A model generated the notes under the pieces. It worked only from the letters and a program-made list of their open reading frames with translations. It made no database searches and was not told where the DNA came from. From the NCBI GenBank assembly GCA_025449115.1, contig JAHLKC010000036.1, positions 124,001 through 188,000 of the forward strand: a DNA stretch of 64,000 nt. Reading direction: 5' to 3'. Each line of letters starts with the position of its first letter. Position 1 is the stretch's first letter. Below are positions 1-64,000 of the stretch, in pieces. The position numbers and the translations under genes are program-made. The stretch is from Chytridium lagenaria. Lineage: Eukaryota; Chytridiomycota; Chytridiomycetes; Chytridiales; Chytridiaceae.

Positions 1-1029
1 AGGAGGCGACGGTGACATCGTCACAGGTTGTTTCTACGCAGCGCCGGCCACAAGCCCCTACACCTCCACCTCCACCACCTCCACCACCAGCTCCTACACT
101 TCCAGCTCCACCCCCACCTCCATCCACTCAGTCCGTCGCAAGAACCGCGTCTGCAAATGCATCCAAGTCAACTCTTACCGTCCATACTATTCCGAGAAAA
201 ATACGTCCCCGCCCTTCCAGGTCTTCCAACACAACCACTCCCTTTCGTTGAAATCTCGACTGTTCCCACAAGCACAGTTTCACTTATTTCCGAACCTACC
301 ATTACCTTAAACCCTACCATCAACGCTAGCCCCACCACAAAGTCAAAGCCCACCATCGGTCCGCTACTAAGCAATGTCGCGTCTGCATGACAACAAGCAC
401 TTCTAAATTCTTAGCGCACCCCTATGAAGGAGGACAGAATTTATTGTGTATCTCGTGTTTTAGAAAGAAGCGGTGGCTTAAGGGTGGGGATCGGGGAAGG
501 AAGAATACGCCTACTTTGGTTACCTGTGGGAATGGGAGGAGGATTGGGGTTGTTAAACGACTGGAGAATAGAGAGAGTGTGGGGGAGTGGGCGGGGAAGT
601 AGACGGGGTTGTAGAATTTTACTCCGGAGACTTGTAGAATTGAATTGGGGAATGGTGGGGTGCCGAAGTGAATTATGGGTTGAAGTTTGCGGGGACGGCA
701 TATGCAGAGTGATTTAATTCACCTTTTTTATGTGCTCATTTTTTTTATCACCCTGGAATGACACTAATATTTATAAATTCTCTTCTTATTCTAGTCTTGT
801 GATGCAACACGAACCGAATTACACGCAATTGAGGCCTGAACATCGGATCACGATCAAGAAGATGGTGATGGGGTGGATGAAGCGGTATATGGAGGAGGAG
901 ATGATGGAGCGGTTTAAGGTTGCAATGACACCTGGTGTGAATCGGCGATATGTTCCTGCTAGCCTTGAGCAAAAGTTTTTGGATTGGGTGGAGGTGGAGG
1001 TAACGCCTAAAGCTGTGATGTTTGCTTGA
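1..1029 (+). CDS. 3' part of a proline-rich protein gene (partial)
   Basis: I do not recognise the product. The start lies outside the window. Bases 12-390 encode Pro/Ser/Thr-rich sequence, with runs of prolines between 70 and 120, and the best reading switches frame near 250, so there may be an indel or an intron. A likely last exon follows the acceptor ttctag at about 793. It reads MQHEPNYTQLRPEH and continues as a charged helical segment (EEEMMERF, FLDWVEVEV) to a TGA at 1027-1029. How bases 390-790 connect the two coding stretches is unclear. Low-complexity proline sequence followed by a compact charged end is seen in many cytoskeletal or signalling proteins, but no domain can be named. 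Confidence 0.35.
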
Positions 1030-2105
1030 AAGGTATGTTTACTTTTATTATTGTTTATCTGGGAAGGGGAGAGATACGTTTAGGTGATATCCTTTGTCTG
1101 ATGAAGGCACTGTTTAATTTTCTTTTCTTTGGCCATAAGATTATGTGTGTGTGGTCATTTACTTTGCTTTGTCTCGACGATTAGTTAGTACGGTACACCG
1201 TCTTTCTTTTTTTATTGAGACGGTATTTTTATCGTGAAATCTTTCTTTCTCTCTATCTGTTATATATATTAACCATTACATATGATGCTCCAGGTCTTTA
1301 AGGTGTTTATTCCACCTTAATTTCGCTTGTTTTTGATGGATGTTGCCATAAACACGGAATATTTCAAAATGACGCGTATAATTCTAATTTATGTAAATAT
1401 TTCATTCTTCAGTAAGTGTTGAAGTTGAAATGATTCAAAGTACAAAAATAGCCAAAGAAAGTTCTTTTATCGAAGAAACGAGAGAAGGAGGTAGTAAGGT
1501 AAATGATTGGCTGGATGAGTATACAACAATAACATTCTTTGCGTTCCAGACACCACCGTGTTCGAACGTTTCAAACTTTTTGTATCTTAATCCTTTTACG
1601 TAACCGTCCATTCATTTATTCATCCATCCATCCATCCATCCAATCTATCCACCCATTCATCTGTAGCCTTCTTCACTCTCCATACCCTTGCAAGTGAAAA
1701 ACCTTTCCCAACGAGCCACTGAAGAGTGACGCCACAGAGAGAAACTTAGCTGAGGTAAGCATTGTTCCTACCTCACAATACTGCGTAATGGTGGTATACA
1801 CAGAAAGGAGGGGGGCGAATGCGTTGTGCGCAGGGCTTCCTCTCAAATTTGCCCCCATTTTTTATCTTCCCCTTCTGGCAACAGAAAATTCCAACTCTCG
1901 TTTTCTTGCTTTTCAGTGTTGAGCCTAAGACGGAAACGAGCTCTTCCTCATTCCCTTGATCTTCACCACTGTCTACTGTTGCTTGCATCCGAGCTAGTTG
2001 CTAACATATCAATCACTCTTGCTACACTTTCTCTGGATCCCGCTGAACTGATCCAACATACCCACCAAACCCGCTACAGTCATTACTAAACGCAAAAACA
2101 AAACC
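1030..2105. other. Intergenic region upstream of the DUF1769 gene
   Basis: No supported gene. The stretch is AT-rich up to about 1500 and carries a CATC microsatellite at about 1613-1642. Short open frames on both strands (1673-2089) show no recognisable protein. It probably holds the 3' UTR of the first gene and the promoter of the next. Confidence 0.5.
1613..1642. repeat. CATC tetranucleotide microsatellite
   Basis: A short run of imperfect then perfect (CATC)n units in intergenic DNA. Confidence 0.8.
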
Positions 2106-3511
2106 ATGGACTACCTCTTTGGATCCTCTGGTCCCGCCTGGCAAGGCCGGAAGCTACGAGTGCGCATTGGAGCCTCCCTCTCTTCTCTTGAGACCTACAA
2201 TGTTAATGACGACAGTAACCCCCATTTCATTGATTCTCCATACTTTGTTGGAAACGTTGCTGTGAGGGTCAAGAACTTTGTTGGAGTGGTGCCAGAGGGT
2301 GTTTCGGCGCCGCTTGCTTCGACGGATTACTTTGGGACTCGTAGGAGGCTGTTTTCCATCCAGGTTCAGGGACGGTTCAAGCATGTAAGTCTTATTGCGA
2401 TCCTAGAAGGCTTGATGTTCTGTCCTGGTTTTTTTTATCGATTGAAGTGGCCGACTTTGAAGGAGGCACGTTAATTGAAGATAGATCTGGGAGGTTATCG
2501 ATCATACATGGGTGATCGTGGTCTCGATTGGATTTGAGTTGATATCGGGCTGTTCCCGTATCAGGTGGCTGAAGTATTGTAGAGCATATACCATTCCGGA
2601 AACGTCTTACCACACTCCCATAACTTTAGTGTTTATAACTTAATATTTACCATCATCTTTACCATTATATACAGGAACACACTGCCGACGATGTCGTCTT
2701 TGGTGCCGAATTCGAGAACAAGGTTTCCCCTCCTACTGGCGCCTGGCTCGCGGTCAAGTTTGCCAATTACATTGACCCCGCCCTCATTACGGACATGTAC
2801 TCTGACCGTCCCTGGCTCTTCAGCCCCATGCTCTGCTCCATGAACATTGTAAATGTTGTAAAGGCAGCTGCTCCTCTCTGGTGCCGCGCCTCTCCCTATC
2901 ACTCCTACGAACCCTCCCCTTCGCGCAGGCGGTAAAGAAGTGTCTGTGAGTGCAGCCAAGGCTGTGGCTTACAAGCCCGAGAGTATACTCGGTAAATGGG
3001 AGTGGGGAGGTGCTGTTGAGTTAAAGGAGGATAACTCGCTGTTGTGCCCTGATCCCTCGAAGATTGTGATTGCGGATGCGGATGGATCGGAAAACGGTGT
3101 GCCTTATAAGTCGGATGATATTGCGGAGAGAAGAAAATGGTTTAACAAGAAGGACAACAGACTTGCCACTTCCTTTACCCCTGACAACGTTTACAACCTT
3201 GAGGTTGGTTTTTTTATATTATTTTTGTTGGTTTCCATGTTCCGTTTGTTTTAAATTACCCATGTACTAATGCTTTCGCTGTCCTTTTCCTTACTCTTTA
3301 GATCTTTGCCCCCTTCATTGACTTCAACACTTTTGATCTCACCCTTGGTATCAACGTCAACCTTCTCCGCTACCTTAACGAGCAACCCATTCGTTTGATC
3401 TGCAAGTCCCACTCAAAGAACGTTCCCTTTTATGTCATCGAGTTCCTTCTTGCCGGTGACGGCCCCCTTCCTCCTCTGAAACCTGGAGAGGGGGAGGCTC
3501 CCGCCCACTAA
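2106..3511 (+). CDS. DUF1769 / UPF0590 family protein
   Basis: A fungal protein of the DUF1769 (UPF0590) family, whose biochemical role is unknown. Exons are 2106-2384, 2675 to about 3203 and 3302-3511. Their borders are GTAAGT/ACAG and GTTGGT/TTTAG, both phase 0. The order of conserved segments fits the family: an N-terminal LRVRIGASL strand, SPYFVGNVAVRVKNF, the FSIQVQGRFK block, the ENKVSPPTGAWLAVKFANYIDP block, the RPWLFSPMLCSMN block and a C-terminal beta-rich part ending in a Pro-rich tail. Between about 2850 and 2940 the frame changes: the segment after MNIVNVVKAAAPL must be read one base further on. A 19-nt intron (GTAAAT..GGCAG) would also fix the frame but is implausibly short, so a single-base indel is more likely. 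The ATG at 2106 is preceded by in-frame stops and an A-rich leader. Confidence 0.85.
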
Positions 3512-4060
3512 AGAATTACCAGACCAACCCGCTGGTTTCTCTTCTTCTACTTTTTTTAAGTTGCTCATAGGGCTCCTTTAATCTTCTTCAAATTATCTTT
3601 CTCCTTTGATTGCCATGTCTTGCCTATTTCAAAAAATCCCCAATGGTCTTTTACCTTACCACTTTCTCTACTCTCTCGTGCCTCGTCTTCTTTCCACCAT
3701 TTTTTTTTTTTTTATTGTTTTCTTCATTCCCTTGATGATACTCCCTACATTGGATTGCGTGTGTGTGTATGTGGAGGGTGCGTGGGAGGCTAAAAAAGGT
3801 ACCTGTTGATTGATGTCGGAGGTGAGATGTGTAGTGTTTATTGGAAGAGTCTGAATCTACGAAAAAGACACATGAATGCAGCTATTATTTTTTAAGCGTC
3901 AACGGATGTAACTTGATGGTACGAAATATTCAAAAGGAAAAACTCTCGGCAGGTTTAGTTATTTTGCAGCAGCAAGTCCAGCACTTTGCCATTAAAAGTA
4001 TGACACCTGCTGTTTCCAATCCAAGAGGCGACACCAAAACGTTTATCTACCACATTTTCT
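3512..4060. other. Intergenic region between convergent genes
   Basis: This is the 3' flanking DNA of the DUF1769 gene (+) and ISA2 (-). It contains T-rich tracts and no supported coding sequence. Confidence 0.5.
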
Positions 4061-4642
4061 TCACTCAGCCACTCCAAAAGACGTCTTGCAACCACACGAA
4101 GATGCCGCCTTTGGATTCCCAATGACTTGGAACGAGCTCCCAATAAGTTCCTGAACATACTGTAATGACGATCCAGCAATAAGGTCTAACGACACTGTAT
4201 CCACCACAACTTTTGCCCCGTTTTTTTCAAACACACTATTGAATTAGAGCGTCAGATGAAGAAATAAGATTCCACCCTTACATGTCATCTTCCAGCACCT
4301 CGTTTGTGAGTGTCATAACGTACTGATAGCCATGGCATCCGCCTGAATCAATTGCAACGCGGAGGAGTTGAGGGGTGGCTTGGCGGGAATTTATGAGGTT
4401 GAGTTGCTTGAAGGATTAGAATGTAAGTGCTAGAGTAAGTTTGTACCTTTGCGGCGCTGTCATCGACGATGATGGAGGAGGTTTTGGGTTCGGTTGTGTA
4501 ATAGCGTGATAAAGGTGTAGAGGTGCGGAGATAATGTGCGGAGTAGAGGGATGATGACGGCGATGATGTTAATGCTGATGTGATGGAGGATTGAGGTACG
4601 CTGCGAGGAAGTCGTCTTTGGATCGCGGGAGGAACGGTGCAT
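4061..4642 (-). CDS. ISA2: Mitochondrial iron-sulfur cluster assembly protein ISA2-like
   Basis: An A-type (HesB/IscA) Fe-S assembly protein. In eukaryotes ISA2 works with ISA1 in the mitochondrial matrix on [4Fe-4S] cluster formation. Reading the minus strand, exons are about 4642-4447, 4406-4282 and 4235-4061, with introns of 40 and 46 nt. The three family cysteines are visible: one in SGGCHGYQYVMTL and two in SSCGCKTSFG near the end. Between them lies VFEKNGAKVVVDTVSLDLIAG, the typical middle of the domain. The first exon supplies a Ser/Thr/Arg-rich leader that fits a mitochondrial presequence, followed by SSIIVDDSAAK. In the functional frame this exon has no ATG. The only nearby ATG (4642) is one frame away, so the 5' end needs an indel, an unseen short exon or a very short intron. 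The length (about 160 residues) is normal. Confidence 0.86.
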
Positions 4643-4935
4643 GGTTGAATGTTTGTAATAAGGTTTGTCCTTTTCGGTTTTCTTGCAATTTTTTAATTAT
4701 TGATTGGATAAAAAGACAAATTGAAGAGGTTTTTATTTAAGTAGAGGGGGAAAAAGTAAATAACAAAACACCAAGTAGAAGGTGCAGATGTTAAGTTAAA
4801 AAAGGAAGAACAGGATGGAAAAGAGAATAGACATCTTACAAGAAGAAAGGTAAGAAAGAAATAAAGAAAGAGTGCATGGCTCGTGACAAGAATTCATTTT
4901 CATGACGGCCATTGACACAGAAGGCCCTGCTTCCT

Positions 4936-6492
4936 CTACTTAAGGGGAGACGACGGAAGGGGCCTCACGATACGGCAATGCATCGTATCGATCATACGAA
5001 CTAGATGAAGGGAGTTAGCTGACTATAGAAAAAAAAGATATGGAAACGCCCACCTGTGTTGTAAACAGTCTTCGCCCATCCATCCACCTGCCACGATGCC
5101 TCTCGCATCTCCTTACGGACATGAAGGTTTCTATAAAAGGAGAAATTGTTATGATGAACATGTTCCATCATGAACGTAATAGAAGAATAAAAATAAACTC
5201 ACGGGTACGCCCACAGCTGTTCGAAACATTTAAACGATGGTATAATGAAAAAGGTGTTAGTTCATCACATAACCTTAAAAATATAAACCAGAAAGACGAC
5301 GGTGAAAGTGGTGACAATACTTACGTGATGAACATAGTTCAAGTCTCCAACTTGAGAAAACCACGCTCCAACCGGCTGGACAAACTGACGCCTAGCCTCA
5401 AGACCCTTTTTCCTTTAAACGAAAAATTATTAGTTTTGATACATGTATCATCACAAATTATCATTACTGCTGTCACAAAGAGAAGACCAAACCATTCATG
5501 CTCCCATTCTAACATCCTTCCAGGCTATATCCAAACACCCGAGAGCAATAAACAGAATTAGAGTCTTTCTAATAAGTTATCTTCAATTCAAAAACACACC
5601 TTCAAACGATAAGTCCTAAGCTCATAAATCCCATCCTGAAAAGACGGCGAACTACCTTCCCAAAAAGCAAACTCGAGCATAATTTGACTCTCCCTTGACC
5701 TCAACATCGGTCGTAAATCCTTCATAAACTTCTGATACATCTAATGAAAAAATCTTTAAGCTGCGGATCCTAGTCCTACTTCTCGTAATAAATAACACTC
5801 ACAGCATCCTTTGATAACTGCAGCGTGGATTCATCGTATCCCTGGTACTTGTTATACTCCCAAATATGAACTACATGGAAAGCAACACCGTCAGTAGAGA
5901 AACCCTAAACTAACAGAAGTCTACTCATCAACTTACGTGCTTGATCCAGAGGTCCTATTTCCGTCTTCCAGCTCCCATAAAGTCTCACCTTGAAATCCGG
6001 GTTCTCCGAAATCCTAGCATAATGCTCTGACCTGCCATTCCAAAAGAGTCAACCATCAGAACGCCTCAACATTCACCAACAGCAACTCACACAAGCCCAA
6101 CATAATCATCCCAAGCTTCGGGCTTCACATTATGCGCTACAAAATCCGTCAGTTCACTTAAAGTGGAGAATGGACTCACTCTGAAGTTTATGCACATACT
6201 TCCCCCTCGCCAACAGCTTTGAATGCGTCGTGTTCGCCTCAAGCTCTGCATGTTCGTCAAGTGCCGAGGGTGATCCATGGAGGAATGAGTTGACGAGTTG
6301 TTTGGCCTTGGACGCGGTTGTGGGGCCGACTCCTGCTGGGTTGCCTTCAACAGCTGCACTAGGGGGACCGTCGTGGATGATGAGAATCGGGGAGAGAAAA
6401 GGGGGGATGATGGGAGTCCTTGATTTAATAAGGGAGCCAGAAGGGTTGGTAACAGCCCCCAGCAGCCGATACAGGGACCGGGAAGGATTCAT
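4936..6492 (-). CDS. NIPSNAP family protein
   Basis: A NIPSNAP-domain protein. In animals NIPSNAP1/2 are mitochondrial proteins linked to mitophagy signalling; the enzymatic role, if any, is unknown. Ten exons can be followed on the minus strand: 6492-6180, 6136-6091, 6031-5937, 5870-5803, 5740-5600, 5524-5493, 5412-5325, 5216-5203, 5130-5054 and 5018-4936. All introns are GT-AG and the frame is kept throughout. The N-terminus is basic and Ser-rich, like a presequence. Family blocks occur in order: HSKLLARGKYVHKLQTHNVK, YGSWKTEIGPLDQA, HIWEYN, RESQIMLEFAFW, GIYELRTYRLKPG, GAWFSQVGDLNYVHHLWAY and CRIVRPLPSSPL. Exon 8 is only 14 nt. The Met at 6492 is the first ATG in frame. No indels are seen here, unlike in many neighbours. 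Confidence 0.92.
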
Positions 6493-6971
6493 TTTCGTTT
6501 GATGGGTCAATGCAATAGAACTTGGATGTTGGAAATGCTAGAAATAAATGACGGCGACGATGGTGCCGTTGAGGAAGACGGGACTGAACAATGATGGAAG
6601 GGAGTTTGTTACTCTTAATGTCCGTCGATCGTCGACTTTCAAATGGACTATGAAGAACACAAAGCTCGTGACCGAAGGTGTGGCAATTGGCTGTTTTCGT
6701 CTGCTTTGCCGCCTCCCAATAATGCCAGCACAAATAAAAATCAAAAAAAACCAACAAAACAATCGATTGCGTGTAGGAAAAGAGAGCGCGGCGTCTACGT
6801 AAATAAAATGCGCTCAAAACGAGTCTCTGTGATATATAAAAAAAAGGATTCATGGAGGGAAAAAGAACGCCTACAATAGCATCTATACCCTACTGTAACG
6901 CACAAGCAGTAAATAATTAAATCCCAATAAAGTCAAACAAGAAATTATAGAAAGCATGCGTATAAAGCCCC
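6493..6971. other. Intergenic region between NIPSNAP and the PPR gene
   Basis: Promoter side of the NIPSNAP gene and 3' flank of the PPR gene, both on the minus strand. Short open frames on both strands have no recognisable product. Confidence 0.45.
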
Positions 6972-9900
6972 TCACGTCCGAACTCCCACCCCACTATCAT
7001 GCGACACCAATATCCGCCCCTCCCCACCCCTAATGTGTCTCCTCACATCACTAACTTCTTCATCCTCTTCTACGTCAAGAATCGTATCCCCCGTTGCAGT
7101 CTGAGGCAGCACCACATATGCTCTTGTCTGAGCCATAGCATCACCCTCCAGCACCACTTCAAGACTTGAAGCTTTCATAGTCACAGGTTCGCTCTCATTT
7201 CCTGTCCCAACTTCAACATGAGTCATTCCGGCGTCGAGTGCAACCTGATCAGAAAGGGCCGCATCTTCATCCACCAAACACAAAAAAGGAGTCGGCGCCG
7301 ACGATGGTGCTGCAGGCCCCCCTGACTCCACACCTCCAGCTGCAGCCGCGGCCGCATCAATCTCCGCCTTCTTTCTGATGCGCCCTCATCAATAACGTGT
7401 ACGTAAACATATCCGCCCTAATCCCCTCTTCGTTCATCATACTATGCATCCCCCTCGCCCCGTCAGCATCTCCCACCTTCACATAAGCCGATATCATAGC
7501 ATTACAAAGCCTCGTATCCAGTTTAACCCCCCTTTTCAATGCCTCCTCCATCCACCTCTTAGCCTCCTTCACATCCCCATTCGCACCAAACGCCCTTATC
7601 AACATGTCAAACGTCCTCACATCTGGAATAATTCCTTGTGTCTTATTCTCTTCACTCTCCAACGCAACTTGCTGCGTAAGTGCTATCTCGTACTCCTCAA
7701 CCATAGCCGATAGATTACCAGACTGCGCAAAACATTTAATCAAAATGTTATGCGGCATCACAGGGCGATGCGTAACCACTCCTGCCTCTGAAGACCCATA
7801 CTGGTGCGCCTCCCTCACCCTAACAGCCTCTTTGGAGCTAATAGCAATTTTCCTCGCGCTTCTCAAGTCACCCGTAGAAGCATACCCTTGGATCAACGGT
7901 GCAAAAGTTGCATCATCAGGCCGAAGACCTCTCCTCAATAGCTCAGTGTAAGCATCAAGAGCCCCAATCATGTTCAATCGTTGGACATTAGCATGAATCA
8001 GGATATTAAATGTCACGAGCGTTGGGTCGAGTCCTGACTTAAGAAGCCGATCGTACCATGCCATAGCGCCTTCTTGGTCTCCAGCACGTACGTGGGCGGC
8101 GATAAGGGTATTATATGTGGTGACGGCGGGAGAACAGCGTGTCTCATCATGTCTTCGAACATGTGAGAGGCAGCGGAAAGGTCGCCTGAGAGCCCGTACC
8201 CATGGATAATAGTGTTGAAACGCCACAAGACCTCGACGGAGACCAAGGCGAGGGAAGGCGTCCAAAACAGTCATAGCACCAGACATATCGCCGTTTATAC
8301 AATGAGCGTTGAGGAGAGCGCACAATGTGACTTCGGTAATAGGAATGCCTGTGGTTTCCATGTCACGAAAAATCTCAATTGCCCTCTCCAACTCCCCAGC
8401 CTTGGCGTAACCATCCAGAAGGATCGTACTCAGAACTGAATCCCTTGGAATTTTCCTAGCATTCATGTCATTTAAGATCACCTCAGCGCGGTCAAGGTTG
8501 CCAGTAGCCATGACAGACTGTAAGTAGACACTATAACAAAAAATGTCAGGCTCCACACCACTCTGTGACATCGAGTCAAAGAGCCTCTCCACGTGGTTAT
8601 GCTTGCCGAGGCGAAGGTGGGCCTGCATTAACATATGGTAAAGAGCAACACCCGGCTCATACCCATGTTTCAACATGTCTGCAAACATCTTCGATGCTTC
8701 AGACAGCCCGAAGTCTGTTGCATGACGAAGCGGCTCTGGCGCAGAGTCAACCCCACCCGTTGTTGGTCTCTTATAGACCTTAAAGTTGAGATAGCCATAG
8801 ATCAAGGACTCAAAGACAGATCGGCTAGGCTTGGCACCGCCGCGGAAGATGGCATCAAAACACTTTCTGGCAGACTCTACATCCTTTCTCTTCAGATATC
8901 CACGAATCAGAAGGCTCCACGACTGGGTGTTCGGGGCAATGTTGTAGAGCTTCATGGAATCAATGAATTTGAGAGCCCCGTCCAAATCGTTTCTTGCAAT
9001 AAAAAGCTGTGAGAATAAAGTTACAGGTCCGAACGTTTCTGATAAACGCTCCTGGAAACCTGCATTCCTTATCCCCGCCCTCTTGCATATTAACGTAACG
9101 TATCTCGTGCTCACGAATCCATTTCTCCCCCTTCCTCGGCCCATATTGTCTACAATATAAATCCAACAAAAGGTTGTAGATCTCTGTGTTAGGACGAAAC
9201 CCTTGCCCTTCAATGTATTCTTCAACATCTCCGACGAAAGGTCGTATCCGTGATCCAACTCCCGATGCGCCCTCATCTGTGCAGCAAGAAGGTCCGAAAA
9301 CTTGCTAGACACGTTTACTGTCTGCAAATCCTGGATTACTCGTTGCGTATTGCTGACTCTAATAGACGGGGTTCTCCCTGCCTCCCTTGCCGCACAAAAA
9401 AGGGCCGCAACATCTCGCCGAGTAAACCCCTTCAGGAAAGTAGCATCAGAATTTGCGAGAAAAATGTAGCTATTCCAGATTTTTATAAGGAGAATGGAGC
9501 AATCCACAGTGAACCCTTGATTTCTCTCAATGCTTATGTTGTAATCTTGAATCAAAGCTTTAAGCACATCCTTCGTCACGTCTTGTGCCGCAAAGGAAGA
9601 CTGCCGTTGCGACATAGCATGAGGTGGGATATAGTCTGGGTCGACGGCTGGAAGGAATGTGCTGGAAGAGGTAGGGGAGTTTTCGCTGTTCTGTGCGTGA
9701 AGGCTTCGCGCGGAAAGCCGGGGAAACAGTGACAACATGTTGCCAGCAGCATGAACCTGTTGACGACGTGGTGCCCGCAAGGGGGCATGAAGCATGGTGG
9801 GAGAAAGGTCCCGGTCTCTCGTGAAATGAGCTCTCAGCATTGATCCTGCAAACGTGGTCTTTGCTCGAGACGGTGCATGGCGAAAGGCTGCCGGAAACGA

Positions 9901-10191
9901 GGCTGAAACCATGCGTTCTACGCCTCCAATGCTAGCGGTGAGACCAATGGCGGCATCCAATAATCCTGGTGTTCGTTCAGCGACATTCAGACTTGCAGAG
10001 GATGGATGGTCATTCCCTTCTCTTGAAGATCCGCTGTGTCTGGCTATGCTCCTCTTTGGTCCATGGGTATCGGTTTGCATAAACCATTTAAGAAACGTTG
10101 ACCAGTCATCGGCGCCTGAAGTCATGGCCTTACGACAGCTTGCGACGGATGCACCGAGGGAAGTGTCGGATGAAGAGGATGGGGTCGGCAT
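6972..10191 (-). CDS. Pentatricopeptide repeat (PPR) protein, probably mitochondrial
   Basis: A large PPR protein, a family that binds organellar RNA in processing, stability or translation. From about residue 350 on, 35-residue PPR motifs follow one another, for example NTQSWSLLIRGYLKRKDVES, GVALYHMLMQAHLRLGKH, VTTYNTLIAAHVRAGDQEG, VTFNILIHANVQR and RTFDMLIRAFGANGDVKEA. The N-terminal third is Ser/Arg-rich and could hold a mitochondrial presequence. The first in-frame ATG is at 10191, but the frame stays open upstream to about 10365. The reading frame is broken by about five single-base indels: about 9230-9280, 9008, 8222, 8138 and 7375. Two pairs compensate one another, and the sequence between them reads as good PPR only in the shifted frame. 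After the last shift an Ala-rich acidic tail of about 120 residues runs to the stop at 6972. The total is about 1,070 residues. Confidence 0.88.
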
Positions 10192-10429
10192 GTCAGAACG
10201 AGATGAGGCAGAAGGTCTCGACGGTCTCCGCCTGACTGAATTAGCAGGCGGTTGTGCAGTAGCAGCCTTGCAATGTATAGAGTTGGTTGAGCACGGCGGT
10301 GACCCGGCAGCCGTACGAACGCCTCGGGTATCATCACTCAATCGTCTTAAGGATGCTAGCAGAAAATGGAAATTTTATTTTTTTTTCTTTCGTTTTTGCG
10401 TTCTTGTTGGTAGTGATATCAGAAAGCGT

Positions 10430-12540
10430 TTAACAAGCGCACGATTTCCCACCTCGCCTCGTTGGCGAACCCCACTCATCGTCAACGACCAGAACATCTG
10501 CTGAAATAAGCTCAAAATTGTATCGCGGTGGACGAATGCATTTTGCAATATACTCGAATGCATCGTCAACGCTGACGCCGAGCTTGGCGAGGATTCAAAG
10601 AAGGGGAAAGCCTCATCACTATCTTCAACAGGTGAGAGGGGTACAGCGCATCTGCGAACTTCTCCTGTCCATTATCAATGTCTTTCATCCACAGGATCTG
10701 GAGATTTAGCGCGTTGGCTGTCAGATGATTGCGACGTTGCATTTGATACGAGCGTGGAGGAAGAGGTGGAGGCGTGACCAGAGGATTCAATGGTGTGACT
10801 GTGGTATTAATGTGATCGTTTGAGTCTTGAGAAATGACGTCAGGAAGAGACTCGCCATCTGACCTGACCTCAGAATTCAATTCGTCTAATGGAGTCTTGC
10901 GGCCACCACGAAGAGTACTTCGTGAGTCTGAGCTGAGGCGGTCAAGTTCTCTTTCAAAAATATGGCGACAACTTCTAGCTCTCTGTCACCGGCGGTCCAG
11001 ATTCCATCCTCATCTCATCACCTATCTGGCCGTGATTATCTATATCGACAGAAAACTCACTCGCCGTGGTGTATTGCGATATAAGAGAGGATCTTCGGGT
11101 GAGTCTTGAAGAGCGATGCCGTGACAATGAGCTTGGAAGCCTTTCATGGAAAAAGTGTCCCTCTCTTGGGGAGTTATTACTAGAACCTGAATCGTGTGTG
11201 GGCTTGAAAGGGAAGAGGGGGATCCAGAAATGTCAAGAATCTCCGCGCGAATGTTTGTGAGACTTAATATCGTGTTGGTGGTTCAGGAGGTGTTGTGGAT
11301 GTTGACTTCTGACGCTCTATCTGGCCAGCCAGATCAAAGAGGCTTGCAGTGAAGTATCTACATTATCTGTACCGAGCTCTGTCCTTTGCATACCGAAGCC
11401 GCTCTTGAAAGTGAGATTTGTAGCCAGCTTCATTGGATCAGGAGATGATGATGGCGGGACAGCCGGAGCAGGATATTGGAATGGTTGCGGTGCAGGTAAA
11501 GCTTCAGATTCCTGATCGTTATTCAGTCCGAATATTCTCGTACGTTTGCCCTTTGGTTGAAGGCCAAGTCCAACCGAGGGTTCGTGTGGGGGTTCTGAAG
11601 GCTGTGTAGGGATTGAGAGACGTGTCCGAGTTGATGGAACTCTCTGCGAAGCATGGGTAGGGCGTAATGTCGGCGTTGGTAATGAATGCTCTGTGCGAAA
11701 GTTTTCCCTTGCTTTAACTCTCCCAAGCTTTATGCACATATTCTTTAATTGCCGAGCCATATCTAGTCCTTGCTTCCTGGTAACCGTCCTACTTTGCTCC
11801 GCATCAATCTTGTTCCCGACAATGACGATGGGAAACGACTCTGGCTCGGAAACATCTGCTTGATTTAGAAAGTCTGTGAGCCAGGTTTTTAGGTTTTGAA
11901 GAGATTGTGGGTTCGTCACGTCGTAAACAAAACTGGAAAATGAAAAACACAATTAGCATCACGACTCAAACGGACATATAATTCTTACATGCATGCGTCA
12001 GCGCCTCTCCAAAAGGCGACACCAAGGCTCTGAAATCTTTCCTGTCCTAACAGCGCAGGGAAATTAAAGGGGATGGGTGTTAGCATATTTAGAATATTCA
12101 GAAATGCAGCCAAAACTACACGAGTATCGAACCTGCAGTGTCCCAAATCTGCATTGTTACTGATCTCCCATCTTGCGGCAGGGCAACCTCTTTTGTGATG
12201 AAGTCTGCACCGATCGTTGCCTTGTATGAGCTTGCAAACTTCTTATGTAGGAACTATAAACGTAAACGACATAAGGAATTGGTAAGAAAAGTAACGTTGC
12301 TTGTCGGATAGAGGCAAGAGACATGCATAGTTAACGCAAAGTATTGGGGGGTCGACGTTAAAAAAGGGCTTTAACCCATAATTTAAGGGAGGCACTTCGC
12401 GCATCCATCTAAAACGAAATGCATCCGCCAACAAACAACATCAACGCCGCTAAAGGCCTGTAATCTACCTGATGCCTTAACGACGTCTTTCCAACACCAC
12501 CATCCCCTAATATTACAACTTTTGCTATCTCATTCCGCAT
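10430..12540 (-). CDS. Rab7/Ypt7-type small GTPase with a very large insertion between G4 and G5
   Basis: A Rab7-type GTPase, which in eukaryotes controls late endosome and vacuole traffic. Exons on the minus strand are 12540-12469, 12253-12133, 12046-11989, and 11932 downward. Motifs are the P-loop GDGGVGKTS, switch [10 protein letters not shown], switch [22 protein letters not shown], and G4 VGNKID (about 11810). The G5 motif ESSAK appears only at about 10590, in [20 protein letters not shown]. It is followed by a normal Rab tail ending in the double-Cys prenylation motif CAC at 10433-10441, directly before the TAA. About 1.2 kb separates G4 from G5 (normally about 90 nt). Most of it is open, encoding Ser/Pro/Thr/Asp-rich sequence, but in several frames joined by apparent indels at about 11330, 11290, 10985, 10680 and 10590. 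Alternatively part of it is an unusually long intron. Start: the ATG at 12540. Confidence 0.82.
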
Positions 12541-13012
12541 GGTCTCTCTCGTCACAGACTTCTGTTCGACGATGGGATCTTTCGAACTAGATGGTCACAC
12601 CAGTAGTATACAGCACCAAATTCAGACGAATAAACAAAAAAAAAAAAAACATAACTAAAAAAAAAAACAACCAAAAATACGTTGAAAACTTCATCAGTCA
12701 TGACGCGACAGCACGTAGTAAAGGATATGGTAACATTATAAATTCAGAAGCTCATAGGTCAGTAGGGGTTTGGCTCTTTCGCCATCTCAGGGATTCTCAG
12801 TGAGAAAGATATCTTTTGCCGTAAAACTCTTTCTTGGGTTGATATAAGATTTATGAATCTTCGACGTACCTCAGAACCGTGACGTTTCATCGCATTATGT
12901 GAATGACTTGAGCTCGAGGCAGTCTCTGTTGTATTGGGTGTTCGTGAGCTTGCAGGAGGTTGTTTTATGGTGTTGATGTCCGAAAGGAACGACAATTTGC
13001 AGACGACCTGAG
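12541..13012. promoter_or_regulatory. Divergent promoter region between the Rab7-type and haspin genes
   Basis: The two genes start back to back, so this 0.47-kb stretch must hold both promoters and 5' UTRs. A-rich tracts lie at 12636-12672. A minus-strand open frame at 12759-12995 has no ATG at its head and no known motif. An upstream haspin exon cannot be ruled out. Confidence 0.4.
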
Positions 13013-16000
13013 ATGCTTCAAAGCCAAAGCAGCTGAAGACTTACGGCAAGCGGTCATCCCGCGTTGTTAAAACGTCATTATGGGCAGAGGAATTATCCGC
13101 TGCATCGTCCGAGACTCTTACTTCTACCTCATCTGCTGCACTTCATCCGACATCATCATCCCTTCCACAGAATACAGCATCAAAGGACACCCTGTCCAAA
13201 CCAGATCCACCAAGGAAGGGCATTTTGAAACCATCAATGATTCCCAACGTAAATGTTCATCCCCCTCGAAAAGCTGCTTCTAAGCCACCGTTGATCGACA
13301 GTAATATTGATGATGACTATGAAATTGAAACATCTCGTCGTTCAATTCTGGCACCGTCAAAAGAGCGAAGCCTTTAAGGAAGCCATTGAAAATCCAGATA
13401 GGAGCAATCTAACCTCAAGTACTATCGAGACCGTAGGACATCCGACAAAGAAAGCCGAGGCAAAGGAGGACGCTAAGCCTCTGACTGCGAAACTACCTGT
13501 CAAGCCTACCGCAACTACTCGGAAAAAAGGCCGTTCAACCCGTCATTGTGTTTGGACAGCGACGAGGACAATGACCCCTGGGCCGTCCCTACGGAGCTTG
13601 AACCCACAAAAGCTAAGCGTACTCGAACTGCAACGGCCAAAAAGGTCAAGGATGAAGCCCCGATACCAGACGATGCATCTGTGAGGCCTCAGCGACGGAA
13701 AACCATTAGTCGCAAGCTGGCGGATGAAATGGAGAAACTTTCGTCGGAACCGGTGCGTGTGCTAGATGATACTGAAGATGATGATGTCCGACCAAGCCGT
13801 TCACGAAAGACAAAGGCATCAGCTCTTACTGTGGAGAGTAGTGAGGACGAGGAAATGGTTCCGCCTGTTGTCATAAAGCCCACAAAAACTATTGCTAAGC
13901 AGCCATCCAAACTCAAGCAAAGCGACAACCCCCCTCCAAAGTCGAGAGCTACTCGGACAAAGGTACCTGCAGAGCGCGTTACTACAGCTAGAACAAGGAC
14001 CTTACCAACAAAACCACTTGCGGAGACTGCTCTTGTCGCCGGATCTAAGGCAGCAGCAGTAAAAGTGCCAATAGCGACAAGCCGTGCTCCTAGGCCAAAG
14101 ACACTAGAGCCAAATGTGGTTGCAGATAATGTTAAAAAAAGTGCCGGATGTGGCTCCTGTTAATAAGGAAGTCTCGGCGCGGCCTGCAAGTCGTGCGGCG
14201 AGGACAAAGAAGGCAATTGACACAAAGGAGATTGTTGAAGCAACCAAGTCAACGGCGAGGACTCGTAAAACTGTTGCGGGGTTTAAAGCGGAGGAGGTCA
14301 CAAAGTCTAAAGGTCTTCTGGTGGAACAGGTCCCAAAGAAGGAGCCCGCGACCACTCGCACCAGAGCCAAAGTAGAGACCAAGAAGGATGACGCGGTGGT
14401 AGGATCTTTGAAGACAAAAAGATCTGAGGGGAATTTAAAAAGGAGTCTGGCAATGTTGAATCTAAAAGCGCGCACATAAAATTAAGCGTTGCTGCAGAAG
14501 CGAATGTGCAGGCCCTTCACAAATCTTCTCGCTCGGGTGACAAGACTGCGGAGAGTGCGAACAACAGTAAAAGCTATTCACTGTCCAAGGAAAAAGAAGT
14601 TGGAATTAAAGCCGAAGAGCCAATCCTCTAGCAGTTTATTGTCTAATTCGTTGCCTAAGATTGTGACGGACGAAAGTACAACTATTAATCAAGCTCAACA
14701 TAAAAGAGGTTATCTGCATTCGCCGCGATCAGAAGAATCAGAGGGGTCAATGGACGAATTGGAAAGGTAAGTCTATACCTAATCATTTGTTGTTCCGTTG
14801 CTTATATAATCTCTCAGCGGTCTATCGAGCTTCCGTATCAAGAACAATGACCTTAGCAAGACCTTAAGTGACTCCAAGCCTTTTCAAACCACGCCTAAGG
14901 ATGACAGCTTGGCTAATATTTTTAAAGCCATGGCCATTGAAAAACAGTCGCCTTTCGACGACGTGGTCGTGTTGTTGGACGATTCAGATGAAAATTCACC
15001 TCTTACGATGTTGGATAGCGCTGGAAAGCCTCGAAAACATAGACTTTCCGCGAGACCTGTCAGGGCTTGTATAGCTACACCGGAGAAGGTTGGAATTTAC
15101 GATAAATTCTGTTTGACTTTAATTGCGATTTAGAAAACTGCAATTGCGCTTGCTGCAGAAACTTTGTCACGGACCCCAAAGGATGTGCAAGTCCAAAACC
15201 TTCAGGATCAATTGATGGCGCTTGATATCAAGGATGATGACATTAAGCTTGACGCAGTTGGACCGGTGGAGTTGATCAAAGCATCTAAACTGGACTTCCT
15301 AGGATTATGTGGACAAGCGGAAGCAGTGTCGTTTACCAAGGCGCTTTCCAGCATGTAAGTTTATAATCTAATATTCTGAATATATGAAATTCTGATATTG
15401 TTGTTTACAGGTCTCTCGTTGCCAAAATTGGGGAAGCGACCTTCTCCGAAGTGTTTTACTACACCATCCCTATTCTTGTTCCGCTCACCTCTCTCGACTT
15501 TTCACCTCTCACTTGCGTTACCAAACGACTTGGACACCATATTCATGAATCTTGGCCGTTAAATTCTAGACCTGTCGCGGTAAAAGTTATTCCATTTGAC
15601 GGAGACCTGGAAATCAATGGTAGCGGACAGCAGAAGGTCCATGAAGTCGTACAGGAAGTGCAGGTGACGAGAGCGTTGAGTGGATTCGGTAGCGCGGGAT
15701 GTGAAAACGGCCAGTCGAATTTTGTGGGCTTGTGAGGTAAGTATGTTGTTGTATTTTCCTTTTTATTGTTAAAGAGCGTATTAATTTTATAATGAAGCGT
15801 CCATGTATGTCATGGTCCGTACCCTGACGACTTGCTGGAAGCCTGGGACGATTATGCTGACGACAAGGAATCCGAAAACGATCGGCCGGGTAGAATCAAC
15901 ACATAACTCCAGACTAACCCTTCCCCCTAAGATATTCTTCACGACTCCCAACTCTACGCAATACTCGTTCTCTCCCACGGCGGTTCCTCCCTGGAACAGT

Positions 16001-16895
16001 ACTCTTTGCGTGGTTGGGCCATGGCCCGCTCCATCCTTCTGCAAGTGTTCCTCTCCCTTGCTCATGCAGAGCATGAGCTCAATTTCGAGCACCGCGACTT
16101 GCATTGGGGTAATATACTGTGTAGTACGATTCTTCCTGAGGATGTTGGGTCAAAGAGGTATGGGATTATTGGGGGTAAAGAGATTGATGTAGATCTTGCC
16201 GGAGTGAAAGTGACGATCATTGATTATACTATATCGAGATGTGAGAAGGGTGAGTTTGTTCACTGATGATTGCTGATTTTTTGTCGTAGAAGGAAAGATT
16301 TTTTTTGTGGATATGAGCGATGAATCGTATTATATTGGGGAGGGAGATTATCAGGTTTGTGAGCTCTAATTTCCCAGTGTCCATTATTTTCATAATGTAT
16401 ATTGTCAGTGAGACTTTTTATTGACCCTTTTTTTTTATAGTTTGAGATGTAAGTTTAGCAAAATGCCTCGCGTAACATTTACTTAATCCTTTTTTTTCCG
16501 CTCAGTTACCGAATGATGAGACAGGAGACCAAAGGCGATTGGCCTGGATTTTACCCTAAGACAAACGTGATGGTGGGTTATTTGTTCACTCTCGTCCAGT
16601 AGGATAGATGCCAATTTGCCTTTTTTTTGGTTTTAAAAAACTTTATTTAGCGCGCTAATTATTTTTAATCTCTTAACATTCTTCTACGCAAATAGTGGAT
16701 ACACTATCTCATCGACAAGCTTCTCACACATAAAGTCTCCCCTACATTGGCGCCAACGCCCGCTCTGTCCGTAGATCCCTCACCGAACTCCGTGACCGTG
16801 TCCTCGGCTACAACTCTATGGTAGAACTTGTATCCCACGAGGTGTTAAATTGTCAAGAGGGGTCTTTTTTAAAAGGATCATTCGAGGTAGTTTGA
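13013..16895 (+). CDS. Haspin-family atypical protein kinase
   Basis: Haspin phosphorylates histone H3 Thr3 at mitotic centromeres and so recruits the chromosomal passenger complex. The kinase domain lies at about 15411-16895. Visible are the glycine loop KIGEATFSEVF, the ATP Lys in VAVKVIPFDGD, the HRD loop FEHRDLHWGN, the haspin-specific DYT in IIDYTISR (replacing DFG), and EGDYQFEIYRMMRQE. Exons are about 13013-14766, 14818-15088, 15134-15354, 15411-15736, 15798-15889, 15932-16249, about 16280-16353, 16441-16448, 16506-16572 and 16696-16895. One of them is an 8-nt microexon. The N-terminal part is a disordered Lys/Ser/Thr-rich region with a KTYGKRSSR motif near 13040. It changes frame near 13377, 13540, 14135, 14460 and 14635, and the kinase region near 15730 and 16765, which I take as indels. 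The start is approximate. The gene converges with WDR48, with 69 bp between the stop codons. Confidence 0.93.
16441..16448 (+). other. 8-nt microexon in the haspin gene
   Basis: The upstream exon ends at CAG (16353) before GTTTGT. Eight bases, TTTGAGAT, sit between TTTTATAG and GTAAGT, and the next exon begins TTACCGAATG at 16506. Spliced, they give DYQ-FEI-YRMMRQ, matching the DYQFDIYRLMK block known from haspin kinases. Confidence 0.8.
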
Positions 16896-16964
16896 AAGTT
16901 TAGGGTCGGGGTAAATAATAAATCAAACGCGTACGAGATGTATTATTGATGTATTACTAGATAA

Positions 16965-19900
16965 TTAAGAAAAAAGTCGTATTATTGTCCTATTTCGATA
17001 CGTGAGAGTCAAATCTCCGGATGATTTCCATAACATGTGGCGAGCGGTTGCTATCGTCATTCTTGGGGATAGAGCCTGAAGTTGAAAAGACATCAATTTC
17101 AAAAAATAGGGAAAGAGAACAAATGATTACTGTGGACAAACCTTTTCATAACAACACAACTCCAGGTATTTTTCCGGCTTCACCAGCCCCCTCGCCGCCT
17201 TGTTCCGCTGCAGCCTTCTCCGCCAGCGTCGCCTTTTCAGACCCCCAAAGCTTCAAAACTGTCAACGTATTCGCCATCTCATCATCCGGCTTCCCCCCTT
17301 CCGTCGAAGCCTCGAGCTCCTGTATAGCTGAACGAACGAGTTCAGCAGGTGGATCAATGACGCTGTTATCTACGACATAGTTTAAGAAGTTTACGGATTC
17401 GAACATGCGGTTTGAGGAGAGACGGTTGGTATTGTTTGGGAGTTCGGGGAGGTTTGAGTTCGGATGGGGGAGGAGGATGACGACATTTTGGCGGGATCTT
17501 TGAGGAGCGTTTGGACTTGTGAGGAAAAGATATGTTAGGAAGCAGGAAAAAAAAGGACGGGATGCAGTATTCATGAAAATTACAGTAGGCACTCACGTCA
17601 ATAATGCCTTCGTATACCCATTTCGGGATACACTCGTCAAGTCTTGACGCCTCGCGAACCCATCCGAGGCCACCAATAGTGGACCGAAACTGGTCCAAAA
17701 ATGCGCCAACCTCAGAGGACTCCTCAATAGAAAGAATGATAGGTACGTAGGCGGCAGTCGTATCGGAGGAATATCCTCAGGGCTAGGAGCAAAAACAACT
17801 GGCTAAGAGGAAGTTAGGCATCAAAATAAAAAAGAAACACCATCCATACATTTGCTATCAGATTGTGAACAACCTCCAATGCGCTCTGAGCCGCATCTGG
17901 CCGTTCCCCACCGGCACCACAGAAGGAGCGATCGTCTCCACCGCAGGCACCGCCACCGCCACTGCCACCTCCACCGGTCCACAGGAATATCTACCCCAAG
18001 GCCCGTCACTGCCGCATCCACGACTGCCGTAGTTTCCCTAGACCTCGACCGTCTCTTCCCCCAAACATGTTCATCAACGGCGACCCCGGTTTTGATCCCT
18101 TATCTCCGCCCCCTCCAGCGATAAATCTCAATGCCCCATCAAAACTTCTCCTCTTTCCATCCGACGACGCACGGGACCGAACACTTCCACCTGTGCTTCC
18201 GACTTTCGACATGGAGGGCGGCGCAGATGCAGGAGGATCATGTAGGGGTAGGTTGACGGACGTGGGCGGCGCTGAACCGGTTTGACCTCTTCATCATTGG
18301 GAGAATATGTAGATTGAAGATTGAGAGCTGAAACGCTCTCTGCGCGGGCCGGGGAGGATGGCGGGGGGTGGTGGGATGCTGAACGGGGCTTTTCTGGGAG
18401 CCAGAGGTATCGGGTTTGAGGGTATAGTGTGACAGTGTTTGACGGTGGCGCAGCGGGGAGGGGTTCGTGATCTGATTCCTCGACGTTGAGAGATGTAGAT
18501 CCGGTTTATCGGAGAATTGTTCAGGTTCGGTCACGCTGAGATCGCTGATGGAAGATGCAGATAACGAGGACGAGGTGTCAGTGGAGGGTCTCCCAGCAGG
18601 AATAGCCAATGTCCTCCCCGTTCGCTCTCCTCATTTTGATCAACAAATGGTGGCTCTTCGACTTTCTCAGTGACAGGAGCATCAGGAAAGCCAATTGTAG
18701 ACGGTGTCGCACCATGTTCTACCGCGACACTCTCCTTTCCACCAATATCCACACCCACTCTTCCTCTCCCTTTCCCTCCCATTTTCAGCTGTTTTCCAGT
18801 TGGTTAGCCCCAATGCAGTATTATCATCCTTATCATCCACTCCAGCTACTCCAGCAATAGCAGGTGGCGTACCGTAATTCACTTCTTGACCGTAAATGTA
18901 TATGAGATTTTCCTCGGGTGGTGCACCTCGCTCTGTGTACGTCAATGCTCCCATATAGAAATCACGGTGCAAGATCGCGGCAGCGGGAACGCGTTGGGTC
19001 ATGGCGTGGAGGTAGCAGATGAAGAGTTGGGTAAGCACCCATCGGCCTATATTAACTAATAATGAGGTAAGTTAGATATAGAATTTAAATAAGAATAATG
19101 CTAAACTTACTACGCTGATCTTCGAGTGCGGGTTTAAAGTCGCACCCTGAATCCTCATGGTACATCTCCGCATCATACGACTTGGACTCCTCCAGATGAA
19201 CAGTGAGATACTATCAAAATTATTCAGCAAGTTGCTACATAGAAGCATTTTAAGTTACCCCATTCTTCGTATCTAGCGTACACCAATTCGCAATCCACTC
19301 CACAGTCGACTCTGCCTCAATAACCCTCTGATATAACTCTTTTTCGCCTCTGTCGCCTCTGTCTCTTTCGCCCACCTTACCCAACCGACGCCGTTGCCGC
19401 CGTCGCTTCGGTTCCCGTCGACACATTCAGCTCAACAGCTCCGGTGACCCCGCCTTCACTCTCCTTTTCCACCCCTAAATCCTTCACCCTCACGCACCTT
19501 ACAATATCCCAAACCTCCACCCGTCCATCCGTATCTTCCGTAACAACCCAACGTCGATTATTCAGCATCGAATATCTGACAATCGAGGGCCCCCTTTCAC
19601 AATCTCATCCGGGTGTTCCATACCGGTTCAACTGGTGCATCGTCCGAGTCCCAATCGTTCACAGATGTGCCGGTTTTCCCGACAGAGGCGGTTGAGAGGA
19701 CGGGGTTGATAGACGAGGTGGAGGCAGGGATGGTGGAGATAGCGTCGGTGGAGGTGACGGAGAAATGGTAGGAGCGGAGGGAACGTTCGTCTTCGAGGAG
19801 TGGTTTCGGTTGGCGAATTATGGCGGCGGAGGGGATGATGATAGCGTCAGTGTCGTCGGCAATGTGATCTGTAGAAGACACAACAGTGGCATGGGAAAGG

Positions 19901-21971
19901 GAATATCCCGCTATTGAGATACATTAGATTTATTGTAGAGACAATAGACTTACCCATCGATTAATATCTGATTTGCATGTTGCGGTCCAGACGTAACTAT
20001 CATCAATAGCAACAATCTGCCGAAAAAAGAATAAAAAATATAAATGATTGGAGTTTAGAAGAAAAGTCATCCACAGACCTTATTCACCGGCCCAGACTCT
20101 CGACAAATCGCCACACAATCCACAAGCTCATCATGCACACCTCCACCCCGATTCCCAACTCTGGTCGAATCTCCACCAATCCGTCTCCGTGTCATTTTTG
20201 TGACCCATCCATCTCGTCCTCCCGACCAAAATGTCTCAAGATCCGGATGATTAGAATACAAGCACCATATAGAATCCTGAGAATGCGTATACGTGACCAT
20301 ACACCGTTGCGGTTGAGCCAACGACCAAAGTTTAATGGTGGTATCCGAAGAAGCAGATAGAACCTGTATATGGCAATCAGAAACCCAGATTATATAAACA
20401 AAAATTTAAAGAATCAAGGATACTCACCCATCTCCCGTCATCGCTTACAAGCAAACTCCGGATATTGTCAGTATGTCCCGTCAGCCGAATCTCGCGTTTT
20501 CCAGATCTCGGATCCCAAACCTTAACAACCTTCTCTGGTGACCCCGAAACTACAACGCTTCCAGCTGGATTCGTCGCGAGCGCGTATATAGAAGCAGCGG
20601 GTGACCCATCATGGCATAATTGCATACTATGACCTGTTCACCAAAAACAAAAACAAATCATGCGTCAAGGATTTTCCGCAGATGGCTAATAACTCACGAT
20701 CTTCTAGTTCGGCAACTTCACCCCTTGCTTCCCCAACGTTCCATAAGATAATCCGTCGGTCAAGACCACCAGACGCAACCCACCCAGCTCCGGATGAGTA
20801 TGCGAGTGCTTTGATGTAATCCGTGTGATGCCCAAGCCTCACATGCATGTTATTATTTGGTAAAGACCACAAATACACCATGCGATCAGACGACGCCGAT
20901 ATCACTGTAAATAAAGAACATTAAAGCCTATTTCATTTAACAGAATTGCACTAAAAGAGAATAGAAAGTAAAAATAAAGAGTGTGCAAAAACTAGTATTC
21001 TAAAAAACTCAAATCAAAAGGGTGATAACCCAATTTAAAAAATAAATAAATAATAATCTCTAAACTCTTACTATTCCTATTCTGATTACATAGCACAAGA
21101 TCATTAACCCAATCGCTATGCGCCTGATAAGTCTCAAAAAGGTACTCCCGGCATCCTTGTGGACCATCTCGTCCTTCTCACCTCCACATCCGGCCCAATG
21201 CACTCCTCTGCTTCAATCCCCGGCAACGTCACGCTCCTCGTCTTTCTCAAAATCCCCGCCGCATCAATCGCTCTAATCCTTTGCCCATGTCCGCACGAGG
21301 TTCACTAGCAGGTTCATCGGTCATGATGCCAGTGGGAACCGGGGGTCCAGCGGAAGAGCTGGGGGGAGCCGACGTCGTTGGTGGTTGGAGAGTTGGGGTG
21401 ACCGCTGAAACGTCGAGTGGAGGGAGGGAGGAGGAGAAGAACGCGGGTGGGGTCTATTGGGGAAAGATAGCCGTCGTCCGGGCTTCGATGTTGGGAAGGC
21501 AGAGAGAGGCCCGGGGAGCGAGATTGCTGTTTGAGCGGTTGCTTGGGAAAGTCTCGGATTGGGTGGATGTTTTACGGAGGGATAGAGGAGGGTTCCGGGG
21601 TTTCGGGAGCTGGTGGAGCTTCTTCTTGTGCCGTTCATGATCTTATTAAAAAGTTTAAATAAGACGTCAGATGGCATGAAGATGCATAAGATGCTAAAGA
21701 CATGACTGAACGAATATTCTAGCCTTACCGAATCTCTCATCTCTGTCTCTTCTCTGAGTCTCGCGAAATCTATATGCAAGTCCCAAGAATTAATCACCGA
21801 GTCCTTCCCCCATATACAGCACCCCATGCCCGTCCCCGTAGGCGACGGACATCCGGATCCAACGCGAGTGCATTGATACCAGAAAGGTGTCTGGAATCAG
21901 CGTAATCTGCCTTGACAATGTACGAGACGCGGGTTCGTGAGGGCGACCCTTGGGGCAGGCTGATATTGCAT
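16965..21971 (-). CDS. WDR48: WDR48/UAF1-like WD40 protein
   Basis: WDR48 (UAF1; Duf1 or Bun107 in fungi) is a WD40 cofactor that binds and activates ubiquitin-specific proteases of the USP1/12/46 group. On the minus strand the order of blocks is: [20 protein letters not shown] with INALALDPD (about 21900), [10 protein letters not shown] (about 21110), [103 protein letters not shown] and [13 protein letters not shown]. The C-terminal ubiquitin-like part is also visible ([19 protein letters not shown], then [20 protein letters not shown] before TAA at 16965). Many short introns interrupt it. A Ser/Pro-rich insert at 21.3-21.65 kb sits between the first two blades, and Ser/Gly-rich inserts lie at 17.8-18.6 kb. 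Frame breaks occur at about 21805 and 17170 (an A-run). The start ATG at 21971 requires one further indel. Confidence 0.9.
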
Positions 21972-22901
21972 TCAAGTTAATGGTGCAGGTGTGGAGGTGA
22001 TAGCGTGGATGATGGGATAGATTGTGAATGGGATGCGGGATTTGATGTATCCTTTTTTAATCGATTAATGTGTCCGTTGAGTTGTTGAAGGTCAGGTAGC
22101 CTATGGCGATGCAGTTAAATAAAAGCTTGTTGGTTAAAGTTTATCTAGCGGCGACGGTTCGCGGATATCAATCGAAGGATGGTTGACGCTGAAGCCTTAT
22201 CTGGAAGAAAATCTAAAGCGACGTCTGCTAATTGCAGTCATAGTAAGGGTGGAACTAGAAGATATCCACAGCGATGATGCCTTCTTGTCTGTAATGACGT
22301 CCGTACAGATAGGCCTTCGCAACGGCCACCTTGACTTTAAGACTTGCTTGCTCTGCTGACCGGAACAGTTTTGCGCCGTTCCAACAACAATTTTTCACGG
22401 CGCTCAACCTCAACAGTCAAGGACACACCGTATGGATGACAGGGAAACATCGTCGTCGACAGCAATTATATTTACTATATAATACACAGTGAAAGGATAA
22501 TACATATACAAACACAAATGTTTTGTTGGGGAATGAGTGCAGACAGAGATTGAAGACAAGACATTGAGGTTTATCAAAAAAGCATTTTAGCAGATATTTG
22601 ATCATTTGAAGTGAATAAAGAATACAGAGTAAAGCATCCTTTGTTACGCCTACATGCGCATGTAAAAAAGGCATGTTTATATATTAAAGGAAGGTACCAT
22701 CACCTAACTCATTGCCCTACATTCGTAAGGGACGTTGAGGAAAGGCTAGATGCGATATAGGGACAGTCGAGTTTTAAGTCGCTGAATTGATGCGGTTAGT
22801 ATAAGAGCGTTGTAAAGGAAGAGACTTGCATTAAGCCTTGAAGGTCAGCTAACATTAGCCTCGTGAAAGGTTGTCTCTCCAGAATATTTATTTCTCACTG
22901 G
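21972..22901. promoter_or_regulatory. Divergent intergenic region between WDR48 and the RCC1-like gene
   Basis: About 0.9 kb holding the promoters of two divergent genes. The minus-strand open frame at 22417-22674 has no recognisable features and looks fortuitous. Confidence 0.45.
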
Positions 22902-24349
22902 ATGGCTCTGCTGTCATGTGGGAGCAATGCCTTTGGCCAGCTTGGCAATGGAACTACCGTCGACTCACACTCACCTCTTCTATCCTTATCCACGCTAGAA
23001 GCCCCTTATACGTATTCCGCAAACGCCACCACAAAAACTCTTCATCCCATTCTCACTTGTCCCAAATCCATATCCTGTGGATCAAACCATTCCGCCATTG
23101 TCCTTCAAGATGGAGCGTTGCTCACATGTGGTCGAAACCATCGGGGTCAACTTGGATTCGAGACAACTTCGCAAATGCTGGATGATGTTCATAGTGGAAA
23201 AGAAGTGGGGGCTATGGAACATGCTGGGGAGATCTGTTTGACAGCATTCCGGCCCTTGAACTTGACGGCCAACGGTTCGTCAGTCAAATTTGTTTCTGTG
23301 GCATGCGGGTGGGACTTTACGGTCGCCGTTGATAATGATGGGATGGTTTGGTCGTTTGGCGAGAACTCCAAGGGACAGCTTGGGAGAAAAGTAAAGGAGG
23401 ATGGGAACGGGGTACCACACCACCAACCTCAACGCGTGCACGGATTACACGGCGTGAAAGTAGTCAAAGTATCAGTTGGCCTTACTCATTGTCTCGCACT
23501 ATGCGATAGTGGAGAGATATGGGGGTGGGGTGATGGGAGGTCTGGAGGACTCGGTCCCATTGATCAACTAGATCTCGTTGCATCATCATCACCGTCCGTA
23601 AGTTCCCATGATGCGTGTTTTCTTAAAGCCATTGGTAAATTAAGAAGAAACAGGGAAACGGTACAAGGAGATCAACGACGCCGGCTATCGTGAACGCGCA
23701 AAAACTTCGAGTACTACCGTCAAGCGAGGTTTTCGTTGACATGGCGTGTGGGCGGAATCATTCAATATTCGTGACATTGACGGGATCGGTTTACACTCTT
23801 GGTCGTAATAAGCGTCTCCAATTGGGCTTCGCGGACGCAGCTGCAAGTGACCATGTCGTTCTTCATAAAGTCAATCTATTTCCATTATGCGGCTCTATTG
23901 ACAATACCGAGGACGCTCCTGTGAACGCGATGTCAGGATGGACGCATTCTGGGGTACGAACACGATCTGGCCGCGTTTTTGTTTGGGGGCGATGTGATCG
24001 TTTCCAGCTTGGTGATGGGACCCCATGTATTGAGAATGCGGTTGCACGGGAATCGTGCCTTCCTGTCGAAATGGTCTCGCTTAGAGGATGCCGACGCGTT
24101 GCCTTTTCGTCCGAGTCAGGGATGGCTTTGCTTGAGGATGAGAAAACGTGCGTGTCGTGGGGTTGGAATGAGCATGGGAACTGTGGGGTTGGGCTCAAGT
24201 TGGAAGGGGATGTGAGAGAGCCCCATGCGGTGGCGGCATGGGTGATGTGGCGAGATGCTAATGATGAGGGTCATGATGAAGTGCATTCAGCACCCTTTGG
24301 ATGTGGATGTGGACACGCTTTTTTGTTCGGCAGGCCAATTAGCATATGA
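22902..24349 (+). CDS. RCC1-repeat protein (ATS1/SERGEF-like)
   Basis: A beta-propeller protein of the RCC1 superfamily. Exons are 22902-23597 and 23654-24349, with a 56-nt GTAAGT..ACAG intron in phase 0, and no frame break. The repeats are clear: LLSCGSNAFGQLGNGT, LLTCGRNHRGQLGF, VWSFGENSKGQLGR, IWGWGDGRSGGLG, VYTLGRNKRLQLGF, VFVWGRCDRFQLGDG and SWGWNEHGNCGVG. Each is followed by the usual CG.xH segment (SISCGSNHSAIVL, VACGWDFTVAV, MACGRNHSIFV). At about 460 residues it is one seven-bladed propeller with no extra domain. The closest described types are yeast Ats1 and animal SERGEF rather than RCC1 proper, because the protein begins directly with the first blade. The partner GTPase is unknown. 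The ATG at 22902 is preferred to the GTG at 22863. Confidence 0.9.
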
Positions 24350-25207
24350 AAATAAGTGGGGAGCGTTTTGTGGAAGGGTTTTAAAGAAAAGCAAAAACAA
24401 AGGTCGGACAGACTTGGTCAGAACCGGAACCGGTGGTCCCATGTTGTGTGACTATGGATTTTGGAAGCACCGAATTTTTTGAATTTTTTTTGTGAATTCA
24501 AATTCAGAGAGGCCCTTGAGCTTCGTCATCCGAATAAGAATTCAATTCAACTTGATTCTCCCCACACACCACACACACCCTCATCCAAGAAGTCCTTAGG
24601 ACAGGTAAGCAACATTCAACTCTACATCGATTCATTCATTCATTCATACATGCACCTCTCTATTTCATTCATCATTCATCTGTTACATGATTCATTATTG
24701 CCTTTACCACTCCATCTTTGTTTGGCACTGACTCCCGCGGAGTCGATAACATACTTACGGGGGGAAACAGTGGAATGGATGCAATGTTGAAATGGCATAT
24801 ACGAAGGGTGATGTAGTGTTGTGCATGGGTTTTGTACTGAATGAGAACAAGAAATGTTAACTGAGTGCAGCTAGTGCATTGGTTTGCATTGCGTCCGTCC
24901 ACCCAATCCATCCATCCACCTTATGGGGTGTTATTGCTGGATGAAATGACCTTTTCAAACCGCCCATGCCTCCTCTGTTCTCTCTCCCTCTCTCTTCTCT
25001 TTCCCTACCCCGACTTACTCAATCACTACGCACTCCACCTCCGCTCTCACTCAATCCCTTATAGTACCCTTACCCCCTCCCCCCCCCTATCGTGTGATAT
25101 CTTTGACCCAATTAATCGAGTTTATTTATTATTTATTAATTTTATTTATTCTCGCCAATCTAATTTTACTACAGTAAGGGCGGTCATTTTCTTTTTCTAT
25201 AGATATA
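24350..25207. other. Intergenic region with TTCA microsatellite
   Basis: No supported gene. A TTCA/CATT-type microsatellite lies near 24630-24655. Pyrimidine-rich sequence (24970-25090) and AT-rich DNA precede the start at 25208, as expected for a promoter. Confidence 0.45.
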
Positions 25208-27888
25208 ATGGCCAGTGCCACCATTCATGCCTTGGCCTTGACAACACCACAAGATGAGCAACATCACGATAATGACGACGACGATGCTGCCTTTAAAACC
25301 CCGCTTTACAACAATCACCACCATCACCACCATGCTCATACTCACTCTCACTCTCACCATCGCACGCGTCCATCAAAAACCTCAACAACGACATTCACCC
25401 CTGACTCCACAACTACTACCACAATTCATCCAAACGACATTCCCGCTGCATTAGAGTCCATCATTGTAGGACTGACTTCATCTTCCTCCTCGCGCTCTTC
25501 ATCTCCCGTCTCCTCATCATATTCCTCCATATCATCTTTTCCTTCATCCGCCTCGGCTGTCATTCATTCCGCCCAGTTATCACATCAACGCCAACGAGGC
25601 AATCGTCGCCGTCTCCATTCCACAAAATCAGACACATCTGAGTCTGATTCCGATGACTCATCCCTTGACTCTGAGATTATTGCAATGGCTGCAGCTGCTG
25701 GGGCAAGACAATCCAAATCGCTTCGCGAAAAATCTCTCGAACAGTTGAAGGCAGATGCTGACGAGGACGACGAAGATACGCGATCCTTGAAGCCTAAGGA
25801 GCCGCCGTTCGTTTCTCCGGCGGGAGATGCGATAGCGTCGTCGTTTGCCCTTCCTTTACCTCCAGGCATGGGCCAGTTTCAGGCGGAAAAATTCCCTCGT
25901 TCCAAATGGATCGCAGCAGTTCAAACGCGCTGGGCAAAATAGTTAACTCGCCAGTCATGCATCTCACAGATATTGCAGAGTCCGACGATGAGGAAGAGGA
26001 GGAAGAAGACCCTTCACATCGCTACCGCGCTTTTGGACGCAAGCAGCAGGAAATGCAGCGGCAGCAGCAAACATTCGTAACGCGAACTATTTTTGATGAT
26101 GATGATGACGATGACGACTCTTCGTGGTCGGCGAGGCTGTCGCGATCTTCATCAAATTCGCGTCTGGCCGAGTCAACATGGGCTGCCGCTTATGGGTCCA
26201 TCACGAATGCCAACGGTAGTAGCACAGGAGCAGGCTCCTCGGACTTGCCAAACGGATCTTTAGCTCCACCAACGGAAGCTCGCCGACCCAGTCTTGCAGA
26301 TTCTCTCGCGCCTTCCACACGGAGACCGAGGGCCGATGATACCCATTCTCCAGCAGGCGAATCTTTCCCCACCCTCGCCATCTCCTCTGCAGCCTCCACC
26401 TCCCTCCCGACCTTCACTACCGTCGTCTCTTCCACACATCTTCGAAGCCCCCAACTATCCTCATCCACCGGTCTTACCCCCCAAACCACCACTCTGTCAC
26501 CCGCAGCCGTGTCTGCAACAACCGCCCTGACGCTCGCCACCGCGAGCGCGACTGCATCTCCAAACCCCTCGGCTCCACAAGCACATCATCAGCATTATCA
26601 TCATCACAACCGCCATTCCTACACCTCTCCTTCTGCTGTAAGCACAGCCACCACTAAATCCACAGCATCTCCTCTACCCTCCTACTCCTCCCTTGCAACC
26701 GCTTCCACCGCTTCCCTCATCGATGCCACCCTTTTAGCCTCGGCCATTGCCCCACGCACCCTGACAAAAGCTGAAATAAAAAAGATTCGCCGCACATCCA
26801 CCCTCTCCCAAGCCAGCAATCGGTCCGGCAAGATGTCAATATCTCACGCTACCGCCGCTCAACACCACCACCACCACAATGGTCTCGACAGTGAGGACCG
26901 ATTCCTCCTCGCCGTCCAAGAGCGCCTTGACCTTCTTGATTTCTTTGACCGTGAAGCTTCTGCACGCGCCGCAGCGTCTGCCGCTCAATCAGGATCAAGA
27001 CGGTCAGCTGTGTCCTCCTTTTTCGGCGTCACGTCCTTAGGTGGACGGTCGTCATCATCATCCTCCTCCGCCTCTATTATCTCCACGTCATCCGATATTG
27101 CCGCAAATAATCCCTTGACACCCCCTGATTCACCACCGATGGTCTCGTCACCCAGTAGTGCGTCATCCCGAATCTCACCGTTACCCTCGAAATGGGTTCC
27201 ACACGCTCATGCTGCCGCGTTGGCCGCTCAGCAGCAACAGCAGCAACGAGCGTCTTTATCGTCGTCGCCTGGGAGTGGAGGCGCGTTCTCGTTCTTTTCC
27301 GATATACTATCAAGAGCGTTTGGAGCGACTGGTGGGGTTGGCGGACAACAACCGTCTAGATCGCAACTTGTGGGACCTACGCTGTCGAGAACAAGGTCAC
27401 CTGTTCCCACAGGGATGGCGTCACCTCGACAACAGGCTTCAAGGGCTGGGAATAATGGGACCACGGCTTCCCGGCGTGCTTCATCATCTTCTGTGTCATC
27501 CTTGGCGTCAGGAGGGACCGCGATGGATTCCCGGAGTTTTAGTGCTGGTGGGACAGGCACGTCATCGACTGTATTGGGACGTCTGCGCCGTCGTATGCGG
27601 CATCGGTTGTATCGTTGTTTACGGGTGGATCCGGGACACTGCAGCAGCAGCAGAGGGGTGTGACGAACACAGTAGGATTTGTGGCGCATGGGTATGGGAT
27701 GGTGCCGATGATCCCAGTGTGTGCGGGACATACGAGGGAGAGGTTGAGACAGGCTTGTCATTTGTTTGAGTTGGGGGATTGGAGGCGGCTGCGGCTACGT
27801 TTGCGAGGGCGATGTTGGATGGGATCCATTGGCGCGGTTTGCGTGGTACGTAGAATATCTAATTATTTTATGTTATTTTTTTCTCTTT

Positions 27889-27969
<81 letters not shown>

Positions 27970-29093
27970 TCTATATTTGTTGACCAGGCAAATGGTTCTG
28001 AGATCTTGTTTTTAATATTTTTACCTTTCATTTTACCTGTATAGGGCCATGTGTTTGTTGAACGGATTTGGAGTCCGCCGTGAACGAGCGTCAGGCTCTT
28101 GGTCACCTTTCTCTTGCTGCTCGTGACGGTGAACATCTTGCCATGTATGAGCTCGGCAACTACTACCGGCACGGCCGCACCTCATCCACGTCTTCAAATA
28201 CGTCCTCTCCGTCTTCCTCCCGTTCGTCATCCCCCTTTTCATCGGGTGCTGACGACGACAACGACAGCCGTCGTGTCAGTCTGTCTGGGGAGAGCGATGC
28301 GGAAGACCATCGACGACATGGATTTGATGAGGATGAAGAGGATGAAGACTTTGAGTACCTCGATGGTGGTCATGGCCAACCTGCTTCGAATACGCGTAGA
28401 GCGTCGTTTGATGGATCGTTTCATGCCGTCAAAAACGTTAGACGAGTGGGTAGTGTTGTTGGTGCGAGATCTGGGAGTATTGTTGGACGACGACGGGCAG
28501 GATCCAGCGCATCCGCTGCAGCGGCGCTCGTTGACCATCGAGCGTTTTTAGGGGATCATGAAGTCCCCGCCTTGTTTCACAAGAAACGCAAGGGTGGGAA
28601 AAAGTCTGACCAACAAATTCATCGACGAACAAGGTCGACGGCGTCGCTTGTAGGGACGGTGCAACCATCCAGCGTGTTTGCGACGCCCCCCCCGCTTGTC
28701 AAGACGTTGACGGAGCCTGAGCGCCGGAGTTGGATGATGAGATGGTTTATGGCTGGGGCTGAGAGCGGACATGCTGATTCCCGGATTGCGGCTGCGGAAT
28801 GTATTTTGGCGAATGCGGCGGGGAACGAAAAGTGTGATAGGAAGATGGCGGCAGAGTTTTTGAGGATTGCGGCGGAGCAGAAGGGGTTTGTGCAGCAGCA
28901 GTTGGTGCCGGCTATGGGGGTTAGTGCGAATTTGCATTATCATCATCATCAGCAGCAGCTGGGACGGGGGGAGGGGGATGCCGGGGGTAGTTGGAGGAAG
29001 ACCTGGGCTGGCGGGGCCGAGAAGACGGTGGAGAAGAGTGAGGGGAGGAGGATGGTGAAACATCGAAGATCGAAGTCGGACATTAAGGCGTGA
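25208..29093 (+). CDS. Sel1-like repeat protein with long disordered N-terminus
   Basis: A large protein with a low-complexity N-terminal half and Sel1-like repeats (SLRs) in its last third. The N-terminus has a His-rich cluster (about 25314-25365), poly-Ser, acidic and Ala/Ser/Thr-rich stretches and poly-Gln near 27230. The repeats include EAAAATFARAMLDG (about 27780), AMCLLNGFGVRR (about 28050), LGHLSLAARDGEHLAMYELG, and MAGAESGHADSRIAAAECIL through RKMAAEFLRIAAEQ. Such repeats act as scaffolds, for example in the Skt5/Chs4 activators of chitin synthase, but an assignment to that family is not secure. One intron (about 27850-28043) contains a 74-nt T run. Frame changes at about 25937 (A-run), 27780 and 28080 are probably indels. 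The start ATG at 25208 follows an AT-rich leader. Confidence 0.78.
27891..27964. repeat. 74-nt poly-T homopolymer inside an intron
   Basis: An uninterrupted run of 74 T residues between exons of the Sel1-like gene. It is the longest homopolymer in the window, and in an intron near the acceptor it acts as an extreme polypyrimidine tract. Confidence 0.95.
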
Positions 29094-30515
29094 TTGTTGT
29101 TGTGATTGTTTTTTTGTATGTTGTTTTTTTTAACTTCTCCGAATTTACCAAGCAATTTTTGTATTTATTGTTGTAGTGGAGTTGGGGGTAAGGGTTGGGG
29201 TTATTGGAAACTGGTGTTTTGTTTATGCTTGTTTTAGTTTTTTATTGTTTTGTGAACGGACAGTTTTTATTTTGGTTATTGGACTCCTGATATGTGAATC
29301 GAAAAGAGCTTTAGCTTCCATTCCCTGTTGTTTATTTTTCAAGATACTCCTCCAACCTCCCCCTCCCCTCCCTGTTTGTGTGTTGTGTGTGTGTTTCTTG
29401 GAAGCTTTCCTATCATAAACCCTGTTGAAGTTCTTTTGTATTCCTGACTGCCCCTCCGTGAAAGCGGGAGTTTTTGTGTGAACGCCCCTGCTTCACTTTT
29501 GAGTTGACTTTTCTTTGTATTTTTACATTATTTTTTTTGATGTGGGGATAATGAAAGAAAAGCTTTTCTATAACGCCAAATATTATCTTTGCAGTCCACG
29601 TAAGCGGTACCAGCAGTAGAACCTGGCGGTTTCATCAAGTTTCGATTTACTTTTAAAGAGACCCGCGTCGTCGTTCGTTCATCACGGCTGTATCTCCAGG
29701 TGGTCTTTATAAAACATTGATGTTTTTTCGAAGAATTGTGATAATTCAAGAAAAATCTGTCTATAAAAACCGAGCCCGGGTTATCGCTTATTTTATGCAA
29801 TCCAAGGGAAGCGACATATCTGGCATTTCGAATTCAGGTATAAAATAGATATCGCATTCAAACCAGGCTGCCCGTGCTAATGTGTCTGATTCCTTTATAA
29901 ATAAATTTATAGGGGGAAAGAAGTGTAATAATAATAGAAGTGTGTAACCATAGGAGGTAGATACAGCACAAGTAGATATTACTACTTTGTTGGTTACATA
30001 ATTATAGAAAAGGCAGGTGAGGCGGGTTGTGGGGGGAGATGGCTGGGAAGGTATAAATGTAATTAAGTATAATAAAATTATCAAGGTCAAACCAAGGCAA
30101 GGGCGTGCAAGGAAAAGTAGATTTAAAATAAATAAATATTAATAAATAAAAAAGAATTCAAACTGACACGCCTCTTTCTATTTCTACCTCGAGATAGTAT
30201 CTACCTCAGGAATGACACACTTGCTGCTAAAACTAGATGTAGTACAAACTTCATAACATTTATATTTATTAAATAAATAAATATACTCTTACATACCACT
30301 ATATACGACATATGCACAATTAATTATTCAACGACTGGTACACTACTACTACACTACTCTACACTACACTACACTACACCACACTACACTACAGCAATCC
30401 AGTACTCATCCTCATCACTATCACTACATCATCTACATCTACTATTACTCTCTAGCAGTGGGGAGGCTATAGAAGGATATAAAAAAGACGACGATAGACT
30501 GGTCTGTCACCCCAC
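29094..30515. other. Intergenic region, AT-rich, with CACTA microsatellite
   Basis: About 1.4 kb without a supported gene. It has GT-rich sequence next to the upstream stop, AT-rich DNA at 30.1-30.3 kb and a CACTA-type repeat just upstream of the zinc-finger gene. A TATA-like run (30477-30488) lies about 30 bases before the ATG. Confidence 0.5.
30341..30393. repeat. CACTA-type microsatellite
   Basis: Imperfect tandem (CACTA)n units upstream of the zinc-finger gene. Confidence 0.85.
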
Positions 30516-33500
30516 ATGTCGGACGGTACTGGAGCATCTCAGGATCCACTCCATCTGGCCTTGAAAGAGCAGATTCACCAGTACTACGATGTGGGTAGAA
30601 AGATGGCAGAATCACAACAGCTGCAGCATAGAAGGACTAGTCTTCCAGCAGCATCCATGCCCATGACAGCCACCGACATGAACAACTACAGCAATATAAA
30701 CAGCAGTAGTAACAGCAACAGCATGCAAGCACTAAACTCAATCGCTGCAGCTGCCGACCTCTCTTCCAACATTATGCATGCTGGCCATGTAAGACGGGAT
30801 TCAGGAGGGGGGGTGTTGAGGCAAGGAGGAGGCGGGTCCTTTGACTTGCAAGGTGGTGGGCAACGAGGGAGTGCGCATGCACCATCCACACCGCAATTTT
30901 CACCACCAGGATCTTACACCATCAACACTGCTCTGGACGTCTTTAATGGAATGATCTCTCCTCAGCTTCCTCTTCAGCAGACAACGCTATCCACAACCGC
31001 AGGAATGGGCATGGATTTGCTGGCTTTACCTCAACTTCCACCCTCTGCAGCTCCCATCTCTGAAGCAACATCGCTTCATGTCCTTTCTGAACACCAACGG
31101 ATTCATCTTCAGCAGCAACAGCAACAGCAGCAGCAGCAGAGAGACTTTGCGGCACTTGTAAATGCAGCCGCAGCAGCAAATCAACAGAGGACTTTGAGTT
31201 CCTCCATTGCAAATCATCAACTCTGCTGCAAGCGTCTCTTTTGAGCAGCTTGCTTCCACTTCATCGTCTTCAAGCCGGTCAGCTTCTAACAACTCCAACA
31301 ATTCTTCCCCATTGCTGAACGGCATGAACCTTGTCGGTACACCCAGCTCCTCCACCCCCATATCCGGATCAACTTCCGCCGCAGCCATTGCTATGGCCAA
31401 CGCTCGTCGTCTTTCATCCAACAATGCCAGCAACCCCAAACTCTTCCTCTTCCACACTCAACTCTTTCTCAACAGTACCTCCCACTGGACCATCCATCTT
31501 TAACACAGGTGCCTCGTCGGTATCTCCGTCCATGGCACCGAGTGGCTTCAACCTGATCAACATGCAGAAAAGCCCTCTTTTCTCCACCAGCACCCCACCC
31601 TCCCTTCTCAACACTAATGTTGCCAATATGATTGCCATGCAACAACAACAGCAGCAGCAATCCCAATCCTTTGGTGGGCTGAACGACCCGTCTTTAGCTT
31701 TTGATGTGGTTTCCGCGGCGCATAATGACCTGTTGGGATCGTTCTCGACAAACAATGAAAGCTTTCAAGCGCTCCTTCAAGGCCGATCAGGAGGGATTCC
31801 TGCCTCTTCATACTCGTCATCATCGTCGTCCACCTCAGGAGCTCCGGTCGTGAGGTCTCACGCCATCGGTTCTTTGGCGAATTTGGGGGTGTCTACTCTG
31901 TACAGTGAGCCGGTTGATCTCGAACAGGGGGACTCTTTCATACCCAACACACCTGTGACGGCGGTGGGATCCAATATGGGAAGTTATCATATTGGTTCGA
32001 ATCACCAAAGTTTTGTTGGCGGCGGCAGGGATTCTATCAACGGGAGTCTTCAAAGCACAAAATGGAATCAATCTGGGCAATGTCAACCTCAACATCCCGT
32101 CATCCGCTTCCTCAGCAATGCCATCTTCATTTGACCTCTCGTTCACACACACGCTCCGCTCAAACATCCTTCACCCTGAAACTACCTCCAACCTTCAAGC
32201 CTACCACTGTCCCTTTCAAGACTGTTCCAAAGTATTTCATTGCCCCCAAACCCTCGGCGACCATATCCGTCGCATCCACGCCTCCTCCTCCATGAACCAA
32301 TGCCCCTTTTGCCCCCGTTGTTTCCTCCATCACACACGTCTCGAAACCCACGTCGCAGAAGATCACGCACCGTTACTCGCGAAAATGGCGCTGGCATCCC
32401 TCCCGAAAAACATCATCCCCATGGTCGATGAACTCCCACATTACATCTCAACCGTCAACCCTGCAACAGCCGCAAGTGCCGCAAGTTACGCCATGGACTG
32501 GATCCTGACGTCTCCAGGAACTCGGACTTCTGGACGTTCAACGGGGGAAAATCGGAAGATACCTCCTCAACCTCCGATACCTCCGTTCCCAGCATCAGCA
32601 TCTCCTCTAACACCAACACGCCCCCTACTTCCAACGATTCCTTGCATGACCTTCTCATCGCTCCACTCAACAATCCCTCTATCCACTCCACCAACTTTGA
32701 TCAACCTCCTCAACCCCCTCAACCCCCTCAACGCGTCTCATCCTCTCAATTCCTCGATACCCCTCATCCCAACGATCCTCGAAGCTACCATTTCGCCATG
32801 CCCCATCTATGGCGTCTCACCCCATCCGCATCAACCCCTGAAAACGCACCCATGAAACCAATGACCAGCCCACTCCCTCCACCCTCTGTACCAAACTTAT
32901 TATTTGATGATTCGACTGCTGCGAGGTATCAGCAGCATTATCATCCCGAAGCGTTTCTACCGTTCATGCAGACCTCAACGTTTGAGGAACAAGGTGGGGG
33001 GCACCGCGGAGTGAAGTTGTGGAGGGGAGTTCCATGCGGAAGGCGAAAGTGGAACCTGAAACGAGTTTTACTTGTACTGTTGACGGTGAGCTTACCAGTT
33101 TGGTTTTGTTTTTTTTTGTTTTTTTTTGTATTAATGTATACTAATGGGGATCTTAGACTGCGGTAAAACGTTCCCCACTCAAGCCCAACTCTCCGCGCAC
33201 CGCAAAACCCACGGCAAACCTCACGAAAAATTCCGTTGCGAATACCCCGAATGCGGCAAAGTGTACGTTCTCCCCTTTCTCCCACATTTCGCATCCCCTC
33301 TTTTTTTTTAACTCATGTTGCCTTCCCAACCATACCTTAGTTTCCCTCAAGTCAAATCCCTTCTTGTTCATTCCCGGATCCACACGGGCGATCGGCCCTA
33401 TGTCTGCCCTTACCCTGATTGTGGACGAGCGTTTGTGCAGGCGTCTGGATTGCGGAGTCATAATTATACGCATACAGGGGAACGACCGTATAAGTGTAGT

Positions 33501-34194
33501 GTGTGCCCTAAGAGTTATACGACGAGTTCGAGGTTGAAGATTCATTTTAGGGATCATACGGATGAGTTGCCTTATGTTTGTGGGTTTGAGGGTTGTAATA
33601 AGCAGGTGAGGATGGTCAAGCTTCTTGTTTTTGGTGTTTTTTTTAAAAATGTTTGATATTTTTCCTTTTTTTTGGGCGGGAAGTTTCATTCCCTCCTCCT
33701 TTTTTGTTTTATTATGCATTTTCATCAAGCGATCAGCTCGTTAACCCCACCTCAAATGTTGTTTGTTCTTTTCGCATGCAGTTTAAACAATCCTCCAACC
33801 TCCGTCAACACGAAATCACCCACATCCCCCGCTCCGACCGCATCCCCGTCATCCGTGGTCTGGCCTGTGGTTTCTGCGGGCAAGCCTACAAGACCGACGA
33901 CTCTCTTGACCAGCATATCCGTAAAGCTCATCCGGGTCGCACCTTGTCCGAGTCGAATGATATGGCCTCTCGCATGGGATTGCCGGGGACGTTTAAGCGA
34001 AAGGATGAGGAGGATGAGGAGGAGGGAGAGGGTGTGACGGGGAAGAGGGTGAAGGTGGAGGAATGTGAGACACCGCGTTGTCGGTGTCGCCGCCTGCGCG
34101 TGTAGGTGGGGGAACGCAGAGTGCGGGGGGACAGACGGTGACGGCACCGCAGACTCCGGTGGAAAAGGAGGGTTTTGATATGGGGAATTTGTGA
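30516..34194 (+). CDS. C2H2 zinc-finger transcription factor
   Basis: A probable DNA-binding regulator. The N-terminal 500 residues or so are Ser/Asn/Gln-rich, with poly-Gln at about 31110-31138 and 31640-31660. C2H2 fingers follow: YHCPFQDCSKVF..HIRRIH and CPFCPRCFLHHTRLETH (about 32200-32360), CTVDDCGKTFPTQAQLSAH (about 33090-33210), FRCEYPECGKVFPQVKSLL, YVCPYPDCGRAFVQASGLRS, YKCSVCPKSYTTSSRLKIH, YVCGFEGCNKQFKQSSNLRQ (across an intron at 33605-33780), and a last LACGFCGQAYKTDDSLDQH. Linkers of the TGERPYKC type are present. The C-terminus is acidic and carries a KRKDEEDEEEGEG segment. Introns lie at about 33088-33156 and 33252-33339. Frame changes at about 31220, 31440, 32100, 32600, 33000 and 34078 fit single-base indels, and after the last the frame runs to TGA at 34192. 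No specific target is inferred. Confidence 0.87.
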
Positions 34195-34535
34195 TGATGC
34201 TTGTGGGATCTTTGGACATCCCTTTGTTTTTTCTTGTTTTTTTGTCATCACCTTTTTTTTCCCTTCCATGTATCTTTTATTTTATTTTTTTATTTTTTTT
34301 CTAAATCATCGTTCATTGTTTTGTTGTTTTCTTTTGACTTTTAGATCTCTCGCACCTTATTTTTTTCCTTCTCGCAACTCTCTGATCCATCACAAAGCTC
34401 ACAAAAAAATTTACCTATGCACAGCATCACTAAAATCTTCGGGGTTATTATTTTCTTTATAAATAAATTCGGGTTTCCCCCGCTCCCCAACCCCACCCTC
34501 ATTTTTCTTACACACCCACGTTATTATACGCTACG
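34195..34535. other. Intergenic region, T-rich
   Basis: T-rich 3' flank and short promoter of the next gene. Nothing else was seen. Confidence 0.4.
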
Positions 34536-35070
34536 ATGAAAAACGTTTATCTCCTTTTGTTTATCACCCTCTTCACCTTGAAAGTCTTGAGCGCACCCCA
34601 AATTTTCGGAACCTGCGAATGTCTGTGCTGCAAAACCTACCGCTTCCCGTTTTTGCACCGACCAAGACACGAAACCATCCGGCGTACGTTCCACCTTCAT
34701 CTTTTTTTTGGCCTAACATTCGCCCTATTTCAGTCTTTTGAACTCTACGAAAACAACACATGTAAGCGCGTCTCTCCCCCCCGAATTTTTTTCTAAACAT
34801 ATACAAATGTTAGCGCTTTGTAATGGCGCGGGCTTGCTTTCTAAGGTTTGCGACGGGGGTGCCCCGAAACCAAATGTGGAGGATGGAGTCACGAGGGTGA
34901 GATTGAATTTGACCATGCCGGCGACCAAGACGACGACGACGACGACGGGGGGTGCGGCGCAGACGTTGACGCAGGGAGGGAAGGCGAGGAGTATGGGTGT
35001 GGGAGGGGGGAAGGGGTGGGGTTGGTTTTGGGGTTGGGATGGTGGGATGGTGATGATGATGATGATGTAA
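34536..35070 (+). CDS. Small secreted cysteine-containing protein
   Basis: The function is unknown. The ATG at 34536 opens a clear signal peptide (MKNVYLLLFITLFTLKVLSA, hydrophobic core, small residues at the cleavage site). The mature start is rich in Cys (GTCECLCCK). An intron probably runs from about 34684 to 34733, and a second from about 34761 to 34814. The last exon continues SLCNGAGLLSKVCDGGAPKP, a Thr run encoded by ACG repeats, and a Gly/Trp-rich hydrophobic end (GWGWFWGWDGG) to TAA at 35070. The length would be about 150 residues. A short hydrophobic tail could be a GPI-anchoring signal, but the terminal Met run (ATG repeats) is unusual. Small secreted Cys-containing proteins are often wall or host-interaction proteins. 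The exon borders are tentative. Confidence 0.5.
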
Positions 35071-35149
35071 GGGTTTTTGTTGGGAAATAAATGTGATGGT
35101 TGAGGCAAGTATTGAGGCCGTTGAAAAGACTTGGTTTTATGGAAGAGGT

Positions 35150-35723
35150 TTAAGGGAAATAAAAGTGGTTTTGATGAAGGACGACAAACGTCTCCAGCGG
35201 TAGGGCAGTGTATGTATAGATGTGATAGAAAGAATGAGAAAATTTATGAATATATCGCCTGTTGTGGCGACGTGTTGGGTCAGCGCTTTGGATCGTAAAG
35301 CCGGCTAACCTATCAACCCAATTGCCCTCAGCAAACTTCAATTGAAGCCCGTACTGTAGACAGGATCAATGACATCGGCGAGCTTCATTAAATTGGGGGG
35401 CACATGTTTGTGAGAAACTGGAACATGTTCAGGCTTTGGTGATGGCCGAGGGGTGAGAGGGACAAGATAGTATTTCACATCCGCGCACGAGAATCCTCTA
35501 TGCAAATCAATCAACATCAGCTGAGACGCGTCAATGATATCGTCAGATGCGTGCACCAATATCGGGTGGATACGGAAGAATGGGGTTGTTGGGGATGGAA
35601 TGTCATCCCGTTTTTGAGATCCCGCCAAACCTTGGATCGAAACAATCGAGCAAAAAAAAAAAAAAAAAAGTTCGCTAAAAGTAACCCGTCTTGCATCTCA
35701 CCACTCCACATCCGACATAGGCC
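35150..35723 (-). CDS. Hypothetical protein, minus strand
   Basis: I do not recognise this protein. On the minus strand a coherent coding stretch reads RIHPILVHASDDIIDASQLM, IDLHRGFSCADVKYYLVPLT and PPNLMKLADVIDPVYSTGFN to about 35340. It then continues, after a one-base shift, as KFAEGNWVDRLAGFTIQSAD with PTRRHNRRYIHKFSH to a stop at 35150. The 5' end is uncertain. An ATG near 35730 with an intron covering the A/T homopolymer at 35650-35668 (T-run on this strand, a strong polypyrimidine tract) would fit. It is short (about 160 residues), slightly basic, and lacks signal peptides or membrane segments. It is divergent from the next gene, 110 bp away. Confidence 0.4.
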
Positions 35724-35832
35724 ATCATCAATACTTCAATATCCCACGTCCTATTTGCTGCTTAGAGGGATCTAGTTGGCAAATTCCATTTTTATCATCC
35801 GGAAGATTTGGACTACTGCACACTACGAGGAA

Positions 35833-37305
35833 ATGAATCTCACGGCGACGAAAGACTACCTTTGGAACCTGCTGAGAACGTCTCCCGTACCAGGAGATGA
35901 AGACCTCAAGCATGTTACAGAGTCAATGCGTGCATTGGAGACATCATCGTCGGATCCCTCTTATCGCCATATGCACAACTCTGTTTTCATCCTTCCTCCA
36001 CCCACGTCCGAGCCTCCCACGCTTGAATCCCTTCGCACACTCTCCGCCACCCTCAGAACTCTTGAAACATCCTTCTTCAACGTCCTTCCAGCAGAAACTC
36101 TCGAAGCTATGAAGCCTCAGATTCCGTCTGATCTTCGTCATGAAGGCGAAATTCTCTTCGTCGCATTAGGTCTCAAGAAGGCTGTTCTCGTCACCCTACC
36201 ACCATGCACCATCCCTTGGTCGCTTTTCGAAAGATCATGCTCTGCCTCCTCATCTGGCGTCGCTTTCCTTAAACATGCAACTGCGGCCGGTTGGTTGTCT
36301 GGTGAAAACGTCTCTCTCGGTGACCTGTATGCCGCCATGGTTTTGCAACCTTGCTTCCATCTCTTCTGGCAAGACCACCGTTCTCCATCATTTGAAGCCT
36401 CGTCCTCCACACCATCCTCCACCTCTTCATCCTCCGCTTCCTCATCCCTCGTCAGCAGTGGTCGGACCTCCCCTGCCACAGACCCGTCAACCAACTCCGC
36501 CCCCCATCACGCGGGGACCCGCCTGACATTCCGTAAGGTTACGGCAGAGGTCACCTCCCCTACAACTGAAACCTTTCAAGGATCCTGGGTCCTCTGGAAC
36601 CCACTTCACATACCTTCTGACCGCGCTGTCTCCCGTATCTTTTTTCGCCATGATGCTTGGCATAACCGAGCCACCAACCCGCTTCCTTCTCCGCCTTTGG
36701 ACCCCATGCATCCCCCAACCTTTACCACACCTACATGGTCAGTGACGGAAGGTGATCTCGCCCATCTCTTGGATTACCCTGGCACTCTACCCCCTCTTGA
36801 CGCCTCAACACCTTCCACTTCATCCGCTCCCTCCATCGAGGATTTCTGCGAAGTCGCCTACCTTGATAGAAGAAAACACATTATCTCACCTCCTCCCACC
36901 CGCGTGGCACAACCCACCACCCGTGGTGGTCGTCGCGGTCGTGGAGGCAGTTCCAGAGGTTCCCGTCGAGGCCGTTCCACAACTCCTCGCTACGTAGCCG
37001 GTTCCACCATCGAGCCCTCCCATACCCTCACCCGGACTCTTGGATCACCTCGAAGTGTTGATGTGACCACATCGTCGTCATCATTGTCCACGTCAGAGGA
37101 TGACACGTTTTTCGAAGGGGATGACGAGGATGAGTTTGAGGAGGAGGAAGAGGAGGATGAGGAGAGTGGGGAGGAAGAGCTGGTACTTGTGACGACTTTT
37201 GGGGCTGTGAGGTCGGAGATGGATAAGGTGTTTGAACATTTTAGGGAGTATAGGAGGGTTTGTAAGGGGGTAATGGATTTAGCGATTTGGACGAGTTTGG
37301 AGTGA
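35833..37305 (+). CDS. Hypothetical protein with RGG-type box and acidic tract
   Basis: An intact, intron-free frame of 490 residues with no recognised domain. The N-terminal half is mixed helical (TKDYLWNLLRT, LRHEGEILFVALGLKKAVLV, ENVSLGDLYAAMVLQPCFHL). A Ser-rich linker lies at about residues 195-235. A second folded-looking block (TFQGSWVLWNPLHIPSDRAV, IFFRHDAWHNR) follows. At about residues 355-395 there is an Arg/Gly-rich box (GGRRGRGGSSRGSRRGR), of the kind seen in RNA-binding proteins. It is followed by a strongly acidic tract (EGDDEDEFEEEEEEDEES) and a C-terminal helix ending at the TGA at 37303. The first ATG in frame is 35833. A role with RNA is only suggested by the RGG-like box. 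Confidence 0.75.
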   Translation: MNLTATKDYLWNLLRTSPVPGDEDLKHVTESMRALETSSSDPSYRHMHNSVFILPPPTSEPPTLESLRTLSATLRTLETSFFNVLPAETLEAMKPQIPSDLRHEGEILFVALGLKKAVLVTLPPCTIPWSLFERSCSASSSGVAFLKHATAAGWLSGENVSLGDLYAAMVLQPCFHLFWQDHRSPSFEASSSTPSSTSSSSASSSLVSSGRTSPATDPSTNSAPHHAGTRLTFRKVTAEVTSPTTETFQGSWVLWNPLHIPSDRAVSRIFFRHDAWHNRATNPLPSPPLDPMHPPTFTTPTWSVTEGDLAHLLDYPGTLPPLDASTPSTSSAPSIEDFCEVAYLDRRKHIISPPPTRVAQPTTRGGRRGRGGSSRGSRRGRSTTPRYVAGSTIEPSHTLTRTLGSPRSVDVTTSSSSLSTSEDDTFFEGDDEDEFEEEEEEDEESGEEELVLVTTFGAVRSEMDKVFEHFREYRRVCKGVMDLAIWTSLE

Positions 37306-37763
37306 TGCGTTAAATATCAAGGTGCTTATTCCCATGCGGAAGGATGATGCCTCTGATGAAAGCACGCGGACTTACTTGTGTTGGTATGGCTTTCTTTGGG
37401 ATTGTTTCATCTTTTGAACGACTGTACTCTGTTAAATCGTATTCTTCTGTATCCTTGGGAAGGATACAGATTACATTACAGACCGTGAACTTTGTCATTG
37501 GATTTATTTTATTTTCTAGTTGTTTTGCGTGTTGTTGTTTTTTCTTGCATCCTTTCCAATTCTTGCTTTTATCTTAACCCAAATACCCACCAAATCCGCA
37601 TGTCATGTTATATTTTATCAGAGTTTCCCTGAATTAATAAAAGGCGATGCAGACATAGACACGTCCTTTCAACATATATAATTTAAATTGCATTGAAACA
37701 AGTACTAAAAACATGAAAAGCGTGGGATGCACACTTCCACCAAAAAAAAAACCTCTTTTTTTA
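37306..37763. other. Intergenic region between convergent genes
   Basis: 3' flanks of two convergent genes, AT-rich, with no supported gene. Confidence 0.45.
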
Positions 37764-40642
37764 TCACTTCTCCCCATGATTAATTTTCACCAACTTTGAA
37801 AACAACACCTTATTCAAGTTCTCGATTGACTGTAATAAGCTCATCTCCTGGTTTGTTAACACCCTCCCACCGCCACGACCTGAACTCTCGCTTCTTGCTT
37901 CCTCGGCATCGTCGTCGACTTTCCGGCTTGCGGGGCGTGATGGAGGGGTTTGGGTTGAGACTCGAGGTGGAGAGGTGCGGGGAGGGGAGGATGGGACAGG
38001 AGGTTTGGCGGATTTGGGGAGATGGAGTTGGTCAAAGGAGAAATCTATGTCCGCGTAGCGGAGGATATAACCGGGATGACTGGAGTCGGTGGCAGGAGTC
38101 TTATCGTCGCGGTAGACTAGGATTTCGAGAGGTTCGTCTGCATTGTAAAAGCGTGATTCATTAATTTTTGTAAACAAGTTATAATAAAGATGAATGAGGG
38201 GTTTTGTTGTGTTGTTTTTTAGTTAATAGAGTTGAAGTAAATCACTGCTGAGAATGAAAGCAGGAGGATAATAGGAAAGAGGTATGGGATTAAAAAATTG
38301 AAAGGCTTACCCTTCTTTTCCTTCACTGTACAGCTTCGAAGGACATTCGGGGACTTTGGTTCATTGCATGCCACCGTATTTTTCTGCAATTCCGTTTTCC
38401 CCACTTTTCCTTTGCCCTTGTGCACAGACGGTGCACTATCCCAACGATGTGGTGTCGCCTTTTTCGGCGGCTTATCGACCTCCGTCGATAAACGTCCTGA
38501 ACCATCTGATGCAACACCAGAAGGAGAAGCAACATTGATGATTTGATTAGACGATGCTCTTGACCCTGTTGTACCGCCTGAAAACGGTCTCTCCTTCTTC
38601 TCCACTTCCGCAACTTCTTCCTCACCACTCGCCTCTCCTTCCGTTTTAACGGGTCCCTCTATCGATAGTTTTGACATGGAGACCTCCCTCGACCCCCGTC
38701 CCGTCGTTAGCTGTGACACAGCCTGCAACCCCATCTCCCCATTTGAACTCGCACTCGAACACTGTCGCTTATTCAACGTTAATGAATGCTTCGATCCTTC
38801 CGTCTCATTCGCCACTAACACTCCACTCCCTTGATTTCCTACTATACTGCTCTGCCGTCTCCGTGGATGCACTGACACATGCCCGCTACTCCCACCAGTG
38901 TTCGCAACCGTAATCAAAGGCGCCGATGTCTTTCCTTGCCTCTCGACCGTCGCTCGTACAAAGGTTTGTTGCCGTCCAGGTCCGCCACCAGCTCCCCCAA
39001 ACTTCATCATCGTAACTCCCGGCGTCGCATTCACAATAGCTTTATAACTCCCTCCAGTATCTTGCACTAAACTCCCCACCGACCCAGACACAGCTGATGC
39101 AGGTCGCGGCGATCCTTCCGAAACGGAAGAGGTCGACGCCTTCGTCTCCCCACCATCCCTCTCACTAATTTGATTCAACCTCTCAAACGGTGTCGAACAA
39201 ATGGTATCCACACCTATCACAGATACCGTCGGTTCCTTTGCAAACGTAATCCGTGAACTACTCGGTCGCGCACTCGGAGCACGCGCGTCAAGTAGGGATC
39301 CTGTTGACCCTAGTTTACTCTGCGATGCCGTTACCTCCTCACGTCCTATCACCGAAGCCCTCTGTTTCACCCCTCCAAAAACCGTCGCCAACGACGTCAG
39401 CTTAGTGATGGGTCGTCCTCCCGCATAAATTCTTATACAAAATTGTTCATGCGGATCTTCCGTCGATACCGTCATAACGCCAGAAGTGGACGGAGTATGG
39501 GAAGCCGTTGCAGTGGATTTCGCCCAATCCCCTCCCCGCTCGTAACATCCATGAAGGACAGGTCGTGGGTGCTCGTCAATATCACCAAAGTCGTCGTCGG
39601 TGGCTATACAAAAGTCGAGGATGCTTGGGGGGAGAATAGGGAGGTTTGGGTAAGTTGCTGGGTACGGAGACGGTTGAGCAGTTGGTGGTTTTTTCGAGTC
39701 TTTGGTGAAAAGAGGGGGTTTGGGTGATTTTTCTTTGGATTTGGGAAAAACAGAGCGAAAGAGTGGCGTTGGTCGGCGAGGCGTACCCGAACGGGTTGGT
39801 GTGGCTGGAGCGGTTGATCTAAGAGATTGTATTTAAATGCTTGTATTCATTGTTGAAGTCAGTCGTACCCTTCAGTGTAGTGCTGTTTGCATTTTACATG
39901 TGAGCCAGATACGACGCGGACGGTCTTATTGCGAAAAATGGCGTAGTATCCAACGTGCGTTCGACCTGAAAACATGAAGGAGAATAAAGAGTGTTGTATA
40001 AAAGAACCTTGAGTACAAAAAAGGAAGGGTGGGCAGGCAACAGAAACGATGAAAAACCAAGTAATAGATAACTAGAAACTAGCAATCGACACATTATAAT
40101 GTAACAACGAACAAAAAGAGTGACATTAGAAGGGTCCTACCTGTCCCAGGTGATAGCTCCGCCCATTCCACACCTTCATCATCCGAGTCCACAAGTACAA
40201 GACTCTTACCCCCATTCTCCTCACAAACAGTCCCGACTCCCGATTCTGACACATACGTGCCCAATGAAGCATCAGACATCCCCGTCTTTGGCCTCCCACG
40301 TCTCCAGACCCCGATCTTCCTTTGGAGCACTTTCTTACACCGGAGACCGTTGACTCATCGTAAGGCGACCTCGACCTCCCCTCTGCATCTGATGTGTAGC
40401 CACTCCCAGGATCTGTCGGAACATCACTCGCTCCATCCCATGCAACACGACGTCGACGTGCAGCGTCCTGACGCCTCCGTAACGCTTCCTCTCGTTGCCG
40501 TTTACGTTCGAGAATGGCATCGCTGTTAGAGGTAAGCACGTACCCAACTTAGCGGTGGAATCCACCTTCTCCGTTTTTGTGTTTCAAGGGCCAGCCGGGA
40601 TGCCAGCTGCTTTACGATATCAGGACTCACATGATCTTCCAT
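37764..40642 (-). CDS. Hypothetical Ser-rich protein
   Basis: Not recognised. On the minus strand the first ATG (40642) begins MEDHVSPDIVKQLASRLALE. After a frame change near 40530 a basic helix follows (ILERKRQREEALRRRQDAAR), then Ser/Gly-rich sequence, SLVLVDSDDEGVEWAELSPG, and an exon with VGYYAIFRNKTVRVVSGSHV (about 39900-39970). A long frame at 38310-39475 is Ser/Thr/Gly-rich and includes EQFCIRIYAGGRPITKLTSL. It is joined across a 180-nt intron (about 38134-38312) to the C-terminal part (EPLEILVYRDDKTPATDSSH, GYILRYADIDFSFDQLHLP, ending INHGEK before TGA at 37764). The folded-looking pieces are short islands in disordered sequence. It has neither membrane segments nor known catalytic motifs. 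Frame changes at about 40530 and 40330 are indels or unrecognised introns. Confidence 0.55.
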
Positions 40643-41160
40643 ATGCGAGGTATGGATCCTATGACTGAGCCAAAGTAAGCCACTCCGACTCTTCCAACAA
40701 TTACTTACGCCGATGATGGCCTGGTACTATGGATGCTTGCAACCATCGCTAGCCCTCTTGTCTCCACTCAATCACAGTGGAGGAGTGGAGGAGAGTTCGC
40801 CGCAGAATTGGGTGTATCCTCGAAGCCCCGCTGGCCGATTATTATAGTACGGTGTACGGTTCTCATTATTTTGTCTGAACAAAGGATTGGGGTTGAGATT
40901 GGGGGTGAATGCGGGTGAATATCATTTCGGTTGAGGAATGGACACTAGATGGCGGATGAGATGTGGAAATGCGACCGTTGTCTTTCAGGCTTTAAGGATC
41001 GTGTTTATTTAGCGTTACGATGGGTGTTAACAAACAATCGAGGTGATTTTTGGGAGCTCCAAGCTATTAACTCACTGACCCTTTATATGAGTAGAGAAAA
41101 TAGTCAACAATACAAGAAGATCAGTTTTGTGAATCAAAATGTTTAGAGAAAATATCTCCG
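40643..41160. other. Intergenic region
   Basis: Short frames only (40733-40918, 40949-41146 on the plus strand), none with recognisable protein features. Confidence 0.35.
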
Positions 41161-42138
41161 TCAATATGAACAGGTGAAAACAGACTCGTAGACGCCACTT
41201 AAGCTCGCGTCTAGACGCGTCATTTCCTCCCATCCACAGCAAGAAAGTCTTCTTCCAAGCTCACCGTCCTTCTTTCCAACAATACTGGTCAATTTATCAG
41301 CGTAAGTGGCCGCCGATACCGTGTTGTGCGTAGATGAAATAAGTGGATGTATGTAGTGATCGGTTTTTGAACCCAGCATAATTGAATCGTTGGGAAGGAG
41401 CCGTACGTGATAGTGGTGGAATATGCTTTTGTAAGCGGAGGTAGCGATTTGATGGGTTTTGGAGGCGGGGTCCTTACAGCCTTACTCTTAGTTTCTAAAA
41501 TAAGGTCATCAAGCGTTTGGGCCGTTTGAAACCCAAATAAAGCGGCCAGAGCTGCGTTTACGATAAAGGTCTGAATGTCGGGAGGGTAGTCTCTCGATAC
41601 TCTAACTCCTCTGTGGATTACTAATACATACATTGAGATAAAGAGTTAAGTTGCGGTCTTTCATGGATTAGCACCAAATGCACGGTACCTTGGAATGGAA
41701 CTTTTTCCTGACAGTGAGAGAATTGCGCAAGAATTCCTCGGATTTCAATTCAGTATACTCATGCGGCTTATCCGTAATACCGGACTCTCCCTCTGCCGAT
41801 GCATCTTCATCCTTTGCAGACGAAAGTCTGCCAGGACTCAGTCGAGCTAACTTTGCGTCCATATTCTCCACAGGTCTGCAAGGCTTTACTTTCCAATGTC
41901 TTCACCAGCTCCATCCCCTTCAAACGGTTTCTACAACATATATCCATGCATGTCCGTTTGTTATGAACGACTGGGAGAATGTTAATTGGGCCCAAAGGCG
42001 GCTGTAGTTACCGTGGGCTTTAAAGAAATTGCATTTGTAGGCGACGGTGACCACTGCCGCGACGCTTATGAGAGCAATCCCTTTGCTGCTAACATTGTTG
42101 GCCGTTCTCAGGCCAGCAAGAATCGTTGCTATGAACAT
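41161..42138 (-). CDS. Hypothetical protein with N-terminal membrane segment
   Basis: Not recognised. The ATG at 42138 opens MFIATILAGLRTANN followed by a hydrophobic stretch (GIALISVAAVVTVAYKCNFF) that could span a membrane as a signal anchor. The codons run to a GTAACT donor at about 42008. Further pieces on the same strand are a Ser/Glu-rich exon (DAKLARLSPGRLSSAKDEDA, then SLTVRKKFHSK, about 41875-41690), an exon with DYPPDIQTFIVNAALAALFG and FQTAQTLDDLILETK (about 41625-41500), and a last exon with HVRLLPNDSIMLGSKTDHYI and NTVSAATYADKLTSI to the stop at 41161. A one-pass organelle or ER membrane protein of about 220 residues is the simplest reading. Exon joins are approximate. Confidence 0.45.
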
Positions 42139-43031
42139 GTAGCTTTTCTGCTGGAGTACTATAAGGCGCAGCGGGATGGAAGCACCTTACTGCTTGCTAA
42201 CAACAAAGAGGAGTACGATGGGAAAATGCTAGTGAGATGCGAGTAATGGCGTTTTTTGCTTAAGGAAAGAAGGGAGTAACGAGATTACGTCCGGCATATT
42301 TGTTTGTCTCAGTGCTTGACTTGCGATCGTGATCGTGCTGAATCAGCCTAAGATTGGAGTCTTCTTTGTTCGTCAGAGGGAAGCCCAAATTTCGTTCAAC
42401 TCTTCCACTTTTGCTTTTTAAACAGCGAAAGGTCGCCAAATCTCCACTGTCTTAAAACTAGATGGTCAAATCTGCAAATGAAAGCGAAAAATGTTTATCA
42501 AAAAGTATTCATGTATATGTGATGGGAAGTTGCTCGCGCACGGCAGTCTCTCAGATATATGCGTTTTTATAGGGAATGAAATGATGGGATCCCGCTATAA
42601 GTAATACTTTTGGCGGTTATGTTAAAGCCTCTATGTTGTCCTTTTTTTAGTTTCTCTAAGAATTAGTGAATTAAAACTCGAGTGTGATGGAATATATTGG
42701 ATCACCCGAGCCTTTCATTTTTTTTCTTGTCAAAAGCATATGCTGAAATCATCCAACGAGACTGCATGAATGCGTTGTTTATTTTTTCATTGTAGAATTA
42801 AAGCATTTGAACATATAGCCTTTTAGCATTAAACTTTGCAACTCCCCACCCTCCAAACAAGCATTAAATTCGAAAAGCCATTACACCAAAGAAGAAAGAC
42901 AAGGAAGGGTTTATGTGTATGTGGATGCCCCCCGCCCCCCATGAATGAAACATAACAAAAGAGTCACTGAGGAAACAAACGATAGAGATAAAAAAAAAAC
43001 AAACAATAACGACCATTCTCAGGCCACCTCT
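42139..43031. other. Intergenic region
   Basis: No supported gene. AT-rich with an A-run at 42991-42999. A plus-strand frame at 41986-42246 lacks an ATG at its start and overlaps the minus-strand membrane segment. Confidence 0.4.
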
Positions 43032-45212
43032 TCACTCTGCAACAACCTTAGCCTTCACCAATTCCAGCCTCAGCTTAATAGCATCTTGTAAGTCTTTAAT
43101 ACCGAAGCCACACTCGTCAACAGGCGACATCAAACGCCAAAACCCAATTTCCTTCAAATCCCCCACACTAACGTCTCTCATCAACTCCTTTAAATGCCCA
43201 AGCCTACATCCTCCACAAAATTCCTCGCAGCTCCGTCCATACTCCTAAACTTCTCCTCCCCCTTGCGCACCTCAGCTTCCATCTTCATCTTGATGACCGC
43301 CTTCATAAAAGATTTTCGCTTATTAACGTTCCAAATCCCAATGGCTTCAAGTAGTCCTCCGTCCAGAAAGGGAAGGTCTTGAACCGTAAAAGTGGCTCTC
43401 ATTTTGCGAAAACGTCCTTGGGAAGATTCGCAAGCTTCCCCAGAATTTGGAAAATATCCTTGGAATTATGGGACGTCTCGTTTATTGGCGAAGCGTCTGA
43501 GGGTTTAAACTCAGAACTGGCCTCGGCAGGCTCCAGCTGAATGTCGGTAATTGCTTGAGTCTCCATCTCCTTCACCTCCACAGTATCCGGAACCTCCGGC
43601 GTGAGTTTGGCGGGGCAACAGCAGGTGTCGCCTCTACTTCCACGTCCTCCACTTGAAGATCGACCTGATCCTTCTCAGTTGTCGGCGGCGGCAACACCAT
43701 CGTTTCATCTAACTCTGCCTTTTCTTTCACCTCCCTTTTCTCATGCCGATTAAAGCACTTGTCCCCAAACCGGCACTTTCCATACTTTTCAAAATTGAGG
43801 CATACAGGCAGCACCTCTTCCTTCTCAACGCCTTCAGCAGCAACAGCCACATCTATAGCCGCAGCAGGATGCAGGTAAGGACACGCCTTTCCCTTCTTGC
43901 AAAACCCTTTCATCGCATAGTTACACATGACCTTTCGCCTTCGGTCGTGCTTCTTGAAAGTAGAGGTGCTTATTGGCGCGCCATTGGCAGATTGCGTAGC
44001 GGGCTGTGCAGGTGAGATTTTCGAAATGGCTTTAACTTTAGTCTTCTCGTCGTTCATTTCGGTTTTCGCCTCAACCACGTCCACTTTTTTGATGGCATCA
44101 GCATTGTCCATCGTTTCAACTTGCGTCACGTTCTTTGCCAATGATTCTTTGCTCCTATTCACCTCCACGTTCTGCATCAAAGCCGACGCAGCCTTCTTAC
44201 TTGCGGCGCGAGGCTGGGCAATGGAAGGTTTGACGACAGCTTTAGCCTTTCCATCCATCTTTCGCTGAGCAATAGTGGAGGGCTGAGAGGAGTGGTTCCC
44301 CGTTGGCGTCGTTCCGGCTTTCTCAGAAACAGCAATGTTGTCGCGCTGAGCATGCGCAACAGACTTTGGTTGAGATTTCCCCTTCTTCTTCACCACCCGT
44401 TTTTGGATGGGAGCTGATGCAGCCGTTTGATTCGCTTTCCGGGATCCCGCCGCGTTCACCACGTCGGTGTAGAATGATACGGCAGTATATTAGCACTCGT
44501 AAGTGGCTCTGCCGGCGTCTTCTGGTTGGTAATTGGCACGGGTACGTTGTTGTTCTTCAACTCAGCCTCAGAAGCATTCAGTTGGGTTGAAGGTCTCGCC
44601 TCAACAACTGCCTTTAAATTCTTGACGGCATTAATATCGACAGAGTTTTGTCTTGGGCTGATCTTGGGTGACTGGTTTCAACGCAATGTTTTTAGAAGCT
44701 TGCTGGGATTAAGAGCAGAAGTGGCTTTAGTAGGCTGTGCCGGTGGAGTTTGACCTTGCTGACTAGACTTGATGGACTGCGTCAGGTTGTTGATATTCTT
44801 ACAGTGGTGAGCCAAGACAGAAACTGATGCAAGGCTCTTGACAGGTTGCATAGGGTGTTTTTCGCTAGAAGAAACAACCGGCTTGCAAACTGACGATTCC
44901 TGTTGAGTCTTGATGCTACTTTTCTTCTCAGCCTCAACAAGGCTCTTCTTCACTTTCACATCTCTCCCCATCCACATCTCGTCATCTTCCTCCTCCTCCT
45001 CATTTCCGATACCTTCGCTAAACGCATTCCCCTTGATCGTTTTCTTAGCCTTCCGTCTCCTCTCATTCCGTTTTCGGGTCTCCTTCTGCTTTTTGGTGAG
45101 GCCTACAAAATGGTCAACATTCTCAAAAGTTGTCACAGCGCCCACCTATCTCCGTCACCATCGCGTCAAAGACGGCCCCATCAATCGAGTTGACTCCAGG
45201 CATCATACTCAT
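43032..45212 (-). CDS. CCCH-type zinc-finger protein
   Basis: A probable RNA-binding protein with two adjacent CCCH fingers: CNYAMKGFCKKGKACPYLH and CLNFEKYGKCRFGDKCFNRH, both C-x7-C-x5-C-x3-H, at about 43740-43930. The start is the ATG at 45212 (MSMMPGVNSIDGAVFDAM). An extra T at about 45130 then shifts the frame into ENVDHFVGLTKKQKE with a basic RRRKAKK stretch, a likely nuclear signal. The middle is Lys/Ala/Val-rich and disordered, with frame changes near 44690 and 44480. After the fingers comes a Glu-rich linker and a helical C-terminal region (DIFQILGKLANLPKDVFAK, FLDGGLLEAIGIWNVNKRKS, ELMRDVSVGDLKEIGFWRLM) to TGA at 43032. Frame changes at about 43600, 43400 and 43193 look like indels. 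The helical tail is not a domain I know. Confidence 0.78.
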
Positions 45213-45855
45213 AGTGATCAATGCTGTTGCTGATATTCGTTCGACGAAGAATACAACAGGAATGTCCTTGTCGTCTCAAACGAACAACAAGGATTTTTAA
45301 AACCTGCCTCTGTCCAGTCTACGCAACGTTTGTCTGTGCGTTCGAGGGATCACCACGCAACCGTTAAACATCTTCCAGATCGACAGGCAACGGTCGACGT
45401 GATTGGGAACCTCCAATTGAAGAGGGTTTACGGCGGAATCCTTTTAATTAACGTAAGATCGTCGCTTACCTTTCCTTTGTTTTCCGAGGAGGGGTTTTCG
45501 GGGTTGCCGCAGATTTAAAGGTCGTGTGGGCTACCGGAGTATATGTAATGCCGAGACTCGGTCGTGTGGTTACAGCAAAAGGGTCTGCTATTTTTGCGGA
45601 TATGCATATGTTCCGTATTTATTTTGAAGCAAAACGCTGTAAAAACCATTAAAATCTTAAAAAAAAAAAAAAAAAACAATTCTAAATTGAAAGAGCAATG
45701 CGGGTGGGGGGAGGTTTAAAGGGCATTATTATAAAGTATAAAATAAATCAATAAAAATGAGTGAAAGCCTAAACCCATTAATTCAATAAACAAACAAGAT
45801 AAAAGGTAACAAAAGGTGACTGACTCCATCAACAATAGCCCCACCAACGGTTGTC
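45213..45855. other. Intergenic region with A-run
   Basis: Promoter side of the CCCH gene and 3' flank of the next minus-strand gene. An A-run of about 18 lies at 45659-45676. Nothing coding is supported. Confidence 0.45.
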
Positions 45856-47228
45856 TCAACCTCCCACATTCTCCGCAAAAAATCCCCCATCCATAGGCAT
45901 CTCCGTGAACCCCAAACAGCCGTCTTCAAGTCCGATGATACAAAACAGACGGTAATTTCCACTGATGTTTAACTGCCTCACAATGTCTGCGCGTACACTT
46001 GAATTATTCAGTGTTAAAATAGTAGCCATATACCGTTTTAAATATTTTACCTTTCTGTTGCTGTGGCAGTGAAACAATGTAGAGGGAGCGTTTGCCCGGC
46101 TGTGATTTTATCAGAGTTGACGCAGCGGTGCTCCATGGGGTTGTTGGCTGTGATGGAGGATGGATGGTTCCAAAGGATATAGACGTCCATGGAGGTTTGT
46201 GTTAAAAGGTTTTGAAGGTAACGCATATGGAAATGCTTGCCAAAGAGCCATGCAAGTGGAGTGCAAAGTTGAGGAAGTTGGCTAAGAACAATGAGATGAG
46301 TCGTGTTGGTGACATAGAATAAAAACAAAGTAAAGTAAACCTGTACCTCTAGAAGTAGACTTGTTCTCAAGCTTCTCCGTGACTTTCGAAAAACTCTGGA
46401 AACTTTCGTCAATTGAAGGGATGGACGGGTCAATAGCCTCTTTAGACGTGGCTTTCGAATCCTTGAGGGAATCCGTGTGGACGTGTATTTGACGCGAATC
46501 GTCATTAGAATTAATCATAACATCCTTCTCCACCGAAACTCATCTCTGCATTCTTTTCAACCTCATCAAACGTCGCTCCATTCCTCCACTTGTTCCATAC
46601 CGTGTTTCTCCTTAAATCATGTAGGTTCTGGAATATCCCAAAAAACAGGAGAAGACCCCTTTTCCTCCTCATCACTCCATTCCTCAATCGTTGCATCACC
46701 ACCTTCTCACCGTTCTCTTCTACAAACAAATCCGTCACTTTCTCGGCATCCGACACCCTCACTCTATCCGTCAACGTTCAGTCTTGCTCTCTTGATAAAC
46801 CGTGTCAACGGTTTCCGTGCAAGTCATCGCTTTCGCAGTGCGCATCAGCACAGTTCTTTACGTGATATGACGGCGTCTCCCCGTTATCAAACTTAAAGAC
46901 AACACTTCTACACCCTTCCTTCATGACTTTCTCTCCCGCCTTATTCTCACCATAAAGAGCGATACCTTCCACCTTCTCTTTCGCTGCATCAAAACGTCCA
47001 GTCTATCCTCCCGCTTCACCCATCTTAGCGTCATCAGGGCTATGCTTCACCTTCACACGCTCTTCCCCCCTTCTTTTCAACACCATCACCCAATGGCGCG
47101 TTCTCACATCATACCCCCCTCCACACATATCCCTACCACCACACAGCAACAACACTCAACACCACACCCTCATCCCATGCACGAAAACCACTGATCTTTC
47201 GCCGCGTCAATCGTTGAAAAAGCGTCCA
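45856..47228 (-). CDS. Hypothetical protein, minus strand
   Basis: Not recognised. The minus strand carries a chain of compatible coding pieces. It starts at MDAFSTIDAAKDQWFSCMG (ATG at 47228), then a basic and Glu/Lys-rich part (EGIALYGENKAGEKVMKEGC, SVVFKFDNGETPSYHVKNCA), DAEKVTDLFVEENGEKVVMQ, DLRRNTVWNKWRNGATFDEV and a Ser-rich linker. An intron at about 46270-46345 leads to WLFGKHFHMRYLQNLL with DVYILWNHPSSITANNPMEH, and after a second intron (about 45990-46075) to VRADIVRQLNISGNYRLFCI and LEDGCLGFTEMPMDGGFF with TGA at 45856. The C-terminal third looks folded. Several frame changes mean the model is a sketch. Confidence 0.45.
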
Positions 47229-47920
47229 TACTCACCTCGTAAGTCAACTCTTGTTTTCTGGTCTTTCTTTTTATTGACGCCTTGACGTGTCCATGATGGG
47301 GAGGGCGACACGCAGGGGACTGCTATATCAACGAAGAAGTGTGAGCGTGGAGTTGGACACAAAGGCGCAGCATGATGAAAGAGTGACGGAAAAAGAAATA
47401 ACCCATCATACCTCTAATGAAAACAGAACTTAAAACCGACGAGGAGGTTCGAGAAAAGAGATATGGAATATAGAGGGAAACATGATACATATATATTCGT
47501 AAAAAAACAGCATCACAGGGATAACCGCCCGATAACAAGAAAAAGGGTTTAAAGCATCAAAAGAAAAATGGACAGAAATTAAAATTGATTCAAAGAAAAA
47601 GAAAAGAAATGAAATGAAATAAAAACAAGACACGAGACAAAGTAGAAAGAAAAAGAAAAAATACACAAAACCACCATTCCTATGGAAAAAAAAATACTTT
47701 TAAACTGGCTACATAACCCAAAAAAATGTAAAAAAAAACAAACAAAACAAACACGAACGAAATAGACAAGACCGAAAAGAACACTGAGATTGACAAAAAG
47801 GAGATGGTGAATTCACGATACCGACGCCTCCACACTCGCATTCCCCCTAAACAATGCCAAAAACGCACCCTTAACTCCCGTCTCGTCGTCCCAGCCGTCA
47901 TCCCCTTCATCTCCTCTCCC
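47229..47920. other. Intergenic region, A-rich
   Basis: A-rich DNA (GAAA-type runs at 47540-47800) between two minus-strand genes. No supported coding sequence. Confidence 0.45.
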
Positions 47921-47980
47921 TTTCATCCCCTCCCCTTTCATCCCCTCCCCTTTCATCCCCTCCCCTTTCATCCCCTCCCC
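47921..47980. repeat. 15-bp minisatellite, four copies
   Basis: Four perfect copies of tttcatcccctcccc. On the minus strand the array overlaps the end of the PH-domain gene, whose TGA stop (47968-47970) is inside the first-read copy. Confidence 0.95.
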
Positions 47981-50754
47981 ACTCCCTCCTCCCCATGCTG
48001 CACCAACTTCAACGGCATCACCCCCTCCCCACCCCTCAAATCCCCCGTCACCGCCCGCTTCCTCCTCCCCAAAAACGCTCCCACGCTCGGCTCTTCCTCA
48101 ACACCGGCACAGGGCACCACCACAGTGGTGGCCAGCGTCATCCCCATCGTTTCCACACTTTTACTCCGTCGCGGTGAATGCATGGGAAAAGGTTGAAACG
48201 CCGCCACCTCAGCATTCGCACGAGCCAATACCTGGATTTTCGCCACACTCCGAGCCTCCACAACGGCTTCCCTGATTTTCTGCACCCACGCCAACGCAGC
48301 GTCTTCAGCGGCGGTGGTGACGGTAGAAGAAGACGGGTCGATGGCGCGAAGCACCCATTCGTGTTGTGGGGTGGTGAGATCGGTAGGGGATGGGGTGACG
48401 GCTTCTGTGACGATAAAGGTGGTTCGATCAGAGCCAAGGTGAACGCGGGATCCGGCGCCGAGATCGATTTTTGCGAGAGGCGTGTCGAGGGGTTGGGTTG
48501 GGTGTTTGAAGATGTAGAGTTGGGGTGGGGTTGAGTTGAGGGTTGGGGTGAGGACGAGGACGCGGGACGCCATTTGAGGACTGTGGTGGGTTGGCGGTGG
48601 AACGGGCTGTGGTGGATGTGCCGAGTTTTTCGAGAAGGGTGAGTGGTGTTTGGGACAGAGATGAGGGATTCAAAGGGTTTTGTGAAAAGGGTGTGGCTGG
48701 GATGGCGCTGTAGGTTGAGACGAGGGAGACGGAGGATGGGGAGGGACGGAGGGATTTGTTGGTGGAGTTGGGGACGTCTGGGACTTTAAGGGATTTCAGG
48801 GATGACACGGAGGCTTTGGAGTGGATGGAGGAGGCTTTGGAGACGATGGAGGCGGGTTTTGGGGTGGGTTGGGTTGGACGGAAATCGGAATCAAAGGAAC
48901 GACGGGGTGGTGTGTCAGTGGATTTTTTGGCGGCGAGGGATTCAGCGCGTTGCATCTCAACCGGGGCAATGTTTACCATGTTCACGGTGCCTTTTGCGAC
49001 GGCGTTTGGTTTTCCAGTCCATGAAGGAGCTGGGCTGACAATGGCAGACTGTGGTGATTTAGCTGAGGCAACGTTGGTGGTGATGGCTGGTACGGTGACT
49101 GGTTTATCAGAGGCGGTCGGGGCTGAACCCCCTGATTGTGAGGAAACTGAGGAGGAGCCAGAGTAGCGAAGGATTGAGCGTAAACCACCAGAGAGGGACG
49201 AGGCGCCCAAGCTCTGTTTGCGACCAGACGATGGAGGCGTGTCCTCGGGGTGGGGAGGGGAGGCGTGGCTTCAGCGCCAGCGGGACAGAGGGATTCGAGG
49301 GATGGACGGAGGTCATCGAGGCTTGGACGGGAGACGGAGGGTAGGGAGGAGTTTGGAGATTCCGGGGAAGACGGGGAATCATCTAGACTGAATCTTGCAG
49401 TATCGAAAGAGATTTGAGGAGAGGTGATGGTTGGGACGGGTTGGTTTAATGAGGCGAGGGATGTGGATGAGTTGGGATTTCGGGGGAGGGAAGATGAGTG
49501 GTGAGAGTGAGATGACGTTGAAGAACGGATAGAGGATCGTTTTGAAGGAGAAGATGGGGTCACAGCTTTGCTTTTGACGCTTGATGTTGAGAGACGTTTT
49601 TGCGAGACAACACTGTCTGGAACAGCGTCAATGGAGGTGGTGAGTTCAGCGAGGATGCCGTCGTTGACGTGGATGGGGGAGCGCGGGATCTCCACCTCGA
49701 GGGCTATACGTGGAGTGGATGGTTTGATGGATGTTGCGGCTTCGTCCGTCGAGGGTTTTGAAATGTACAGAGTCTGCCCACCTGTCACGATGGAGGATTT
49801 GCTGGAATGCGATCGTTTCAGGATGCCAGAGGAGGCTGAGGGTTTTGATGAGGAGGAGGAGTCGAGGGAGGGTTTTTTTCGCATGCGAGACACCAATGTG
49901 GAAGAGGGGTTTGCGGGTTGTTCCTGGACTGATTTGATGGAGATTTGGGATGGGTGAAACGGAGCATGCCGGGAGGCATGGGTGACAAGACGGTTGTTGC
50001 CAAAGGATTCTGAGGTGTGATGGAATGCGTTCCGTGGGTTGTGTTGAATAAATGGGTGCAGACGTAGGGGCAGCGGCCGCATCCCAAAACGGTGATGAGA
50101 AGAAGACAGTGTTGAGGTTGGGTTTGATGCCGTCTGATGGTGGTGGTGGTGGACCGATGGGAGTTTGGGACTAGAGAAGCCTTGGAGATCAAGTTTGGAT
50201 CTCGAGTTGTTCAGAGGCTGTGGAGCGGATGGTAGAGGCGAGAGAACTGCTTGAGCCGAGGCTGCTGCCACTCGTGTTCCTGGAATGGGTTAAAGGAGTT
50301 GATGCTAGTACCAATGATCCATCTAGAGAACCCTGGGGATGTTGCAAAGAGCCAGACTGTATATATAATTATCGATCATTGGAGATTGCAATTTTAGAGA
50401 TGAAGAGGTATAGATGTATGTATGGAGACTCACAATGCTCTTTCTTCTAATGTGCCAAATCTCCTCGCGACGACGCCCACTCTCGATCAGAGTGTTGAGG
50501 GTGTCATGAAGATCTTTGATATGGGTAGCTATAGAGTCTTGGCCAGCAGCCGCGTTGTTCATGTTCTGTAGATTGGGTGCTGGAATCGACACAAAGGAAG
50601 CAGGACCGGAAGCAGATGCGGTGGATGGAAGAAGAAGAAGAGAGGATGACGGTGTGATCAGAGGGGGTGAGGAGGAGGAGGAGTCATCAACAAGGCCTTT
50701 GGAAGCAGCAGCAACAGCATTACTTGCGGAAGCAGCAGTGTTGATGATGGACAT
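47968..50754 (-). CDS. PH-domain protein with long Ser-rich linker
   Basis: The N-terminal exon (50754-50434) encodes Ser/Ala-rich sequence and then a helix, SIATHIKDLHDTLNTLIESG with RRREEIWHIRRKS. A phase-0 intron follows and exon 2 starts at 50356. About 550 Ser/Pro-rich residues come next (frame changes at about 50190 and 49230). Near the C-terminus lies a pleckstrin-homology fold: RVLVLTPTLNSTPPQLYIFK, PLAKIDLGAGSRVHL, TTFIVTE, HEWVLRA, and the closing helix AALAWVQKIREAV (about 48560-48240). PH domains bind phosphoinositides or protein partners at membranes. The architecture (short coil, long disordered linker, PH) suggests a cortical or membrane-linked scaffold. The frame near 48570 also appears shifted. 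The C-terminal stop falls in a 15-bp minisatellite. Confidence 0.74.
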
Positions 50755-51892
50755 GTTTAAGAAAAAAGGGGCTTTGATGCCAGGGGTCTATTTTTCTTAT
50801 TATTATTATTATTATTTTATTATTATTATATTATACATATATTATTGCTTAATATAAATAATTAGAGAGAAACAAACAAACTCGGTGTGTTTTATTTAAC
50901 AATTCATTTCAGTGTGATACAACAATAATAAATTTATAATTAGGGTATTTATGCATTCAGCATGGCTTTATTATATTATAATAGGAGGAGCTGGAAGGAC
51001 GAGGAGGAGGAGGAGCAAAGCCCTTATAATAAATATATATATATTTACTTGATACTTATTAATAGTAAGTACTTTCTATTACTATATATACACTATTACA
51101 TATATAATATTAAGTATATAATAAGCAAAGAGTACAACCCCTTGTTTCAGCCTACATTCTGCCCTGTGTGTAATAAAGATTCCTCAAAAACATTTTATAT
51201 AAGGTTATAAATAAATAAATAATAATTACTATAAATGTACATTTGTACTATTGTACTTGCAAGTTTACAACAACTATATATTTATATGTATAGTATTTAT
51301 ATACTTGTGTATAAATATATATATTCAACTTGATTCTTTATAATTAACCTTTGTCTCCAAGAAGGTTGGTATGTATCCCTTGCAAGAGTCCACTACTATA
51401 TATATACTAATGTATCCCTTGCAATAATAGTCCACTATACTAAATAATATATTCAATCATAAATATATCTATTATACTACTTAATGAATGAAATATATTA
51501 ATTAAATAATAAATAAATCATCATTTATTAAAATAATACATTTAATTAATTACATTCATATAATTATTAATTACATAAATATTAATTAAAAGATTTACCT
51601 CCATCATCATTGACACTAATAATTCATTCATTCATTTAATTATCTATTTAATTATTTAAGCAGTATGTATAATACATAAATGAGCAATCCTCCAAATAAA
51701 AAAAAAAGATTGGATTTTCAATAAAAGCGCGCATCAATCTCAACATTGCACATTCCAGAGCTTCCCCCCTCCGCAAACCATTTCCCCTCCTGCTCCTTTC
51801 TTTTTAATAATACACATCCCAACGTCGTATTCAAAGAGTGTCATTAAATAAATTAAAGACGCCCTCCAAGGCGCACACCATCATCATCCATC
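50755..51892. other. Strongly AT-rich intergenic region
   Basis: About 1.1 kb of very AT-rich DNA with ATT/TTA and TATA runs, between the PH-domain gene (-) and the first TIR gene (+). A small imperfect duplication containing gtatcccttgcaa occurs at about 51371-51440. No coding sequence is supported; it holds both promoters. Its composition contrasts sharply with the GC-richer repeats 3 kb further on. Confidence 0.55.
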
Positions 51893-54800
51893 ATGGAACC
51901 TCGAACCGATGTGATGATCAGCTACCAGTGAGCTCTATATACCCACTCCCTTTCTTTCAAAGCAAAATTCTCTGACAAACATCATCTCAACAAACAGATG
52001 GGATCATCAAGCAACCGCCATCGCCGTCAAGCAATCCCTCGAATCCGCTGGCCTCACCGTCTGGATGGACGTTGAACGCATGAACGGAAACATCAACGAC
52101 GCCATGTGCGAAGCCGTCATGGGTTCTACTGTCGTCATTCCCTGTCTTTCTGTATTATATGAGGTGAACCACCATGTCTCCTTATCCACCTTCAAATCTA
52201 ACCAAAACCCCGTCGCTCTCTCCAGAAATCCCACAACTGTAAAAAAGAGCTCAATTTCGCCGACGAAGAACGTAAACCCCTCGTCCCCATCCGTCTCGAC
52301 AAAGGTCCCCTCAAATGGTCCCGTCTGATCACTGCTGGCTCCTGCTACATTGACCTCTCCAACATTGACACAAAAAGTGCCATATGGGACACCAAAATGA
52401 AATCCTTGACCAGCGAAATCCGTTCCCGGATCGCGCAATCCGCCATCGAGACCGCTGAGGAACAACAACAACAACCTGTCGCTGAAAAGGAAGAAGAAGG
52501 AGGAGAGGAGGAGGAAGAATATGGCAAGGATGACTTGGAAACACGTCAACAAAACACTGAAACCCTTACTCGCTCCCTCAAAGCCTCCTCAAAGCGTTCC
52601 ATCAAAACCACCCGTCGTGGCGCTGACGACACAAACGCTCCAGATCCCTACGAGTACGCTGAATTCATTGCCTCATTCGGATCAGCATCTAAAAACATTT
52701 CCCACATTATCAGTGGGATTGGTGCAGCCTGTGAGAAAAACATCCCAAAAGCCTTCACCATCTACGCCTACTGTCTCGAAAAGGGGTTCGGAGTCCCCCG
52801 AGACCAACGTGCAGCTTTCAACCTCTACAAACGCGCCGTTGCACTCAACGAACCCGGCGCCATGAACAATCTCGGGCTCTGTTATGAAAAGGGCATTGGA
52901 ACCAGTGTGGACTTTGAACTTGCCTGTCAGCATTACAAGATGGCCATAGAGGCTGGAAACGTCAAGGGCATCACCAACTATGCAAGGTGTTTAAAAAACG
53001 GCTTGGGAACCGATCCCGACACAACTCAAGCTTTCACCCTCTTTAACGAGGCAATGGAAAAGGGTGACCCCCTTGCCGGTCTCAACGTTGGCATCTCCCT
53101 TCTCCACGGTCACGGTACCTCCCAAGACGCCACCCAAGCTGTCACCCTTCTCAAGAAATACGCCAACACCAACGCCAAAGCCCAAAACATTCTCGGAGAC
53201 TGTTACCTCCGTGGTATCGGAGTCCCCGCGAACCCCGTGAAAGCCACCGACCTCTACATGAGTTCCTCTGTTCGCGGCAACGCGCGGGCGCAAAACACGC
53301 TCGCCTTTTGCTATGAGAATGGGGTTGGGATTGAAAAGGATGGGGAGATGGCGTTTCGGCTTTACAGGAAGAGCGCGAAACGGGGAGATGTGATGGCGTT
53401 GATGAATGTGGGGACGTGTTATTTGAATGGGATCGGGACGGGGAGGGATGATGTTGCGGCGTTTGAGTGCTTTTGTGAGGCGAATGAAAAGGGGAGTGTG
53501 GAGGCGACGGTGAAACTTGCTACTTGTTATGCGAGGGGTGTTGGGACTGTCAAGGATGAGGGGTTGGCGGTGGAGGTGTTGTTGGAGAAGGTTGTGAAGG
53601 AGGTTGTTAAAGAAGCGTTGAGAAAGTTTGTCGAGGAACGGGTTGTGAGCGTTAAAAGGAATCCTGAGATTGCGAAGAGAATTGTGGAGACGGTACCGGA
53701 ATTCAAAGAGGTTGTGGAAAGTGTTTTGGAATCGCCTTACGAAGACGTCATTGAAGACACTGTGTATTCAGGTTTGTGTTTATTGTAATCCGTCTTCACA
53801 TCTTTTTATTATTGTAGTTTATTCTTAATATTCCTGTTTTTCTGGTTTTTTTTATAGCTAATCATGTTCTTTTTTGTTACCCATGTTGTCACAGACGACC
53901 GCTTTAGCGAAGGTGGCATTGTCGCCCATGATATCAGCGAAGACATTGAAGTCGAAGTTGGCCGTGACATGCCCATAGAAACCGAGGCCCACAACATCTC
54001 AAGTATGTTCATCCCTTATTTCAACCCTTTCCATACTTACCCCAAACCTAGGTTTCTCCCAACTCCTCGCGTCTTTCACCATTCCACCATCTCTCGACAT
54101 CCTTCGTCAGGTAAGCCCCCCCCCCTCCTATTTTTTCATACAACTAACACTCACCTCACAAGGAGGACACCCGCACAACCCTCCTCGACTCCTTCCACCA
54201 TGACCTCGACATCGGCGAATACGTCACCCTCATCCTCCGATATTTTACCGACGGCGTCAACGACACCACGTTACAAGAGACGTTGAGGTACGAGATTGAC
54301 GCGGCCGAAGAGACGTTGAGCGACGAGAGGAAGGTGTTGGGCATTCAAGCGTTGATGGGGGTGTTGGGAGTGGAGGCTACGGTTGTTGCGGGGTTACCGT
54401 CTGACAGGGGATTGGTGGAAGTGGTGGATCGTGGAGGAGTTGTGACTGCTGCTGAGGTTGGTGAATCTGTGAGAGGATCTACGGCTGCTGTGCAGAGAGG
54501 GTCGGGGAGAGGATCTGTGACTGGTGCTGAAGTTGAGTCGGTGAGAGGGTCTGTTGTCGCCGATGAGTTTGTTGAAGATGGTTCTGTGAGAGGTTCTGTG
54601 GTTGCTGATAAGGGTGGTGAGCATGGCTCTGTGAGAGGATCTGTCGTCGCTGCTGAGCACGCCTCTGCAAGAGGATCTGTTGCTGCCGACAAGCCTGCTG
54701 AACATGGCTCTGTGAGAGGCTCCGTGGTTGCCGACAAGGGTGCTGACAAGAGTGCTGAACACGGTTCTGCAAGAGGATCTGTCGTCGCTGCTGAGCACGC

Positions 54801-57800
54801 CTCGACGAGAGGGTCTGTTGCTGCCGACAAGCCTGCTGAACATGGCTCTGTGAGAGGATCTGTCGTCGCGGCTGAGCACGCCTCGGCGAGAGGCTCTGTT
54901 GTCGCCGACAAGCTGCTGAACACGGATCTGTGAGAGGTTCCGTCGTTGCTAACAAGGGTGAAGAACACGGTTCTGCGAGAGGATCTGTCGTCGCTGCTGA
55001 GAACGCCTCGGCGAGAGGATCTGTCGTCGCTGCTGAGCACGCCTCGAGAGGATCAGTTGTCGCCGAGAAGCCTGCTGAACATGGTTCTGTGAGAGGTTCC
55101 GTGGTTGCCGACAAGGGTGCTGACAAGAGTGCTGAACACGGTTCTGCAAGAGGATCTGTCGTCGCTGCTGAGCACGCCTCGACGAGAGGGTCTGTTGCTG
55201 CCGACAAGCCTGCTGAACATGGCTCTGCGAGAGGATCTGTCGTCGCTGCTGAGCACGCCTCTGCAAGAGGATTAGTTGTCGCCGAGAAGCCTGCTGAACA
55301 CGGGTCTGTGCGAGGTTCCGTTGTTGCCGACAAGGGTGCTGAACACGGTTCTGCGAGAGGATCTGTCGTCGCTGCTGAGAACGCCTCGGCGAGAGGATCT
55401 GTCGTCGCTGCTGAGCACGCCTCTGCAAGAGGATCTGTTGCTGCCGACAAGCCTGCTGAACATGGCTCTGTGAGAGGCTCCGTGGTTGCCGACAAGGGTG
55501 CTGACAAGAGTGCTGAACACGGTTCTGCAAGAGGATCTGTCGTCGCTGCTGAGCACGCCTCGACGAGAGGGTCTGTTGCTGCCGACAAGCCTGCTGAACA
55601 TGGCTCTGCGAGAGGATCTGTCGTCGCTGCTGAGCACGCCTCTGCAAGAGGATTAGTTGTCGCCGAGAAGCCTGCTGAACACGGGTCTGTGCGAGGTTCC
55701 GTTGTTGCCGACAAGGGTGCTGAACACGGTTCTGCGAGAGGATCTGTCGTCGCTGCTGTGCACGCCTCGGCGAGAGGATCAGTTGTCGCCGAAAAGCCTG
55801 CTGAACATGGCTCTGTGAGAGGTTCCGTGGTCGCTGACAAGAGTGCTGAACACGGGGTCTACGAGAGGATCTGTTGCTGCCGACAAACCTGCTGAACACG
55901 GCTCTGTGAGAGGTTCAGTGGTTGCTGACAAGGGTGCTGAACACGGTTCTGCGAGGGGATCAGTTGTCGCCGACAAGCCTGCTGAACATGGCTCTGTGAG
56001 AGGTTCTGTGGTTGCTGACAAGGAGCTGACACGGGTCTACGAGAGGATCTGTTGCTGCCGACAAACCTGCTGAACACGGCTCTGTGAGAGGTTCAGTGGT
56101 TGCTGACAAGGGTGCTGAACACGGGTCTGTGAGAGGATCAGTTGTCGCCGACAAGCCTGCTGAACATGGCTCTGTGAGAGGTTCTGTGGTTGCTGACAAG
56201 AGTGCTGAACACGGCTCTGTGAGAGGATCTGTCGTTGCCGCTGAACACGGCTCAACACGAGGCTCCGTTGCGGCTGAAAAGCCTGCTGAACACACCTCTG
56301 CGAGAGGTTCTGTTGCCGCTGAAAAGATCACCGACCACGGGTCTGTGAGAGGATCTGTCGTCGCAAGCGGCTCGGCGAGAGGCTCAGTCGTCGCTGACAA
56401 GCCTGCTGAACATGGGTCTGCTCCAGAATCCGTCGTCGCTGAGAAACATGCTGAACACAGTTCGACGAGAGGTTCGGTCGCTGACAAGGCTGCTGAACAC
56501 GGTTCCGCAAGAGGCTCGGTTGCTGTCGACAAACCCGCAGAACATGGATCCGTGAGAGGTTCCATTGTAGCTGATAAATCTGCTGAACACGGGTCTACGA
56601 GAGGTTCGGTTGTTGCGGATAAGCCTGCAGACCATAGCTCTACAAGAGGCTCAGTGGTCGCGGATAAGCCTGCCGAGCATGGTTCTGCTCGAGGATCCGT
56701 CGTTGCCGCGGAAAAGCATGCTGAGCACGGGTCTGTTAGAGGTTCGGTCGTTGCAGACAAACCTGCAGAACACGGATCCGTGAGAAATTCAGTTGTTGCT
56801 GATAAGCCTGCGGAACACGCTGGGCATAGCTCCGCTCGAGGATCCGTCGTCGCCGCCGAAAAGCATGGTGAACACGGGTCTGTGAGAGGTTCGGTCGTTG
56901 CAGACAAACCTGCAGAACACGGATCCGTAAGAAATTCAGTTGTCGCAGATAAGCCTACTGAGCATGCCGAGCATAGCTCTGTAAGAGGATCCGTCGTCGC
57001 GGATAAGGCTGCTGAGCACGGGTCTGCGAGAGGTTCTGTGAGGGGATCAGTTGTCGCCGAAAAAACGACCGAACATCATTCTGCTAGAGGGTCAGTAGCT
57101 GCCGACAACTCTGCTGAACACGCTTCTGCCCGCGGATCCGTTGTAGCCGAAAAACCTGCTGAACATGGATCTGCGCATGGATCTACGAGAGGGTCGGTAG
57201 TCGTCGCCGACAAGACGGAAGAACATGGTTCTGCGAGAGGGTCTATTGTTGCTGACAAGCCTGCTGAGCATGGCTCTGTGAGAGGTTCAGTTATCGCCGA
57301 TAAACCTGCCCAACATGGTTCTACGAGAGGTTCAGTCGTTGCCGAAAAGCCTGCTGAACACGGCTCTGTGAGAGGTTCCGTGATTGCTGACAAAAGTGGT
57401 GAGCACGGGTCTGTGAGAGGATCAGTTGTGGCTGAAAAGCCTGCTGAACACGCCTCCGCGCGAGGTTCTGTGGTTGCTGAAAAGGTCACCGAACACGGAT
57501 CTGTAAGAGGATCTGTCGTTGCAAGCGGTTCGGCAAGAGGCTCTGTCGTCGCTGACAAGCCTGCTGAACATGGATCTGCAAGAGGATCAGTGACCGCTGA
57601 GAAGGTCAAGGAGCAAGGGTCTGTAAGGGGATCAGTTGTCGCTGGCAAGGCCGCTGACAACAGCTCGGTGAGAGGTTCAGTTGTCGCCGACAAGCCTGCT
57701 GAACATGGGTCTGCTAGAGAATCCGTCGTCGCTGAGAAGCATGCAGAACACAGTTCTGCGAGAGGTTCAATCGTCGCCGACAAGGCTGCTGAACATGGTC

Positions 57801-60331
57801 CGCAAACTCGGATGGTGCCGGCAACCTGCAGAACATGGATCCGTGAGAGGTTCAATTGTCGCTGACAAGGCTGCTGAACACGGGTCTACGAGAGGTTCGG
57901 TTGTTGCGGATAAGCCTGCAGACCATAGCTCTACAAGAGGCTCAGTGGTAGCGGATAAGCCTGCCGAGCATGGCTCGGCTCGAGGATCCGTCGTCGCCGC
58001 CGAGCAGCATGCTGAACACGGTTCTGTAAGAGGTTCGATCGTTGCCGACAAACCTGCAGAACATGGATCCGTGAGGAATTCAGTTGTCGCTGATAAGCCT
58101 GCGGAACACGCTGGGCATAGCTCCGCTCGAGGATCTGTCGTCGCCGCCGAGAAGCATGCTGAACACGGTTCTGTAAAAGGTTCGGTCGTTGCAGACAAAC
58201 CTGCAGAACATGGATCCGTGAGAATTCAGTTGTCGCTGATAAGCCTGCTGATCATGCTGAGCATGGCTCTGCTCAACACGGTCTGCGAGAGGCTCTGTTG
58301 CCGCTGATAAACCTGCGGAACACAGTTCTTCGAGGGGATCTGTCGTGGCCGAGAAGCATGCTGAACATGGATCTGCGGGTGGTTTGTTGTTGCCGACAAA
58401 TCTGCAGAGCATGGATCCGTACGAGGTTCAGTCGTCGCTGACAAGCCTGCTGAACACCCTGAGCATAGCTCTGCACGAGGATCCGTTGTCGCCGACAAGC
58501 CTGCTGAACAGGGGTCTGGATCTGTCACGAGAAGCATGCTGAACACAGTTCTGTACGAGGATCCGTCGTCACCGACAAGGTTGCTCAACACAGTTCTGCG
58601 AGAGGTTCTGTTGTTGCCGACAAACCTGCAGAACATGGATCCGTGAGAGGTTCAGTCATCGCTAATAAGTCTGCTGAGCACGGCTCAGCGAGAGGTTCAG
58701 TCATCGCCGACAAAGCTGCTGAACACGGTTCTGTAAGAGGATCTGTCGTCGATAAGCACGCCCAACATGGCTCTACGCGTTCCGTTGTGGCTGAAAAGCC
58801 CGCTGAACACTCATCTGCAAGAGGATCAGTTATCGCCGAAAAGGCTGTTGAACATGGTTCTGCGAGAGGATCTGTCGTCGCCGCCGAGACGCATGCTGAT
58901 CACAGTTCTATAAGAGGATCGGTCGTCGCTGATAAGTCTGCTGAACGTGGCTCCGTGAGAGGCTCAGTTATTGCTGACAAATCTGCGGAGCATGGGTCTG
59001 CCAGAGGTTCGGTCGTCGTTGATAAGCCTGCTGAACACGCGTCTGCGAGAGGATCTGTCGTCGCGGACAAGCCCGCTGACATGTTCTGTGAATGGATCTG
59101 TCGTCGAAAGGCATACTGAACATGGTTCAAAAGGTTCAGTTGTTGCCGACAAACCTGCTGAACATGGTTCCGCGAGAGGTTCAGTGGTAGCTGATAAGCT
59201 TGCTGATCATGGTTCCACGAGAGGCTCCGTTGTGGTGATAAGCCTACTGAACACCCTCTGCGAGAGGATCGGTTGTCGCCGAAAACCTGCTGACCATGGG
59301 TCTGCTCGAGGATCAGTTGTTGCTAATAAGCCTGCTGAACATGCTTCTTCACGAGGATCAGTCGTTGCTGAAAAGGCTACTGAGCAGGGATCTGGAAGAG
59401 GTTCAGTTGTGGCTGGCGAGGGAACTTCAGCTATCGTGGACAAGCCTCTTGAGCACACCTCGCTAGAGGATCAGTCACAGCTGAGAATGTTTCTAAACAG
59501 GATTCCGTGAAGCCTGGTGAACATGGATCTGCAAGAGCGTCTGTGACCAGTGGCACGTTATTGGAAAGGAATCCGGTAAAGGTTCAGCAAGTGCTGGCGA
59601 TGCTGCGAATAATGCGTCGGTCAGAGGATCAGTGGTTGATGCCAAGCCTGCGGAAAGCTCGTCTTGTCAGAGGTTCAGTGGTCGCGAGCGACGCTAAGAA
59701 TGCGTCTGTCAGGGGATCTGTTGTTGCTGGCCAGCCTGAGTCTGTCAGAGGATCTGTTGTCGCCAGCGATGCACTTAAGAATGCGTCTGTCCGCGGATCT
59801 GTGGTCGCTGAGGTGGGGCTAAAACCGCATCTGCTCGTGGATCAGTTGTTGCGCATGATGGTGAAAAGGAAGGGTCAGCAAGAGGATCAGTTGTCGCTGG
59901 CGCTGCTCTGTGCAGGCGTCTGTGGCTGCTGGGGATGTTGTTAAGCATCATTCAGCTAGTGGGTCGGTTATGCTGGCCCAGCTGCTGACGCGTCTGTGAG
60001 AGGATCTGTTGTCGCTGAAAAGACTGCTGGCGTCTCTGCAAGTGGATCAGTGAAGGGCTCCGTTGCAGGTAGTCCAAAAGGGCTCTGTCGTTGGTGGGGA
60101 GGAGTTGGGATTAACAGCGCTGTACAAATTGAGCAGGGTGATGGACATGTGGCTGGGGAACACGTTGAGTCCCATAATAATGCTCATCATGCTGAGAAAT
60201 CTCATGAGCACGTTGAGCATGGCGAAAAGGCGCACGATTCTAAGAGGGCCAAAAGCACATTAAGCTGCCTTCATTCATGTGGGATATTAGATTTAATCAT
60301 TGACCTATATTCTATACTATTTTTATCATGA
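51893..60331 (+). CDS. TIR domain - Sel1 repeats - novel helical module - giant 15-residue repeat protein
   Basis: The exons 51893-51927, 51998-52163, 52226-53771, 53895-54002, 54052-54110 and 54163 onward keep frame without a break to about 54911. Residues 6-100 form a TIR domain: DVMISYQWDHQATA, LESAGLTVWMDVERM, NINDAMCEAVMGSTVVIPCL and HNCKKELNFADEERKPLVPI. Glu75 in NCKKE occupies the place of the catalytic Glu of TIR NADases such as SARM1, so NAD cleavage is possible but not shown. A Glu-rich linker is followed by eight Sel1-like repeats (about residues 240-525), e.g. GAMNNLGLCYEKGIGTSVDF. A helical module (about residues 619-705) follows. Then come about 1,650 residues of 15-residue repeats and a His/Glu-rich tail. 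The repeat region changes frame at about 54912, 55855, 56027, 57795, 58220, 58530, 59090, 59235 and 59280, among others. TGA at 60329. The full product would be about 2,700 residues. Confidence 0.83.
54052..54385 (+). other. Helical C-terminal module encoded by an exon pair (gene 1 copy)
   Basis: A 59-nt exon (54052-54110, FSQLLASFTIPPSLDILRQ) plus the start of the next (EYVTLILRYFTD, LRYEIDAAEETLSDERKVLG, IQALMGVLG). The same two-part pattern occurs three times in the neighbouring paralog. I know no family for it. Confidence 0.7.
54540..59460 (+). repeat. Coding minisatellite, about 45-bp unit, roughly 100 copies
   Basis: Tandem units that translate as variants of GSVRGSVVADKPAEH. Common alternatives are SARGSVVAAEHA, ADKGAEH and AEKPAEH. 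Copy number is estimated from length. Higher-order duplication is evident: a 381-bp block recurs at about 54.73, 55.11 and 55.49 kb, and a block of about 0.4 kb near 56.54 kb recurs near 57.84 kb. Because of codon usage, the opposite strand and other frames are also open for long stretches; those frames are by-products. Degenerate units continue to about 60020. Confidence 0.95.
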
Positions 60332-60685
60332 GGAATTACTCTATCACAAAAAAAAACCGCCATTGTAAAATAAAACAAATAAACTGATTAAAGATTTATG
60401 GCCACTTCAAAAAATAACAGACGGAGGCAAGTCGACCGTGTGCTTTGGTAGATAGACAAAAATAAATACAGTGTAAGTATTCGTCGCTTGAACAAGAACC
60501 GGTCTTAAACTTTAAACTACATGAAGTTTCTCTAACTGCTTGGTAAATAAGGCGCGTTTCCAATCATGGGCATTCAAGGCTCAGTCTGAGACAAAGGCTT
60601 TTGTAACCATTATCTGTGTAGTCTCACCAACTCTTCAACCAACATTGACCCCAGAACTTACCCTCCGCGTCGGTCGCCTGCAGTC
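60332..60685. other. Short intergenic region between the two TIR-Sel1 genes
   Basis: About 350 bp that must hold the terminator of gene 1 and the promoter of gene 2. AT-rich at its start; no coding sequence. Confidence 0.5.
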
Positions 60686-63600
60686 ATGACGGGAAAGACA
60701 GATGTGATGATCAGCTATCAGTAAGCTTACTCTCCAAAATTGAGCTAATTGATGCAGATGGGGCCACCAAAAAACAGCTGTTGCGGTCAAGGAGTCGCTC
60801 GAAGCTGCTGGGCTCACTGTATGGATGGATGTTGAACGTATGCGTGGGAACATCAACGACGCAATGTGTGAAGCCGTCACGGAATCCTCTGTCGTCATCC
60901 CCTGTCTTTCCTTTTATATGAGGTTAGAGCCACAACCGTAATTCCTGTTCTTACCGTTCACCAGTCCTCGCATAATTGCAAGAAGGAGCTGAATTTCGCG
61001 GACGAAGAACGGAAACCTCTCGTTCCTATTCGTCTTGACAAAGGACCCCTTAAATGGTCACGCTTGATCACGGCAGGGTCGCTGTACGTCGACCTCTCAG
61101 AAATCACAGACTTCAAGGGAAAAGTCTGGGAAAATAGAATGGAATCCTTAACGAGCGAAATACGTTCCAAAATAAAAGATCTACGGGATAAAGAGGAGAG
61201 TGCGAAACCTGTGAAGGAAGGCTTGAAATCTGGGACAACTCAAACCGAAAAGCCCACGGAAGAGTCCCAAACGAAGCTGGTAGAATATGCTGCGTTTTTG
61301 GCGTCGTTTGGATCTGCTGGAAAGGATATCAAGCAGATTATTACTGGTCTTAAAATGGCGTCGGATAAAAACATCCCCAAAGCTATGACGATGTACGGCT
61401 ATTGTCTCGAAAAAGGGTTTGGTGTTTCAAAGTCCCCCGGTGCCGCTTTCGAACTCTACAAGCGCGCCGTAGAGCTCGGTGAACCCGGTGCCATGAACAA
61501 CATTGGGCACTGCTACGAGCATGGGATAGGATGTGAAAAGGATTTGGATATGGCATTCACCATTACCAAATGTCAGTAGACGCTGGAATGTTAAGGCGCT
61601 TACGAATTTGGGGAGGTGCTTTAAGAATGGGATTGGAGTTGAAAAGGATACGACGCAAACGGCGGAGCTTTTTATGAAGGGTATGGCGGAGGGAGATATG
61701 AATGCCGGTGTTAACCTGGGAATATCGCTGCTACACGGACATGGCGTTGAGAAAGATGTTCCAGAAGCTGTGAATATTCTCAAGAAATATGCCGGGAACA
61801 ACGCGAAAGCCCAAAACGTACTCGGTGATTGTTACCTCAGGTAAGAAAGTGATTTATAACATCTGATGATCTCAAATCGTTCCCCGTATTCCAGAGACTC
61901 CGTGCTTTTCTTTAAATAATTATTAAATTTTCTAAAAGGGGCATCGGCGTTAATCCGAATCCAGCCAAGGCCACCGAGCTCTACATGGCCTCCTCCGTAC
62001 GAGGAAACGATCGTGCTCTCATAGTCTCGGCTACTGCTACGAAAATGGTATCGGAGGCCTCCCTCAAGACCCCGAAACCGCTTTCAAGCTGTACAAAAAA
62101 TCTTCTGAAAAGGGAAACACACTTGCAACCACCAACATTGGCGCTTGCTACCAAAACGGTGTCGGTACGGAAAAGAACGAAAAGGCTGCATTTGAGTGTT
62201 TTGATGGTGCTGTGAAGAAGGGGGAGAGTGCGGCATATGTAAAGCTTGCAACGTGTTATGCGAAAGGGATTGGGACCACCGTAGATACCAAAAAGGCGGC
62301 GCAAGTGCTGTTGGATCCGGTGGTGAAGGATAATGTGGACGTTAAGGAAACATTAAAGGCTTTTTTGGCGGAAAATCTTATTACAGTACCGGAAGATGTG
62401 AAGAAGGAGATTTTGGAGACATCTAAGCCGAAAGTGCTGGTTGCGGCTGACAAAAGCGACAGGAGCACATTAAAAGGTTGGATAGCGGGATTCTCCTTTT
62501 TCTTAAATTTCTTTTACTTATTCGACTTATTTATCTTGAACACGCCCTTTAACTTTCCAGCCAAAAGATTCTTAGGTAAACTGTTCTTTTGCTTCCGGAT
62601 TTCCGTTAATTAACTGATTTTTAACATTTCATCTTCTTAGATTTTAAAAGTTCCTGGCCTGGCTCGGCACTCCCCATCCCCTCAAAAGGTCGACACGGTA
62701 AGTGCCTGAAGTTTCAAACATCCTTTCTACTTTCTTGAGTTTATTTCTAATTACTTTGCAGGATACCACTAAAAGCAAGATCTTAAACCACCCTATCGCC
62801 GTTGAAAACACAAACATCAAAACTTACCTCGATATGATATCCTCTATTTCGTAACAGAACAACCGAGACTTCAATCAGCGCTTCGAATGAACGTCGCGAG
62901 GGTTGAAAAAAATTTAAGTGGGGATGAGAAAGCTGTGCTTTATCTATTCTGATGGAAGTGCTGCTCGAGCTTTCTGGAAGGTTTAAAGGTATATGGGTCT
63001 CCTCTCAATGATGTCCGTTAAGCTTTATTACTAGATTTCGAACATTTCCTGTCTTTAATGGTCCGCCTTCCACGCCCTGAGACCTTAGACCACTGTAAGA
63101 TCAAATCGCACCGCTTACATCTCTAACCCTCCTAACTTTTCAGGAATTTAATAAATCTAAATTATTCAACCACAAATCCGTCGCATGCAACGATGGAATC
63201 AAGGAATACATGGAATTGGCGTTTCTCTATTTTTGTGTCAAAGGAAGCACGCTTTCAAGCTGTATTTTTAAATGATTTGGAAAGAGTTGAGGTGATGCTA
63301 AGTGATGACGAGAGGGCGGATGGACTTACAGCTCTTGCCGAGGTGCTAATTGAGGCTGCTGTTTCTGAAGAATCTGAGAAGAATGTGGAACCAAGAGCTT
63401 TGCAGACGAAAGATACGGAGACTAGAAGTGTGGAGACTAGAGATGTGGAGCCCGAAGTACAGGGTTATAAAAGTGGGTTAAATGTGCTGAAATTTATTTT
63501 AATTGAATTTAGACTTCGAGAACCTCCTGTCGTCTGTGGAAAAGATCCCGACTGTAGAGCAATTCAATGCTGTAAGCTTTTAACTACTTTTTCAACGTCG

Positions 63601-64000
63601 TAAAAGCTTTACTAACATGTTGTAAAGGGTTTCAACAAAGATGCTCTTCACAGCAACACTGCCGTGGAAAACAACGAACGCGTCATTGAGTACGTTGACA
63701 CTATTGCCCTCTACTTCTCCACAGAAGATCGCTTCCAGTCTGTTCTTCGAAGCGATGTAGAGAGACTTGAAGAGAGTCTTAGTGCGTCTGAGCGAGCAGG
63801 TGGACTTGCTGCCATTGCGGAGGTGCTGGCAGGTATTGATACTCATGAACCAGAAATTGTGAGTGTAGGTTTTTTAAATTCTATCTAACATATTTAATAG
63901 GTGGAGATTTCTCACGACTATGAACATGACGGAGATTTTGAGGGTTTCCATGGAGATGACGATGCTGCGGCGGTGGAAGCCACAGCCGGAGACTTTATAA
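60686..64000 (+). CDS. TIR domain - Sel1 repeats - helical modules (tandem paralog, partial at window end)
   Basis: A close paralog of the upstream gene, cut by the window end. Exons are 60686-60720 (again 35 nt, phase 2), 60758-60922, 60965-61843, about 61939-62477, and then a series of short exons. TIR motifs are DVMISYQWGHQKTA, EAAGLTVWMDVERMRGNIND and HNCKKELNFADEERKPLVPI, with the same Glu as gene 1. The linker differs (Lys/Glu-rich). Sel1 repeats follow (AMTMYGYCLEKGFG, AMNNIGHCYEHGIG, AGVNLGISLLHGHG, AQNVLGDCYLRGIG, TNIGACYQNGVG, KLATCYAKGIG). In place of the 15-residue repeats come three copies of the helical module and an acidic tail (HDYEHDGDFEGFHGDDDA) open to base 64000. Frame breaks at about 60911, 61563, 61588, 62030, 62650, 62855, 62955 and 63230 are single-base differences from gene 1 or from the other modules. 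Confidence 0.86.
62641..62988 (+). other. Helical module copy 1 (paralog 2)
   Basis: Exon A 62641-62697 (FLAWLGTPHPLKRSTR after a one-base shift) and exon B 62762-62988 (AVENTNIKTYLDMISSI, ALRMNVARVEKNLSGDEKAV, LMEVLLELSG). Two frame changes lie inside exon B. Confidence 0.65.
63035..63475 (+). other. Helical module copy 2 (paralog 2)
   Basis: Exon A 63035-63094 (FEHFLSLMVRLPRPETLDH) and exon B from 63144 (FNKSKLFNHKSVACNDGIKE, ARFQAVFLNDLERVEVMLSD, ERADGLTALAEVLIEAAV), followed by a Glu/Thr-rich linker with EPRALQTKDTETRSVETRDV. Confidence 0.72.
63513..63858 (+). other. Helical module copy 3 (paralog 2)
   Basis: Exon A 63513-63571 (FENLLSSVEKIPTVEQFNA) and exon B 63628-63858 (GFNKDALHSNTAVENNERVI, EYVDTIALYFSTEDRFQSVL, DVERLEESLSASERAGGLAA, IAEVLAGI). 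This copy is free of frame breaks and best defines the module. Confidence 0.78.

Follow-up and report, generated by a model that had tools for sequence, protein, structure and literature searches.

We analysed a window of 64,000 nucleotides from Chytridium lagenaria (Chytridiales, Chytridiomycota), corresponding to positions 124001-188000 on the forward strand of contig C36 (JAHLKC010000036.1) in a genome of 41.9 Mb and 356 contigs. Two adjacent genes on the plus strand, starting at 51893 (gene 1) and 60686 (gene 2), had been read from the sequence alone as TIR genes, and both indeed carry the motifs DVMISYQ(W), WMDVERM and NCKKE. Gene 1 is 100% identical to the C. lagenaria protein P0001 (BC829DRAFT_181199) and gene 2 corresponds to P0002 (BC829DRAFT_416679) of the same species; NCBI labels each a 'hypothetical protein'. 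Their features, in window coordinates unless a contig is named, are as follows.

51893..51927, plus strand: gene 1 exon 1, with the start and first TIR strand (MEPRTDVMISYQ); the spliced reading matches P0001, and the intron after SYQ is common to five TIR genes
51998..52163, plus strand: gene 1 exon 2, the middle of the TIR domain (VWMDVERM, GNI, VVIPCL)
52226..52432, plus strand: first part of gene 1 exon 3, the second TIR half with NCKKE and Glu75; the TIR_2 match covers residues 7-114, and the Glu aligns with those of SARM1 and Cat1
52697..53734, plus strand: gene 1 Sel1 solenoid of about ten helix pairs, residues 225-570
54163..54378, plus strand: single helical module of ~65 residues in gene 1, placed by alignment with the gene 2 modules
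54526..60043, plus strand: C-terminal part of gene 1, an array holding 105 copies of a 15-residue motif (xRGSVVADKPAEHGS)
60686..60720, plus strand: gene 2 exon 1 (MTGKTDVMISYQ)
60758..60923, plus strand: gene 2 exon 2, the middle of the TIR domain, with a frame break near its end
60966..61840, plus strand: gene 2 exon 3, the second TIR half with NCKKE, a linker and the first Sel1 repeats, with a break inside the Sel1 part
61939..62478, plus strand: gene 2 exon 4, the remaining Sel1 repeats, with a break near the start (start set by eye and then checked, end approximate)
62783..62952, plus strand: gene 2 module 1, a partial match (E 0.29) with a broken frame
63151..63366, plus strand: gene 2 module 2
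63631..63837, plus strand: gene 2 module 3
C36:188744-188938 and C36:189195-189383: gene 2 modules 4 and 5, outside the window
C36:101933-102205 (L004:4582-5262), minus strand: a sixth TIR (TIR_2, 3.4e-8), unlike the rest, 22 kb ahead of the window

Profile searches bear out the proposed domain composition of gene 1. Its spliced product (582 aa) matches Pfam TIR_2 well above the cut-off (1.3e-19; 71.3 bits against a cut-off of 28), and the Sel1 repeats claimed to follow the TIR domain give a match of 1.1e-51 in six stretches. In the predicted structure both parts fold as such, the first with a TIR fold and the second as tandem helix pairs of ~36 residues. We saw no frame change in this TIR-Sel1 part. 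A Pfam scan of the 582 aa and of the tail frames at 54148-54930 and 56030-57862 detected neither a NACHT nor an NB-ARC domain. Further downstream, the single helical module shares 28% identity with gene 2 module 3 (an alignment without an E-value), and helices are predicted at residues 640-705 of the 894-aa gene 1 model with a pLDDT of about 55-70.

The array that ends gene 1 includes 13 frame changes between neighbouring motif copies. Because the reverse strand is open as well, we rejected openness as proof of coding and turned to a codon-position test. When 71 units with a strict match were compared, 13080 of 17324 codon pairs with a single difference (75.5%) proved synonymous in the coding frame, and either of the other frames gave 8%. 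In four consecutive segments, which hold 10 to 33 units each and are divided by frame changes, the synonymous share is 0.65-0.80, where random changes would give 0.265; the array after 59500 (one unit) lies outside the test. This excess indicates that the array is coding and has been under constraint to either side of several frame changes, and exchange between units could add to it. A genome search with a 91-residue stretch found the motif in this array only, in all 26 matches. The start of the array, the only part that the 894-aa model covers, is predicted to be disordered (pLDDT about 30). A long tail frame does match Pfam Bactofilin (1.4e-9; 38.5 bits, cut-off 27.9), and we considered the array as a beta-solenoid or polymerising domain. 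We set this aside, short of outright exclusion, because no separate stretch passed the Bactofilin cut-off and the modelled portion, limited to the array start, is disordered.

Gene 2 overruns the window, its module array continuing for ~1.4 kb to about C36:189383. Its five helical modules are apparently encoded one per exon, as judged from the frames, and a module query against the genome had five matches, every one of them within gene 2 and none weaker than E 0.29. The TIR-Sel1 part contains at least three frame changes that introns do not account for, and the NCBI model is short (527 aa), in keeping with the broken frames. The third TIR-Sel1 gene of the genome, on C138, has two frame changes in a by-eye reading. 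Together with the 13 changes in the gene 1 array, these breaks could mean that most of the pair is in decay: gene 2 would be a pseudogene, as would the far part of the gene 1 array, leaving the first part of gene 1 and the C138 copy as the only pieces that count. A CCT-type chaperonin gene, which should be essential, tempers that reading: at C9:314780-315990 it changes frame twice where an intron would not fit, which calls for caution with pseudogene calls in this genome. We read the DNA at the chaperonin loci on C9 and C4, and the frame change on C4 can be an intron; by match coordinates, the other chaperonin loci gave no further abutting pieces in different frames. Frame changes are probably more frequent in gene 2 than in most conserved genes of this assembly, and gene 2 may be a pseudogene. 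Purifying selection in the four array segments and pN/pS ratios of 0.24-0.40 in gene 2 nevertheless speak against general decay, as measures of past selection that are blind to very recent loss, and we regard such decay as very unlikely.

The same comparisons date the pair. Gene 2 shares 50-62% amino acid identity with gene 1 over three in-frame pieces (74% over the TIR query when the NCBI model is used), and its synonymous sites are near saturation (pS 0.77-0.83), so the recent duplication that had been proposed is not borne out. Among the TIR-Sel1 genes, pS is 0.76-0.99 and dS is not estimable. The pN/pS ratio lies at 0.24-0.40 in long pieces and drops to 0.14-0.21 in the TIR-coding portion of exon 3. 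The TIR-Sel1 genes are thus old and conserved, the TIR domain most strongly, and they are under purifying selection overall, a whole-piece measure that is silent on diversification at single sites. Their C-termini do differ, as a disordered array in one gene and helical modules in the other, but the divergence is less than had been claimed, since gene 1 retains one stretch that aligns with a gene 2 module.

Family and protein searches identified six TIR genes in the genome, confirming the expectation of further copies: gene 1, gene 2, single genes on C138, C72 and C68, and the unlike TIR ahead of the window. The C138 gene is a TIR-Sel1 gene (53%) with an acidic repeat tail of its own. The C68 gene combines a TIR with NPHP3_N/NACHT (9e-7) and WD40 (2e-70) domains, and its TIR is far diverged, at 33-38% identity to gene 1 or 2 in the best part. 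In the C72 gene, the TIR lies between two stretches without a Pfam match. Two intron places, after SYQ/SYK/SFK and after YE, are common to gene 1, gene 2, C138, C72 and C68; the C72 TIR has at least one further intron. We chose these junctions by eye, and a script confirmed GT and AG ends for all ten introns. The phases, also read by eye, are 2 and 0, and the frame of gene 2 into the second intron is broken. Introns at the same two places in five genes suggest that these TIRs go back to a single ancestral cassette, which has come to stand in three kinds of protein context: heading Sel1 solenoids in three genes, heading NACHT-WD40 in one, and lying inside the C72 protein.

Around these loci we noted that C72:92098-92571 has a region of ~230 residues without a Pfam match ahead of the TIR and, by eye, a coiled-coil-like stretch behind it. 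Long frames lie near the sixth TIR on the same strand, and the one scanned had no Pfam match. A further NACHT-WD40-like gene lies at C76:179230-179694 (NPHP3_N 4.5e-24; WD40 by eye), and a local profile built from five TIRs and run on chosen loci found no TIR exon there. Genome searches with PF01582 gave no matches despite the TIR genes present, and thus miss them; PF18139 (SLOG family) gave none, as did its controls, and a HET search gave one.

We then compared the family with proteins outside the genome, by word-based searches in which P0121 as query returned itself only and missed P0001, though P0001 had found P0121. The P0001 TIR query yielded four passing matches among 223 candidates: two C. 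lagenaria proteins, P0121 and P0122. P0121 (Nowakowskiella HK096_008364) is a TIR-NACHT-WD40 protein whose TIR is 57% identical to that of gene 1, and P0122 (a EukProt protein) is a TIR-NB-ARC protein at 38%. The full-length search with gene 1 scored only the 8000 candidates with the most shared words and listed 120 of 200 matches. Among the matches listed were P0049 (Quaeritorhiza HK102_007532), a TIR-NACHT protein at 46% identity to gene 1; P0091 (Dinochytrium), with a TIR and a partial, just sub-threshold NACHT, at 34%; and two metagenomic proteins, P0041 and P0095, with a TIR followed by Sel1 repeats. TIR_2 and Sel1 occurred together in four of the 120, two of these being C. lagenaria's own. 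The four nearest outside TIRs found are therefore joined to NACHT, partial NACHT or NB-ARC domains; Nowakowskiella, Quaeritorhiza and Dinochytrium are all Chytridiomycota. Among the matches listed by these insensitive searches, we found no TIR-Sel1 protein of the same TIR lineage in a second species. The chytrid TIR-NACHT proteins may begin with a PB1-like segment, at residues 9-44 of P0049 (PB1 0.0046, below the cut-off) and residues 1-90 of P0121 (by eye).

In a tree of 12 TIRs, those of the three C. lagenaria TIR-Sel1 genes group together (support 82/95), and the metagenomic pair stands apart from the nine chytrid-type TIRs (78/80); no branch of the tree is strong. The metagenomic and chytrid TIR-Sel1 proteins thus probably arose by independent fusions, and from PADLOC matches and sequence style P0041 and P0095 are probably bacterial. 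PADLOC gave gene 1 only a weak SAVED_TIR match (2e-4).

Whether the chytrid TIR is an enzyme bears directly on its function. The catalytic Glu is in register with the Glu of Cat1 and SARM1 and is kept in all nine family TIRs, C68 included. TIR NADases are marked by a WxxxE motif, and in none of the nine is a Trp found four residues before the Glu, the sequence there being NCKKE, as in genes 1 and 2, or a variant of it. The proposed presence of a true TIR domain with its catalytic Glu is supported. Ranked against the family profile, Cat1, SARM1, Roq1 and other NAD-processing TIRs come ahead of Toll-like receptors; the gene 1 TIR alone reaches only E 0.014 against SARM1. Judged from these sequences, the chytrid TIR is likely, though not certainly, an enzyme, and the missing Trp could weaken or alter catalysis. 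Alternatively, the TIRs may be homotypic adaptors, with TIR-Sel1 scaffolds binding the TIR of the NACHT-WD40 or C72 protein and bringing it to a Sel1-bound partner. Retention of the Glu in nine of nine TIRs and the ranking of NAD-processing TIRs over Toll-like receptors make this rather unlikely.

We tentatively favor a model, to which we give a probability of roughly 0.45, in which the two genes encode TIR-bearing receptors or signalling proteins that lack NACHT and draw on the NLR-like toolkit of the fungus itself. The Sel1 solenoid would bind a ligand or partner, and the chains would cluster and so gather the TIR domains. Once assembled, the TIRs would use Glu75 to cut NAD+ or a related nucleotide, and the fall in NAD, or the product, would set off defence or regulated cell death. 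The repeat tails, predicted to be disordered in gene 1 and helical in gene 2, may adjust this clustering as multivalent spacers or tethers. An immunity-like role for the TIR-Sel1 proteins gains indirect support from kinship: the same cassette, with its two shared introns, heads the TIR-NACHT-WD40 gene on C68, and in three other chytrids the closest TIRs found come with a NACHT domain, complete in P0121 and P0049 but partial and just sub-threshold in P0091. The introns shared with C68 and the identity to the P0121 TIR mark the effector domain as one from the NLR repertoire. Shuffling of domains inside that repertoire is the simplest account, the TIR being joined in one case to a Sel1 solenoid and in the other to NACHT-WD40; the tree gives no direction for it. 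Against the toolkit model stand the Trp missing from all nine TIRs, the far-diverged TIR of the C68 NLR, the failure of the insensitive searches to show a TIR-Sel1 protein of this TIR lineage in a second species, the possible pseudogene status of gene 2 and, in the gene 1 pieces scanned, the apparent lack of a NACHT/STAND switch that would account for the clustering trigger.

Sel1 proteins are commonly scaffolds, and the tail array of gene 1 is conserved in sequence rather than diversified. Both observations would suit a scaffold particular to this lineage, with a structural or developmental task, for instance at the zoospore membrane or cytoskeleton, in which the TIR serves self-assembly only and has nothing to do with defence. 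The company that the four nearest outside TIRs keep argues against this, as does the result of the word-based searches, which returned no conserved housekeeping orthologue and, among the TIR relatives found, no assigned housekeeping role; we consider such a scaffold distinctly unlikely. Within the toolkit model, a more specific form, which we hold as doubtful, would make these proteins fungal immune receptors free of a NACHT switch, with an NLR-derived TIR enzyme and a Sel1 sensor clustered by long disordered tails, working beside TIR-NACHT-WD40 receptors of the same cassette.

Among known systems, the closest are the chytrid TIR-NACHT(-WD40) proteins P0121, P0049 and C68, which share with gene 1 the TIR lineage and the placement of the TIR ahead of the other domains. 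P0121 and C68 also end in repeats, and C68 has both TIR introns. In place of their NACHT domain, joined by WD40 in P0121 and C68, gene 1 carries Sel1 repeats followed by an array predicted to be disordered. SARM1, an NAD+ hydrolase with the domain order ARM-SAM-TIR, has the Trp in its WxxxE motif in place of NCKKE, and the chytrid TIR is N-terminal. P0041 and P0095 have the same domain order as the chytrid TIR-Sel1 proteins with a TIR that probably belongs to a different lineage. Avs5 is a bacterial protein that, unlike gene 1, has a STAND ATPase and begins with SIR2 instead of TIR. PMC12931631 places its N-terminal domain in the NAD/FAD-binding superfamily and describes TPR or Sel1-like repeats in some members. 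Those with Sel1-like repeats resemble gene 1, in that an NAD-linked domain comes first and the sensing repeats stand at the C-terminus.

TIR enzymes link the immunity of bacteria, plants and animals, and for fungi the usual picture is one of HET domains with few TIRs. The family had been put forward as a candidate undescribed one. That holds in part: PMC9815663 already states that TIR domains are reported in Chytridiomycota NLRs, and PMC4986451 gives no NLR hits in chytrids from a 2014 search, contrary to that statement and to the present data. In the open-licence PMC literature we found no paper on a fungal TIR-Sel1 protein, and what appears to be new is the fungal TIR-Sel1 form, the introns it shares with a TIR-NACHT-WD40 gene, and the tails. 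One cassette on NACHT-WD40, Sel1 and other architectures in an early-diverging fungus would show how TIR effectors moved from one receptor frame to another early in fungal evolution, and the small TIR domains of C. lagenaria offer a way to find out if a fungal TIR can cut NAD+ when the usual Trp is missing.

Elsewhere in the window, a frame at 28062-29090 opens with a stretch that looks Sel1-like by eye (ALGHLSLAARDGEHLAMYELGNYYRHG) and has no Pfam match at 0.001. On the minus strand, positions 7360-10374 hold an ordinary pentatricopeptide-repeat frame of 1005 residues (PPR_2, 4.5e-68).
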